From: Flavobacteriales bacterium
GTDB taxonomy: Bacteria; Bacteroidota; Bacteroidia; Flavobacteriales; Schleiferiaceae
Assembly: GCA_012269745.1 (NCBI GenBank)
Contig: JAAXJR010000026.1
Location: forward strand, 11,067 to 64,423
Direction of reading: 5' to 3'
Length of the DNA stretch: 53,357 nucleotides
A program made the translations under genes and the position numbers. Positions 1 to 53,357 of this stretch are shown here, piece by piece; position 1 is the stretch's first letter; each line of letters opens with the position of its first letter. The notes under the pieces were generated by a model, which was given only the letters and a program-made list of their open reading frames with translations, was not told the DNA's origin and did not search any database.

Positions 1-2
1 AC

Positions 3-488
3 CATAATAAGTACGGAGTGGACGTGCGCTCTATTCGCTACCCGGGACTCATTTCATGGAAATCACAACCGGGCGGAGGCACCACAGATTATGCTGTGGA
101 GATTTACTACAAGGCACTTGAAGAGAGCAAATACACCTCTTTCTTAAGCGAACACCGCGCACTACCAATGATGTATATGGAAGATGCCATTCGCGCGACC
201 ATAGAACTCACGGAAGCTCCTGCCGACCAAGTGAAGGTTCGTTCCTCGTACAACCTTGCGGGAATCAGTTTTGACCCGGCAACTATTGGCGCGAGTATTC
301 AGAAGGTGATGCCCGAATTTGAATTAGATTTTGCACCAGATTTCCGTGAAGAGATTGCAGCCTCTTGGCCGGAGAGTATTGACGATTCTGCCGCTCAAGC
401 AGATTGGAATTGGACCCCGAAATACGATTTGGACACCATGACTGAGGCGATGCTTTCCAACCTCAAGACCAAGCTTCAGCTCTCGTAA
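3..488 (+). CDS. tdh: L-threonine 3-dehydrogenase, SDR type (3'-end fragment)
   Basis: The gene is cut by the left edge; the frame is open from base 3 and reads HNKYGVDVRSIRYPG before continuing to the TAA at 486-488. The visible part is the C-terminal half of an extended short-chain dehydrogenase. The segments RYPGLISWKSQPGGGTTDYA and LPMMYMEDAIRAT are typical of the short-chain L-threonine 3-dehydrogenases of Bacteroidota, which oxidise L-threonine with NAD+ to 2-amino-3-ketobutyrate. The Rossmann fold and the catalytic Tyr-x3-Lys lie outside the window. A UDP-glucose 4-epimerase relative is the alternative, but the GGGTTDYA segment favours Tdh. The gene converges on, and overlaps by 13 bases, the acetyltransferase gene on the other strand. 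Confidence 0.85.
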   Translation, partial: HNKYGVDVRSIRYPGLISWKSQPGGGTTDYAVEIYYKALEESKYTSFLSEHRALPMMYMEDAIRATIELTEAPADQVKVRSSYNLAGISFDPATIGASIQKVMPEFELDFAPDFREEIAASWPESIDDSAAQADWNWTPKYDLDTMTEAMLSNLKTKLQLS

Positions 489-988
489 TAATCGGACAAG
501 CCTTCTACTCCTGGCAATTGTCGCTGATCCATTTTCTTCAATCCCAATTTTTCAAGCAATCGCCCGCTTGCCCCATTTTCCGGGTGGGTAATGGCGCATA
601 GCTTATCTAAGCCAAAAACCTCCTTAGCAGCCTGCTGCACAGCTCGCGATGCCTCAATGGCATAGCCTTTTCCTTCCTGCTCTGGCAAAAGAGCGTAGCC
701 TATATCTACGAGCTCGAGCCCAGGCCTCTTGTACAAACCACAAACGCCTACTTTCGCACCTTCGCCTTTAGTGACCACGGTGTAATTTCCATAACCCAGC
801 TCGGTAAATTGCTTTAAGGTTCGATTGCGAATGAAAGCCAAAGCATCGTCCTTAGTGCGAATTTTTCGGTCACCTATGAATCTAAGTGCCTTTGGACTGT
901 TGAAGATTTCCAGAATAAAATCGGCATCCTCCTCAGTCGTTGGACGGATCCACAATCGGTCCGTTTCAAACAAATGATACTTATTCAT
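476..988 (-). CDS. GNAT-family N-acetyltransferase (RimJ/RimL type)
   Basis: A 170-residue protein that begins MNKYHLFETDRLWIRPTTEE, the usual opening of RimJ/RimL-like acetyltransferases. The acetyl-CoA loop is visible as LLPEQEGKGYAIEAS, followed by the helix and the THPENGASGRLLEKLGL segment that closes the fold. The frame is open for 19 further codons upstream, but the ATG at 988 is preferred: it starts the conserved domain and overlaps the end of the gamma-carbonic-anhydrase gene by only 8 bases, suggesting translational coupling. Relatives acetylate N-terminal amines of proteins or small amines; the substrate here cannot be told. The 3' end runs 13 bases into the convergent tdh gene. 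Confidence 0.85.
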   Translation of the reverse strand: MNKYHLFETDRLWIRPTTEEDADFILEIFNSPKALRFIGDRKIRTKDDALAFIRNRTLKQFTELGYGNYTVVTKGEGAKVGVCGLYKRPGLELVDIGYALLPEQEGKGYAIEASRAVQQAAKEVFGLDKLCAITHPENGASGRLLEKLGLKKMDQRQLPGVEGLSDYYES

Positions 989-1502
989 CGTCCTTGTACC
1001 AAGAGCTGTATTTCTGGTAATTGTTCGCGATACGTTCAATCTCACCTGTTCTCAATCTTTCAGGTACCGGGCCAATTTCTTTCGCCGGCACCCCCGCCCA
1101 GAGCGTCCCAGGCGCCAATTTTTTTCCTTGGGTGACCACCGAACCTGCCGCAACGATACAGCCTTCGCCTACCACGCAGTCGTCCATCACAATAGCACCC
1201 ATGCCAACAAGCACGTTATTCTCAATGGTACATCCATGCACAATAGCGTTGTGGCCAATGCTTACATTGTCGCCTATGGTCGTCGGGTATTTCTTGAACG
1301 TACAATGCACCGTTGCGTTGTCCTGCACATTTACCTTATTACCCATTGTAATGGCATTCACATCAGCACGGATGACGCTCCCAAACCAAAAGCTACATCC
1401 CTCTCCGCAGGAGAAGTTTCCAATAATGGTCGCGTTTTCGGCGATGAAGGCGTCTTTTCCAATCTCAGGGTGATGTCCTAGAACAGGGCGAACAATAGGC
1501 AT
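981..1502 (-). CDS. Gamma-carbonic anhydrase family protein (YrdA/PaaY-like hexapeptide protein)
   Basis: A 173-residue left-handed beta-helix protein built from hexapeptide repeats over roughly residues 12-140. The three metal-binding histidines of the family are present as H66 (NATVHC), H84 (SIGHN) and H89 (IVHGC). The protein lacks the acidic loop of archaeal Cam, so it belongs to the short YrdA/CamH type. Relatives bind zinc or iron as trimers; some hydrate CO2 and others have no shown activity, so function stays open. It is the first gene of a two-gene unit with the acetyltransferase and is divergent from nfu. Confidence 0.88.
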   Translation of the reverse strand: MPIVRPVLGHHPEIGKDAFIAENATIIGNFSCGEGCSFWFGSVIRADVNAITMGNKVNVQDNATVHCTFKKYPTTIGDNVSIGHNAIVHGCTIENNVLVGMGAIVMDDCVVGEGCIVAAGSVVTQGKKLAPGTLWAGVPAKEIGPVPERLRTGEIERIANNYQKYSSWYKDDE

Positions 1503-1522
1503 AAGGTGTTGTTTTTGTGATG

Positions 1523-1530
1523 TACTTTTG
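1523..1530 (+). promoter_or_regulatory. Promoter -7 element of nfu
   Basis: TACTTTTG matches the Bacteroidota sigma-A consensus TAnnTTTG fully and lies 22 bases before the ATG at 1552. Because this box covers the alternative TTG codon at 1528, transcription would start after that codon, which rules out the longer reading frame. Confidence 0.75.
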
Positions 1531-1551
1531 TACCCTGAAAATACCCCAATT

Positions 1552-2166
1552 ATGGAAATAAAAAGAGTCCCAGTTAGTATTTACGCCGAAATGACCCCAA
1601 ACCCAAAGGTCATGAAGTTCGTAAGTAACAAACTACTCCTTCAGACAGATTCAGCAGAATTTAGAAATATCGAAGAGGCAAAGCCATCTCCATTGGCAAC
1701 GAAGCTCTTCCACTTCCCATTTGTAAAAGAAGTATTCATCTCAGGCAACTACATCGCTATTGCAAAATTTGATGTGGTAGAATGGGACGACGTGGCCCAA
1801 GAGGTGCGTGTGTTTATCACCGAATTCTTAACCGAAGGAGGCGTTGCTGTCCATGAGGATCAATTAAAACCTGCTCAAGAAGAAAAAGCAGAGGAAGGCA
1901 CAGGTCCAGTATTGAATCCTGAAGATTTGGGCGAAGTTGAAGCGCGCATTGTCGATATCCTTGAAGAATACATCAAGCCTGCCGTAGCACAAGACGGTGG
2001 AAACATTGCTTTCATGGGCTACAAAGACAAGATTGTTGAAGTGCAGTTGCAAGGCGCTTGTTCTGGATGTCCTTCTTCAACGATGACCCTGAAAAACGGT
2101 ATCCTGAGCATTCTTCAAAAGATGCTTCCCACGTTAGTAGACGACGTGGTCGCGGTGAACGGATAG
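1552..2166 (+). CDS. NifU/Nfu-type Fe-S cluster carrier
   Basis: A 204-residue two-domain protein. Residues about 10-95 form the Nfu N-terminal domain (TPNPKVMKF, then PLATKLFHFPFVKEVFISGN). After a charged linker rich in Glu and Lys, residues about 125-204 form the NifU-like C-terminal domain with the cluster-binding pair C170-x-x-C173 in GACSGCPSS. Such proteins carry 4Fe-4S clusters from the assembly scaffold to target enzymes in the cytoplasm. The ATG at 1552 was chosen because the -7 promoter box overlaps the upstream TTG alternative. The gene stands alone and ends in a strong hairpin shared with the convergent desaturase gene. Confidence 0.92.
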   Translation: MEIKRVPVSIYAEMTPNPKVMKFVSNKLLLQTDSAEFRNIEEAKPSPLATKLFHFPFVKEVFISGNYIAIAKFDVVEWDDVAQEVRVFITEFLTEGGVAVHEDQLKPAQEEKAEEGTGPVLNPEDLGEVEARIVDILEEYIKPAVAQDGGNIAFMGYKDKIVEVQLQGACSGCPSSTMTLKNGILSILQKMLPTLVDDVVAVNG

Positions 2167-2189
2167 AAAAATCACACTCCATAAAAAAA

Positions 2190-2216
2190 GGGCGACCCTG
2201 CGGGTCGCCCTTTTTT
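2190..2216. terminator. Bidirectional terminator between nfu and the desaturase gene
   Basis: A perfect 9-bp stem (GGGCGACCC at 2190-2198 with GGGTCGCCC at 2202-2210) closes a TGC loop. A run of seven A precedes it and six T follow, so it can serve both convergent genes. Confidence 0.9.
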
Positions 2217-2234
2217 ATTTCTATAGTCACTGGA

Positions 2235-3299
2235 TTAAGCCATAGCTTGACCCATATTCTTCAAATGTGCAAAGTGGCCTTTGAGTGCCTCAACCGTTGT
2301 GCGGTACTCATTATACGGCAGCTTGAACTCTTCAGCCGTCTTGCGAACAATCTCAGCAATCTTTGGATAGTGTACGTGATTGATGGTTGGGAACAAGTGG
2401 TGCTCTACCTGGAAGTTTAGACCACCTGTGTACCAAGTCACAAGCTTACTCTTAGTGCTAAAGTTCGCCGTTGTTTTCAACTGGTGCTCTAACAAACTGT
2501 TGTCTTTAGCTTCATCCTCTGTTGGGAATTCCGCCTTATCGACTACGTGCGCCAATTGGAACGTAAATGACAAAATCAAACCAGCCACTACGTGCATCAC
2601 CATGTTACCCCATAGTACCATGTACCATGGAAGACCCAAGGCTATCGGCAAAATGTAGAATACAGCGAAATGTGCACCTTTACCTACGATCAGCTTTGTC
2701 CACACCATACCAAGGGTTTGATCTTTCGCTTTGAATAGATCAGATTTGTTGTATTGAACCACTTGTTTAAAGTCTTTCTCCAACAACCATTTCCAAGTCA
2801 TCAAAGCATAGGCAAACGGCGCATAAATGTGCTGGTATTTGTGTTTTGGTTTTAATTCCTGTTCTGGGTGAAAGCGGAACATGCTGCCCGTTTCAATATC
2901 GTCATCGTGACCGTCCAAATTTGTGTGCGTGTGGTGTTTCACATTGTGCTGCACTCTCCAAGTATAGCTATTACCGGCCAACATATAGATCACTGCACCA
3001 ATTTTACGATTCACCCACTCGCTGCGAGTAACCGTATTGTGAATAGCATCGTGCATCACATTCATACCTACACCTGCCATGCCTATCCCTGTGATGGCCC
3101 ACAAAACAGTGGTCATCAAGAAAGACGTATAACCAGTGAGGAATAAAATGAATGGCACTAAATACATTGCCAGGTTCAACACAGCCTTCATGTAATAGCG
3201 GTAATCGGCCAAGCCAGACTTACCTTCTTCCTTGAGGTAAGTTCTTACTCTCTTGCGAACTTCCTTTTGAAAGTCACTAGTGCTCTTAAATCGTAACAT
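2235..3299 (-). CDS. Membrane fatty acid desaturase (acyl-CoA/linoleoyl type)
   Basis: A 354-residue integral membrane di-iron enzyme. All three histidine boxes are present: H83-D-A-I-H87, H118-N-V-K-H-H123, and the Q297-V-E-H-H301 box in which Gln replaces the first His, as in front-end (delta-5/delta-6-like) desaturases. Hydrophobic segments around residues 40-80 and 205-250 fit four membrane spans. The enzyme would introduce double bonds into acyl chains with O2 and an electron donor; no N-terminal cytochrome b5 domain is fused, so the donor is separate. It likely adjusts membrane fluidity. It is a single-gene unit. Confidence 0.9.
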   Translation of the reverse strand: MLRFKSTSDFQKEVRKRVRTYLKEEGKSGLADYRYYMKAVLNLAMYLVPFILFLTGYTSFLMTTVLWAITGIGMAGVGMNVMHDAIHNTVTRSEWVNRKIGAVIYMLAGNSYTWRVQHNVKHHTHTNLDGHDDDIETGSMFRFHPEQELKPKHKYQHIYAPFAYALMTWKWLLEKDFKQVVQYNKSDLFKAKDQTLGMVWTKLIVGKGAHFAVFYILPIALGLPWYMVLWGNMVMHVVAGLILSFTFQLAHVVDKAEFPTEDEAKDNSLLEHQLKTTANFSTKSKLVTWYTGGLNFQVEHHLFPTINHVHYPKIAEIVRKTAEEFKLPYNEYRTTVEALKGHFAHLKNMGQAMA

Positions 3300-3361
3300 A
3301 TACTTTTCGTAAAATCAACGGGGAATTTACTAAACACAACGCTAAGTACAGCCGTATAGTT

Positions 3362-3369
3362 TAGTTTTG
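3362..3369 (+). promoter_or_regulatory. Promoter -7 element of pgi
   Basis: TAGTTTTG is a full match to TAnnTTTG and lies 23 bases before the ATG at 3393. It overlaps the in-frame GTG at 3369, which is therefore unlikely to be the start. Confidence 0.75.
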
Positions 3370-3392
3370 TGGCAAATTCAAGATTATCTACG

Positions 3393-5030
3393 ATGCTTAA
3401 AAACCTAAAGCCAACGGACTTAAAAGCCTGGCGCAAGCTTCAGAAGAACTCTATTTACGACAAAAGAACGCTTAAAACTCGTTTCTACGAGGATAGCGAG
3501 CGTTTCAATAAATACCACATCAAGTGGGACGGAATTCTCTTTGACTTCTCTAAGAACCACATGGGTAGCGAGACTTTCGCTCTCTTTCAGGAGTTGTTAG
3601 AAGAAGCAGATGTCCGTACTGCCATCAAGCAACAGCAAGGTGGTGAGAAAATCAACGTCACTGAAAACCGTGCTGTTTTGCATACTGCTTTACGTAACAT
3701 GAGCGATGAGCCTATTTACGTAGACGGCGAAGATGTGATGCCTGGTGTTCGTGACTCATGGGCTAAACTAGCCACCTTCTCAAGCGAGGTTCGTTCAGGT
3801 AACTGGAAAGGACATAGCGGCAAGCGCATCACTGATGTCGTAAACATCGGTATCGGCGGCTCTGATCTAGGGCCTAGAATGGTCATCAACGCATTGAAGC
3901 CATTCGTTACAGATGAAATGAACTTCCACTTTGTCGCGAACGTAGACGGTGCGGATCTCCACGAAGTATTAAAGAAAGTAGATGCTGAAACTACCCTGTT
4001 CATCATCGCATCCAAGACTTTTACCACACAAGAGACCATGCAAAACGCTAACAGCGCAAAGCATTGGTTCTTGAATAACGGCGGTAGCCAAGAAGATGTA
4101 GCCAAGCACTTCGTTGCTGTAAGTACAAATGCAGAAGGCGTAGCAGGCTTCGGTATCGATACAGCAAACATGTTCGGTTTCTGGGACTGGGTAGGTGGAC
4201 GCTACAGCGTTTGGTCTGCTATTGGTCTACCAGTAATCTTGGCCATAGGTTTCCAAGGATTCCAAGAATTCTTAAGTGGAGCGCATGCTATGGATAAGCA
4301 CGTTGCTGAGGCAGATTGGAGCGAAAACATCCCAGCGCTTATGGCTATGCTTGGTATTTGGTACCGCAACTTCCACAACGCGCCTTCACATGCCATCCTT
4401 CCTTACGACCAATATCTAGATCGTTTCGCAGCCTACTTCCAGCAGGGAGATATGGAGAGTAACGGAAAATATGTAGACCGTGGAGGTAATCGCGTAAACT
4501 ACCCTACTGGACCAATCATTTGGGGTGAGCCTGGAACCAATGGTCAGCATGCCTTCTACCAATTGATCCATCAAGGTACTGACCTTATTCCTGCAGACTT
4601 TATTGCCGCCAAAAAATGCCAGCACAGTTTGCCTGAGCACCACCCTATTCTATTAGCCAATTTCATTGCTCAGACAGAGGCATTGATGACCGGTAAATCA
4701 AGAATGGATGTAGAGATTGAAATGCGTCAAGCAGGAATTAGCGGTGATGATATCGATAAGATTGCACCGTACCGCGTGTTTGAAGGAAACAGACCTACTA
4801 ACAGTATTGTACTGGATGAATTGAACCCTTACCACCTGGGTCAATTGGTTGCGGCCTACGAACACAAGATATTTATACAAGGATACATCTGGAACATCTA
4901 CTCGTACGATCAGTGGGGAGTAGAGCTAGGAAAAGTTCTTGCGAAAGCAGTACTCAATGAACTCAAAGGCGGTCCTAAACACGACCACGACAGTTCCACT
5001 GCAGCACTAATTGATTATTTGAAAAGCTAA
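3393..5030 (+). CDS. pgi: Glucose-6-phosphate isomerase
   Basis: A 545-residue protein of the long bacterial/eukaryotic Pgi type that interconverts glucose 6-phosphate and fructose 6-phosphate in the cytoplasm. The phosphate-binding segment [11 protein letters not shown], the first family signature [13 protein letters not shown], the catalytic Glu in [12 protein letters not shown] and the second signature [18 protein letters not shown] are all intact. The ATG at 3393 is preferred over the GTG at 3369 because the promoter box covers the latter. The gene ends three bases before the stop of the convergent marR gene, and its terminator appears to lie inside marR (5063-5095). Confidence 0.96.
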
Positions 5031-5033
5031 GAT

Positions 5034-5492
5034 TTAACTACACAAATCTGAACGAAAACAGTCCAGCAGCTCATTGAGTTGTTGGGCTTTTTTTTCGTCC
5101 ATACCTGCGGCCAAAGATTCAACCTCCTCACGTTCCACAAGGTCATTGACAAGCTTGCTTCCTTTTGAGGTCAAATAAATAAAGACAATTCTACGGTCTT
5201 CTTTATCTCTTACCTTTTCCAAAAGATCCATGCTCACCAAGCGATCCACCATTCGAGAGGCATCGCTCATCTTGTCTAGCAAACGCTCACGTATTTCAGA
5301 AGTAGTAGATCCCGTTTCTCCTGCACCACGCACAATGCGAAGTACATTGTACTGCTGCATGGTAAGACCATTTTCTTTGAGGCGTGCAGTGATCTGCTCT
5401 TTCAACCTGTTGGAGGTATATATGAGATTCACAATCAATTTCGACTGTTCAGATTTAAAGCTGCTTTGTTTGATTTCGTCTTCGAGGCGCAT
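5034..5492 (-). CDS. MarR-family transcriptional regulator
   Basis: A 152-residue winged-helix regulator. The dimerisation helices flank a DNA-binding core with the recognition helix region TTSEIRERLLDKMSDASRMV and the wing KVRDKEDRRIVFIYLTSKG, where the DxR pair is characteristic of MarR proteins. Family members are dimers that repress their own gene and nearby genes and let go of DNA when a small ligand binds. The only gene clearly under its promoter is itself; its ligand and other targets are unknown. Inverted repeats overlapping its promoter (5501-5529) are the likely operator. Its 3' part carries, on the other strand, the probable pgi terminator. Confidence 0.92.
   Translation of the reverse strand: MRLEDEIKQSSFKSEQSKLIVNLIYTSNRLKEQITARLKENGLTMQQYNVLRIVRGAGETGSTTSEIRERLLDKMSDASRMVDRLVSMDLLEKVRDKEDRRIVFIYLTSKGSKLVNDLVEREEVESLAAGMDEKKAQQLNELLDCFRSDLCS
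5063..5095 (+). terminator. Probable pgi terminator inside the marR coding sequence
   Basis: On the plus strand CCAGCAGCTC (5063-5072) pairs with GAGTTGTTGG (5076-5085) over ten base pairs including two G-U pairs, with an ATT loop and a run of eight T at 5088-5095. It starts 33 bases after the pgi stop codon. On the minus strand the G-U pairs become A-C mismatches and the T run is absent, so the signal is directional. Confidence 0.65.
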
Positions 5493-5500
5493 AAAACTCT

Positions 5501-5529
5501 AACAATTGTAAAGATAATTGTTCAAACAA
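5501..5529. promoter_or_regulatory. Candidate MarR operator overlapping the marR promoter
   Basis: AACAATT (5501-5507) and AATTGTT (5516-5522) form a perfect 7-bp inverted repeat with an 8-base spacer. A second repeat, TTGTT-CA-AACAA, overlaps it at 5518-5529. The minus-strand -7 element TATCTTTA (5516-5509, one mismatch to TAnnTTTG) lies between the first arms, 17 bases before the marR start codon. This is the arrangement expected for autorepression. Confidence 0.55.
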
Positions 5530-5546
5530 TCAAAGAGAAATAAAAA

Positions 5547-5568
5547 ACCCGCACCTAAGGGCACGGGT
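5547..5568 (-). terminator. Terminator of the pyrH-frr unit
   Basis: Read on the minus strand, ACCCG and CGGGT (plus CC/GG inside) pair around a short loop and are followed by six T. It lies 23 bases after the frr stop codon. Confidence 0.7.
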
Positions 5569-5590
5569 CATTTACTATATCTCAGACAGA

Positions 5591-6154
5591 TTAGACCGTC
5601 ATAATATCTGTTTCCTTCTTTGCGAACATCGCATCACATTTAGCGATGTACTGATCGGTCATCTTTTGGATGTCGTTCTCACTGTCCTTGCGAATATCTT
5701 CGCTCAATCCGTCATTACCCATCTTCTTAAGTTCGTCCATAGCACTCTTGCGAGCCGCACGAACACCCACTTTGGCATTCTCCGCTTCAGCCTTAGCCAT
5801 CTTCGCAAGGTCTCTACGACGTTCCTCTGTTAAAGGCGGTACCGAGATAATCACGCTCTCACCATTATTCATAGGATTAAATCCTAATCCAGAGTTAATA
5901 ATAGCACGCTCAATATCTGGGATAATGTTCTTTTCCCACGGCTGGATGCTAATAGTACGAGCATCTGGAGTATTGACATTACTCACCTGCGCTAACGGGG
6001 TCGGAGCACCGTAGTACTCAACCATTACACTATCTAGCATAGATGCACTGGCACGTCCAGCACGAATTTTCAATAGGGACTTCTCCATGTGCGCAATGGC
6101 ACGGTCCATATCGTCTTTTGTCGATTCAAATACTAATTCTAATTCCTCTTCCAT
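5591..6154 (-). CDS. frr: Ribosome recycling factor
   Basis: A 187-residue protein of normal family length. The N-terminal helix segment MEKSLLKIRAGRAS, the middle segment YYGAPTPLAQVSNV and the C-terminal helices with RRDLAKMAKAEAENAKVGVR identify ribosome recycling factor, which together with EF-G splits the ribosome after termination. It follows pyrH by 14 bases in the same direction, the common pyrH-frr order in bacteria, and is closed by a hairpin terminator. Confidence 0.97.
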   Translation of the reverse strand: MEEELELVFESTKDDMDRAIAHMEKSLLKIRAGRASASMLDSVMVEYYGAPTPLAQVSNVNTPDARTISIQPWEKNIIPDIERAIINSGLGFNPMNNGESVIISVPPLTEERRRDLAKMAKAEAENAKVGVRAARKSAMDELKKMGNDGLSEDIRKDSENDIQKMTDQYIAKCDAMFAKKETDIMTV

Positions 6155-6168
6155 GAGTTCTTATTTTC

Positions 6169-6879
6169 TTAGTTCTTTACCAATGTGCCTACACCATTAG
6201 CACCTTCAACCACCTTCATGAGGTTACCTCTAGTATTCATATCGAACACGACGATAGGCAGGTCATTTTCTTTACTTAAGGTAAACGCAGTCATGTCCAT
6301 AACATTCAAACCTCTGTCGTATACCTCCTTGAAGCTCAATTCCTCGAACTTCGTTGCATTTGCATCCTTTTCTGGATCTGCTGTGTAAATACCATCTACA
6401 CGTGTTCCCTTCAATATTACATCCGCTTGAATCTCAACAGCTCGAAGTGTAGCACCAGTATCTGTAGTGAAATATGGATTACCCGTACCTGCAGAGAAGA
6501 TAACTACACGACCTTTTTCCAAATGACGGATGGCGCGACGACGAATAAATGGCTCAGCTACCTTGTCCATTTCAATGGCACTCTGAAGGCGAGTCTTCAC
6601 TCCTGCGCTTTCAAGGGCTCCTTGCAATGCAAGACCATTAATCACTGTGGCAAGCATGCCCATGTGGTCTGCCTGAACACGGTCCATGCCCTGAGATGCT
6701 CCACTAATGCCTCTGAAGATGTTTCCTCCGCCAATAACGACACCAACCTGAACGCCTTTTTCGGCTACAGCTTTGATTTCATCTGCGTATTCAGCAATTC
6801 TCTTTGGGTCAATTCCAAAATCATTGTCCCCCATTAAAGCTTCGCCGCTCAATTTGAGTAGCACTCGGTTGTATTTCAT
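6169..6879 (-). CDS. pyrH: UMP kinase
   Basis: A 236-residue amino-acid-kinase-fold protein that phosphorylates UMP to UDP with ATP. The start [17 protein letters not shown] carries the phosphate-binding Lys, and [25 protein letters not shown] and [11 protein letters not shown] are standard UMP kinase motifs. The ATG at 6879 was chosen over an upstream in-frame ATG at 6900, because the promoter -7 box spans 6898-6905 and the family begins at this Met. Bacterial UMP kinases are hexamers, usually regulated by GTP and UTP. It heads a unit with frr. Confidence 0.97.
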
Positions 6880-6897
6880 CTCAAGTAGGTTTGGACA

Positions 6898-6905
6898 CAA
6901 ATATA
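6898..6905 (-). promoter_or_regulatory. Promoter -7 element of pyrH
   Basis: The minus strand reads TATATTTG, a full match to TAnnTTTG, 19 bases before the ATG at 6879. It lies between the tsf terminator and pyrH, so pyrH-frr has its own promoter. Confidence 0.75.
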
Positions 6906-6981
6906 AGCCAACTCAAAAGCATTGCCGATTTAGACAAGGTTACTTTTACACCAAAGTCACAAGGATATTCAACAATAAAAA

Positions 6982-7006
6982 AGCCCCTGTCTGAAAGACA
7001 AGGGCT
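6982..7006 (-). terminator. Terminator of tsf
   Basis: AGCCC-C-TGTCT (6982-6992) pairs with AGACA-A-GGGCT (6996-7006) around a GAA loop. On the minus strand it is followed by six T; it lies 25 bases after the tsf stop. Confidence 0.85.
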
Positions 7007-7031
7007 CTTAATATTTCAGTGGAACTCTAGA

Positions 7032-7850
7032 TTATAGAGATACACGCTTGAAGTCTACTACTTCCAAACCAGCTTGAACGCTAGTTAGGTATTTAGCAAC
7101 ACTCATCTTACCATCTTTGATGAAAGCTTGGTCAACCAAAGTGTTCTCCTTGAAGAATTTGTTTAGACGACCAGTAGCGATCTTTTCCAACATTTCTTCT
7201 GGCTTGCCTTCTTGACGTGCCAACTCTTTACCAACTTCCAACTCACGATCGATAACATCTTGAGATACGGCGTCACGGTTAAGAGCAACTGGGTTCATTG
7301 CCGCAGCTTGCATAGCTACGTCGCGACCAGCTTCAGCAGCTTCAGCAGTCAAACCTACCAAAGTACCAATCTTGTTGCCCATGTGGATGTAAGAAGCAAC
7401 GTAAGCAGCGTTCACTGTAGCTAGTTCCGCTACCTCGATTTTCTCACCGATTACACCAGTTTGCTCTTGCAATTTATCAGCAACAGTCAAACCACCTTCA
7501 AATTCTGTAGCACCAAGCTCTTCAGCTGTAGCAGCACCAGAAGCCAAAGCGATATCAGCCAATTTGTTCGCCAATGCAACGAAGTCTTCGTTCTTAGCAA
7601 CGAAGTCAGTCTCACAAGACAACTTCACGATAACACCTTTATCCGCACCGTTTGTCTTAGCGATAACAGCACCTTCAGTAGCATCACGGTCAGCACGCTT
7701 TGCAGCTACCTTCTGACCTTTCTTTCTTAGGATGTCAACTGCAGCTTCGAAATCGCCTTCCGCTTCAACCAAAGCTTTTTTACAGTCCATCATACCAGCA
7801 CCAGTTTGCTTTCTGAGTTTGTTTACTTCAGCAGCAGTAATCTTTGCCAT
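7032..7850 (-). CDS. tsf: Elongation factor Ts
   Basis: A 272-residue nucleotide exchange factor for EF-Tu. The N-terminal UBA-like domain with the signature LRKQTGAGMMDCKKAL (residues about 12-27) is followed by the core with CETDFVAKN and HMGNKIGTLVGL. It follows rpsB in the same direction, the universal rpsB-tsf order, but a strong hairpin with a T run lies between the two, so part of the rpsB transcripts may stop before tsf. Confidence 0.97.
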   Translation of the reverse strand: MAKITAAEVNKLRKQTGAGMMDCKKALVEAEGDFEAAVDILRKKGQKVAAKRADRDATEGAVIAKTNGADKGVIVKLSCETDFVAKNEDFVALANKLADIALASGAATAEELGATEFEGGLTVADKLQEQTGVIGEKIEVAELATVNAAYVASYIHMGNKIGTLVGLTAEAAEAGRDVAMQAAAMNPVALNRDAVSQDVIDRELEVGKELARQEGKPEEMLEKIATGRLNKFFKENTLVDQAFIKDGKMSVAKYLTSVQAGLEVVDFKRVSL

Positions 7851-7883
7851 GATATTGAGATTTAATTTGTTGTTTGAATTAAA

Positions 7884-7917
7884 AAGAGAGCCGCAAAGTT
7901 ATCCCCACGGCTCTCTT
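7884..7917 (-). terminator. Terminator or attenuator between rpsB and tsf
   Basis: A perfect 10-bp stem (AAGAGAGCCG at 7884-7893 with CGGCTCTCTT at 7908-7917) around a 14-base loop, followed on the minus strand by TTTTTAATT. No -7 box with a full match was found between it and tsf, so partial read-through is the likely way tsf is expressed. Confidence 0.75.
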
Positions 7918-7951
7918 GAAAAGTATAAAGTCTATTACGAAACTGCTAAGC

Positions 7952-8698
7952 TTACGCCTTTGCAGCTTTCTTTTCAATCTTCGCCTGCTCTGCAGCTGCT
8001 TTATCGCTCTTGCGCTGAGAAAGACCTGCTTTAACACCTTCTGTTACTCTCTCGAGGATAACAGCAATTGATTTAGAAGCATCATCGTTCGCAGGAATTG
8101 CGTAGTCTACACGACGAGGATCAGAATTTGTATCTACCATCGCAAAAGTTGGGATTCCCAATTTGATGGCTTCATCTACAGCAATGTGTTCACGCTTGAT
8201 ATCAACGATGAAAAGTGCAGCTGGTAGACGGTTCATGTCTGCTACAGAACCCAAATCCTTTTCAAGCTTCGCACGTTGACGGTCTACTTGTAGACGCTCG
8301 CGCTTAGAAAGAGTTTCGAACGTACCGTTTTCTTTCATCTTGTCGATGCTCTGCATCTTCTTGATCGCTTTACGGATAGTTACAAAGTTCGTCAACATAC
8401 CACCTGGCCAACGCTCAGTTACATAAGGCATGTTAGCATCGCCAGCGTATTTCGCTACGATTTCTTTCGCTTGCTTCTTAGTTGCAACGAAAAGGATTTT
8501 ACGACCTGATGCAGCAATTTTTGAAAGAGCTTCAGTTGCTTCGTTCAATTTTGCATCTGTTTTGTGCAGGTCGATTACGTGGATACCATTGCGCTCCATA
8601 AAGATGTAAGGCGCCATGTTTGGGTTCCACTTACGGGTCAAGTGTCCGAAGTGAACACCTGCATCCATGAGTTTTTTAATGTTGTCTGTTACTGCCAT
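7952..8698 (-). CDS. rpsB: 30S ribosomal protein S2
   Basis: A 248-residue S2 protein. The N-terminal segment LMDAGVHFGHLTRKWNPNMA, the central FVATKKQAKEIV and YVTERWPGGMLTN, and AIKLGIPTFAMVDTNSDPR are all characteristic. The C-terminus is rich in Lys and Ala. The 82-base leader on the minus strand (8699-8780) holds two small possible hairpins; S2 is known in gamma-proteobacteria to repress its own operon through the leader, but whether that applies here cannot be told. Confidence 0.97.
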   Translation of the reverse strand: MAVTDNIKKLMDAGVHFGHLTRKWNPNMAPYIFMERNGIHVIDLHKTDAKLNEATEALSKIAASGRKILFVATKKQAKEIVAKYAGDANMPYVTERWPGGMLTNFVTIRKAIKKMQSIDKMKENGTFETLSKRERLQVDRQRAKLEKDLGSVADMNRLPAALFIVDIKREHIAVDEAIKLGIPTFAMVDTNSDPRRVDYAIPANDDASKSIAVILERVTEGVKAGLSQRKSDKAAAEQAKIEKKAAKA

Positions 8699-8780
8699 TT
8701 TCTTGAGTTTACTTTCCTAGTAAGCAATGTGCCAGTAGCCTGTTTTTAAGAGTCTGGCCCATTTGGATACTAAATCTCGA

Positions 8781-9167
8781 TTAACGTTTAGAGAACTGGA
8801 ATTTCTTACGTGCTTTCTTCTGACCGAATTTCTTACGCTCAACCATACGTGGGTCACGAGTAAGTAGTCCGGCAGGCTTCAATGCTGTGCGGTTCTCGCT
8901 ATCAATCTCAGAAAGAATACGAGATACACCCAAGCGGATTGCCTCAGCTTGACCAGTGATACCACCACCTACAACGTTTACTTTAACGTCGTAAGATCCA
9001 GTAGTCTCTGTCAAAGAGAAAGGCTGCTCTAACTTGTAGTGCAACGGCGCAGTGTTGAAGTAGTCCTTGTAGTCCTTGCCATTTACGGTGATGCTACCAG
9101 CACCCTCGTCCATGTAAACACGAGCCACAGAAGTTTTACGTCTTCCAATTGCGTGAAACTTTGCCAT
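8781..9167 (-). CDS. rpsI: 30S ribosomal protein S9
   Basis: A 128-residue S9 protein beginning MAKFHAIGRRKTSVARVYM, with the GGGITGQAEAIRLGVSRIL segment and the basic C-terminal tail KFGQKKARKKFQFSKR that reaches toward the P-site tRNA. It follows rplM by ten bases, the conserved rplM-rpsI order. Confidence 0.97.
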   Translation of the reverse strand: MAKFHAIGRRKTSVARVYMDEGAGSITVNGKDYKDYFNTAPLHYKLEQPFSLTETTGSYDVKVNVVGGGITGQAEAIRLGVSRILSEIDSENRTALKPAGLLTRDPRMVERKKFGQKKARKKFQFSKR

Positions 9168-9177
9168 TTATTATTAC

Positions 9178-9633
9178 TTATTTGATTTCGTTAATGTTGA
9201 TCGCAGTTGGCTTCTGTGCCTCGTGCTTGTGCTCAGCACCTGCGTAAACGTGAAGGTTACGGAACAACTGTGCACCCAAACGATTCTTTGGCAACATACC
9301 CTTAACCGCTTTCTCTACGACGCGCTCTGGGAACTTAGCCATCATGTTCTCTGGGTTAGTCGTGCGCTGACCACCAGGGTAACCTGTGTGCCATACGTAC
9401 GTCTTCTCAGTCATTTTGTTTCCGCTCAATACAACTTTCTCCGCGTTTAGGATAATTACGTTATCACCACAGTCTACGTGAGGAGTGTAGTTAGGCTTGC
9501 GCTTACCTCTTAAAAGCAATGCAACTTTAGAAGCTAGACGACCCAAAGTTTGGCCTTCTGCATCTACTACTACCCAGTTCTTTTCAACTGTTGCCGCGTT
9601 GGCTGATACTGTTTTGTAACTTAATGTATTCAC
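9178..9633 (-). CDS. rplM: 50S ribosomal protein L13
   Basis: A 151-residue L13 protein. The start [19 protein letters not shown] and the motif [18 protein letters not shown] are those of Bacteroidota L13; the signature around [21 protein letters not shown] is intact. The start codon is GTG; an in-frame stop lies five codons upstream and the next Met is at residue 73, far inside the domain, so GTG is the only reasonable start. It heads the rplM-rpsI unit and has a structured leader. Confidence 0.97.
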
Positions 9634-9659
9634 CGCTAATGCGTTTTAATGTTTAAAGT

Positions 9660-9676
9660 GGTTGTTCTACACAACC
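9660..9676 (-). promoter_or_regulatory. Small hairpin in the rplM leader
   Basis: GGTTGT (9660-9665) and ACAACC (9671-9676) form a 6-bp stem with a 5-base loop within the roughly 50-base leader of rplM. A second small stem (CCC-TTTT-GGG on the minus strand) lies just before it. This could be an autoregulatory L13 leader or chance. Confidence 0.35.
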
Positions 9677-9689
9677 CCCAAAAGGGCTG

Positions 9690-9717
9690 CGAAAATACAT
9701 CTTTATTTGCCTAACAA
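9690..9717 (-). promoter_or_regulatory. Promoter of rplM-rpsI
   Basis: The minus strand reads TTG (9717-9715), a 17-base spacer, then TATTTTCG (9697-9690), which differs from TAnnTTTG in one base. The -33/-7 spacing is in the Bacteroidota range. Confidence 0.55.
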
Positions 9718-9765
9718 CCAAAAATCTATGCACAAAATATCTACACAGTCAGAAGTGCATGGTTT

Positions 9766-9793
9766 TTGTGTTGTTAACAATGAGATAAATTGC
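9766..9793 (+). promoter_or_regulatory. Weak promoter candidate of the M43 protease gene, with a palindrome in the spacer
   Basis: TTG at 9766-9768, 17 bases, then TAAATTGC at 9786-9793 (two mismatches to TAnnTTTG), 14 bases before the ATG at 9807. The perfect 10-bp palindrome TTGTTAACAA at 9771-9780 sits between the two boxes and could be an operator. Confidence 0.35.
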
Positions 9794-9806
9794 GAAATTG
9801 CACGTC

Positions 9807-11822
9807 ATGCAAAAATACATCAGAAGACCCCTACTTTTAGCTTTAGCATTGATTTCTAGTGCAGTCTACGGACAAAAATGTGGACACGACCATCTAGAAG
9901 AAGAAGTTAAGCGATTATTCCCCAACTACGAATCTGCCGAACAAGAGTTCATTCAAAGCATAGATTTCGATGCTCCACACAATACTGAAGCGACGGTTTA
10001 TAGAATCCCAGTTGTCGTACACATCATTTATGACGATGCAGGAGATAATATTAGCGATAAGCAAGTGAAGGATGCCATCGCTGTAATCAATGAAGATTTC
10101 AGACGACTGAATGCGGATACCGTAGATACTCGCGCAGCCTTTACTGGCGTAGCGACAGATTGTGAAATACAGTTTGAGTTGGCCAAATTGGACCCTCAAG
10201 GAAACTGTACCACAGGAATTACCAGAAAACAAAGTGCACTTAGTGTAAATGCGAGTAATAATGTAAAGTCTCTCGTAAGCTGGCCGAACAACAAGTACAT
10301 GAACGTTTGGGTTGTGAACAGCATCGACCTCGGAAGCTCGGGTCAAGGAACCGTTTTAGGCTACGCCTATAAACCGAATCCTGGGCAGGGAACCACATTT
10401 GATGGTATCGTAATACGCCACGACCGCATGGGTAGAATAGGCACTAGCAACTCTGCAGGGCGTACACTCACGCACGAGGTGGGTCATTATCTGGGTCTAG
10501 ACCATCCATTTAAAGGAGGGTGTTTTGCTGGCGACAATTGTGCGGATACCCCACCGGTGAGTGAAGCAAGCTTTGGCTGTAATCTAAATGCCAACACTTG
10601 TTCTAATGACAACCCTAATCTTCCGGACCAGATCGAAAACTACATGGATTATGCAGATGATGTATGTACAAACATGTTCACGGAAGACCAGCGTGCCATC
10701 ATGCGCAACAATTTGAACATTTCGAATCGTCGCGGTTATTTAGTGACTAGCACCAACTACAACAACACTGGTATTGCTGCAAATGCTGTACTACCGTGTG
10801 CACCTGAAGCGAACTTCAAAGCTGATCAAGCAGTATTCTGTGAAGGAACAACCGTTCAGTTTACCGATGAAAGCACTTTTGGAAACCCAACTTCATGGAG
10901 TTGGAATTTCCCTGGCGGTACTCCAAGCACTTCAACTGCTGAAAATCCAACGGTGACCTACAACAACCCTGGCAACTATAATGTCAAGCTTGAAGTGACC
11001 AACAGTAATGGAACCAGCACCTTACTTCAAAATGGATATGTAAGTGTTCGTCGTAACAATCCGGGCATGTGGGTCAATGGATTCAACTCAGGGTTTGAGT
11101 TTAACACGGTGCCAAACGGAACATGGCACGTTGAGAACCCTGATGGAGACAACATCAGATGGCAACGCAACAGCTTTAATAATTACGAAGGAGCGTACTG
11201 TGTGAAGCTAGACAACTACAATAATGTCGCTGATAACACAGATGCGCTAATCACTGATAAGATCTACGTGGGTGGAGCGAAGAGCATGAACTTCGGCTTT
11301 AAATATGCCGTAGCAAGTAAACCTGGTTTTGCTGGGGATCGTATTGTTGTAAGTGTCAGTGACGATTGTGGTCAGAATTGGAACAGTGTTCGTACGCTAC
11401 TAGGACCATTGCTTTATGCTGCAACGAATCAAGCGAACCCGTGGAACCCGGCAAATCAGAATAACTGGAGAAGCGTCAATATCAACATGACTGATTTTGT
11501 AGGTCCTAATCCTATTATGATCAAAGTAGATTTCGTTTCGGGCGGCGGGAACAACGCCTTCTTAGACGACTTCCAATTAACCACTGTATTAGATACTGAA
11601 GAATTCACGGCGGAGGACATCACGCTCTACCCGAATCCTTCGAACGGCTCTTTGAATATTGAAGGGCTACCTGTTGGTACAGACTATACCATCATAAGTG
11701 TAGACGGCCGATTGATTCAGCAAGGTCAATTGAATACTGAGCGCACTATCGACATCAATACTGCCGCAGGATATTACATCTTCCAGGCGGGCACGGTGCG
11801 CAAGCCAATCGTCATTCAGTAA
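9807..11822 (+). CDS. Secreted M43 (pappalysin-like) metalloprotease with PKD domain and T9SS sorting domain
   Basis: A 671-residue exported protein. A signal peptide (residues 1-22, ending SSAVYG before Q) is followed by a short propeptide-like region and the M43B catalytic domain with the extended zinc motif H223-E-x-x-H227-x-x-G-x-x-H233 (HEVGHYLGLDH) and the Met-turn in NYMDYADD. A PKD domain follows (about residues 330-415, FTDESTFGNPTSWSWNFPGG), then a jelly-roll-like binding region, and a T9SS type A sorting domain (from about 600, LYPNPSNGSLNIEG). It would cross the outer membrane by the type IX system and be released or anchored at the surface to degrade protein. The ATG at 9807 starts the signal peptide; the upstream TTG adds three residues without gain. 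Confidence 0.93.
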   Translation: MQKYIRRPLLLALALISSAVYGQKCGHDHLEEEVKRLFPNYESAEQEFIQSIDFDAPHNTEATVYRIPVVVHIIYDDAGDNISDKQVKDAIAVINEDFRRLNADTVDTRAAFTGVATDCEIQFELAKLDPQGNCTTGITRKQSALSVNASNNVKSLVSWPNNKYMNVWVVNSIDLGSSGQGTVLGYAYKPNPGQGTTFDGIVIRHDRMGRIGTSNSAGRTLTHEVGHYLGLDHPFKGGCFAGDNCADTPPVSEASFGCNLNANTCSNDNPNLPDQIENYMDYADDVCTNMFTEDQRAIMRNNLNISNRRGYLVTSTNYNNTGIAANAVLPCAPEANFKADQAVFCEGTTVQFTDESTFGNPTSWSWNFPGGTPSTSTAENPTVTYNNPGNYNVKLEVTNSNGTSTLLQNGYVSVRRNNPGMWVNGFNSGFEFNTVPNGTWHVENPDGDNIRWQRNSFNNYEGAYCVKLDNYNNVADNTDALITDKIYVGGAKSMNFGFKYAVASKPGFAGDRIVVSVSDDCGQNWNSVRTLLGPLLYAATNQANPWNPANQNNWRSVNINMTDFVGPNPIMIKVDFVSGGGNNAFLDDFQLTTVLDTEEFTAEDITLYPNPSNGSLNIEGLPVGTDYTIISVDGRLIQQGQLNTERTIDINTAAGYYIFQAGTVRKPIVIQ

Positions 11823-11835
11823 GAAAAACAATAAA

Positions 11836-11862
11836 CCCCAGCGCCGCTCCGCGGCGCTGGGG
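11836..11862 (+). terminator. First hairpin after the M43 protease gene
   Basis: A perfect 12-bp GC-rich stem (CCCCAGCGCCGC with GCGGCGCTGGGG) around a TCC loop, 14 bases after the stop codon. It lacks a T run on its own; it probably acts together with the next hairpin or protects the RNA end. Confidence 0.7.
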
Positions 11863-11879
11863 TAATCTGAAAAAAGAAA

Positions 11880-11909
11880 CCCCCGCGGGCTGCGCCCGCG
11901 GGGGTTTTT
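11880..11909. terminator. Second, bidirectional terminator hairpin
   Basis: A perfect 11-bp stem (CCCCCGCGGGC at 11880-11890 with GCCCGCGGGGG at 11894-11904) around a TGC loop. TTTTT follows on the plus strand, and GTTTCTTTTTT follows on the minus strand, so it can end both the M43 gene and the convergent Asp-box gene. Confidence 0.85.
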
Positions 11910-11927
11910 AATATCCTCCAACTAGAC

Positions 11928-14900
11928 TTAATCCGCCAACGGCATCATAAAGTCTACAGGGTTGGCCTCGAGGTACTCCATCAAGGCTTTGTAATCTTCA
12001 TCGAGGAAGGTATTGACTGAAGAAGTGGCTTCCTCTGTGCGCTTCTTGAGGTTGTTGAACAGGTTCTGTTCGTTGCTCTCCCAAGCGCGCTGTGAGCTTA
12101 CCAATTGCCACAATGAGCCGCCCCATTGGTTCGACCATACTTCAGGCTGCTCGAAGTAGCCCTTCGTCTCCTTCTTACCAAAGATGCCGTGACGCACCTC
12201 TTCCAAGGCTTTAGCAGTGGCTTTCACTGTATCGGCCAAAGTTGAATCGTTCTTGTAGGCTTCTGTTTTCAAAAGCTTCTGAAGACTTTCAATATTTTGA
12301 TTCGCACGAGCCAATTTCTGCACAGCAGCATCCAAATCTGCTTCGATAGCCTCAATACCTTTGTAAGCCTCCTGACGCGAAGCAAGATCTTCCATGCTCA
12401 CCCAAGACGTCATGCGCGGGTCTTGACGAACTTCAACTTTTTGAGAGGCAATTGCATCACCAAAGCTCATCGTCACGGTGTAGGTTCCAGGCAGCACGGT
12501 AGCACCGCGAGGATCGCTCTGCTGCTCCTTCTCCTGACGAATCTTAAATTCAGGGTAGCGCTGACCGCTTTGCCACATGGCCCAGCGCCAGCTGTTCAAA
12601 CCTTCACTCACTTTTACATATTGAGTGTAAATAGTGTCGCCAGATGCATCTTGGTAATCTACACGCATCTTCTTTTTGTTGTCTTCAGCAACCTCCGGCA
12701 AGTAAACCTTGAAGCGTGCACCGAAAGGACGGTTCTCTCCGCGGAAAGTCGCACTTGCTGCAAAGCGCACACCAGGGCTTTGCTTGCGCTCCCATTGGTA
12801 CGCTGTAGGAGGCGTAAAGAAGGTCGGCTCGCTGAAGTTGTTAGCTGCTGCCAATTGGCGTAAAGGCTCAACATCATCCAACACCCATGCACCACGTCCA
12901 AAGGTTCCCAAGACAAGGTCTTTTTCTCTTTTTTGGAAGGCAAGGTCCATGACTTGTACCGTTGGCATGTTTTTGTCCCATTTCTGGAACGTGCCGCCAC
13001 CGTTTGTACTCACATACAATCCGTATTCACCGCCTACCCAAAGTAGATTAGGCTCCACGGGATCTTGTAAAACGCTGAGCACTGGACCAAATACGTCACT
13101 GTCGTCCACCACACGCGTTACTTTCTTGCCATAGTCTTCAACTTTATAGAGGTACGCGCTCCAGTTATTGCGGCGGTAGTCATTCACCACTACCCATGCA
13201 GTTCCCTTCTCGTACTCTGAAGCACGAATTTGTGGAATCCAAGCGCCTTCCGGGAGGCCCTTAAGCTTCTTACTTAGGTCGGTCCAATTGGCCCCACCAT
13301 CTGTAGTCACGTACAACTTACCGTCGTCCGAACCGCTCCATATCTCGTTCTGATCCAGCGGTGATGGTGCAATCGCGATCACACAAGTGTGGTTTTCTGC
13401 ACCAGTTACGTCGTAGGTCAGACCACCACTCTCCAATTGCTTTTGCTTCTCAGGATCGTTGGTCGTTAAGTCTGGACTTATGATAGTCCAATTCTTTCCA
13501 TTATCAGTACTCTTATGGATGTACTGCGAACCAAAGTACAATGACGTTTCTGGCGCGAATGGATCAAGGGCGATAGGTGCGTTCCAGTGGAAACGCAATT
13601 TCTCGCCTTCAGGATGTACTGGCTTGATCAGCTCGCTGTACCCCGTTTTAGTATTTACCAGACCCACATTTCCTTCTTGACTTTGGGCATACACTGCATC
13701 GGTACGACCAGGCACTGGAACCACATCAAAGCCGTCTCCAAAGAACAACTCGCTCCATTCTTCGTTGCGAATACCGTCTACAGTCAAACTGTACGCTGGG
13801 CCCATCCATGAACCATTGTCCTGCATACCTCCGTAAACATTGTACGGCAATTGATCATCTACATTGATGTGGTAAAACTGCGCTAGCGGCAAGTTCTCTA
13901 CGAAATACCAAGTCTCCCCGTAGTCGTACGAAATGTTCATACCACCGTCGTTTCCTTCAATCACGTGAGACGGGTTTACTGGATCAATCCACATCGCGTG
14001 GTGATCCGGGTGTACCGTGCTATATGGCGTGATTGTCTTCCAAGACTTCCCACCGTCGTCACTGCGCGTCACATACGTCCACAACGAGTAGATTCGATCT
14101 TCGTTTTGCGGATCTACACGAAGGTCTGCGTAGTAGAATGGACGGTTACCCGACTGCTCGTCTTCACTCACTTTATACCAATTTGCACCGCCGTTAGAGC
14201 TGGCATACAAACCGTTCTTCTTGCCTGTCTCAATGAGGGCATATACTTTGTTTGGGTTCGATGGTGAGATGGCTAGACCCATACGGCCCAAATCGCCTTT
14301 AGGAAGACCTTCATTATCGGTCATCTTCTTCCAGTTTTCACCACCATCGTGAGTGATGTACAATCCTGAAGATGGACCACCACTCTTAAAGAACCACGGC
14401 CATCTGCGGTATTCCCACATCGCTGCGATCAACTTCTTTGGATTGCTTGGATCCATCACTAGGTCACCGGCTCCAGTCTTGGCGTCGATGTACAATGATT
14501 TGTCCCAAGTCTTACCGCCGTCGGTCGATTTAAATACACCGCGCGGTCCTTCGCCCCAAGCAACACCAGTAGCACCAACAAATACTTCATCCGTATTTTC
14601 TGGGTTGATGATAATGCGGTGAATAGTGCGCGTTTCTTCGAGGCCGAGAAGTTCCCAATTGGCCCCGCCGTCGTACGATTTATATAAACCGTAACCGCTA
14701 GTCTGAGAGTTACGAGGATTTCCCTCACCGGTTCCTACATAAATAATGTCTGGATGCTTCGGATCAATGGCAATGGCGCCTACCGAAGCCACCGCTTCAT
14801 TTTCAAAAATAGGCGACCACGTCTGGCCGTTGTTTTCACTCACCCATAAACCACCACTAGCCGCTCCCGCGTAAATAGTGGTTGGACGGTCAGGGTGAAC

Positions 14901-15062
14901 GGCGATACAGGTCACACGACCACTCATCCCTGCTGGACCAATGTTGCGCGGTTCCATCTTTTCCATCACCTGTTCTAAGGTGCTTTTACCTTCTTCCTGT
15001 CCATAGGAAGAAACGGACAATGCCACTAGGAGTGCCGTGGCAAAGAGCTTCATTAGCTTCAT
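11928..15062 (-). CDS. Exported Asp-box (BNR/VPS10-like) beta-propeller protein
   Basis: A 1044-residue exported protein with a signal peptide ending SVSSYG before Q. Residues about 40-730 hold many Asp-box repeats of the form S-x-D-G-G-x-x-W (SYDGGANW, STDGGKTW, THDGGENW, SNGGANW, SDDGGKSW, STDNGKNW, TTDGGANW), the fold of sialidases and sortilin-type propellers. The last 300 residues hold a beta-rich domain (EVRQDPRM) and helical segments. No T9SS sorting domain is present. Such proteins are often labelled glycosyl hydrolase, but no sialidase Arg triad can be assigned, so activity is unknown. The start at 15062 gives a proper signal peptide and leaves 20 bases after the upstream oxidoreductase gene, with which it likely forms an operon. 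Confidence 0.85.
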   Translation of the reverse strand: MKLMKLFATALLVALSVSSYGQEEGKSTLEQVMEKMEPRNIGPAGMSGRVTCIAVHPDRPTTIYAGAASGGLWVSENNGQTWSPIFENEAVASVGAIAIDPKHPDIIYVGTGEGNPRNSQTSGYGLYKSYDGGANWELLGLEETRTIHRIIINPENTDEVFVGATGVAWGEGPRGVFKSTDGGKTWDKSLYIDAKTGAGDLVMDPSNPKKLIAAMWEYRRWPWFFKSGGPSSGLYITHDGGENWKKMTDNEGLPKGDLGRMGLAISPSNPNKVYALIETGKKNGLYASSNGGANWYKVSEDEQSGNRPFYYADLRVDPQNEDRIYSLWTYVTRSDDGGKSWKTITPYSTVHPDHHAMWIDPVNPSHVIEGNDGGMNISYDYGETWYFVENLPLAQFYHINVDDQLPYNVYGGMQDNGSWMGPAYSLTVDGIRNEEWSELFFGDGFDVVPVPGRTDAVYAQSQEGNVGLVNTKTGYSELIKPVHPEGEKLRFHWNAPIALDPFAPETSLYFGSQYIHKSTDNGKNWTIISPDLTTNDPEKQKQLESGGLTYDVTGAENHTCVIAIAPSPLDQNEIWSGSDDGKLYVTTDGGANWTDLSKKLKGLPEGAWIPQIRASEYEKGTAWVVVNDYRRNNWSAYLYKVEDYGKKVTRVVDDSDVFGPVLSVLQDPVEPNLLWVGGEYGLYVSTNGGGTFQKWDKNMPTVQVMDLAFQKREKDLVLGTFGRGAWVLDDVEPLRQLAAANNFSEPTFFTPPTAYQWERKQSPGVRFAASATFRGENRPFGARFKVYLPEVAEDNKKKMRVDYQDASGDTIYTQYVKVSEGLNSWRWAMWQSGQRYPEFKIRQEKEQQSDPRGATVLPGTYTVTMSFGDAIASQKVEVRQDPRMTSWVSMEDLASRQEAYKGIEAIEADLDAAVQKLARANQNIESLQKLLKTEAYKNDSTLADTVKATAKALEEVRHGIFGKKETKGYFEQPEVWSNQWGGSLWQLVSSQRAWESNEQNLFNNLKKRTEEATSSVNTFLDEDYKALMEYLEANPVDFMMPLAD

Positions 15063-15082
15063 ATTCGTACGTGTTGTGGTTA

Positions 15083-16501
15083 TTAGATTTCCCAACCCTT
15101 GCGGTACTCACGACCGACCCAAGCGTTGGCTGGTTTATAATTTGTAATTTTCATTGCTTCCCCGTCCCAATTCAGTCGAGTTCGTCCAGGGTAATTATAT
15201 GGAGCCCAATCCGTGGCGGTTTTGCCGGGCTTCAATTGTTTGTATTGAAAAGCGCGGACTGCCAAGTTACCCATCAAAACGCTTTCAGTCAATGGACCTG
15301 CGATAGAAAATGGTGATGACGTCTTCACGCCGTCCAAAATTCCGTCGACAAAGTTGGCAATGTGTCCCGAGGTGTTGTCTTTAATTCTTGCCAATGTCTT
15401 TGCTGGCGCTTCCGCCTGGGTGCCGTCGTTGAGATAGACCCTTGGGTTACCACTGTAGGTATCTGTCACCAAAATGCCTTTTTCGCCGTAGAATACACTT
15501 CCGCCATCCACATTGCCCGGCATATCATCGTCCGGCAATTGTGCGGGTCGCTCAGGCATCAAGCCGCCGTCGTACCAATTCAACTTAATCTCTCCAAAAT
15601 CGGCATGATCAAAAGTCAGACGTATGACCGAAGACGGTGGGCAAACTCCCGTATAATCGGCTTCGACAAAATCGTCCGACCACATCGTCGTGCAACTTGC
15701 CTCTGCCGAAGTGGGATAACCAAGACCCAATGCTACGTATGGTGTTTCAAAAATATGGCAGCCCATATCACCCATTGCCCCGGTTCCGAAGTCCCAGAAG
15801 CCGCGCCATTTAAACGGCAAATAGCGGTGGTTAAAATCTCTATCAGCAGCCGGTCCCAGCCACAAATCCCACGATAAATAATCCGGAACTGGATCTGCCG
15901 AGGTCGGCGGCTGTAAACCTTGCGGCCAAACCGGTCTGTTGGTCCAGCAATCTACTTTATTGACTTTCCCAATAATGCCCGCTTCAATAATCTCCTGCGC
16001 AGTTCGGATGCCATCAGACGATGCACCCACATCGCCCATCTGGGTCACCAACCCTCTGCTTTCTGCGACCATGGTCATCGTACGTGCCTCGAGGATATTG
16101 TGTGTCAATGGCTTCTCGACAAAGGCATGCTTGCCTGCTCGCATGAAAGGCAAAGAGGTTACGGCATGAGTATGATCGGGTGTGGCACAGAAAAATGCAT
16201 CGATCTCACTCAGGTGCTTGTCATAAATATCTCTGAAATCGCGGTATTTTTTTGCGTCCGGCAAAAGCTCATGGGCTCTAGCAGCCTGCTTATCACTCAC
16301 ATCAGCGAGCGCCACAAACTTCACCCTCCCAGTTTTATGTAAGGCACTTAGTACTCCGTAGCCTCTACCACCGACGCCGATACCGGCCATATATAAAGTA
16401 TCTGATGGTGCAGTTTTTGTTTTACCCAGTACGTGAGCTGGAACAATAGTGATGCCGGCGGAAGCGGCAGCAGCACCTTTCAAAAAGGACCTTCTGTTCA
16501 T
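15083..16501 (-). CDS. Tat-exported Gfo/Idh/MocA-family oxidoreductase
   Basis: A 472-residue protein. The N-terminus MNRRSFLKGAAAASAG is a twin-arginine signal, so the protein is folded with its cofactor in the cytoplasm and then exported. The NAD(P)-binding fold opens with GIGVGGRGYG, and the family motif EKPL appears in AFVEKPLTHN. The C-terminal part with DMGCHIFETPYVALGLGYP matches the sugar-oxidoreductase branch. Relatives oxidise or reduce sugars and inositols, some with tightly bound NAD. It is cotranscribed with the Asp-box protein, which hints at joint action on a glycan, but no SusC/SusD or glycoside hydrolase genes are adjacent. Confidence 0.9.
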   Translation of the reverse strand: MNRRSFLKGAAAASAGITIVPAHVLGKTKTAPSDTLYMAGIGVGGRGYGVLSALHKTGRVKFVALADVSDKQAARAHELLPDAKKYRDFRDIYDKHLSEIDAFFCATPDHTHAVTSLPFMRAGKHAFVEKPLTHNILEARTMTMVAESRGLVTQMGDVGASSDGIRTAQEIIEAGIIGKVNKVDCWTNRPVWPQGLQPPTSADPVPDYLSWDLWLGPAADRDFNHRYLPFKWRGFWDFGTGAMGDMGCHIFETPYVALGLGYPTSAEASCTTMWSDDFVEADYTGVCPPSSVIRLTFDHADFGEIKLNWYDGGLMPERPAQLPDDDMPGNVDGGSVFYGEKGILVTDTYSGNPRVYLNDGTQAEAPAKTLARIKDNTSGHIANFVDGILDGVKTSSPFSIAGPLTESVLMGNLAVRAFQYKQLKPGKTATDWAPYNYPGRTRLNWDGEAMKITNYKPANAWVGREYRKGWEI

Positions 16502-16557
16502 GTTTTTTGGTTTTGTAGCTGAAGAAGTTACAACATTAAAAGCGTAATTTTAAAGAC

Positions 16558-17094
16558 ATGAGAAAACTGCTATTACTTGGTGCACTATTGTTCAGTTGTG
16601 GACTTAGCGCACAACGCCTGGAGGTAGGCGCAACCACCTCAGCCGCCATTGGAATTGGATATGGGACCTTCTATGATATACGCCCGATGATTGCCTGGGG
16701 AAAAAGCTTTGAAAGTGTACGGAGATTTAGACTGGACCGTACCTCAATGAACTTCTCCAACTACAACGACCAAAGCTACTTTAGTTTAAATACAGGAATG
16801 TTCTTCGGCCAGCAGTGGAGAAAGCAAATAGCTGATAAATTCTACTTTGTCCACGGACCAGAAGTCGGATCCAATTATTACGCAGGAACGAATTACCAGA
16901 GCTACACTTTAGGCGCGCATTACCGTTTTGGCGGGGCCTATAGATTTAACGAAAAACTCACCGTAGCTGTAGAAGCACCCGTCTCTTTCGAGCACAGCTG
17001 GGCTAGCACTTCTTCGTCAGGATCGAACTCCTCCTCCTACTTCAGCATGTTTGGCAGCAGCAATATTGTAAGCTTCACCTATGCGCTGAAATAA
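16558..17094 (+). CDS. Small outer-membrane beta-barrel-like protein, unknown function
   Basis: A 178-residue protein with a signal peptide (residues 1-18, cut after LSA before Q). The mature part alternates polar and aromatic residues in strand-like stretches (YFSLNTGMFFGQQW, YTLGAHYRFGGAYRF, LTVAVEAPVSFEHSW) and ends in a strand, FTYALK, as an eight-stranded barrel would, though the terminal residue is Lys and not Phe. A Ser-rich loop (residues about 150-166) may be surface exposed. I recognise no named family. It is divergent from the Gfo/Idh/MocA gene across 56 bases and closed by a strong terminator. Confidence 0.75.
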   Translation: MRKLLLLGALLFSCGLSAQRLEVGATTSAAIGIGYGTFYDIRPMIAWGKSFESVRRFRLDRTSMNFSNYNDQSYFSLNTGMFFGQQWRKQIADKFYFVHGPEVGSNYYAGTNYQSYTLGAHYRFGGAYRFNEKLTVAVEAPVSFEHSWASTSSSGSNSSSYFSMFGSSNIVSFTYALK

Positions 17095-17115
17095 GCGCGA
17101 AAATTCATAAACGAA

Positions 17116-17151
17116 CAAGGGCGGTGCCGATGGCACCGCCCTTGTGTTTTT
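17116..17151 (+). terminator. Terminator of the outer-membrane protein gene
   Basis: A perfect 13-bp stem (17116-17128 with 17132-17144, core AAGGGCGGTGCC) around a GAT loop, followed by TGTTTTT. It also lies at the end of the minus-strand glmS unit, though the minus-strand T run is weak. Confidence 0.85.
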
Positions 17152-17171
17152 ATAGTATCTGCTACAAATTA

Positions 17172-17267
17172 TTAGCCTTTCGCTTTCTGCGAACGACGAA
17201 CAATTACATAAGCTACGACTACGGTCACCACTATTGTAGATACAAGCCAAAGAGAATATGTGTTCAT
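17172..17267 (-). CDS. Single-span membrane peptide of 31 residues, unknown function
   Basis: A short open frame of 31 codons starting with ATG at 17267 and ending with TAA at 17172-17174. The peptide begins MNTYSLWLVSTIVVTVVVAY, has one hydrophobic span (about residues 5-23) and ends in a basic tail VRRSQKAKG. This is the composition of a real small membrane protein with the C-terminus in the cytoplasm by the positive-inside rule. It starts 29 bases after the glmS stop in the same direction with no terminator between them, so it is likely cotranscribed with glmS. No family is recognised. Chance cannot be excluded for so short a frame, but the span plus basic tail would be unusual by chance. 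Confidence 0.6.
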   Translation of the reverse strand: MNTYSLWLVSTIVVTVVVAYVIVRRSQKAKG

Positions 17268-17296
17268 AATGTTGGGGTTAGATTAACGGTATTCTG

Positions 17297-19141
17297 TTAC
17301 TCCACCGTAACCGACTTCGCTAGGTTACGTGGACGATCCACATCACAACCTCTCATCACAGCGATGTAGTAGCTGAGAAGCTGTAGTGGCACTACAGTAA
17401 GAAGTGGTGTTAGCGCCTCCAAGGTTGCTGGAATCTCAATGATGTGATCTGCACTCTTGACAATCTCGGCATCTCCTTCAGTAACCACAGCGATTACCTT
17501 ACCGTGACGGGCTTTCACCTCTTGAATATTACTTACCAGTTTTTCGTAATGGCCGTTGTTTGGCGCTACTACGATCACAGGCATGTTTTCATCAATCAAA
17601 GCGATCGGACCGTGCTTCATCTCAGCAGCTGGATATCCTTCTGCGTGGATGTATGAAATCTCCTTTAGTTTCAAGGCTCCTTCTAAGGCAATAGGAAAAT
17701 TGACACCACGACCTAAATACAAACAGTTACTTGCATCTTTATACAATCCTGAGATTTCTTCAATCAATTCTTTAGACTCAAGTACTTTCTCTACTTTCTT
17801 CGGAATTACACTCAATTCATTCAAAAGAGCGCGGTATTGAGACGTGGAGAATTCTCCGCGAATCTTTCCTAGTTCGAGAGCCATCATCGTAAGAACCGTT
17901 ACCTGAGAAGTGAATGCTTTTGTTGAAGCTACTCCAATCTCTGGACCGGCGTGAGTATACGCACCAGCATGAGTTTCACGAGCAATTGTTGATCCAGGTA
18001 CATTACAAATACCAAAGACCATAGCTCCCGCTTCTTTAGCCATCTTGATGGCCGCCAAAGTATCTGCCGTTTCACCACTTTGAGAGATGGCGATAACTAC
18101 GTCGTTTTTTCGAATGATTGGATTGCGGTATCTAAATTCTGAACCGTACTCAACCTCAACAGGGATGCGTGCAAATTCTTCAAAAAGATACTCTGCTACC
18201 AAGGCGCTGTGCCAAGAGGTACCACACGCAGTCATGATGATGCGGTCGGCATTGCGAAAGCGGTCGGCATATTCTTCCAAACCACTCATTTTAATCATCC
18301 CTTGCTCTGGCAAAAGACGACCACGGAAGGTATCGTAAATAGCACGAGGCTGCTCGTAGATTTCCTTCATCATGAAGTAATCGTAACCGCCTTTTTCGAT
18401 GCTTTCAAGGTCCATTTGGAGCTTGTGAACTTGGCCTTCTACAGCTTCATCACTTTCAATCAATCGGATGTCCAAACGACCTTCAGCCGTTAAGCTGGCC
18501 ATTTCACCATCCTCAAGGTAGATAGCATCTTTGGTATATTCTAAGAACGGAGTAGCATCTGAACCGATGAACTTCTCGTTTACGCCTAAACCGATCACGA
18601 GCGGTGAACCTAGTTTGGCAACTACTACCTCTTCAGGGTTGTTTTTGTCATAAATGCAAATAGCGTATGCACCTATCACCTGAGTCAATGCAATGCGCAC
18701 AGCACGCTTTAGGTCACAACCCTCTTGATCTTGGATGTATTGAATGAAATTTACAAGAACTTCCGTATCAGTTTCACTGTGAAATTCAAACCCGTTTTCA
18801 ATGAGTAATTCCTTCAGAGCTTGGTAATTTTCGATAATACCGTTGTGTACCAATACGAGATTACCAGAGTTGCTGACGTGTGGGTGAGCATTTTCGTCTG
18901 AAGGCTGACCGTGTGTGGCCCAGCGTGTGTGGGCAATACCGGTAGAGCCCGAAGTGTCGCCAGAAAGAGCTAGCTCCTCCATGGCTTTCACCATACCTTG
19001 TTTTTTGTAAAGGGTGATTTCTCCGTTTTGCGCTAATGCTACGCCTGAACTATCGTATCCACGATACTCTAGACGCTTGAGGCCGTTGACTAGAATTGGA
19101 AATGCTTTACGATCTCCTACGTATCCTACAATTCCACACAT
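17297..19141 (-). CDS. glmS: Glutamine-fructose-6-phosphate aminotransferase (isomerising)
   Basis: A 614-residue enzyme that makes glucosamine 6-phosphate, the entry to peptidoglycan and lipopolysaccharide sugars. Cys2 of MCGIVGYVGDRK is the glutaminase nucleophile, with RLEYRGYDSSG close by. Two SIS sugar isomerase domains follow (TACGTSWHSALV, SQSGETADTLAA, and LGRGVNFPIALEGALKLKE), and the C-terminus ends in PRNLAKSVTVE, the conserved closing segment. It has its own -7 promoter box. No glmS ribozyme is expected in this phylum and none is seen in the short leader. Confidence 0.97.
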   Translation of the reverse strand: MCGIVGYVGDRKAFPILVNGLKRLEYRGYDSSGVALAQNGEITLYKKQGMVKAMEELALSGDTSGSTGIAHTRWATHGQPSDENAHPHVSNSGNLVLVHNGIIENYQALKELLIENGFEFHSETDTEVLVNFIQYIQDQEGCDLKRAVRIALTQVIGAYAICIYDKNNPEEVVVAKLGSPLVIGLGVNEKFIGSDATPFLEYTKDAIYLEDGEMASLTAEGRLDIRLIESDEAVEGQVHKLQMDLESIEKGGYDYFMMKEIYEQPRAIYDTFRGRLLPEQGMIKMSGLEEYADRFRNADRIIMTACGTSWHSALVAEYLFEEFARIPVEVEYGSEFRYRNPIIRKNDVVIAISQSGETADTLAAIKMAKEAGAMVFGICNVPGSTIARETHAGAYTHAGPEIGVASTKAFTSQVTVLTMMALELGKIRGEFSTSQYRALLNELSVIPKKVEKVLESKELIEEISGLYKDASNCLYLGRGVNFPIALEGALKLKEISYIHAEGYPAAEMKHGPIALIDENMPVIVVAPNNGHYEKLVSNIQEVKARHGKVIAVVTEGDAEIVKSADHIIEIPATLEALTPLLTVVPLQLLSYYIAVMRGCDVDRPRNLAKSVTVE

Positions 19142-19169
19142 AATGATTTGGTTTAGTTGGTTGGTTAGG

Positions 19170-19177
19170 CAAAAATA
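19170..19177 (-). promoter_or_regulatory. Promoter -7 element of glmS
   Basis: The minus strand reads TATTTTTG, a full match to TAnnTTTG, 29 bases before the glmS ATG and only 8 bases after the stop of the upstream DUF4270 gene. Confidence 0.65.
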
Positions 19178-19184
19178 ACGCTAC

Positions 19185-20498
19185 TTATTTACTGCGCGTA
19201 TAGTAAACGTTAAATTCCGCAGGAATGACAGGATGCATACCACCACCAAGAACTACTCTATGGAGGTTGCCGCTGCTTGAAGAAGGTGCGATAAGTATTG
19301 GTAAGATCTCCTCTCGGTCATTCACAAAGTCATGAACCATTCGGGTTACGTTGAACGTGTAGTTGAATTCACGAACATCCGTTCTGGCAACTGTACCACC
19401 CGTTGGGTTCACACTAGAAGAATAATCCTTGATAAGTTGCTGAGTGGTATCGAGGTCCTGAATAAGAATTAACGATCCAGGGAACCTGTATTGACCAGCG
19501 GTTCCTTGAAGAACATCAAAAGAAAGCTCCGCTCTGTTTATAGAGTACCCCTTTCCAATAAGCGTATCTAGATCCGGGAAGTGAAGCTCTGTTCTTACTC
19601 CAGACCCTCCTTGCACATAGGTCAAGACTTCTCCGTTTACGGTGTCTACCATGTCTAAATCGAATTGGGCATTGGTGTAATCGTTTGAGAACAAGTTGTA
19701 GCTTAAAGTAGGATCACCGAAATTCTGACCAAAAGTCAAATTGAACACTTTCGCAATAGTATCATCAACACCCGTATGGTAGTAAAGCTGAATTAATGAC
19801 CCTGAAGCATCCAGATTAAAATATCCTGCTACACTAGAGCCCATACCTTCATCCGTAAAGTAGAGACCTGGCACTTCTTTTACGAAATCTTCATTATCTG
19901 CAAAGTGACTCTCACCATTGATAGCAGCATCAAAAATGTTCGTCTGGAAATACGCTGGATCGGCATCGAACGAGAGGAAACCTACCAAGGTGTCTACACC
20001 GTTGAATACTGTATCGCGAGGTCCAAGTACGACCATGGTATCAGCAATGGCAGGACCATAATTCACCGTGCCGTTAGAATAATAGGACAACGAATCAACC
20101 TGCTCATCGAGCAAAGGATAGACTTTCAAATCAATATCATCGCCTTCAACTCCGTAATAGCTCGAGTAGGCAATACGCACCTTTACAGAATCACAGATAG
20201 TCCCTTCGCCAAAATCAGGTGATGATTTAGAGAGTAAAATTCTGGTGAAAAAAGAAGCATTGGTACGACCAAAAATTGGATCATCATAATTACCAAGAAT
20301 GACCTGTGAAGGATTCTTAGTACTTACGCTATCCCAACTTCTCGTGAAAGAAACTACGGGGAAAGTAAGCTTCTCACCAAGTTCAGGACGCTCATCAACG
20401 AACTTTCCAGAGCCAATGGTACCATTGCTTTTTTCACACGAAGCGAAAACAGCTACAGCAAAGATTAGGCTTAGGGCGAAACGAAATTTATTCGGCAT
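19185..20498 (-). CDS. DUF4270 family lipoprotein
   Basis: A 437-residue protein with a lipoprotein signal whose lipobox ends VFASC, placing the lipidated Cys near residue 22. The mature part contains segments typical of DUF4270 (NASFFTRILLS, then DSVKVRIAYSSYYG near residue 100), a family found almost only in Bacteroidota and expected at the outer membrane; its function is unknown. A second in-frame ATG lies three codons upstream at 20507. Either start overlaps the end of the glycogen-synthase-like gene by 11-20 bases, so the two genes are translationally coupled, as is common in this phylum. Confidence 0.88.
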   Translation of the reverse strand: MPNKFRFALSLIFAVAVFASCEKSNGTIGSGKFVDERPELGEKLTFPVVSFTRSWDSVSTKNPSQVILGNYDDPIFGRTNASFFTRILLSKSSPDFGEGTICDSVKVRIAYSSYYGVEGDDIDLKVYPLLDEQVDSLSYYSNGTVNYGPAIADTMVVLGPRDTVFNGVDTLVGFLSFDADPAYFQTNIFDAAINGESHFADNEDFVKEVPGLYFTDEGMGSSVAGYFNLDASGSLIQLYYHTGVDDTIAKVFNLTFGQNFGDPTLSYNLFSNDYTNAQFDLDMVDTVNGEVLTYVQGGSGVRTELHFPDLDTLIGKGYSINRAELSFDVLQGTAGQYRFPGSLILIQDLDTTQQLIKDYSSSVNPTGGTVARTDVREFNYTFNVTRMVHDFVNDREEILPILIAPSSSSGNLHRVVLGGGMHPVIPAEFNVYYTRSK

Positions 20499-21306
20499 CT
20501 GTTTCAACCAGGAGAGATTCGTACACCTTGATCGCCTCTTCAGGCTGCTCCATGAATGTCGTACCGTCGATCACCTCAACACCGATAGATTTAGCGTATT
20601 CTGCAACCTCTTCAGTGTTTTGCTCACCTAAAATGAGTACGTCTGAATATTTCGCCGCGAGCTTTTGGAGATCAACACTCGTAGGTGCTTCAAGGCCCTC
20701 GGTCAAGCTTGGGTCGATCTCGTCAAACTCCATCCCTGCTTTCAAGTTAGGACCTAGAGTTCCGTCAAAGCCGTTATCATATGCTGAAAATACCACCTTA
20801 GCATCTTTGAAGATTGGGTTCTCGCTTTGGAAGAGTTTCAAATACATTGGAACTAAAGCAGACATCCAACCGTGAACGTGGATAACATCCGGCTTCCAAC
20901 CTAGCTTCTCTACAGTGTCAATAGCACCTTTAGAGAAGAAAAGCGTACGCTCGTCGTTGTCTTCGAAGTACTTGCCATCTGCATCCGTGTAGGTGAATTT
21001 ACGCTTGAAGTATTCCTCGTTGTCAATGAAATACACCTGCATACGTGCACCTGGAACAGAAGCAACCTTGATGATCAAAGGCATGTCCATATCGTTGATT
21101 ACGACATTCATACCGCTCAAGCGAATAACCTCGTGCAACTGGTGACGGCGCTCATTAATGACCCCAAAACGAGGCATGAACACGCGCACTTGATGTCCGC
21201 TGTTATTAGTTTTCTTAGCTAGCGCTAGAGTTGTACTTGAAATCTTGTTCTCAGGTAGGTATGGGTGAATCTCTTGTGAGATAAACAATACTCTCTTACT
21301 ATCCAT
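20488..21306 (-). CDS. GT5-like glycogen/starch synthase N-terminal-domain protein
   Basis: A 272-residue protein matching only the N-terminal Rossmann domain of glycogen synthase (GT5): VLFISQEIHPYL, DVIHVHGWMSALVPMYLK. Full GlgA is about 480 residues and has a second, GT1-like domain that binds ADP-glucose; that domain is absent here because the frame ends at a normal stop. The Lys-x-Gly-Gly motif near the N-terminus of GlgA is also missing: the place reads LPENKISSTTLALAKK. Flavobacterial genomes often carry this short form, labelled glycogen synthase. Catalysis in the classic manner seems unlikely. It is divergent from panC and overlaps the DUF4270 lipoprotein gene. Confidence 0.85.
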   Translation of the reverse strand: MDSKRVLFISQEIHPYLPENKISSTTLALAKKTNNSGHQVRVFMPRFGVINERRHQLHEVIRLSGMNVVINDMDMPLIIKVASVPGARMQVYFIDNEEYFKRKFTYTDADGKYFEDNDERTLFFSKGAIDTVEKLGWKPDVIHVHGWMSALVPMYLKLFQSENPIFKDAKVVFSAYDNGFDGTLGPNLKAGMEFDEIDPSLTEGLEAPTSVDLQKLAAKYSDVLILGEQNTEEVAEYAKSIGVEVIDGTTFMEQPEEAIKVYESLLVETDAE

Positions 21307-21334
21307 ACGGATTAGATGTTTTAAAACTAGAATG

Positions 21335-21342
21335 CAAAGATA
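21335..21342 (-). promoter_or_regulatory. Promoter -7 element of the glgA-like gene
   Basis: The minus strand reads TATCTTTG, a full match to TAnnTTTG, 29 bases before the start codon at 21306. Confidence 0.7.
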
Positions 21343-21374
21343 CCTTTTTTTACCTCAGTTTCCTAAGAATAGCC

Positions 21375-21382
21375 TAGTTTTG
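21375..21382 (+). promoter_or_regulatory. Promoter -7 element of panC
   Basis: TAGTTTTG is a full match to TAnnTTTG, 20 bases before the panC ATG. Together with the minus-strand box at 21335-21342 it makes a compact divergent promoter region. Confidence 0.75.
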
Positions 21383-21401
21383 AGCCCTTTTACATCCCAA
21401 A

Positions 21402-22247
21402 ATGACCGTTTTAAGAAGTCTTTTAGATTTAAACACTTGGAGAAACAGCCTTGATGAGAAAACACTCGGTTTTGTACCTACGATGGGCGCGCTTCACCGA
21501 GGTCATTTAAGCCTAGTCGAACAAAGTCTTTCGCAATGCGAGGTTACCTTGGTGAGCATTTATGTAAACCCTACCCAGTTCAACAATCCTGATGATTTGG
21601 CAAAATATCCGTCAACGTTAGAGCAAGATTTAGCGCTGTTGCAGGAAGCTAGTGATGTGGTCGTTTACTTGCCGAAACAGGAGGATTTATATCCGAACGG
21701 TCTTGCCTCCAGAAGCTTTGATTTTGGTTCTCTGGGCCAATTCATGGAAGGCGCCGGTCGTCCAGGACATTTTGAAGGAATGGCAACAGTGGTCACTCGA
21801 TTCTTCGAGATAATCAAACCACACAAAGCCTTTTTTGGGGAGAAGGACTACCAGCAGCTGGCTATAATTAAGAAGGTCGTTGCAGATGAGAATTGGCCAG
21901 TTGAAATTATCCCAGGTGCCACACTTCGTGAGAAAGACGGCTTAGCGATGAGCAGTAGAAACCTTCGTCTCGATGCTTCGCAACGCACAAGTGCCAAGGA
22001 AATTTATGCGATTATCACGAATTGGATCCAATCAAAGGCATTTACATCGACTACTCCAGCAGCGGGGAAAACTGAGCTAATTAACGCCATAAATGACGTT
22101 GCTCACCTCGACGTCGAATACATAGAGTTCAGCGAGGCGGACACACTCGTTCCCGTGAATTCTTTTGATCTGAATGTTCCAACAAGAGTCTTTGCCGCAG
22201 TTATGTGTGGAAAAGTTCGTCTTATCGATAACCTTCCTCTTTTTTAA
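21402..22247 (+). CDS. panC: Pantothenate synthetase
   Basis: A 281-residue enzyme that joins pantoate and beta-alanine with ATP to give pantothenate, the precursor of coenzyme A. The HIGH-like ATP motif appears in [17 protein letters not shown] and the second nucleotide motif in [10 protein letters not shown]; the pantoate-binding stretch [15 protein letters not shown] is intact. It is the first gene of a plus-strand unit, 14 bases before panD, which supplies the beta-alanine. Confidence 0.96.
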
Positions 22248-22261
22248 TCTACTTTTGCGCC

Positions 22262-22612
22262 ATGCAAATAGAGGTAGTAAAGAGTAAAATTCACCGAATT
22301 AAGGTCACAGGAGCTGACCTAGACTATGTCGGTTCTATCACTTTAGACGACGATTTAATGGCCGCGGCGGGCATCATCCCAGGCGAACGCGTGTACATCG
22401 TCAACGTGAATAACGGAGAACGTTTTGACACCTATACTATTTCAGGTGGAAACAGTACCGGCCAGGTGGTACTCAATGGACCGGCAGCGCGACGTGTTCA
22501 GAAAGGAGATGTAATCATCATTATTGCCTATGCTCAAATGACACCCGAAGAGGCAAAGTCATTTAAACCTCAAATCGTTTTCCCGAACGAATCAACTAAC
22601 CTTTTGAAGTAG
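22262..22612 (+). CDS. panD: Aspartate 1-decarboxylase proenzyme
   Basis: A 116-residue pyruvoyl enzyme precursor. It cleaves itself between Gly24 and Ser25 in the visible [10 protein letters not shown] segment, turning Ser25 into the pyruvoyl group that decarboxylates aspartate to beta-alanine. The C-terminal half with [13 protein letters not shown], the [12 protein letters not shown]-like segment [12 protein letters not shown] and IIIIAYAQM is normal. It follows panC directly, and its TAG stop shares its G with the GTG start of the next gene. Confidence 0.96.
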
Positions 22613-23586
22613 TGTCTTTGAATGTGAAAAAGACCATTCAATACGTGCTCTTTTTGAGTATCGGAATTGCATTGCTCTACCTCACATTTCGAAACACCAA
22701 TCCAGCTGATCTCTGGACGAACATTCGCTCCGTAGACGGTTTCGGTTTACTACTTGCCCTTGGCATTGGCTTCATTGCGATAATCATTCGTGGTATTCGT
22801 TGGGTCCAATTACTCGCTTCGCTCGGGTACAAGGTCTCACCAGTAAATGCCATTTCCGCAGTTGCCTTTTCTTATTTAGTCAACTTAGTTACACCTCGTG
22901 TTGGCGAAGTGGCACGCTGTACGGCATTGAATCGTACCGATGAAGTGCCTTTCGACAAACTCTTCGGCACCGTAGTGCTTGAACGTGTAGTAGATACCCT
23001 AATGTTCGGCCTCGTCGTACTCGTGACATTATTCACCCAAGCGCAACAGCTAGGCATCTTCTTAGAACAAAGCGGCGCAGATATTCCTGAGCTATCCTTT
23101 GGACTTATCGCAGGACTTATCGCAGGAATGCTCCTCCTCTTAGCAGTGGTTTGGAGCACCCGTAAAATTTGGTCGCAGTGGTCTTTCGTTCAGAAAATCT
23201 CCGGCTTCCTTTGGGGGATCGTAGAGGGGCTCAAGAGCGTTCAAAAGGTGGAGAACAAACCGTTGTTCTGGCTGTATTCATTAGCCATTTGGGGCTGCTA
23301 TGTCGGCACCATTGTCGTAGGTTTCCAAATTGTTGACGGCCTAGCCGATTTAGGTGTGGGTGCAGCATTCTACATCAGCGTTGCTGCAGCATTAGGTTTT
23401 GTCGTACCCGTACCCGGTGGTATTGGCGCTTACCACTATCTCGTTTCAAAAGCCCTCACCGTCTTAGGTTATAGCCCAGATCTTGGTATCGCCTTTGCAA
23501 CCATCATTCACAGTGGTCAGAGCTTGATGTTCATAACTACTGGTGCAATTGGCATGGGTATTCTGTATTTTGCGAGGAAGAAGTAA
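22612..23586 (+). CDS. Flippase-like integral membrane protein (lysylphosphatidylglycerol synthase TM family)
   Basis: A 324-residue protein with about eight membrane spans, matching the LPG_synthase_TM family (formerly UPF0104). Family features are the VNLVTPRVGEVARCTAL segment early and VPVPGGIGAYHYLVSKAL late in the protein. It lacks the cytoplasmic aminoacyl-transfer domain of MprF, so it would be only the flippase-like half. Substrate unknown. The start codon is GTG and overlaps the panD stop by one base (TAGTG), which suggests coupled translation. Confidence 0.88.
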   Translation: MSLNVKKTIQYVLFLSIGIALLYLTFRNTNPADLWTNIRSVDGFGLLLALGIGFIAIIIRGIRWVQLLASLGYKVSPVNAISAVAFSYLVNLVTPRVGEVARCTALNRTDEVPFDKLFGTVVLERVVDTLMFGLVVLVTLFTQAQQLGIFLEQSGADIPELSFGLIAGLIAGMLLLLAVVWSTRKIWSQWSFVQKISGFLWGIVEGLKSVQKVENKPLFWLYSLAIWGCYVGTIVVGFQIVDGLADLGVGAAFYISVAAALGFVVPVPGGIGAYHYLVSKALTVLGYSPDLGIAFATIIHSGQSLMFITTGAIGMGILYFARKK

Positions 23587-23595
23587 TTCACTCGC

Positions 23596-24948
23596 ATGGC
23601 AAAAAGTAGAAGCATTTTTATCTGTACCAACTGTGGCACCGAACATTCAAAATGGATGGGTCAGTGTCAAGGCTGTAAGGAATGGAACACGCTCGTGGAG
23701 GAGATTCAGTCCAAGAGCAAACCTGATCCACGAGCGTGGAGCGGCGATAACGCTTCGAGTAAGCCATTAAAAATTGATGAAGTAGAGCACACGACCGTGC
23801 AGCGCTTCCCCATTCGCGACGAAGAGTTTTCGAGGGTGTTGGGTGGTGGTATTGTGCCGGGATCTGTGGTTCTTCTTGGCGGTGAGCCCGGTATAGGAAA
23901 GAGCACATTATTGTTGCAAATGGCCCTGAAATTCAGTGGAACTGTTGCCTATATCAGTGGTGAGGAAAGTCCATCGCAGATCAAGCTGAGAGCCGAAAGG
24001 ATAGGTCGTACTGAGAGCGAATTGTTTTTGTTGAGTGAAACAAAGACGGAGGCCATTTTCAACCATTTGAAAAAGATGCGGCCGCACCTTGTAGTGGTAG
24101 ATTCTATTCAGACGCTGCACGTACCGCACGTTGAAAGCACGCCAGGCTCAGTGGCTCAGATTAGAGAGAGCGCTGCAAGCTTTATTCGCTATGCTAAGGA
24201 AACGGGGACACCAGTGCTCTTGATTGGCCATATCAACAAGGAAGGGAGCATTGCAGGTCCAAAGATATTGGAACACATGGTGGACGTTGTTCTCCAGTTT
24301 GAGGGCGACCCTAACCTGTTGTACCGCATCCTTAGGGCACACAAGAACAGATTTGGCTCTACCCATGAGATTGGCTTATATACTATGGAACAGGCTGGTT
24401 TGCAAGGCGTTGCAAACCCTAGTGATTTATTGTTGACCAAACAACACGACGGCCTGAGCGGCAATGCTGTAGCGGTGCTTTTGGAGGGCGTTCGCCCTAT
24501 GTTGTTAGAATTGCAGGCGTTGTGTTCTACTGCCGTTTATGGGACGCCGCAGCGTTCTACAACGGGTTTTGATACGCGCCGATTAAACATGCTCCTAGCT
24601 GTTTTGGAGAAGCGTTGTGGGTTCCGATTGGGACAGAAGGACGTCTTTTTGAACATCACCGGTGGTTTGCGCGTAGACGACCCGGCATTAGACCTAGCCG
24701 TTATTGCGGCTATCCTTAGCTCAAATGCTGACGAGCCTATTTCAGGCAAGGTGTGCTTTGCAGCGGAAGTAGGGCTAACCGGTGAAGTGAGGCCGGTAAC
24801 CAAGGTTGAGCAACGCATTCGAGAAGCAGAAAAGCTTGGCTTTGAACGTATCTATGTAAGCGGTCACCACCAAATAGAAAAATCCCACTACGACATTGCC
24901 ATAGTGGGATTGAAAAGAATTGAAGAATTGGTCCGCGCCCAATTCTAA
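23596..24948 (+). CDS. radA: DNA repair protein RadA
   Basis: A 450-residue RecA-like ATPase of recombinational repair that drives branch migration. The N-terminal zinc finger uses C10, C13, C24 and C27. Walker A is GGEPGIGKST (residues 95-104), the RadA-specific KNRFG motif is in AHKNRFGSTHEIG, and the C-terminal Lon-like domain begins near residue 300. It is the last gene of the panC unit, nine bases after the flippase gene. Near its 3' end the DNA carries a perfect 10-bp inverted repeat that probably ends the convergent OmpA transcript (24881-24911). Confidence 0.96.
   Translation: MAKSRSIFICTNCGTEHSKWMGQCQGCKEWNTLVEEIQSKSKPDPRAWSGDNASSKPLKIDEVEHTTVQRFPIRDEEFSRVLGGGIVPGSVVLLGGEPGIGKSTLLLQMALKFSGTVAYISGEESPSQIKLRAERIGRTESELFLLSETKTEAIFNHLKKMRPHLVVVDSIQTLHVPHVESTPGSVAQIRESAASFIRYAKETGTPVLLIGHINKEGSIAGPKILEHMVDVVLQFEGDPNLLYRILRAHKNRFGSTHEIGLYTMEQAGLQGVANPSDLLLTKQHDGLSGNAVAVLLEGVRPMLLELQALCSTAVYGTPQRSTTGFDTRRLNMLLAVLEKRCGFRLGQKDVFLNITGGLRVDDPALDLAVIAAILSSNADEPISGKVCFAAEVGLTGEVRPVTKVEQRIREAEKLGFERIYVSGHHQIEKSHYDIAIVGLKRIEELVRAQF
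24881..24911 (-). terminator. Probable terminator of the ompA-like unit inside radA
   Basis: Read on the minus strand, AATCCCACTA (24911-24902) pairs perfectly with TAGTGGGATT (24890-24881) around an 11-base loop, and TTT follows directly, giving a five-T run with the stem end. It lies 46 bases after the stop of the OmpA-family gene. The plus strand has no T run after the stem. Confidence 0.6.
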
Positions 24949-24956
24949 TGATCTAC

Positions 24957-25919
24957 TTATTCTCCTGCGGAATCCAAAAGATTTGCAAGCTCAGTTAAAT
25001 CTGGCGTAAGGATAATCTCCGTGCGACGGTTAATGGCTTTGTTGCTCGAAGAGCTGTTCTCAACAAGCGGCACATATTCACCACGACCGGCAGCTGTTAT
25101 TCGCTTTGGATCTAAGCCTGAGTTTTTGGTCAAGATTTTAACCACGTTAGTGGCACGCATCACACTAAGGTCCCAGTTGTCTTTAACCTGACTCTGACCG
25201 CGGTACGGGTCATTGTCCGTATGGCCTTCAACTAAGACACTGATTTCCTCATTTTCAGCCAATACTCGCGCAAGGTTTTCCAAGGCTACCTGACCGTTTG
25301 TAGCAACGTTCCATGAACCTGGTGCAAAAAGCAAGCTGTTTTCAAGACTTACATAAACTTTGCCGTCGCGCATGTTGACGGTAAGTCCCTTGCCTGTAAA
25401 GCCAAGCAATGCATCCGCCACCTTTTGGCGAACGTAGTTCACTGTGCTGTCTTGACGACGGATAACTCCTTCGAGCTCAGCAACACGACGCTGGCCTTTT
25501 TCCAAAGCACGACGCTCGGTGTTCAGGCTGTCCTCTTTCGCTTGAAGACGGCTTTGTATCGTACTAAGCTCGTCCATTAATGCTTTGTTCTCTCTTGCAC
25601 TCGCCGCAATTAAAGTACTGTTGTTGTCTAGCAAGTAATCGTACTGCTTAGATAAACGGTCGTACTTCGTTTGCAAAGCACGTAGCTCGTCAAACTTTGC
25701 AGTAGTATCCTCTTGAAGCTGATTCACCTCACGACGTACCTCACCTAAAGTGCGCTCGAGCTCTGAATTTTCAGCAGCACGCAATTCAGTCTTCTGTCTC
25801 AGCTGATCCGCTTCGTTCGACAGTAGGTCGTATTTTTCTTGTAAGGTCTTATGCACCTTAGTGCTCACACACGAAGTGGTGAGTGCTCCTAGGAGTGCAA
25901 AAATGAATAGCTTCTTCAT
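24957..25919 (-). CDS. OmpA-family lipoprotein with coiled coil
   Basis: A 320-residue envelope protein. A short lipoprotein signal ends LTTSC (Cys17). Residues about 25-165 are a long coiled coil rich in Leu, Glu, Arg and Gln. The C-terminal third is an OmpA domain (VLVEGHTDNDPYRG, then NWDLSVMRATNVVKIL and NRRTEIIL) with the Asp and Arg residues that hold the peptide stem of peptidoglycan. The protein would be lipid-anchored and reach to the cell wall through the coiled coil. It follows the coiled-coil membrane protein by nine bases, so the two are one operon. Confidence 0.9.
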   Translation of the reverse strand: MKKLFIFALLGALTTSCVSTKVHKTLQEKYDLLSNEADQLRQKTELRAAENSELERTLGEVRREVNQLQEDTTAKFDELRALQTKYDRLSKQYDYLLDNNSTLIAASARENKALMDELSTIQSRLQAKEDSLNTERRALEKGQRRVAELEGVIRRQDSTVNYVRQKVADALLGFTGKGLTVNMRDGKVYVSLENSLLFAPGSWNVATNGQVALENLARVLAENEEISVLVEGHTDNDPYRGQSQVKDNWDLSVMRATNVVKILTKNSGLDPKRITAAGRGEYVPLVENSSSSNKAINRRTEIILTPDLTELANLLDSAGE

Positions 25920-25928
25920 GGGATTGGT

Positions 25929-26816
25929 TTATTTCAATTCTACTGCTACAGTACCCAACACATAAGCGTCGGTCATTACTGCTGCAGTGTAAATTCCTGG
26001 CTCTAGTACAACAGGTGCATCAGTAGCTCTGTTCGCTGCGATACAAACATCCATAGCTTCGCCTTGGAAGTTCACCTTAGCCATACCGTTGTAACCGCTG
26101 TTTTCGCCAGCTACTACTGCCATATTCTTTTCAGGTGCATCTACTGCCTTGCCGTTAGGCGCAAACAATTTCACGTACAATGTGCGCTCGCCTGAATCTG
26201 CAATACGGTTCTTAGCAATTGTGATACAAACGTTCACACGATCAGTCTTCTTCGCACGCTTTGTTTTGCGCTCTTTACCACTAGAGGTAATGCGAGCTGC
26301 CGTTGCAGAAGATGCAGCGATAACCAACTGCTTCCCTTTAGCTACCGTATTTGAAAGTGTGCTGTTTTGTCCAGACAAGCTTTGGTTAGCGAGGATGGCA
26401 GAATTTAAGCTATCTGCGACCATCTGCTCACGCAATTTCAATGCTGCGTACGCTTCGTTAGTGCTATCTAGTTTTTCTACCAATTCAGCGTTCTGCTTCT
26501 TCAATCCGCTCAGACGGTAACGGTAGTTTGTTAGTTGTTTCTTGTTATCAACATTCACTGCGTTGATGCTATCAATCAATGCACCCAAACGCGAAGTCTC
26601 TGCTTCGATGAATGAATTTAGACTATCGTTTTCACCAATTTGGCCCATCAAATCTTCCTTCAAACCGCTCAATTCAATGGTCAATTCTTGCTTGTCCAAT
26701 TCTAATGCGTGCTTCTCTTCACTGCGCAAATACAGCAATACACCCAATGCAATTACACCAACAGCCAATAGGCCAATAATCAATCCTGATCTCCCTTTGT
26801 TTCCTTCTGAACTCAT
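25929..26816 (-). CDS. Membrane-anchored coiled-coil protein, unknown function
   Basis: A 295-residue protein with a single N-terminal membrane span (residues about 12-30, GLIIGLLAVGVIALGVLLYL) preceded by a charged start, so the bulk faces the periplasm. Residues about 33-165 form a coiled coil. A basic stretch (KERKTKRAKKTDR) precedes a beta-rich C-terminal domain with two cysteines (NVCITIAKN and MDVCIAAN). No named family is recognised beyond similarity to conserved Bacteroidota proteins. An AGGAG site lies just before the ATG, unusual for this phylum. It heads a unit with the OmpA-family lipoprotein. Confidence 0.75.
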   Translation of the reverse strand: MSSEGNKGRSGLIIGLLAVGVIALGVLLYLRSEEKHALELDKQELTIELSGLKEDLMGQIGENDSLNSFIEAETSRLGALIDSINAVNVDNKKQLTNYRYRLSGLKKQNAELVEKLDSTNEAYAALKLREQMVADSLNSAILANQSLSGQNSTLSNTVAKGKQLVIAASSATAARITSSGKERKTKRAKKTDRVNVCITIAKNRIADSGERTLYVKLFAPNGKAVDAPEKNMAVVAGENSGYNGMAKVNFQGEAMDVCIAANRATDAPVVLEPGIYTAAVMTDAYVLGTVAVELK

Positions 26817-26845
26817 CGCTCCTTTTAATTTATCTTCTAATAAAA

Positions 26846-26853
26846 CGAAACTA
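26846..26853 (-). promoter_or_regulatory. Candidate -7 element of the coiled-coil/ompA unit
   Basis: The minus strand reads TAGTTTCG, one mismatch to TAnnTTTG, 30 bases before the start codon at 26816. Confidence 0.4.
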
Positions 26854-26883
26854 CCTCAATCTCAGCATATCTCTCTTAAATCA

Positions 26884-27567
26884 ATGCTAAGTTTTTTAAC
26901 AAGCCTCGTCGCTCCTAAACATTGCCTTCTTTGCGAAGGCCTCCTACGCCCTGCTGAGCAAAGCGTGTGCCAAATATGTGTAGATGCTCAACCCAGATGT
27001 TCTCCTATCGAATTAGAACGGTTAAAACGAGTAAGTAATACAGCAAATGCAAGCTTTCATGCTCCTCTTATAAACACACCTTCGGTAAGCACCCTTTGCC
27101 ATAGTATGAAGTATGGAGGAAACTTATGGTTAGCGCGACAACTGGGTCGAGAAATAATGGGGCCTTCTTTGAAAGTAATCAACACGCAAACCGTCATTTT
27201 AATTCCTATGCCTATTTCAAAGAAGCGGCTTAGAACAAGAGGGTACAATCAAAGCGAACAGTTGGCTAAAGGATGCCTCACTTTCATTAAAGACCACGGG
27301 ATTAACGCTTTAATATTGCCTGTATTGGAGAAGATTCATGACAGGAAAAGTCAAGTGGAGATGAGTCCTTTTGAGCGATGGACGAACCCGCGAGGGAGCT
27401 TGCGAGTGAGTCAAAAAATAAAGCAGCGCATCCCGCGGGATGCGCTGCTTGTGCTGATCGACGACACCGTGACTACGGGATCGACGTTAATTTGTGCTGC
27501 AGAGGTCATTCGAAAAGAGTTTCCCGAGCAGCCTTTGCATTTGCTCGCACTAGCCTTAGAAGTTTAG
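26884..27567 (+). CDS. comF: ComF-family phosphoribosyltransferase-like protein
   Basis: A 227-residue protein. A zinc-finger-like N-terminus uses C14, C17, C29 and C32, and the C-terminal half is a type I phosphoribosyltransferase fold with the PRPP loop IDDTVTTGST (from residue 192) and the family segment RLRTRGYNQSEQLAKG. ComF proteins take part in natural transformation in several bacteria. The frame is open for 114 codons upstream, but that stretch is antisense to the coiled-coil gene; the ATG at 26884 gives normal family length. Codons 180-189 contain a perfect 30-bp palindrome that likely terminates the convergent gene. The stop overlaps that gene by four bases. Confidence 0.92.
   Translation: MLSFLTSLVAPKHCLLCEGLLRPAEQSVCQICVDAQPRCSPIELERLKRVSNTANASFHAPLINTPSVSTLCHSMKYGGNLWLARQLGREIMGPSLKVINTQTVILIPMPISKKRLRTRGYNQSEQLAKGCLTFIKDHGINALILPVLEKIHDRKSQVEMSPFERWTNPRGSLRVSQKIKQRIPRDALLVLIDDTVTTGSTLICAAEVIRKEFPEQPLHLLALALEV
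27413..27450 (-). terminator. Probable terminator of the 1103-residue gene inside comF
   Basis: Bases 27421-27450 are a perfect 30-bp palindrome (arms AAGCAGCGCATCC and its complement, centre CGCG). On the minus strand it is followed by TATTTTTTG. It lies 114 bases after the stop of the convergent gene. The plus strand has no T run after it. Confidence 0.7.
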
Positions 27568-30500
27568 TGGCGAACAATAATAGATTTCTGTACTACGCCT
27601 CTCTCAGTAGCTACTTCTATGAGGTAAGCACCGGCTGCTGCCCCGCTCAAATCATAAGTTTTGCTTAGGACAGAAGAAGTAGGATCGAATTGGTCCACAA
27701 GAATCTCTTGACCCAAGTAGTTGATAATTCGAATACTTACCTCAGCGCTGTGTGAAATCTCACCGTCGATGGTTACCAAACCTTTTGTTGGGTTCGGGTA
27801 GATCATCAAGGCTGTAATTCCAGCGTTGTCTTCAATACCAATAGTACCTACCTGCACATTAAAGGTCTTACTTGCAGTATCACAATCGCTATATACCGTT
27901 AATGTTACTGAGTATGTACCGTTAGCCGTGTACGAGTGTGAAACTGTACCACCAGTACCTGTCGTTGAGTTTCCATCACCGAAAGAAATGTTGAATCCGG
28001 TAGTGTTCGCACTATTCCAGTTAAAGGTCAACGCTGCCGCTGTAGCATTCACGCTATCCACATTGAACTGCGGGTTACCCAATGTAATTGCGGCACACGA
28101 ATCTGTGGTAAACACGTGGTACATAGTCATCGATGTATCGCCAGGAGCACAAGCTTCTTTCACGTAGAAATCGTACGTAGTAGAAGGTGTCAAACCTGTT
28201 AGAGATGCCATCGTAGACGTTGTTGTACCGCTCATCATTGGTCCTGTAGTAGTACCCTGCGCACTGTATTCGTACATGAAGGTTCCTGTACCACCAGTCC
28301 AAGAAATATCGGCAGTGGTCGCCCCGATTGTGGTGTTGGTCAAATTCGATGGCATCGGACAAGAAACTGTCACACAGTTTGCCATCAAAGTATCTTGTGT
28401 ACCCACAGCGAAGTTACCTGTACTCACAGATGTTGACTGTGTACCCGAGAGGTTGGAAAGCACATAGCTTACCTCCGACGGGTAAGAACCCGCAGCACTG
28501 TTCACCACAGTGATTTGTGTTCCGCTACATACTTGGAAATCTACAATAGAAGAATCACCTGTTAAGAATGTAAAGGATTGACCGAAGACTCCGTTGTACA
28601 GTACTTGTACTTCAGCACCGTTCCATCCATCGCCCCATGAATCGTACATGCTCATAGTCCAAGTACACAAATCTGTAGTATCACAAAGGTTTGTGCAGAA
28701 CGTTAATGGACCCAATGTATCGCTCACACCATTCGTACCACAGTTAGCGATCACGAATACATCATAACAAGTTGCTGCACTCAATCCAGAAATGGAGAAC
28801 GTATTAGAGGTAGTAGAATCCATATTGCTTGAAACCAAGCCGGTCGCTTGCGCGAACCCAACTGGGCCCCACTCGTACACGTAGGTTCCAGAGCCACCGT
28901 TCTGATCAAAAGTGAAGGTAGCGTCGTTTTTACCTGCCACGTACGTCAAGTTATTTGGCGTCGGACATGCGGTATTACACGATGCAGTGAACTGCGCCAT
29001 TTGAGTACCTAAGGTAGTCGCCGAAGTTGCGCTGTAAGAATCTACCACCGAACCATTGGAAAGTACATTCAAACCAATCTCACTTGGATACGAACCAGCC
29101 GTGCTTACCGCTATAGTAAACGTTTCGCCCGTACATACCATGATGGTTTCGGTGTAAGTAGACCCGGTAGTAAATGCTGAACCCAAAGTGTATTCAATAC
29201 CCCCGGCAGAATTCAAAACCTGTACCTCTGCACCGTTCCATCCATCGCCCCAAGTATCTGTCAATTCAATATCAAACGTACACATGTCGGCCGGTGCACA
29301 CTGCAATGTCTTGAAGGTTGCAGGACCGAAGGCAGGACTAACTGTGCTATCTGCACACATTTGGTAGACATACACATCGTAAGAGGTGTTTGTATCAAGA
29401 CCCGTTAACCAATACGGCGAAGAAGATGCCGTTACAATAGTACCTGTACTCTGTTGGAAATCCGGTACGAATCCCACAGGACCGTACTCTAAGTAGGTTG
29501 CAATACCATTCGCAGTAAAATTAACCTCCGCAGAATCGGCACCTAATGAACCAACGCTAATGGCCGATGGTGGTAAACATTGTGGCGCATCTTTGATAGT
29601 AATTTCATCAAAATAAACCGCAGTATAAGTGTTGGTAGTCGTAGATACGATCGCAATGTGTTGATCGCTCATGTTATAACCAGCACTAGCATCGAAGTAT
29701 ACAGTGTACATGTTCCAAGTAGCACCATTAGGTACACTAATAGTATCCATCGGATTGAAATTGCTCAAGTCTGTCGGACTACTTACAGTACCTACAATAA
29801 CATCATTTCCTGAAGACCAGCCCGTACATGCCATGTAGATGTCCATCTGCTTTGTACCGCTGTCTAAACCGATAATAGCAGGACTGATTAATGCCTCAAC
29901 CGCTGAATCAAAGCTGTTGTAGAGGTAGTACATCTGAGTTCCAGTATGCGGGCTCAAACTGAATGAAGAACCCGTAATGTACCCATATCCAGAAGCACCT
30001 GCATTTTCTTTATAGTACCAACAAGAAGGCGCATTTGGATTAGAGAATCCACCCGTTGAATCTGTATCGAAGCTTTCGTACAACGGTGTGCTTACAGCAG
30101 TACACAACGTCTTCACATAGTAAGGCCCCATGTTCGTGCTGTACCCGTTAGTATCTGCAGTACAATCTGTTTTGATGTAGAAGTCGTAACCTGTATTTGA
30201 GCTCAAACCAGTGATTGTCGCAAACGTATCGTTTACTGTTACCTGCGTTCCCAAACCATTTACAAAGCCAATTGCGCCGTATTCAACAATAAAGGTTGTA
30301 TCGTTAGAATTCCAAGTCAACGTCGCCGATGAATCTGAAGCGGTGATGCTTGCGAAAGTCGGTGCTGGACAAGCCGGTGGTGTAGTTACTGTCACTGTGT
30401 AATCGTGTACCTCGCCGTAAGACATGCTAGAGCAACTTTCGGTAGCTGAAATGGCAGCAGAATAGTTTGAACGAATGCGCATACGGTAAGAGCCTAGCGA

Positions 30501-30875
30501 TACTGTAGAAGGAATGGTGATCGATTCCACATTACCGTTCCACTGGTTCGTTGAAGAAGACCAAAGATGCTCTCCAGCGTCGTCCCAATCGCCGTCGTTG
30601 TTCCAGTCGCCCCAAATAGCAAAGTACTGCGTAGAGTAGTTTGAAGTGAATTCAACTGAAGTAGGCGCCGTCTGCTGGATGTAAATCGTATCAGAAGTTG
30701 CCACGTAGTAATTACCTGTCGAACAGCCAGTAGCTGTATCAGAGAAGGTCCCGATGTAAACATCGTTGATGTCATCACCGTAGGTACAACCCAAGCTGTA
30801 AGTCGGCGAACAGTAAGTCTGTGCATTTGCTCCCAGAGCAAAAACTGACATGAAAAGGAGTAGAAGTTTCTTCAC
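27564..30875 (-). CDS. Large T9SS-secreted multidomain protein (GEVED, FN3, PKD)
   Basis: An 1103-residue exported protein with a signal peptide ending ALGANA. In order: a GEVED domain (residues about 75-170, FAIWGDWNNDGDWDDAG and YGEVHDYTV), a fibronectin type III repeat, a jelly-roll or MAM-like domain (about 260-430, LYESFDTDSTGG to VYFDEITI), a second fibronectin repeat, a module with the motif WGDGWNGAEV (532-633), another fibronectin repeat, a second copy of that module (737-834), another fibronectin repeat, a PKD domain (FNISFGDGNST) and a T9SS type A sorting domain (from about 1010, MIYPNPTKG). No catalytic motif is seen; it is likely an adhesin or scaffold at the surface. Confidence 0.9.
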   Translation of the reverse strand: MKKLLLLFMSVFALGANAQTYCSPTYSLGCTYGDDINDVYIGTFSDTATGCSTGNYYVATSDTIYIQQTAPTSVEFTSNYSTQYFAIWGDWNNDGDWDDAGEHLWSSSTNQWNGNVESITIPSTVSLGSYRMRIRSNYSAAISATESCSSMSYGEVHDYTVTVTTPPACPAPTFASITASDSSATLTWNSNDTTFIVEYGAIGFVNGLGTQVTVNDTFATITGLSSNTGYDFYIKTDCTADTNGYSTNMGPYYVKTLCTAVSTPLYESFDTDSTGGFSNPNAPSCWYYKENAGASGYGYITGSSFSLSPHTGTQMYYLYNSFDSAVEALISPAIIGLDSGTKQMDIYMACTGWSSGNDVIVGTVSSPTDLSNFNPMDTISVPNGATWNMYTVYFDASAGYNMSDQHIAIVSTTTNTYTAVYFDEITIKDAPQCLPPSAISVGSLGADSAEVNFTANGIATYLEYGPVGFVPDFQQSTGTIVTASSSPYWLTGLDTNTSYDVYVYQMCADSTVSPAFGPATFKTLQCAPADMCTFDIELTDTWGDGWNGAEVQVLNSAGGIEYTLGSAFTTGSTYTETIMVCTGETFTIAVSTAGSYPSEIGLNVLSNGSVVDSYSATSATTLGTQMAQFTASCNTACPTPNNLTYVAGKNDATFTFDQNGGSGTYVYEWGPVGFAQATGLVSSNMDSTTSNTFSISGLSAATCYDVFVIANCGTNGVSDTLGPLTFCTNLCDTTDLCTWTMSMYDSWGDGWNGAEVQVLYNGVFGQSFTFLTGDSSIVDFQVCSGTQITVVNSAAGSYPSEVSYVLSNLSGTQSTSVSTGNFAVGTQDTLMANCVTVSCPMPSNLTNTTIGATTADISWTGGTGTFMYEYSAQGTTTGPMMSGTTTSTMASLTGLTPSTTYDFYVKEACAPGDTSMTMYHVFTTDSCAAITLGNPQFNVDSVNATAAALTFNWNSANTTGFNISFGDGNSTTGTGGTVSHSYTANGTYSVTLTVYSDCDTASKTFNVQVGTIGIEDNAGITALMIYPNPTKGLVTIDGEISHSAEVSIRIINYLGQEILVDQFDPTSSVLSKTYDLSGAAAGAYLIEVATERGVVQKSIIVRH
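28615..28637 (-). repeat. DNA copy of the WGDGWNGA module core (second module)
   Basis: These 23 bases, encoding the WGDGWNGA core, are identical to 29230-29252, 615 bases away in the same gene. The surrounding module is duplicated at protein level with more divergence. Confidence 0.7.
29230..29252 (-). repeat. DNA copy of the WGDGWNGA module core (first module)
   Basis: Identical over 23 bases to 28615-28637. Such local identity in two otherwise diverged copies may mark recent exchange between the modules or strong codon constraint. Confidence 0.7.
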
Positions 30876-31023
30876 TAGCGTGATTTTTTAATAACATCCT
30901 AATGTAGTCTATTATTGAACTTCACAACCGAGTTTTTACTCTCATTTAGTCCTTGTTGAAATATCCATGCTTAATTGGCCGTTTCATTGAGTGACATTGC
31001 CATTAAAACATGACCTTTATACC

Positions 31024-32118
31024 ATGAAACGACTCGTTGTAGCTTCTTTTTTAACCCTGCTCGTAGGATGCGCCGTTCAAAGTCGCCCACAAGGTGGACC
31101 AAAGGACGAAATTCCACCTGCCATTACAAAGATGGTTCCTTCTGTAGGCGAATTAAACTTCACAGGAAGTAAAGCTGAGATCGTTTTCGATGAGTACATC
31201 CAAGGCAGCAAATTGCGCGGTAATATCATGACCAGCCCTCCCCTAGAAGGACTAGATTTTGAGATCGCGGGCAAGAAACTAAAGCTTGAATGGGACGAGG
31301 GACAGCTCTTGGAAAATACGACTTACCGAATCTCCATGGGTGATGAAGTAGGTGATCTGAACGAGAACAATAAATACACCAATCTCGAAGTAGTCTGGAG
31401 CACGGGTTCCTTCATAGACAGCATGCAATTGGGGGGAACGATTGACAAATCGGGCGAAGGCGCCTTTGAAGACCTAACCATCTGGCTCATCCCTTCAGGG
31501 GCAGATACTGTCGGTACTCCAAAGTTTAGTGCAACTCCGAATAAAGAGGGGAAATTTGAGCTTCGTTATTTACCCGTGGACACCTTTGATCTGCTGGTTT
31601 TTGAAGACATCAATTTCAATAAAGGTTGGGACGAAGGCGAATCCTATGGTTTCCTGAAAGAAGTGCCCTCAACGAGTGATTCATCATTCATTTCCATACC
31701 CTATTCAACTGAGGTCTTTGCATTGCCAGAATTGGACACAACAGCCTTAGATTCTGTGGCCAATTATATCGACACCACTTCCAAGGAGAATCTCGGACAA
31801 ATCAGCTTTATCATACCGCCTTCATCAGATTCCATTATTCTATTTGCGCATCGTGCTGGAGATGTCCTCATTAACCTGAGCACTCGTGCTACATCTGATA
31901 CTGTGATCACTCCCTTAGCGTATTACGCGCCTGGCAAATACCAAGTGTTCGGCTATATCGATGAAAACGCCAACGGAAGCTGGGACAGTCCTTCTTGGAC
32001 ATTGAACACTTCGGGCGAGCCACTAATTTCTGGCCAGACTTTTGAGGTTAAAGCCAATTGGGAACTTGAACAACCCATCACCCTACCAAATACCGATCGA
32101 GATGAAATGGAACCGTAA
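31024..32118 (+). CDS. Ig-like domain lipoprotein
   Basis: A 364-residue lipoprotein (lipobox ending LLVGC, Cys16) typical of a conserved Bacteroidota family with an N-terminal SbsA-type Ig-like domain (about residues 30-125: GGPKDEIPPAITKMVPSVG, IVFDEYIQGSKLRGNIMTSP). The remaining part is beta-rich with segments resembling carboxypeptidase-regulatory-like folds (RYLPVDTFDLLVFEDINFN, GWDEGESYGFL). It would sit at the outer membrane; no enzymatic motif is seen. The ATG at 31024 starts the lipoprotein signal; the frame opens 11 codons earlier without a plausible signal. The gene overlaps the TPR gene by 17 bases. Confidence 0.85.
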   Translation: MKRLVVASFLTLLVGCAVQSRPQGGPKDEIPPAITKMVPSVGELNFTGSKAEIVFDEYIQGSKLRGNIMTSPPLEGLDFEIAGKKLKLEWDEGQLLENTTYRISMGDEVGDLNENNKYTNLEVVWSTGSFIDSMQLGGTIDKSGEGAFEDLTIWLIPSGADTVGTPKFSATPNKEGKFELRYLPVDTFDLLVFEDINFNKGWDEGESYGFLKEVPSTSDSSFISIPYSTEVFALPELDTTALDSVANYIDTTSKENLGQISFIIPPSSDSIILFAHRAGDVLINLSTRATSDTVITPLAYYAPGKYQVFGYIDENANGSWDSPSWTLNTSGEPLISGQTFEVKANWELEQPITLPNTDRDEMEP

Positions 32119-33406
32119 CCTAGTCATTGCATTCGTTTGCCTTTCGACAACTCTAAGTGCCCAAAGCAGCTACATTGGTAGACTTTGGAACACGAAGAGC
32201 TACGATAAAATCATCGAGTATTCATCCAAAGGTACAAGCCTTAGCGGCAGAGATAATATGACTGTAGGCCGCGCTTTCATGGCTATCGAAGAGAAGCAGC
32301 CTAACAAGGCTCTTATGCATTACGACCTTGCTATCTCAAAGCGCATGAATAGTGAGGACCTTTATTTCTTCCGCTCAGAAGCCTACTACGAATTAGGACA
32401 GCTCCAAGAAGCTTTGGCCGATCTCGAAAAATGTCTTGAGTTCCGAGAAAATCATCAGAAGTACATGCTCCGTAAAGCCGCTATTCAATACGAAATGGGC
32501 GATCTAAAGAGTGCCTATGAAACGTACTATGCCATCTCTGAACTTTACGACAAACAGACTCCGTTCTACATGCTCGCTCGCATCTCTATAGAACGTGAGA
32601 ACTACTACAAAGCAAGAGAGTGGGTAGACGATAATATGATGCGTTTTGAACGTGGGAAAGATTTTTGGCGCATGACTGCCGAGCAGCAAGTAAGTACCGA
32701 ATGGCACATTTGGAAAGACTATGAAAAAGCACAAAAAACTCAAGATGCCCTATTGAGCTATTTCCCAAATGACGCTAATTACCTCATTAATCGCTTAGGA
32801 CTCTATCGCCTTCAAGGCAAGGATAGTTTGGGCGTTTGGGCGGAAAACGACCTGCTCATCCGATATAATGAAAACCGCCTACCTCTGGACTACTATAAAA
32901 AAGGAAGTATTAAAGTTGCAGAATATGTGAGAGATCGCGGCGTAGTTGAAGATTACTTGACCTTCCGTCCTGCCCTATTCGATAACACTAAATATGCCCG
33001 ATTCTACATCAGTGAATCTGGCGCTATTGTCGGAAAGCACTGGGCAGCTCTTATAGAGCACCCAATGGATAGCACAAAGAAAATATGGGACTTTCACCGT
33101 GGCGATGCCCACTACGCAATGCCTGCTTCGGATACTTCGTACCTTGGGTTCACTGCCCTCTTTGAGGCACCGGACAGCGTGCTCATGAAATATGATGATT
33201 TCCTCATAAAAAACGCGGATAGCACAGCTTCAGATAGCACTGAAATTAGAACGCCTGAAATGCTCCAAGAGGCACCAATGGAACCGGAAATCATGCCGTT
33301 TGAAGGCATACCAACGGAAGATCCGATGGAAGTTCCTCAGCAAGGCGAGGCTCAAGATTCTACCGGTATTCGCGAAGAAATAAACTCCTTACTTACGATC
33401 GAGTAG
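32102..33406 (+). CDS. Exported tetratricopeptide-repeat protein
   Basis: A 434-residue protein with a signal peptide (residues about 1-20, ending TTLSA before Q). Residues about 35-200 hold degenerate TPR units (KALMHYDLAISKR, EDLYFFRSEAYYELGQLQEAL, YMLRKAAIQYEMGDLKSAYE). The C-terminal 60 residues are low-complexity, rich in Glu, Pro and Met. Such proteins mediate protein contacts in the periplasm or at the outer membrane. The ATG at 32102 was chosen because it starts the signal peptide; it lies inside the end of the Ig-like lipoprotein gene, so the two are coupled. The 3' end overlaps the convergent SCO gene by 18 bases. Confidence 0.82.
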   Translation: MKWNRNLVIAFVCLSTTLSAQSSYIGRLWNTKSYDKIIEYSSKGTSLSGRDNMTVGRAFMAIEEKQPNKALMHYDLAISKRMNSEDLYFFRSEAYYELGQLQEALADLEKCLEFRENHQKYMLRKAAIQYEMGDLKSAYETYYAISELYDKQTPFYMLARISIERENYYKAREWVDDNMMRFERGKDFWRMTAEQQVSTEWHIWKDYEKAQKTQDALLSYFPNDANYLINRLGLYRLQGKDSLGVWAENDLLIRYNENRLPLDYYKKGSIKVAEYVRDRGVVEDYLTFRPALFDNTKYARFYISESGAIVGKHWAALIEHPMDSTKKIWDFHRGDAHYAMPASDTSYLGFTALFEAPDSVLMKYDDFLIKNADSTASDSTEIRTPEMLQEAPMEPEIMPFEGIPTEDPMEVPQQGEAQDSTGIREEINSLLTIE

Positions 33407-34066
33407 GATTTGAATGTCGCCGATCAATCGGTCGATATCTAGATCGCTTGTTCCGTCATAGAAGCCCCGGATGCGCTTCTTCTCATCCACGAGGATAACA
33501 TTTTCGGTATGGATAAAGTCGTGCTCATCGAAGCTTGTGCCTTGCTCCATCACCGCGAAATATTCTCTACGTGCCATGCGGTACAACTCGCGCTTTTCAC
33601 CGGTCAATAGATGCCATTTGCCTTTGATGGCACCCATGCGCTCCCCGTAGGCGTGCATCACTTCAACCGTATCTATCTCGGGCATCACTGTGTGACTTAC
33701 AAGATTCAATCTATCCTCATTCTTATAGGTTTCCTGAATACGCTGAAAGTTCGCTCCCATGTCGATACAAATGGTTGGACACGTCGTGAAAAAGAAGTCG
33801 GCCACGTAGATTTTTCCTTGGAGGAGTGAAGAATCGGCCTCGTTGCCCCATTGATCGATAAGGTCAAAATCACCTATACGGTGGCCACGTCCTACACGCT
33901 CGAGGTCATCGTCTACAACGGCAGGATTTAAATCTGATGGGTTGTAGATGGGCAACCTAGGTTTTGGCTGTAAAATCTGATAAGCCGCGGTGGAGCCCAC
34001 CACGAAGACCAAAATAAGTACAGCGATTTTCAACCATTCGCTTGGTTTGAGGTTTATCTTTAGCAT
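33389..34066 (-). CDS. SCO1/SenC-family copper chaperone
   Basis: A 225-residue thioredoxin-fold protein anchored by one N-terminal span (residues about 12-30). The copper ligands of the family are present: C96 and C100 in TTCPTIC, and H186 in DFIHTENVIL. SCO proteins deliver copper to the CuA site of cytochrome c oxidase and guard against thiol stress. It is divergent from a small cytochrome c gene with only 18 bases between start codons. The candidate -7 element is so close to the ATG that its transcript may be nearly leaderless. Confidence 0.92.
   Translation of the reverse strand: MLKINLKPSEWLKIAVLILVFVVGSTAAYQILQPKPRLPIYNPSDLNPAVVDDDLERVGRGHRIGDFDLIDQWGNEADSSLLQGKIYVADFFFTTCPTICIDMGANFQRIQETYKNEDRLNLVSHTVMPEIDTVEVMHAYGERMGAIKGKWHLLTGEKRELYRMARREYFAVMEQGTSFDEHDFIHTENVILVDEKKRIRGFYDGTSDLDIDRLIGDIQILLDRK
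34055..34062 (+). promoter_or_regulatory. Candidate -7 element of the cytochrome c gene
   Basis: TATCTTTA (one mismatch to TAnnTTTG) lies 23 bases before the ATG at 34085, inside the start of the divergent SCO gene. Confidence 0.4.
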
Positions 34067-34070
34067 AGTC

Positions 34071-34078
34071 CAAAATTA
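34071..34078 (-). promoter_or_regulatory. Candidate -7 element of the SCO gene
   Basis: The minus strand reads TAATTTTG, a full match to TAnnTTTG, ending only five bases before the SCO ATG at 34066. If used, transcription would start at or next to the start codon. Confidence 0.45.
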
Positions 34079-34084
34079 CAGCAG

Positions 34085-34495
34085 ATGAAATCTAAATCTA
34101 CCTACTTCTATCACGCTTTTCTCAGTATTTTGTTCGCAGCATTTTTGATAAGCTGTGGCGGAGAAACTGAGCAGCCTTCAGCGCCCTCCTATCCGGTGAT
34201 GAAAAAGCCAGCTACAGCAAAAAAATCAGATGTCCCTTCTGAAGTAAAGTCGTTGTTAGCAAAAAGTACGTGTTTGGGCTGCCACAAAGTTGATAAGAAA
34301 CTCATCGGTCCGTCGTACCAAGATATTGCTGCACGTGGCTACAGCGAGGAAGAAATTATAGCGTTAATTAAGCAACCTGTACCGGAAAATTGGCCGGATT
34401 ACCCACCAATGGCTCCTATCACTTGGGTGGCTGATGAAGATTTAGCTACTATTGCAACTTGGATCACTTCGTTGGAGGTGGATGAACAAGAGTAG
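34085..34495 (+). CDS. Small lipoprotein cytochrome c
   Basis: A 136-residue c-type cytochrome. The signal ends LISC (Cys24), so it is a lipoprotein, followed by a Pro/Ala/Lys linker. The haem is attached at C63-L-G-C-H67, and M109 in YPPMAPITW is the likely sixth ligand. The fold is a short class I cytochrome of about 80 residues. Placed next to SCO, it may pass electrons in the periplasm toward cytochrome oxidase. The ABC-F gene follows after nine bases. Confidence 0.92.
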   Translation: MKSKSTYFYHAFLSILFAAFLISCGGETEQPSAPSYPVMKKPATAKKSDVPSEVKSLLAKSTCLGCHKVDKKLIGPSYQDIAARGYSEEEIIALIKQPVPENWPDYPPMAPITWVADEDLATIATWITSLEVDEQE

Positions 34496-34504
34496 CCTAT
34501 AAAA

Positions 34505-36376
34505 TTGGACGCAAAAAACCTTCTTTCGGTACATAAAATAAGCAAGTCCTACGGCATTAAAACGCTGTACAAGGACATCACCTTTGGTATTCACGAGGGT
34601 GAGAAAATTGCCATCGTCGCTAAAAATGGCGCAGGTAAAAGCACCTTGATGAATACGTTGATGGACCCCGCCATCGCAGATACGGGCGAGGTCACCTTCC
34701 GCAAAGGGATTAAGATTCGCTACCTCAGCCAGCAACCCTCTTTTGAAAACGGGCAAACCGTTCGTGAAATCCTCTACCAAAGTGAACATCCCGGGCTGTA
34801 TGCCTTGCGGGATTATGAAGCCATCCTCGCCTCGGGCAATACTGAGGGGATGCAGGCGGCCCTCGACAAAGTTGAGGCCACAGGGGGATGGCACCTCGAG
34901 GGCCGCATACAGGAGATGCACGGCCGGATGAATCTACCAGATATGGACCGCACCGTGGACCATTTTTCAGGAGGAGAGGTCAAACGCCTCGCGATGGCGC
35001 AACTCTTCATCGAAGAGCCGGACCTTATTCTGATGGATGAGCCCACCAACCATTTGGATTTGGACATCATTGAATGGCTCGAGGAGTATTTGATCAATTA
35101 TAAGGGCGCCCTATTGATGATTACGCACGACCGCTACTTTTTGGAGCGTGTGTGTGGGACCATCTATGAACTAGAGAACCTTCAGTTTTACAAGTACGAG
35201 GGGAATTACAGCTATTATTTGGAGCAGAAGGAGGCGCGCGAAGCCAACGAGGCGGCCAATCTGCACAAGACCAAACAGTTGTTCAAGAAAGAGCTGGATT
35301 GGATGCGCAGGACACCGAGCGCGCGAACGGGTAAAGCCAAGGATAGAATTGACAGGTTCAAGGACGTTAAGAAGGCGGCGAAGAAACGCATTGACGATAG
35401 AGAGGTGACCCTAGAATTGAATGCCCAGCGCTTGGGAGGAAAGATTTTGGAGCTCCACAAAGTGGCCAAAAGCTTCCCTGATAAATTGTTGATCGAACAG
35501 TTCAATTACATCTTCAAGAAAGGCGAACGTATTGGAATTGTCGGGCCTAACGGGAGCGGAAAGTCTACGCTGTTGAAAATGATCATGGGGGAATTGGCCC
35601 CAGATAAAGGAAAAATAGTCACGGGTGATACGGTGGTTTTTGGTCATTATACCCAAGACGGCATCGTGAATAAGGACGACCTCAAAGTCATTGAGGTGGT
35701 GCAAGAGATTGGAGAGTACATCACACTAAAGAAGGGACAGAAGTTGACCGCTTCGCAACTGTGCGAGCGATTTTTATTCGATAGCCATCAGCAGTACTCT
35801 TACGTCAGCACATTAAGTGGCGGGGAGCGTCGCCGATTGTTCTTGCTTACCATCTTGATGAAGAACCCGAACTTCCTCATTCTCGATGAGCCGACCAATG
35901 ATCTAGACATTCTCACCCTTCAAGCTTTGGAGGGCTTTTTAGAAGAATATTCAGGCTGCTTGCTCGTGGTCAGTCACGACCGCTATTTCTTGGATAAATT
36001 ATGTGACCACCTCTTTGTATTCGAGGGCGGCGGACGCATCAAAGACTTTAATGGGCGATACTATGAGTGGCGCGAGGAGCAGAAGAGGATAGACGCCATA
36101 CGTACATCGGTAGCTAAAGAGGTACCGAAGGAGGAGCCTAAAAAGGAGAAAGTCAAGACTAAGCTCAGCTACATGGAAAAGCGAGAGTGGGACGAATTGC
36201 CTGGTCAGATAGAGGCACTGGAAGCCCGCCGAGATGCACTCAATGCGGTTTTTGAAGGTACTGAACAGGATCCTGAAGAGGTGGCAGCAGCGGCTGAGGA
36301 GATCAAGGAGGTATTGGCTGAATTGGACGAAAAGGAAATGAGGTGGCTCGAACTCAGCGAGTTTGACTATGAATAG
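34505..36376 (+). CDS. ABC-F family ATPase (Uup/EttA group)
   Basis: A 623-residue soluble protein with two ATP-binding domains and no membrane segments. First domain: AKNGAGKST (residues 39-47), signature FSGGEVKRLAMA and LILMDEPTNHLD. Second: GPNGSGKST, LSGGERRRLFLL and LILDEPTNDLD. A charged linker of about 80 residues between the domains carries the P-site tRNA-interacting motif, and the C-terminus (from about 540) is a coiled coil like that of Uup. ABC-F proteins act on the ribosome. The start is TTG: the stop of the cytochrome gene lies just upstream in frame and no ATG occurs before the first Walker A. Confidence 0.9.
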   Translation: MDAKNLLSVHKISKSYGIKTLYKDITFGIHEGEKIAIVAKNGAGKSTLMNTLMDPAIADTGEVTFRKGIKIRYLSQQPSFENGQTVREILYQSEHPGLYALRDYEAILASGNTEGMQAALDKVEATGGWHLEGRIQEMHGRMNLPDMDRTVDHFSGGEVKRLAMAQLFIEEPDLILMDEPTNHLDLDIIEWLEEYLINYKGALLMITHDRYFLERVCGTIYELENLQFYKYEGNYSYYLEQKEAREANEAANLHKTKQLFKKELDWMRRTPSARTGKAKDRIDRFKDVKKAAKKRIDDREVTLELNAQRLGGKILELHKVAKSFPDKLLIEQFNYIFKKGERIGIVGPNGSGKSTLLKMIMGELAPDKGKIVTGDTVVFGHYTQDGIVNKDDLKVIEVVQEIGEYITLKKGQKLTASQLCERFLFDSHQQYSYVSTLSGGERRRLFLLTILMKNPNFLILDEPTNDLDILTLQALEGFLEEYSGCLLVVSHDRYFLDKLCDHLFVFEGGGRIKDFNGRYYEWREEQKRIDAIRTSVAKEVPKEEPKKEKVKTKLSYMEKREWDELPGQIEALEARRDALNAVFEGTEQDPEEVAAAAEEIKEVLAELDEKEMRWLELSEFDYE

Positions 36377-36377
36377 C

Positions 36378-36385
36378 TATTTTTA
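36378..36385 (+). promoter_or_regulatory. Candidate -7 element before the LolD-type gene
   Basis: TATTTTTA (one mismatch to TAnnTTTG), 29 bases before the ATG at 36414. Confidence 0.35.
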
Positions 36386-36413
36386 AGCTTCCTAACCAAC
36401 CTAAAGGACCCAT

Positions 36414-37106
36414 ATGCCAACCACAGATGCCATTCTCCAACTACGCGGTATCACGCGCGATTTCAAACTAGGTGCGCAAACCGTCCATGTCTTAAAAGGC
36501 ATCGATCTTGATATTTCTAAAAACGAATATGTCGCTTTAATGGGACCTTCAGGTTCTGGGAAATCCACTTTGATGAATTTGCTAGGTTGTTTAGACACAC
36601 CCACTAGCGGAAGCTATGAGCTGAATGGTACCGATGTTAGTTCATTAAACGACAATGCGCTTGCAGAGATTCGCAATACAGAAATTGGCTTTGTCTTTCA
36701 AACCTTTAACCTGCTCCCGCGTTCCACAGCACTTGAAAATGTTGCCCTACCACTAGTGTATGCAGGATTGAGTAAGGAAGAACGATTGGCCCGGGCAGCG
36801 GAAGTTTTAAAGCAAGTAGGTCTTGCCGACCGAATGGACCACAGACCTAACCAACTCTCGGGAGGACAGCGCCAACGTGTGGCTGTTGCTCGAGCTCTAG
36901 TGAACAAGCCTGCACTCATTCTAGCCGATGAACCTACTGGTAACCTAGACTCTAAGACGTCAGTGGAAATCATGAAGCTCTTTGACGATATCCAAGCCGC
37001 GGGAAATACCGTTGTGCTCGTGACTCACGAAGAAGATATCGCACAGCACGCCAAGCGCGTGATCCGTTTGGTCGACGGAAATATAGATTCAGATACTACT
37101 AAATAA
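36414..37106 (+). CDS. LolD/MacB-type ABC transporter ATP-binding protein
   Basis: A 230-residue ATPase with Walker [10 protein letters not shown] (residues 44-52), the Q-loop [16 protein letters not shown], signature [15 protein letters not shown] and Walker [13 protein letters not shown]. The sequence type is that of LolD, MacB and FtsE, which work with permeases that extract lipoproteins or act on substrates across the envelope. No permease gene lies next to it, so its membrane partner must be elsewhere. It precedes the S9 peptidase gene by six bases and is probably cotranscribed with it. Confidence 0.92.
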
Positions 37107-37112
37107 ACCCAA

Positions 37113-39248
37113 ATGAAAAAGTACTTCATTATAACTGCGGCATTATTGGTCTCATTAACCGGTATTGCCCAAACAACGCTTACGCTTCAAGATGCCGTTC
37201 TAAATGGCCGTAAGTACTACCCACAAGGATTGATTCTACCACAATGGGTACCTGGAAGCGATAGCTATTCTCATGTGGTCGACGGCTACCAAAGTTTAGC
37301 CATTGTTGATGCCAAAAGTGGTGAAGAAACAGGCCGTGTATCCGCAAGCGAGATCAATGAAGCTTTGGCCGATTTTGAAACGAAAATTGGCGGTACATGG
37401 ATGCTCAATTGGTCCGAAGACGGCCAAAATGTGCACTTTACCCAAAAGGGCCACTTGTTCACCTATAACGTAGCATCGAAAAAAGCTTCTTCGCTCTTTA
37501 GCATGGCTGAAGGCGCTGGAAATATCCACCTCTCTTCGGCTTTAAATGCTGCCTACACGGTAGATAACAACGTTTATGTCAACTGGAGCGAAGACGGAAG
37601 CATGCAGCAAGTGACCTTCCACGAGGATGCCAATATTGTTGCTGGTCAGGCAATCGCCCGCAGTGAATTCGGCATTACAGAAGGGTTGTTTTGGAACGAG
37701 AGTGGCGATGCTATTGCGTTTTACGAGAAAAATGAATCGGCTGTATCAAACTACCCGCTCTTAGATATTGAATCTACACCAGGATCGTTGCGTGAAATCA
37801 AATACCCTATGGCGGGCCAAGGTTCAGAGTATGCCAGGGTGGGTGTTCTGCACAAAGGCAAGAAAAAAGCAGTGTATCTTGAGACAGACGGCATTGAGCA
37901 CGACCAATATCTGACCAACCTAAGCTGGTCGCCAGACGGTAAAACCATCGTCTTAGCCATCGTTAACCGTGCACAAAACAACTATGAGGTGGTCGCTTTC
38001 AATGCAAAAAATGGAAAGCGCGGCGCAACGCTCTTTAGCGTCAGTAATGACAAATGGGCTGAACCAGAGTTCTCGGCGTATTGGGTGAGCAACAAGGAGT
38101 TTGTTTGGTTAAGCGAGCGTGACGGTTTCATGAACCTTTATCTGTACAACACTAAAGGTGCTTTGGTGCGTCAATTGACCGACAACGAGTTTGTAGCCAC
38201 AGGGATCGTTGGCCGCAGTAAGAGTGGCGATATTCTATTTACAGCAACCGGAGAAGACCCTAGAGAATCACACCTGTTTAGCGTGAGCCTAAAAGGCAAG
38301 CAAAAGCAACTGACCGCAGAAAGCGGCGTTCACAGCCCTACTATACAAGACGGTGGCAGCTACTTTATAACAAGCTACTCCTCGGTGAATACGCCTGCTA
38401 CAACAGTATTATCGTCTGTTTCGGGCAAGACGTTGAGGACATTGGCAGAAGCTTCCGATCCCTTCGAAGGCACGAATATTCGCAAGCCGGAACTCGGCAG
38501 TATTCAAGGGCCGGACGGTTCGACGCTGTACACTAGAATGTACAAGCCGTTCGACTTTGACCCGTCGAAAAAATATCCCGTACTTGTCTATGTATACGGC
38601 GGACCACATGCCCAAATGGTCACCAACCGATGGAACGGTGGCGGTCCGTTTTGGATGAATGAGTTCGCGAACCGTGGATACATCGTCTTCACCCTTGACA
38701 ATAGAGGCTCTGCACATCGTGGTACAGCCTTCGAACAGCAGATTCACCGTCAGCTTGGAACCGTTGAAATGGAGGACCAATTGGCCGGCGTTGAATACCT
38801 CAAATCTCTCCCATTCATTGATTCCGACCGTATGGCCGTACACGGCTGGAGCTATGGCGGATTCATGACTACATCATTAATGCTCCGTCAGCCAGGCACC
38901 TTTAAAGCCGGTGTTGCTGGTGGACCGGTAACCGATTGGAAATACTACGAAGTGATGTACGGAGAACGCTACATGGACCGCCCAGAAGAAAATGTAGACG
39001 GTTATGCTGCCAACAGACTTCACAACCACGTAGAAAATCTAGAAGGCGACCTCTTGCTTATCCATGGAACAGTAGATGATGTGGTGGTGATGCAACACAA
39101 CCTAAGCTTGGTAAAAGCCTTCATTGATGCAGGTGTACAAATGGATTTCTTCCCGTACCCAATGCACCCGCACAACGTGCGCGGTAAAGACAGGCTCCAT
39201 CTGATGACCAAAGTTTTGGACTACGTCGAAGACAGTTTAGAAGAATAG
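37113..39248 (+). CDS. S9-family (DPP-IV-like) exported serine peptidase
   Basis: A 711-residue peptidase with a signal peptide ending LTGIAQ. The N-terminal part (to about 450) is a DPP-IV-type beta-propeller that limits access to small peptides. The C-terminal alpha/beta-hydrolase domain has the nucleophile S580 in GWSYGG, the acid in VDDVV (D655 or D656) and the catalytic His in MHPHNVRG (H687). Relatives remove dipeptides from N-termini, often after Pro or Ala, in the periplasm. It ends at a 13-bp hairpin shared with the convergent LruC lipoprotein gene. Confidence 0.94.
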   Translation: MKKYFIITAALLVSLTGIAQTTLTLQDAVLNGRKYYPQGLILPQWVPGSDSYSHVVDGYQSLAIVDAKSGEETGRVSASEINEALADFETKIGGTWMLNWSEDGQNVHFTQKGHLFTYNVASKKASSLFSMAEGAGNIHLSSALNAAYTVDNNVYVNWSEDGSMQQVTFHEDANIVAGQAIARSEFGITEGLFWNESGDAIAFYEKNESAVSNYPLLDIESTPGSLREIKYPMAGQGSEYARVGVLHKGKKKAVYLETDGIEHDQYLTNLSWSPDGKTIVLAIVNRAQNNYEVVAFNAKNGKRGATLFSVSNDKWAEPEFSAYWVSNKEFVWLSERDGFMNLYLYNTKGALVRQLTDNEFVATGIVGRSKSGDILFTATGEDPRESHLFSVSLKGKQKQLTAESGVHSPTIQDGGSYFITSYSSVNTPATTVLSSVSGKTLRTLAEASDPFEGTNIRKPELGSIQGPDGSTLYTRMYKPFDFDPSKKYPVLVYVYGGPHAQMVTNRWNGGGPFWMNEFANRGYIVFTLDNRGSAHRGTAFEQQIHRQLGTVEMEDQLAGVEYLKSLPFIDSDRMAVHGWSYGGFMTTSLMLRQPGTFKAGVAGGPVTDWKYYEVMYGERYMDRPEENVDGYAANRLHNHVENLEGDLLLIHGTVDDVVVMQHNLSLVKAFIDAGVQMDFFPYPMHPHNVRGKDRLHLMTKVLDYVEDSLEE

Positions 39249-39255
39249 AAAACAC

Positions 39256-39284
39256 AATAAAGCCCGGCTTCGCCGGGCTTTATT
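39256..39284. terminator. Bidirectional terminator between the S9 peptidase and LruC genes
   Basis: A perfect 13-bp stem (AATAAAGCCCGGC at 39256-39268 with GCCGGGCTTTATT at 39272-39284) around a TTC loop. Its last two bases are part of the stop codon of the minus-strand gene. T-rich bases follow on both strands. Confidence 0.8.
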
Positions 39285-41433
39285 ATTTGTACAATTTTCT
39301 TGACTTTGCATGGTTAGGTTTACCGCTATCGTACCAATCCTGATAGGTCGACCCTCCGCTGGTTGCCCAATCGGAAAAGAAATAATATACACCTGTAATA
39401 TCCTCACCTTCCACGGGATATTCAAATACAGTCGGAATGTCCAATGCCCAAGGTTGATTCTGATACGTTCTATAATATCCGGTAGACTCACTACTGTAAT
39501 CGTCTCCATTTCCAAATAGCGATTCATTGGCCAAACTCGTTGGCTCGTAGCCTACTAAATGCACTTCACGAGATCTATCACCATCCACGAAAATGAATGG
39601 ATTAAAAGTGCTTAAAACGCTTGCGTCAACGGGATTTGTAAAGGTGAAAGTCACCGTGTCCCAAGGAATATCTACAAAAGCAGCAATGTTGTTTGAATCT
39701 GTATTCCATGCTTGAAGTACATCATCAATTTTATTTAAGATTATTGCCGAAGTAGAGTTGGCGTTAGATTCCTCTAGATCTGGACTAGTTACATTTGAAG
39801 GGTCGGTGTTAAATTGAATCCCAAATCCATTCTTATACGCGGCACCTTTAGCACGGACCTTATACCTGAATTTGATGTCCTTTAATTTACCTGCGTTATT
39901 CGTAACACCCCAAATGGTGTAATTCATCACTAGATCATTGAAGTCATAGTCGCCTTGATACGGCCAATTGTCTTCAAAGACCAATGTGCTCGTAGATTGA
40001 CCTACAACACCGCTTCTAGTTGAATCGTTTGGATAGGGATCAATATTATTGGCAACATTGTCTTGGTCATTATCCTCGCTTGGCTCATGACCAATGGTAA
40101 TACACATTGATCTAGGTATCGCACTTTGACAACTGAAGCGTGCATTCCCTGTTAGCGTCAAGTTCTGTAGATTCTGGTTTTTATCGCCAATACATAAATC
40201 GACATCTCCTTGAACTCTTGCATTTCCAAAATAATTAGCATCATCACTTATCTTCAATACAGCTGTCGAAACGCCTATACTTTTAATCAAACCGCCTTTA
40301 AGTTCAAGGTCTTCACTTACCGCTATACTGGTAGGACCTAAAGTTAAAAATCCTTCATCCCATACCTTCAATTTATGGTCACAGTCAATCTGATTGTAAT
40401 TCACCAACTCCGCATAAGTATCGATGAATATATGCTGATCACTATGCATATGACAGTGGTTGTCTATTCTCGCCGTATCCGCAACTCTAATGTGATTATT
40501 AGTAATGTTATAAACTAAGCCGTAATTGGTCATCATAGTATTTGTCCCCTCAACCTCAATGTGACCATTCACCGCCAATGTTCCATAGTTTGTCAAGCTT
40601 CCCTTCCACTCTAGATTAAGATGACCGTCAACGAACACAAATCCATAATTAGTCAAAGTAGCCTGATTCTCAAGAAGGAGCGCACCAGAAATATTCAGCG
40701 TGGCACCGGTGTTCACCAAAATCTCTGAACTAGCGAAGAGGTCTAGGCCTTTACCATTGGCAAAAGTCAAATTCGCATTATCCGTTAGGATGATTTTTCC
40801 TTGGGAACCTATTTCAATATTACCCACTCGAGTATGTGAGCCACAAATTTTAAGAACACCGCCAGAGGCAACGACAACCGAATAGCCTCGCATTCCATCT
40901 CCTAAACACAAAGTATCACCCGAAGCCACATTAAAAGAAGACCCTGATTGAACCACTACATTACAAGTCTGACAGCTTTGGCTTGCAGACTTAGAAGACG
41001 GATTGAATTCAATAGGCTGATCAATTTCAGTAGACTCAATTATTCCAAAGTGATCGAAACTTGACCATTTCCCTGACCCAAAACTTCCATTGCCGAAAAT
41101 TGCTCTTGCTTCAAAATGGGTATAACCTGAACCACATTTAAACTCAACCGTTGCGGTATCGCCACTGATTTCATAGGAGTGATGCACCAATTCACGTCGA
41201 GTATCATTGACCCCAAAAATCTCAATGGCAGTTCTTCCAAAATGTTTCGGTCCATCAATAAAGAAGCTGAAACTGAAATCTTCCTTCATCTCATATTCAA
41301 AGCCTTCTGGAGCAATAACATCCTCCATGCGCTCAGCGTGATATGGTGAAACTACTTCATTTGAATCGCCACGATTACACGAGACGAAAAAAACTAAAAG
41401 TAGCGCACCTTGAATAAAGGATCGGTAAATCAT
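39283..41433 (-). CDS. LruC-domain surface lipoprotein
   Basis: A 716-residue lipoprotein (lipobox ending FFVSC). Residues about 130-440 are a parallel beta-helix-like region with repeated NYG and N-rich turns (ATLTNYGFVFVDGHLNL, SLTNYGTLAVNGHIEV, MMTNYGLVYNI). A calcium-loop-like segment DNDQDNVANNIDPYPND precedes the C-terminal LruC domain, marked by FEDNWPYQGDYDFNDLVMNY. LruC was first noted in Leptospira and Bacteroidota surface proteins; its role is not settled. The ATG at 41433 is preferred over an upstream TTG, which falls inside an inverted-repeat arm. Its promoter is bracketed by a 12-bp inverted repeat. Confidence 0.85.
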   Translation of the reverse strand: MIYRSFIQGALLLVFFVSCNRGDSNEVVSPYHAERMEDVIAPEGFEYEMKEDFSFSFFIDGPKHFGRTAIEIFGVNDTRRELVHHSYEISGDTATVEFKCGSGYTHFEARAIFGNGSFGSGKWSSFDHFGIIESTEIDQPIEFNPSSKSASQSCQTCNVVVQSGSSFNVASGDTLCLGDGMRGYSVVVASGGVLKICGSHTRVGNIEIGSQGKIILTDNANLTFANGKGLDLFASSEILVNTGATLNISGALLLENQATLTNYGFVFVDGHLNLEWKGSLTNYGTLAVNGHIEVEGTNTMMTNYGLVYNITNNHIRVADTARIDNHCHMHSDQHIFIDTYAELVNYNQIDCDHKLKVWDEGFLTLGPTSIAVSEDLELKGGLIKSIGVSTAVLKISDDANYFGNARVQGDVDLCIGDKNQNLQNLTLTGNARFSCQSAIPRSMCITIGHEPSEDNDQDNVANNIDPYPNDSTRSGVVGQSTSTLVFEDNWPYQGDYDFNDLVMNYTIWGVTNNAGKLKDIKFRYKVRAKGAAYKNGFGIQFNTDPSNVTSPDLEESNANSTSAIILNKIDDVLQAWNTDSNNIAAFVDIPWDTVTFTFTNPVDASVLSTFNPFIFVDGDRSREVHLVGYEPTSLANESLFGNGDDYSSESTGYYRTYQNQPWALDIPTVFEYPVEGEDITGVYYFFSDWATSGGSTYQDWYDSGKPNHAKSRKLYK

Positions 41434-41495
41434 GTTCAAATCAATTAGTTGAGCAAAGCTATTCGCAAGAAACAGCCCATGCTATTGATTTGAAC
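41434..41495. repeat. 12-bp inverted repeat bracketing the LruC promoter
   Basis: GTTCAAATCAAT (41434-41445) and ATTGATTTGAAC (41484-41495) are perfect inverted copies separated by 38 bases. One arm starts directly beside the LruC ATG, and the -7 box lies within the spacer. Confidence 0.75.
41454..41461 (-). promoter_or_regulatory. Promoter -7 element of the LruC lipoprotein gene
   Basis: The minus strand reads TAGCTTTG, a full match to TAnnTTTG, 21 bases before the ATG at 41433. Confidence 0.65.
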
Positions 41496-41530
41496 TTATA
41501 GGTAATTTAATGGTGTTGGTTTAAACGATA

Positions 41531-41743
41531 CTAAGGACAGCGTTCATAATCGTCCTCGCCGTAGCCGTCGCATGCAGCCATGCAAGGATTTCCATAGCGA
41601 TAACGCACCCCATTCACCTTTACACAAACCGGATCATATTCCATTGTGCATATGCAATTGGGATCAGAGGGCACAGCGTTTACTGTTTTTACGGCGCAGC
41701 CCAAAAACAGAAGCCCAAAAACAATTAATAGTAAATATCTCAT
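41531..41743 (-). CDS. Kazal-like small lipoprotein
   Basis: A 70-residue protein. The lipoprotein signal ends LLFLGC (Cys16). The mature part of about 45 residues has the Kazal pattern: ICTMEYDPVC, then a Gly-Val-x-Tyr stretch, YGNPCMAAC and a final Cys two residues from the end, giving six cysteines that can pair as in Kazal-type serine protease inhibitors. The gene overlaps the upstream ABM gene by four bases (ATGA), so translation is coupled. It may inhibit a protease at the surface; the target is unknown. Confidence 0.85.
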   Translation of the reverse strand: MRYLLLIVFGLLFLGCAVKTVNAVPSDPNCICTMEYDPVCVKVNGVRYRYGNPCMAACDGYGEDDYERCP

Positions 41744-42045
41744 CCCTTAGTTAATAAATCAGATAGCACCTCTAATTGATGCTCAACATGAATGCTTTCA
41801 CAAGATTGTCGCATAGTTTCTTGCAATTCTTGTGCCGATTCTAGCAAACGACCCCCTGCCAACCGCCAGGTTGATTCATCGGGCCACTGCGCATAAGCAA
41901 CAAATACACCCCCTTTAGATTGATGTAATCGGGACCCAAAACTTCCTGCATGCACTATAAACATATTGGTTAAGTCCTTCCATGAACGGACAAATTGCTC
42001 TTCTGAGTTTTCCTTCACTTCAAACCGATAAATAAGACAAAACAT
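41740..42045 (-). CDS. ABM-like (antibiotic biosynthesis monooxygenase fold) protein
   Basis: A 101-residue single-domain protein. The opening MFCLIYRFEVKENSEEQFVR, the middle GSFGSRLHQSKGGVFVAYAQWPDESTW and the helical C-terminus fit the dimeric alpha/beta-barrel fold of the ABM superfamily. Members range from small monooxygenases to proteins without known catalysis, so no reaction is assigned. The stop overlaps the start of the Kazal-like lipoprotein gene. It lies just downstream of the S46 terminator; no clear promoter was found in the 24 bases between the hairpin and its ATG. Confidence 0.7.
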   Translation of the reverse strand: MFCLIYRFEVKENSEEQFVRSWKDLTNMFIVHAGSFGSRLHQSKGGVFVAYAQWPDESTWRLAGGRLLESAQELQETMRQSCESIHVEHQLEVLSDLLTKG

Positions 42046-42069
42046 CGCGATAGATTTTCATTGAATATA

Positions 42070-42102
42070 AAACCCCCCGCTCGCGATGCGAGCGGGGGGT
42101 TT
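42070..42102 (-). terminator. Terminator of the S46 peptidase gene
   Basis: A perfect 15-bp stem (42070-42084 with 42088-42102, core CCCCCCGCTCGC) around a 3-base loop, ending in TTTTA on the minus strand. It is the longest stem of the intergenic terminators in the window. Confidence 0.85.
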
Positions 42103-42125
42103 AAAAATTTCGCTATCTCTAAGGC

Positions 42126-44300
42126 TTATTTACGACGCTTCTTGCGCTTTTTCTTGCCTTTTACAATAGTCATCTCATCAATGAGGTGGGTGGCACCAGC
42201 ATACTTGTCGATGATGAATAAGGTGTAACGAATATCTACTGAGATGGTTCGTTGGAGCTGGTCTTCAAAGAAGATATCTCCCGACATTGCTTCCCAGTTA
42301 CCGTCAAATGCAGTACCGATAAGCTCACCGTCACCGTTGATTACTGGAGAACCTGAATTACCACCAGTGATATCATTATTCGAAATGAAGTTCACGATTA
42401 GATCGCCATTCTCATCAGCGTACTGACCGTAATCTTTAGCATTGTACAACTCCTTTAAGCGAGCTGGAACGATAAACTCGTCGTTCGTTGGGTCTTCCTT
42501 CTGCATCACACCATCTAACGTTGTTACGTAATCATAGTGTACCGCATCTTGTGGGTCATAAGAACCGACAACACCCCAAGTCATGCGCAACGTAGAGTTC
42601 GCATCTGGAGCGAATACTTTCTCTGGCATTGCTTGACGAAGACCGTCAGTGAAAAGGCGGTAGCCTTTCTCCATTTTTTCTGTTACTTCAGCATTGCCAC
42701 CTTGGGCAGCGAAGTAGGCGTTGATGAACGAAGAAGCCACTTGGCCACCCTTGTCTTCACCAAGAGCATCGAAATCCATAGTTTCCAACCAGGCCTCTAG
42801 CGCTTCTTTAGAAGCATAGATACTGTTGTCATACACATCATTTACAAGAACACTTACATCACCGTTCATGCTATCACGAACTTCTGTAAAGATGCTTGGC
42901 TGCTGGTCTGCAGGAACGTTTTCCATCCACATGCCCCATAGAGCTGTAGCTAGCTTACGGTCTACATCCGCTTGGTACTCGCTAAAGTGATCTGCAGCAT
43001 ACTCAAGTACAGCCTGCTTATCTTCTTCCAATTCTTCTGAGCTTTCCAAAGCACCTAGCATTCTGTTCAATCTGAAAGCATACAACGGCAACGAAGCACC
43101 GCGGATACCGCCTTCCATCAAATATACCTGACCTTTAACAGTAGCATCAGTAGCAGCATATGCTTCATCCAATAGATCCAATGCACCGGCATAATCGGCA
43201 CGGCTCTCGTCTGCATTTGCCCAAGCGAGGTACGTGGCTTCAATAGCCTCTTTTTTCGCTTTCACGCGATTTTTCTTCAACTGCTCAGTCTGACCGATAA
43301 AGTACTTCCAGTAGTTAGCGGTAGATGCATAGTTTGAAGCTAATGCGATACGCACTGCATCATCAGCGTCCATGGCCTCTTTCATGATGGCCAATTTCTG
43401 CTCACGAATCTCAACCACCGTTGGGTTGTATAGGTTGATCGCTTGCTCGATACCTGTTGAAGTCAAGAAGCGGTCTGTAGAACCTGGGAAGCCAAACACC
43501 ATAGAGAAGTCGCCTTCCTGAACACCGTTCAAACTTACCGGCAAGTGGTGCTTTGGTGTTAACGGCACGTTATCGGCGCTAACATCAGCAGGGTTTCCTT
43601 CAGCATCAGCGTAGATGCGGAACATAGAGAAATCACCCGTGTGACGTGGCCACATCCAGTTATCAGTATCGCCACCGTATTTACCAACGCTGCTTGGCGG
43701 AGCACCCACCAAACGAACGTCTTTGTAAGTATTGAACACGAACAAGTAGTATTCGTTGTTGTGGAAGAAGCTACGAACGTAAGCATTGTGCTTCGTGCCC
43801 TCAGTTGCTTCCTTAGCAAGTGCATCACCTACTTCTCTCGCCTTAGCTGCACGTTGCGCCTCGGTCATATCGTCGGTCAATTCTGCCATTACCTTATCGG
43901 TAACATCTTCCATACGTACAAGGATAGCAGCAGTAAGACCTGGATTCTTGCGCTCCTCGTCGCGAGTCATCGCCCAGAATCCATCAGTTAGATAATCATT
44001 TTCTACTGTTGAATGTGAACGGATGGCATCGTAACCACAGTGGTGGTTTGTAAGCATCAACCCTTGATCGGAGATGATCTCACCAGTACAAAATCCGCCC
44101 AAAGAAACAATCGCGTCTTTGATCGATGCGTTGTTGATGTCGTACAATTCTTCTGCGGTTAGGTTCAGACCGTTGGCCTGCATGTCGGCCATGTTCAAAC
44201 GCTTGATGAGCATTGGCAACCACATTCCTTCGTGCGCCGAAGAAACAGTCGTGCTCAACACTAACGATAGCGTCAAAAAGCCAGCAATAAATCTTTTCAT
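42126..44300 (-). CDS. S46-family dipeptidyl peptidase, DPP7-like
   Basis: A 724-residue exported serine peptidase with a signal peptide ending TVSSA. The catalytic His is in LTNHHCGY (residues 86-87), the Asp region in GGDTDNWMWPRHTGDF, and the nucleophile is S649 in GGNSGSPV. Eighteen residues after the Ser lies G667, in FDGNWE. In DPP11 this place is Arg and selects acidic residues, while in DPP7 it is Gly and selects hydrophobic residues at P1; this protein is therefore predicted to be DPP7-like. The C-terminus is an odd polybasic tail (KGKKKRKKRRK). Its promoter abuts the odhB terminator. Confidence 0.93.
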   Translation of the reverse strand: MKRFIAGFLTLSLVLSTTVSSAHEGMWLPMLIKRLNMADMQANGLNLTAEELYDINNASIKDAIVSLGGFCTGEIISDQGLMLTNHHCGYDAIRSHSTVENDYLTDGFWAMTRDEERKNPGLTAAILVRMEDVTDKVMAELTDDMTEAQRAAKAREVGDALAKEATEGTKHNAYVRSFFHNNEYYLFVFNTYKDVRLVGAPPSSVGKYGGDTDNWMWPRHTGDFSMFRIYADAEGNPADVSADNVPLTPKHHLPVSLNGVQEGDFSMVFGFPGSTDRFLTSTGIEQAINLYNPTVVEIREQKLAIMKEAMDADDAVRIALASNYASTANYWKYFIGQTEQLKKNRVKAKKEAIEATYLAWANADESRADYAGALDLLDEAYAATDATVKGQVYLMEGGIRGASLPLYAFRLNRMLGALESSEELEEDKQAVLEYAADHFSEYQADVDRKLATALWGMWMENVPADQQPSIFTEVRDSMNGDVSVLVNDVYDNSIYASKEALEAWLETMDFDALGEDKGGQVASSFINAYFAAQGGNAEVTEKMEKGYRLFTDGLRQAMPEKVFAPDANSTLRMTWGVVGSYDPQDAVHYDYVTTLDGVMQKEDPTNDEFIVPARLKELYNAKDYGQYADENGDLIVNFISNNDITGGNSGSPVINGDGELIGTAFDGNWEAMSGDIFFEDQLQRTISVDIRYTLFIIDKYAGATHLIDEMTIVKGKKKRKKRRK

Positions 44301-44324
44301 GCTTGATTGTTTGGATTAGTTCAA

Positions 44325-44358
44325 TAAAAAAGAGCCCTGCCTTAATCGACAGAGCTCT
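44325..44358 (-). terminator. Terminator of sucA-odhB
   Basis: On the minus strand AGAGCTCTG (44358-44350) pairs with CAGGGCTCT (44339-44331) with one mismatch, around a 10-base loop, followed by six T. It lies 25 bases after the odhB stop. Confidence 0.8.
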
Positions 44359-44366
44359 CAAATATA
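44359..44366 (-). promoter_or_regulatory. Promoter -7 element of the S46 peptidase gene
   Basis: The minus strand reads TATATTTG, a full match to TAnnTTTG. It directly touches the first stem arm of the odhB terminator, so transcription from it would begin inside that arm. Confidence 0.6.
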
Positions 44367-44382
44367 CGTTATTCGTGTCCAA

Positions 44383-45585
44383 TTATAGGCCCAAAGCCTT
44401 GCGAGCATTGCCGCCCATCAAGATTTCTTCAGGGTTTTCTAGTGCCTCTTTAATGGCTACTAACGTCCCAACACTTTCACGTCCGTCAATCACGCGGTGA
44501 TCGTAGCTCAGTGCTACATACATCATTGGACGAATCACTACTTGACCATCTACCGCTACTGGGCGTTGGATAATGTTGTGCATTCCAAGGATAGCACTTT
44601 GTGGAGGATTGATAATAGGCGTAGATAGCATTGAACCAAATACTCCACCGTTGGTGATGGTGAAGGTACCGCCGGTCATTTCATCTAGAGTGATTTTACC
44701 ATCGCGAACCTTCGTTGCCAAACGGCCAATCTCTTTCTCAACACCAGCAAAGCTCATGTTCTCAGCATTTCTCAGCACCGGCACCATAAGTCCCTTAGGA
44801 CCACTTACGGCAATACTTACATCAACGTAATCGAAGCTTATCATTTGGTCGCCATCGATCATACTGTTCGTCGCAGGATACATCTGAAGTGCACGTGTAG
44901 ACGCTAATGTGAAGAAACTCATGAATCCAAGTTTCACACCGTGCTTCTCGTAGAACTCATCTTTGTATTGGTTGCGCAAATCGAAAATCGGCTTCATATC
45001 TACCTCGTTAAAGGTGGTCAACATTGCCGTTTCGTTCTTAACGCTTACCAAGCGGCTCGCCAATTTGCGGCGAAGGCTACTCATTTTCTTGCCTGTAGAA
45101 GTACGCTCACCATTTCCTGCAGAACCCATAGAAGCCACAGCCTCAATAACGTCTGCCTTGGTTATACGACCGTCTTTGCCGGTGCCTTTGCTCACCTTCG
45201 CTCCTGTTTCGGCCATCATCTTCTTCGCTGCAGGACTTGCAGTACCTGTGGCATACGTGTCGGCTTTCGACGCTGCCGGGGCTGCTTTTTCAGCTACTGG
45301 CTCTGGGTTCGGAGCTGCTGCCGCTGGGGCTGCTGCACCTTCAGGACGTGCTGCTGCAGTGTCGATCAAACAAACAACTTGACCTACTTCTACAACATCA
45401 CCTTCCTCGGCTTTCAAGGTGATAATACCCGCTTCCTCTGCTGGTAATTCTAAAGTTGCCTTATCAGAATCTACCTCTGCGATAGCCTGATCCTTTTCTA
45501 CATAATCACCGTCGCTAACCAACCATGTTGCAATCTCAACTTCTGTAATCGATTCGCCCGGTGAAGGCACTTTCATTTCTAACAT
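44383..45585 (-). CDS. odhB: 2-oxoglutarate dehydrogenase E2 (dihydrolipoyl succinyltransferase)
   Basis: A 400-residue E2 subunit. The lipoyl domain (residues 1-75) carries the lipoylated K42 in [11 protein letters not shown]; an Ala/Pro-rich linker follows; the small E1/E3-binding domain is at about 110-150 ([20 protein letters not shown]); and the catalytic domain ends with [12 protein letters not shown], which holds the active-site His and Asp. It transfers succinyl groups to CoA in the citric acid cycle. It follows sucA by 11 bases, so the two form one operon; E3 is not in the window. Confidence 0.96.
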
Positions 45586-45596
45586 ATCTCTAAAAC

Positions 45597-48326
45597 TTAG
45601 ATACTAAATACTCTTTCAATTGTTTCACGTTGACGCTGGTGAGCAATCTTGCTCGAACCACTGGCTGTTGATGCACTTGGCGCTGGGCTTACCAACGTCA
45701 ATTTTTGATGCATCTGCCACAGCATATACGTCCATGCGCCCATGTTTGCGGGTTCTTCCTGTGCCCAAATGTGCAATTCTGCATTCGGGTATTTTGCAAC
45801 CTCCTGCTTGATTGCTAGATCGTCCAATGGATATAATTGTTCAATTCTAATCAACGCTACATGATCTGCTTTCTGTGCTTCACGCTCTTCGAGCAATTCG
45901 TAGTAGAGTTTCCCTGAACAGAACACCACCTTAGTTACTTTGTCTGCTGCTACCTCATTATCTGGGATGATAGGCTGGAACGACCCTTGTGCGAGGTCCT
46001 CCATAGTGCTCTTCACACGTGGGTGGCGCAACAAACTCTTTGGCGACATTACCACCAATGGGCGGCGGAAATGGCGCTTTTGTTGACGACGCAATAGGTG
46101 GAACAGGTTTGCAGGTGTAGTACAGTTAGCCACCGTCATATTCTCCTGCGCACAAAGCTGCAAGAAACGCTCTAGGCGTGCTGAACTGTGCTCTGCACCC
46201 TGACCTTCATAACCGTGTGGCAGTAGTAGAACCAATCCGTTCTGAACCTTCCACTTGTCTTCAGCAGCACTGAGGAACTGGTCAATCATGATCTGTGCAC
46301 CGTTGGCAAAATCTCCGAACTGTGCTTCCCAGATGGTTAAGGTCTCCGGTGAAGTCATGGCATATCCATAATCGAAGCCCATAACCGCGTATTCACTCAA
46401 AAGTGAGTTGTAAATGGCGAATCGGCCTTCTTTACCCGGATATTCATTCAAAAGGCTTACCTCTTCCTCACTATCCTCCACCTTGAGAATCGCGTGGCGG
46501 TGCGAGAAAGTACCGCGCTCCACATCCTCTCCTGAGATACGAATGTTGAAATCTTCGGCGAGCAATGATCCGTAGGCGAGAAGCTCGGCCATACCCCAAT
46601 CGAGGCTGTTGCGCTCTTCGCTTACTTGATCTGCGCGATCTTTCATCAGACGCTCTGTTTTGCGCAAGAATTTCTTGCCATCAGGAAGCGTCGTGATGTA
46701 TTTCGCAATGTCGCGAAGTTTATCAAGGTCAAAGGATGTATCTACTGGTTGCAACATCTCACCCGGTTCAGCAGGCGGGTAGTTGGTCCATTCATCGTTC
46801 ATAAAAGGAACAATGACGTTGCGCTCAATTTTTTTAGACTCGTCAAAGTCCACTTCAAGCATGGCTTTGAATTCAGCCTGCATCTCTTTTACCATGGCCT
46901 CATTAGCTACACCCTCTGCAAGCAGCTTTTTCGCGTAGATCTCACGCGGATTTGGGTGTTTTGAGATGGCCTTGTAAAGAATTGGCTGTGTAAAACGAGG
47001 CTCATCCCCTTCGTTGTGACCGTACTTGCGGTAACACAACAAATCAATGAAGATGTCTCTGTTAAAACGCTGGCGGTACTCAATGGCCAAACGCATTGCG
47101 TGCACCAAAGCCTCAGGATCATCACCGTTTACGTGCAGCACTGGTGCAAGGATCACCTTGGCAACATCAGTACAGTAGGTCGATGAACGAGCGTCTTTAT
47201 AGTTCGTTGTAAATCCAACCTGGTTGTTAATCACGATGTGCAAAGTACCTCCTGTTTGGTACCCGTCTAAGCGTTCCATTTGAACGGTCTCGTAGACCAC
47301 ACCTTGTGCTGCAATGGCCGCATCACCGTGAATGAGGATTGGAAGCACCTTGGTATTGTCGTGATTGTAATCGCTATTAATTTTCGCTCTTGCAATTCCT
47401 TCTACCACTGGATCTACAGCCTCAAGGTGAGACGGGTTTGGTGCGATATTCATCTTCACCTGCTTACCGTCAGAGGTCGTATGGAATGTGGTATGACCGA
47501 GGTGGTATTTCACATCACCATCGATGGTGATATCGTCGAATGCCTTGCCTTCAAATTCAGAGAAGATCTGCTTACGAGGCTTACCAAAAATATTGGTCAA
47601 CACATTCAAACGACCACGGTGAGCCATTCCAAGAACGAATTCTTCAACCCCGTGACGCGCACCGTGATTCACAGCTTCGTCCAGACCTGGGATGAGTGAT
47701 TCCGCTCCTTCGATAGAGAAGCGTTTCTGCCCTACGAACTTTGTATTCAAGAAGGCTTCAAAGCTTACCGCTTGGTTGAGCTTGTGAAGAATCTGCTTCT
47801 TCTCCTCTACAGAAAGTACCGGCTGGTTGTCGTTTTGATGAATCCAATGCTTGATCCAAGTTCTACGTTCCGGATCACGAATGTAGTTGTACTCAACACC
47901 TGTACTCTGGCAATAAATAGCCTCAAGGTGTTCTACAATCTTGCGAAGCGTACGAGGACCGCTTGCCCCTAATTCAGTGGCCGCGTTAAATTCAGTATCA
48001 AGATCATCTTTCGACAATCCAAAGTTTTCGATGTCAAGTGAAGGACGGTACTCACGACGTTCACGAACCGGATTGGTCTTAGTGAAAAGGTGGCCTCTAG
48101 AGCGGTAACCTTGAATGAGGTTGAGAACGTGAAATTCTTTGATTACCTCTTCAGGAACACCCGCACCTTCTAGATCATCTTCTGAATACACCTCACGAGC
48201 GAAGTCGTACCCTTGGAAAAAGGCCCTCCAGCTCGGCTCAGTATTGTCCGGATTTCTCAGGTAACGCTGGTACTGCTCGTCAATAAACTCCGCATGTACG
48301 CTACCTAAAAATGAAAATCTATCCAT
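45597..48326 (-). CDS. sucA: 2-oxoglutarate dehydrogenase E1
   Basis: A 909-residue thiamine-diphosphate enzyme that decarboxylates 2-oxoglutarate and loads the succinyl group on the lipoyl arm of E2. The N-terminus [20 protein letters not shown] is the E2-interacting segment; [36 protein letters not shown] and [13 protein letters not shown] belong to the substrate and cofactor sites. The C-terminal [10 protein letters not shown] is intact. Length is normal. It is preceded by a clear -7 promoter box and followed by odhB. Confidence 0.97.
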
Positions 48327-48348
48327 TTCAGTGTGTTGGAAATTCTCT

Positions 48349-48356
48349 CAAAAGTA
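48349..48356 (-). promoter_or_regulatory. Promoter -7 element of sucA-odhB
   Basis: The minus strand reads TACTTTTG, a full match to TAnnTTTG, 23 bases before the sucA ATG. Confidence 0.75.
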
Positions 48357-48447
48357 CAACACAAAAGCCGGGGAATTATCCGTTAATCGCAATAATGATA
48401 TAGCTATTAACAATCTCGCCCAATTCTGTGCTTTTTGTACCAAAAAA

Positions 48448-48467
48448 AAGGCCCTCTCTAGGGCCTT
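48448..48467 (-). terminator. Terminator of the DUF2795 gene
   Basis: AAGGCCCT (48448-48455) pairs with AGGGCCTT (48460-48467) around a 4-base loop, with six further T following on the minus strand. It lies four bases after the stop codon. Confidence 0.85.
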
Positions 48468-48470
48468 CAC

Positions 48471-48695
48471 TTAATATTCTTCTTCGTTCCAAAGGAAATC
48501 TTCTTCGGACGGGTAATCCGGCCAAATTTCCTCGATGCTTTCGTAAGTCTCTTCTTCCTCTTCTTCGATAGCTTGAAGGTTTTCAACCACCTCTAGAGGT
48601 GCACCAGTACGAATTGCATAATCGATCAACTCGTCACGGGTTGCAGGCCATGGAGCATCACTCAAGTAAGAAGCTAATTCTAAAGTCCAGTACAT
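48471..48695 (-). CDS. DUF2795 family small acidic protein
   Basis: A 74-residue protein that begins MYWTLELASYLSDAPWPATR, followed by RTGAPLEVVENLQ and a strongly acidic tail (EEEEEETYESIEEIWPDYPS). The N-terminal 45 residues are the DUF2795 fold, a helical domain of unknown function widespread in bacteria; the acidic form is well conserved in flavobacteria. It has its own -33/-7 promoter and its own terminator, so it is expressed as a single-gene unit, which suggests a general cellular role. Confidence 0.9.
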   Translation of the reverse strand: MYWTLELASYLSDAPWPATRDELIDYAIRTGAPLEVVENLQAIEEEEEETYESIEEIWPDYPSEEDFLWNEEEY

Positions 48696-48730
48696 AATAT
48701 TATCGTATTAACTCGATTTGGTATTTCGTG

Positions 48731-48760
48731 CAAATGTAGTTGATTTGTTCACTTGCACAA
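48731..48760 (-). promoter_or_regulatory. Promoter of the DUF2795 gene
   Basis: The minus strand reads TTG, a 19-base spacer, then TACATTTG (48738-48731), a full match to TAnnTTTG, 36 bases before the ATG. Both boxes and their spacing agree with the Bacteroidota consensus. Confidence 0.75.
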
Positions 48761-48783
48761 CTTTTTTACAAAAATGTAACTTC

Positions 48784-49326
48784 CTAGTAGTTAGGAGTCC
48801 AAATATGCTCAGACACACCCTCAGTATGAAGGATGAATCTGGCTTGTACAAAGAAAAAATCCGAGAGTCGGTTTAAGAACACCGGAATCTCTTCCTTTAC
48901 TTCAACCTCATTAGCAAGTGCCACCACACGACGTTCTGCTCGACGCGTAATAGTTCGAGCCACCTGAGCCATGGACGAAGCCTTTGAACCGCTCGGCAAA
49001 ATAAAGTTTTTCAATTCAGGAAGTTGTTCGTTCCAAGAATCTATCTGACGCTCTAAAGATTCCACTAAAGAGGGATCCAATTTCGGCATAGGAAAAGAAG
49101 CCTCTCCCTCAAGTGCAAGGTAAGAACCCATGGAAAACAGCTCGCTTTGAATGCTTGTAAGTAGCGGAAAACAATTGGTCGGTGCTTCAGAAGCCAACAG
49201 ACCAAGCCATGAATTTAATTCATCCAAGGTACCATAGGCTTCAAGGCGCATATCTGCTTTGGAAACTCGCGTTCCTGTCAGCAAAGACGTTGTGCCTTGG
49301 TCCCCAGTTTTGGTATAGATTTTCAC
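48784..49326 (-). CDS. Cob(I)yrinic acid a,c-diamide adenosyltransferase, PduO type
   Basis: A 180-residue enzyme that transfers adenosyl from ATP to cob(I)alamin. The ATP-binding N-terminus KIYTKTGDQGTTSLLTGTRV, the segment FILPSGSKASSMAQVARTIT-RRAER and the C-terminal FLNRLSDFFFVQARF match PduO-type transferases. The usual Cys-Arg before RAER is Thr-Arg here, a mild change. The start is GTG and shares its G with the TAG stop of the PurF-like gene, so its translation is likely coupled to that gene. No cobalamin synthesis genes are near, which fits vitamin salvage. Confidence 0.92.
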   Translation of the reverse strand: MKIYTKTGDQGTTSLLTGTRVSKADMRLEAYGTLDELNSWLGLLASEAPTNCFPLLTSIQSELFSMGSYLALEGEASFPMPKLDPSLVESLERQIDSWNEQLPELKNFILPSGSKASSMAQVARTITRRAERRVVALANEVEVKEEIPVFLNRLSDFFFVQARFILHTEGVSEHIWTPNY

Positions 49327-51218
49327 TAGTATGCTCTCTCTTTTCTACCCTCAACGTAGAAAATAAAGCTCTTGTTCACCACTCGATTTCCTCCTGCCGT
49401 TGGGTAATTTCCTGTAAAGTACCAATCTCCTGGGTTATTCGGACAACTCAAGTGTAAATCTTCAATATCCTGATAAACGATGCTCACCTTGGCTTTCACA
49501 TCCGGAGGTGTTAAAAGCTCAGCAATTTTAGCACTGATTTCTTCCGCCGTAAACGGCTCGTAAATCTCCTTCACGTAGTTCTGAACCTCATCGTCTGGAA
49601 GGGTCTCTTGCGCCTTACATTTCTGATACACCTCATCAATGATGTATGATTTACCCTGTTCTTTGAGCAAGGCTACCGCGGCACGGAAAGCAATGAAATC
49701 CCCCATGCGAGCCATATCAATACCGTAACAATCCGGGTAACGAATCTGTGGTGCTGACGAAGCGATAACGATATGCTTTGGAGACAATCGGTCAAAGATT
49801 CTAAGAATACTCTGTTTCAAGGTTGTACCGCGAACGATACTATCATCAATGGCTACCAAATGATCCTCTGAAGTAACCGAACCGTGGGTAATGTCGTACA
49901 CATGGCTTACCAGCTCATCTCTTGAACTATCCTCAGTGATAAAGGTGCGAAGCTTCACATCCTTCCATGCCACTTTCTCTACGCGAGGGCGCTTTGAAAG
50001 CACTGCCTTTAGCTGATCATCACTCAAATTTCCGCCCTTAATAGCATCGTATTTCAACTGATTAAAGTGGTCCTCCATTCCCTTCACTACACCGTAAAAG
50101 CTTACTTCTGCAGTGTTTGGAATGAACGAGAAGACTGTGTTATCCACCTCGCCTTCTACCTTTTCGACCAATTTTGGAATCAATCGACGACCAAGCTCGA
50201 TACGCTCGTTATAGATGTCTCTATCGTTTCCACGAGAGAAGTAGATGCGCTCAAAAGAACAAGCTTTGTATTCTAACGGCTCCTTAATCTGATCAATGCT
50301 TACCTCACCATGATTCTTCACAATAATAGCAGCACCTGGAGGCAATTCATTGACCTCATCCGTCTTCAAGTTCATAGCCGTCTGGATCACCGGACGCTCT
50401 GAAGCCACTACAACAATCTCATCGTCGTAGTAATAGAAGGCTGGACGAACCCCAGCAGGGTCTCTCAAGACAAAAGAATCACCGTGGCCCATCATACCGG
50501 CCATGGCATATCCGCCGTCCCATTTCTTGGAAGCGCTCTTTAAGACACCCGCGACATCAAGACGCTTGGCAATCTCCGCAGTAGCTTCCTTCTTTGTGAA
50601 GCCCTCCTCCTTTAGTTCATAGTAGAGACGGTCGTTTTCTTCGTCCAAGAAGTGACCGATCTTCTCCATGATGGTCACTGTATCCGCTTTCTCCTTAGGA
50701 TGCTGGCCCAATTCAACCAACTCGCCAAAGAGCTCGTCTACATTGGTCATATTGAAGTTCCCCGCAACGATCAAATTTCTCGTTGGCCAGTTGTTCTGAC
50801 GCAGAAACGGGTGACAAGCTTCAATAGTGTTTCCTCCGTAGGTACCGTAACGCAAGTGACCTAAGAATACCTCACCCGTAAATGGCAAATTCTTCTTCAA
50901 CCACGGCACGTCCTTGAGGAGTTCAGGATTTCCCGCAACACCATCTGCGACGCGCTTTTGAACTTTTCCGAAAATATCGCCAATGGCGTTTGTATCTACA
51001 GAACGGTAACGCGAAATGTAGCGCGTACCCGGTTCCATATTCAGCTTCACATTCGCAAGACCTGCGCCGTCCTGACCACGGTTGCGCTGCTTCTCCATGA
51101 GGAGATACATCTTGTTCAGGCCGTAGAAAGCCGTTCCGTATTTCTCAACGTAATATTCTAGCGGTTTGCGAAGGCGAACGAATGCAAGACCACATTCGTG
51201 TTTGATAGCATCACTCAT
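49326..51218 (-). CDS. Long PurF-like amidophosphoribosyltransferase family protein
   Basis: A 630-residue protein with an N-terminal class II glutamine amidotransferase domain (nucleophile C9 in IKHECGLAF, so an 8-residue propeptide would have to be removed), the RNRGQDGAG and GHLRYGTYG segments, and a phosphoribosyltransferase domain with the PRPP motif AIDDSIVRGTT. Classic PurF is about 470-510 residues; this Bacteroidota form has inserts near 160-230 and a 90-residue C-terminal extension ending with a Cys-containing segment (LHLSCPNNPGDW). It may catalyse the first step of purine synthesis or act as a specialised paralogue. It has its own promoter and is coupled to the adenosyltransferase gene. 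Confidence 0.87.
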   Translation of the reverse strand: MSDAIKHECGLAFVRLRKPLEYYVEKYGTAFYGLNKMYLLMEKQRNRGQDGAGLANVKLNMEPGTRYISRYRSVDTNAIGDIFGKVQKRVADGVAGNPELLKDVPWLKKNLPFTGEVFLGHLRYGTYGGNTIEACHPFLRQNNWPTRNLIVAGNFNMTNVDELFGELVELGQHPKEKADTVTIMEKIGHFLDEENDRLYYELKEEGFTKKEATAEIAKRLDVAGVLKSASKKWDGGYAMAGMMGHGDSFVLRDPAGVRPAFYYYDDEIVVVASERPVIQTAMNLKTDEVNELPPGAAIIVKNHGEVSIDQIKEPLEYKACSFERIYFSRGNDRDIYNERIELGRRLIPKLVEKVEGEVDNTVFSFIPNTAEVSFYGVVKGMEDHFNQLKYDAIKGGNLSDDQLKAVLSKRPRVEKVAWKDVKLRTFITEDSSRDELVSHVYDITHGSVTSEDHLVAIDDSIVRGTTLKQSILRIFDRLSPKHIVIASSAPQIRYPDCYGIDMARMGDFIAFRAAVALLKEQGKSYIIDEVYQKCKAQETLPDDEVQNYVKEIYEPFTAEEISAKIAELLTPPDVKAKVSIVYQDIEDLHLSCPNNPGDWYFTGNYPTAGGNRVVNKSFIFYVEGRKERAY

Positions 51219-51237
51219 AGGAGAATTTCGTAAGCGC

Positions 51238-51268
51238 CAAATTTACCACAATTGGTGGGGCTGAACAA
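51238..51268 (-). promoter_or_regulatory. Promoter of the PurF-like gene
   Basis: The minus strand reads TTG, a 20-base spacer, then TAAATTTG (51245-51238), a full match to TAnnTTTG, 20 bases before the ATG at 51218. Confidence 0.75.
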
Positions 51269-51274
51269 GTGCTC

Positions 51275-52303
51275 CTAAATGAACTTTGCAAGGTCTAAAT
51301 TCAACCACTCAAGGGCCGCGCCGTGCAACAATTTTCCTTTGCGCTCCTCGCTCCAAGGCATGGAGTTAATGAGTTTGCCCGGTTGTAGTTCTCCAAGAGG
51401 AAAAGGATAATCCGTCCCCAAAGCCACCCTGTTTTCGCCTACCAAACCAACGACATAGTCTAGCATTTTAGGATCGTGAACGAGGGAATCGAGCCAAAAC
51501 TTACCCATGTATTTCTCCGGTGAAATCTGATTATCAATCGCACATAAATCTGGACGAACGTCAAAACCGTGCTTAATACGCCCAAGGGTCGCTGGGAATG
51601 AACCACCGCCGTGGGCGAATGCGAAACGAAGCTTCGGCAACCGTTCAAAAACGCCACCAAAAATGAGTGAACAGATGGCCAAAGAGCTCTCTGCGGGCAT
51701 GCCCACCAACCAAGGGAGCCAATACTTTTCCATCTTATCCTTGCCCATCATGTCCCACGGGTGAACGAAAATGGCCATATCGAGATCTTGACAGGCTTCA
51801 AAGATGGGGAACAACTCCGGTGCATCGAGGTTCCAATCGTTAATGTGTGTACCTATCTGAATGCCTTGAAGGCCTATTTCCTTGCAACGTCTGAGCTCTG
51901 CAATTGCCAACTCTGGCGCCTGCATGGGCAGCGTTCCAAGGCCTACAAATCGCTTCGGGTATTTCGCACATATTTCTGCAATGTGGTCGTTCAAGAAAAC
52001 TGCCACCTCAAGCGTATCCTTGGGTTTGGCCCAATAGCTAAACATTACTGGAACGGTTGAGAGTACCTGTACATCTACGAACTGATGGTCGCATTCACTC
52101 ATGCGCGTCCCAGGATCCCAACAATTGCTTTCCACTTCTCTGAAAAAGTGGTCGTCCTTCATCATTCGTGCACAAGAAGGCATATGGTGATCTAGACTGA
52201 TAAACCCGCCGTATCCAAAGCGCTCACGGAAGTTAGGGATGTCCCTCGGTAAGATGTGTGTATGTATGTCTACCGTGAAATTTCTACTAGTTACCTCACA
52301 CAT
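51275..52303 (-). CDS. 2-amino-3-carboxymuconate-6-semialdehyde decarboxylase
   Basis: A 342-residue amidohydrolase-superfamily decarboxylase. The zinc ligands are H14 and H16 (DIHTH), H181 (FVHPWDM) and D298 (GTDYPFP), with H231 (AHGGGSFP) as the catalytic His; the spacing agrees with the characterised Pseudomonas enzyme. It removes CO2 from aminocarboxymuconate semialdehyde, diverting tryptophan carbon away from NAD synthesis toward full breakdown. It follows the dioxygenase gene that makes its substrate by two bases, so the two are one operon. Confidence 0.93.
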   Translation of the reverse strand: MCEVTSRNFTVDIHTHILPRDIPNFRERFGYGGFISLDHHMPSCARMMKDDHFFREVESNCWDPGTRMSECDHQFVDVQVLSTVPVMFSYWAKPKDTLEVAVFLNDHIAEICAKYPKRFVGLGTLPMQAPELAIAELRRCKEIGLQGIQIGTHINDWNLDAPELFPIFEACQDLDMAIFVHPWDMMGKDKMEKYWLPWLVGMPAESSLAICSLIFGGVFERLPKLRFAFAHGGGSFPATLGRIKHGFDVRPDLCAIDNQISPEKYMGKFWLDSLVHDPKMLDYVVGLVGENRVALGTDYPFPLGELQPGKLINSMPWSEERKGKLLHGAALEWLNLDLAKFI

Positions 52304-52305
52304 AC

Positions 52306-52836
52306 TTATACGAATCTAGGGTCCGATTCCATTCTAGTACCGCACTTCTCACAAGTGCGCTTTTCTTCGCTGGCATAATATTCTTTGAACCTTGGCAAGA
52401 AATCTGTTTCGATGTTCTTCAGTTCGAAATAGGTCTCGTGCAATTTGTGATTACAGCTGTCGCAGAACCACAATAGTCCGTCTGTGTAGCCGCGGCCTTC
52501 GCGCTTGCGCTCCACCACCAAACCTATGCTGCCTTCATGGCGAACAGGGCTGTGCGGCACTTTCGCCGGTACGGTCATCATATCTCCAGGGCCTAAATCC
52601 AAGCTTTTTACCTCGCCGTCCACTTGCACATTGACCGTGATATTCCCCTCCAATTGGTAGAAGAATTCTTCCGTTTCATTGTAGTGGTAATCCTTTCTGG
52701 CATTGGGACCTGCAACGACCATAACGATGTATTCATCGCTATCCGGCGTCAAGTTCTTATTGGCTACTGGTGGTTTGAGCAGGTCGCGATTTTCATCGAG
52801 CCACTTCTGGAAATTAAACGGTTGTAGTACAGACAT
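52306..52836 (-). CDS. 3-hydroxyanthranilate 3,4-dioxygenase
   Basis: A 176-residue cupin that opens the ring of 3-hydroxyanthranilate with O2. The catalytic iron ligands fall at H51, E57 and H95, the same numbers as in the characterised Cupriavidus enzyme. The second, rubredoxin-like metal site of the bacterial form is also complete: C125, C128 (FCDSC) and C162, C165 (CEKC). The ATG at 52836 was chosen because this numbering fits exactly; the upstream start adds eight residues. It heads an operon with the decarboxylase and is divergent from the aldehyde dehydrogenase. Confidence 0.95.
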   Translation of the reverse strand: MSVLQPFNFQKWLDENRDLLKPPVANKNLTPDSDEYIVMVVAGPNARKDYHYNETEEFFYQLEGNITVNVQVDGEVKSLDLGPGDMMTVPAKVPHSPVRHEGSIGLVVERKREGRGYTDGLLWFCDSCNHKLHETYFELKNIETDFLPRFKEYYASEEKRTCEKCGTRMESDPRFV

Positions 52837-52888
52837 GATTTGTTTGCTTTGGAGTACCAATTTAGGGCAAAAGTGAGGGCTTTTAAAA

Positions 52889-52914
52889 TTGGACCCAAAG
52901 CTTCCTTATCTTCG
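52889..52914 (+). promoter_or_regulatory. Candidate promoter of the aldehyde dehydrogenase gene
   Basis: TTG at 52889-52891, 15 bases, then TATCTTCG at 52907-52914 (one mismatch to TAnnTTTG), 20 bases before the ATG at 52934. A weaker box, TAAATTGG, faces the dioxygenase gene on the minus strand at about 52858-52865. Confidence 0.4.
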
Positions 52915-52933
52915 CTACACACAGACCCAGATA

Positions 52934-53357
52934 ATGAACATTCGCAATTACATCGATGGCGCCTTTTTAGATCCAGTAGGTGGCCAATTCTTAGACAATA
53001 TCGATCCGTCAACCGGAAACGCCTATGGCCTCATTCCTCGAAGCCAAGCCGCCGATGTAGACCTTGCTGTAGCCGCGGCCAAAGCCGCTTTTCCGGCATG
53101 GAGTTCCCTTAGCGCAGCCGAACGTTCATCCTGGCTCATGAAAGTTTCGAATGCCATAGATGCAAAGCTAGATATGCTGGCACTCGCCGAGAGCAAAGAC
53201 AACGGCAAGCCGCTCAAGCTAGCTACGGCTGTAGATATCCCTCGCGCTCGTGACAACTTTAAATTCTATGCAACGGCCATCCTTCATGACGCATATGAAA
53301 CACATGATATGGGTGTGGACGGTTTTAATTACACCCTGCGTCAACCCATTGGTGTGG
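52934..53357 (+). CDS. Aldehyde dehydrogenase, probable 2-aminomuconate semialdehyde dehydrogenase (5' fragment)
   Basis: An open frame from ATG at 52934 that runs off the window after 141 codons. The start MNIRNYIDGAFLDPVGGQFL and the segments NIDPSTGNAYGLIPRS, AAKAAFPAWSSLSAAERSSW and the ESKDNGKPLKLA stretch are the N-terminal NAD-binding region of the aldehyde dehydrogenase superfamily, close to ALDH8-like enzymes. The final bases encode LRQPIGV, the segment preceding the cofactor-binding core; catalytic Cys and Glu lie outside. Divergence from the dioxygenase-decarboxylase operon suggests that it oxidises 2-aminomuconate semialdehyde, the next step of that pathway. Confidence 0.88.
   Translation, partial: MNIRNYIDGAFLDPVGGQFLDNIDPSTGNAYGLIPRSQAADVDLAVAAAKAAFPAWSSLSAAERSSWLMKVSNAIDAKLDMLALAESKDNGKPLKLATAVDIPRARDNFKFYATAILHDAYETHDMGVDGFNYTLRQPIGV

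Follow-up and report, generated by a model that had tools for sequence, protein, structure and literature searches.

The locus described here raises the question of what a perfect 30-bp palindrome does inside the coding sequence of a comF-like gene, close to the point where that gene meets a convergent neighbor. It lies in a stretch of 53,357 nucleotides (the window, referring to the whole stretch that was analyzed) from an uncultured, marine genus of Bacteroidota. A preliminary description, made from the letters alone, had taken the palindrome for the terminator of the convergent gene and had suggested that the sequence is held for its DNA or RNA shape while still coding for protein. The features concerned are the following:

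26884–27567, plus strand: comF-like phosphoribosyltransferase gene, whose coding sequence contains the hairpin and whose 3′ end shares 4 bp with the T9SS gene.
27564–30875, minus strand: gene of a T9SS-sorted secreted protein (GEVED, fn3, PKD, Por_Secre_tail); the hairpin is its presumed terminator.
27421–27450, minus strand: putative terminator hairpin of the T9SS gene (13-bp stem, CGCG loop) inside comF codons 180–189, KQRIPRDALL.
27412–27420, minus strand: T-tract TATTTTTTG directly after the stem, antisense of the comF codons for QKI.

The product of comF is ComF/GntX-like (TIGR00201, E 7.7e-16, which is below the curated cut-off) and contains a typical PRPP motif, LIDDTVTTGS. The T9SS protein comprises 1103 residues and bears a type IX sorting domain (TIGR04183/Por_Secre_tail). 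The stop codons of the two genes overlap by 4 bp; hence, no intergenic space exists between them.

The palindrome is composed of two 15-bp arms, 27421–27435 and 27436–27450, that are 100% complementary and joined without a spacer. Between 26000 and 29000, no second inverted repeat with arms of at least 12 nt at a spacing of up to 60 nt accompanies it, and by our own arithmetic (4^-15 per position) about 5e-5 perfect 15-bp arm pairs are expected per 53 kb of random sequence. With the ATG at 26884 taken as the start, the palindrome encodes residues 180–189 next to the PRPP loop, as had been described, and the GC-rich codons ascribed to it are reflected in a third-position GC content of 0.80 in the hairpin versus 0.41 in the gene. 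The distance of 114 bases from the end of the T9SS gene (27564) is likewise correct. On the minus strand, the palindrome continues as ...TGCTT TATTTTTTG. The plus-strand continuation is GTGCTGATCG, which is devoid of a T-tract, so that the T-tracts on both strands that a bidirectional terminator would carry were not found. Folding of the minus-strand RNA yields a 13-bp stem closed by a 4-nt loop; its energy of −25.8 kcal/mol corresponds to z = −5.7 relative to dinucleotide-shuffled sequences. The hairpin displays the sequence features of an intrinsic terminator, namely a stable GC-rich stem–loop, an adjoining 3′ U-rich tract, a position past the end of a same-strand gene, and stem pairing that is maintained in evolution.

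No Rfam match at gathering score was found within 24000–31000, and the hairpin was rejected as a known structured RNA. A dispersed repeat, such as a REP-like or uptake-signal terminator, was rejected as well, as the core palindrome at up to three mismatches occurs once in the genome and a relaxed pattern twice, the second occurrence being the rpoD terminator (G000:C27:33330-33367, minus strand; L003 1501-1538). The latter shares 84% identity over 38 bp with the comF site, including the AAGCA-CATCC stem and the GCTTTATTTTT tail; unlike the comF hairpin, it sits just after the rpoD stop. In agreement with the earlier statement that the T9SS gene has no other hairpin, no second minus-strand terminator was found within 700 nt. 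A plus-strand terminator serving comF was also considered and rejected, since none follows comF in any locus of the genus that was scanned. With no such terminator, comF transcripts may run from 27567 onward on the plus strand, antisense into the T9SS gene.

Close relatives are represented in public contigs labeled Cryomorphaceae, Flavobacteriales, or Bacteroidetes MAGs, and comF was located in most members of the genus. The order of an ompA-like gene, a second minus-strand gene, comF, and the T9SS gene is constant wherever the stretches reach, and so is the overlap of the comF and T9SS stops. Eighteen intact or 3′-complete comF loci, the window included, were compared. An inverted repeat of 9–15 bp occupies the same codons in 17 of the 18, and 15 reach the minus-strand terminator score at T9SS stop +117 to +121 (scan numbering), among them one with a single stem mismatch (L020). 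Likewise, five to eight T are found among the eight bases directly adjoining the stem in 15/18 loci. Three species of one clade (L010, L012, and L014) have kept a 12-bp stem and lost the T-tract, and a substitute terminator was not found in them within 700 nt. The clade that includes these species also shows a second GC-rich inverted repeat of 10–12 bp deeper in comF, without a T-tract:

L010 1834–1856, L012 1811–1833, L011 1812–1838, and L014 1834–1856: second comF inverted repeat.

Only the window and its nearest three relatives (L005, L006, and L019) have the perfect palindrome; the rest of the genus exhibits a hairpin of 9–13 bp with an imperfect loop. The perfect symmetry is incidental. 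In G004 (L052), comF is a pseudogene with an internal deletion and lacks the hairpin, with the T9SS gene still present; in G010 (L053), comF is decayed and internally deleted, leaving part of a damaged hairpin. Loss of the hairpin under a conserved gene order, which the preliminary description had named as speaking against its proposal, is thus confined to G004 and, in part, to G010, in both of which comF itself has broken down. These two cases and the clade that lacks the T-tract indicate that the site is dispensable.

Whether the stem is kept for its pairing or for the peptide was assessed against synonymous codons drawn from the usage of each gene. Over the ten inner stem positions of 17 sequences, 164/170 pairs are Watson–Crick, compared with 92.0±4.9 in the null and a maximum of 109 in 5000 draws. 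Taken singly, each of the 17 hairpin-bearing loci yields p ≤19/4000 among random synonymous sequences. In the 13 distinct sequences, two-sided changes occur at 7/13 stem pairs, and the covariation score of 0.294 exceeds both that of shuffled sequences (0.133±0.019) and that of slid pairings (≤0.134). When mapped by parsimony onto a tree of the remainder of comF, the stem shows four direct two-sided changes from one Watson–Crick pair to another as well as further changes that restore pairing. The codons of residues 183 and 186 change jointly (ATC/GAT, ATT/AAT, GTC/GAC, and GCC/GGC, meaning I-D, I-N, V-D, and A-G), by which the pairing reaches into the ComF protein sequence. At the level of sequence comparison, these data show that selection acts on the hairpin beyond the needs of the protein. 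Of the proposal that a shape is held while coding, the part that stands is the RNA hairpin with its U-tract, as borne out by the 164/170 pairs and the covariation; the perfect DNA palindrome is not what is held.

The same design is repeated twice more in the window:

24881–24911, minus strand: putative terminator hairpin of the ompA-like gene in the 3′ end of radA.
24873–24880, minus strand: T-tract of the radA case, TTTCTATT.
3369–5030, plus strand: pgi.
5034–5492, minus strand: MarR-family regulator gene.
5060–5088, plus strand: putative pgi terminator hairpin in the 3′ end of the MarR-family gene, followed by a T-run to 5097.

Across 16 species, the radA hairpin retains 222/224 pairs (synonymous null 145±5), and its codons coincide, within a shift of two codons, with the peak of synonymous conservation along the gene (0.88 versus a mean of 0.47). 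The DNA at 24873–24911 (minus strand), in the last radA codons, is nearly invariant across the genus. No such hairpin was found within the radA coding sequence in the other genera examined, including at least one locus (L132) whose convergent neighbor is 4 bp away. The pgi terminator in the MarR-family gene is retained in 20 loci of the genus, and 221/228 pairs are kept in the 19 loci tested (null 162±5). In one clade, its T-tract is weaker.

For the genome at large, rates were derived from 534 kb, comprising two samples of stretches and the window; the underlying gene set stems from a longest-ORF caller and includes some false ORFs (e.g., L153 14469-14726). Intergenic space after gene ends holds 45 intrinsic terminators at a score of at least 24, typically 20–25 nt past the stop. 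At a score of at least 20, six terminators antisense within coding sequence fall in the 15.4 kb that lie no more than 200 nt beyond the end of a convergent gene, compared with seven in 476 kb elsewhere. This corresponds to a density about 25- to 26-fold higher past convergent ends, with a binomial tail of ~2e-6, or ~2e-5 without the comF case (our own arithmetic). The window accounts for the comF case and two more of the six sites. The first sample contains 34 convergent pairs. Those with a gap of at least 34 bp usually carry a terminator in the gap, mostly a bidirectional one; pairs with smaller gaps have none in the gap and four embedded ones. Most of the tightly spaced convergent pairs sampled lack an embedded terminator. 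Further candidates in the same genome are found at L159 7359-7384 (plus strand), L148 14697-14724 (minus strand), and L059 8154-8182 (minus strand), with the host ORF of the L148 candidate possibly being spurious.

Outside the genus, a comparable hairpin is absent from comF in all 11 loci examined. In these loci, the loop that precedes the PRPP motif usually has one residue fewer and resembles x-L-x-N-K-H-I-L, and in most loci the gene after comF is codirectional or no convergent T9SS gene is present. In L032, a 50-bp gap follows comF and a terminator candidate lies in or near it. Because few outgroups (L033 and L032) have a tight convergent neighbor, the tie to gene order at comF comes mainly from one genus.

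Could such a hairpin arise merely because KQRIPRDALL happens to be encoded by a palindrome? The peptide does allow a stem, since codons for R and A, Q and L, and I and D can be reverse complements, and the synonymous null alone already pairs 54% of the positions. However, the observed pairing lies far above the maximum of that null, the single-sequence values hold in every hairpin-bearing locus, and the linked residue changes keep the pairing; coincidence or protein constraint has next to no probability, and for the genus as a whole it is ruled out by the synonymous randomization. A service to comF itself is conceivable, either as mRNA structure that slows translation before the PRPP-binding loop, which the hairpin adjoins, or as a protein-bound DNA palindrome; the symmetry of the sequence and the fold of its plus strand (−28 kcal/mol) would fit. 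This is nevertheless very improbable given that comF of the other genera examined does without the hairpin and that the flanks are asymmetric, with the T-tract solely on the side that is downstream for the T9SS gene. Moreover, the unrelated radA and MarR-family genes repeat the design with the T-tract always on the strand of the convergent gene. A protein-binding palindrome is also ill-suited to a site at which a pairing pattern is kept rather than a fixed motif, and the rpoD terminator is the sole other site in the genome with this pattern.

The hairpin might instead protect a 3′ end, with transcription stopping further on (by Rho or otherwise) and the stem blocking exonucleases and setting the mature end of the T9SS mRNA. 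The GC-rich 12-bp stem kept without a T-tract in three species speaks for such a role; yet 7–19 of 4000 random synonymous sequences match the stems of these species, whose GC-rich codons render the retention less improbable. As the T-rich bases adjoin the stem in 15/18 loci and the hairpin anatomy matches that of the many intergenic terminators of the genome, a protective role is considered unlikely.

The palindrome is best explained as a unidirectional intrinsic (Rho-independent) terminator of the minus-strand T9SS gene, sited within comF codons since the 4-bp overlap of the convergent genes leaves no intergenic room. Judged from sequence, we assign this reading a probability of roughly 0.87. 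It agrees with the proposal of the preliminary description and draws on the kept pairs, the T-tract on one strand, and the genus-wide gene overlap. Polymerase leaving the T9SS gene would enter comF in antisense, the nascent RNA would fold into the hairpin, and polymerase would stall on the U-tract and release the transcript at about 27412–27418. The resulting 3′ UTR of ~145–150 nt would be antisense to the 3′ end of comF. Transcription of comF would pass the hairpin since its transcript has no U-tract after it, and translating ribosomes would presumably open the same hairpin in the comF mRNA. ComF residues 180–189 may, in turn, be shaped by the needs of the terminator.

Intrinsic terminators between convergent genes, often bidirectional, are described in a passage of PMC7566282 (citing Ju, Li and Liu 2019), and the mapping in Z. 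mobilis reported there covers convergent-gene terminators. The comF site resembles these by its GC-rich stem and U-tract past the stop of a gene that faces another one. In contrast to them, it lies inside the facing coding sequence and has its T-tract in one direction only, and its compensatory changes also modify the protein encoded on the other strand. A review (PMC7154746) treats convergent genes whose 3′ UTRs overlap, or excludon-type antisense overlaps, with the terminator far past the stop. The predicted T9SS mRNA end, overlapping the comF mRNA by ~150 nt, is similar; however, the review passages on this concern overlapping transcripts and describe no conserved terminator within the codons of a neighbor. 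A search confined to the open-licence literature yielded no paper describing conserved terminators within the codons of a facing gene, and priority is uncertain. The anatomy of intrinsic terminators is already known; distinctive are the embedded position and the effect of the compensatory changes on the facing protein.

A broader reading is that the compact genomes of the genus systematically embed unidirectional terminators in convergent coding sequences and that selection on the RNA hairpin dictates residues of the opposing protein. We lean slightly toward it. The residues at issue are the paired swaps of I/V/A with D/N/G in ComF, which keep the base pairing, and the RadA stretch SHYDIAIVG, which is frozen in the genus and absent from other genera. 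One stretch of DNA herein would have two duties, coding for protein and stopping transcription on the opposite strand, and their conflict is visible as compensatory changes that alter residues. In this genome, embedded sites appear at several convergent pairs without an intergenic gap, and terminator searches that skip coding sequences would miss them. Where residues or codons close to the end of a gene are oddly conserved, such as ComF 180–189 and the RadA C terminus, they may reflect the terminator of a neighbor and not the function of the protein.
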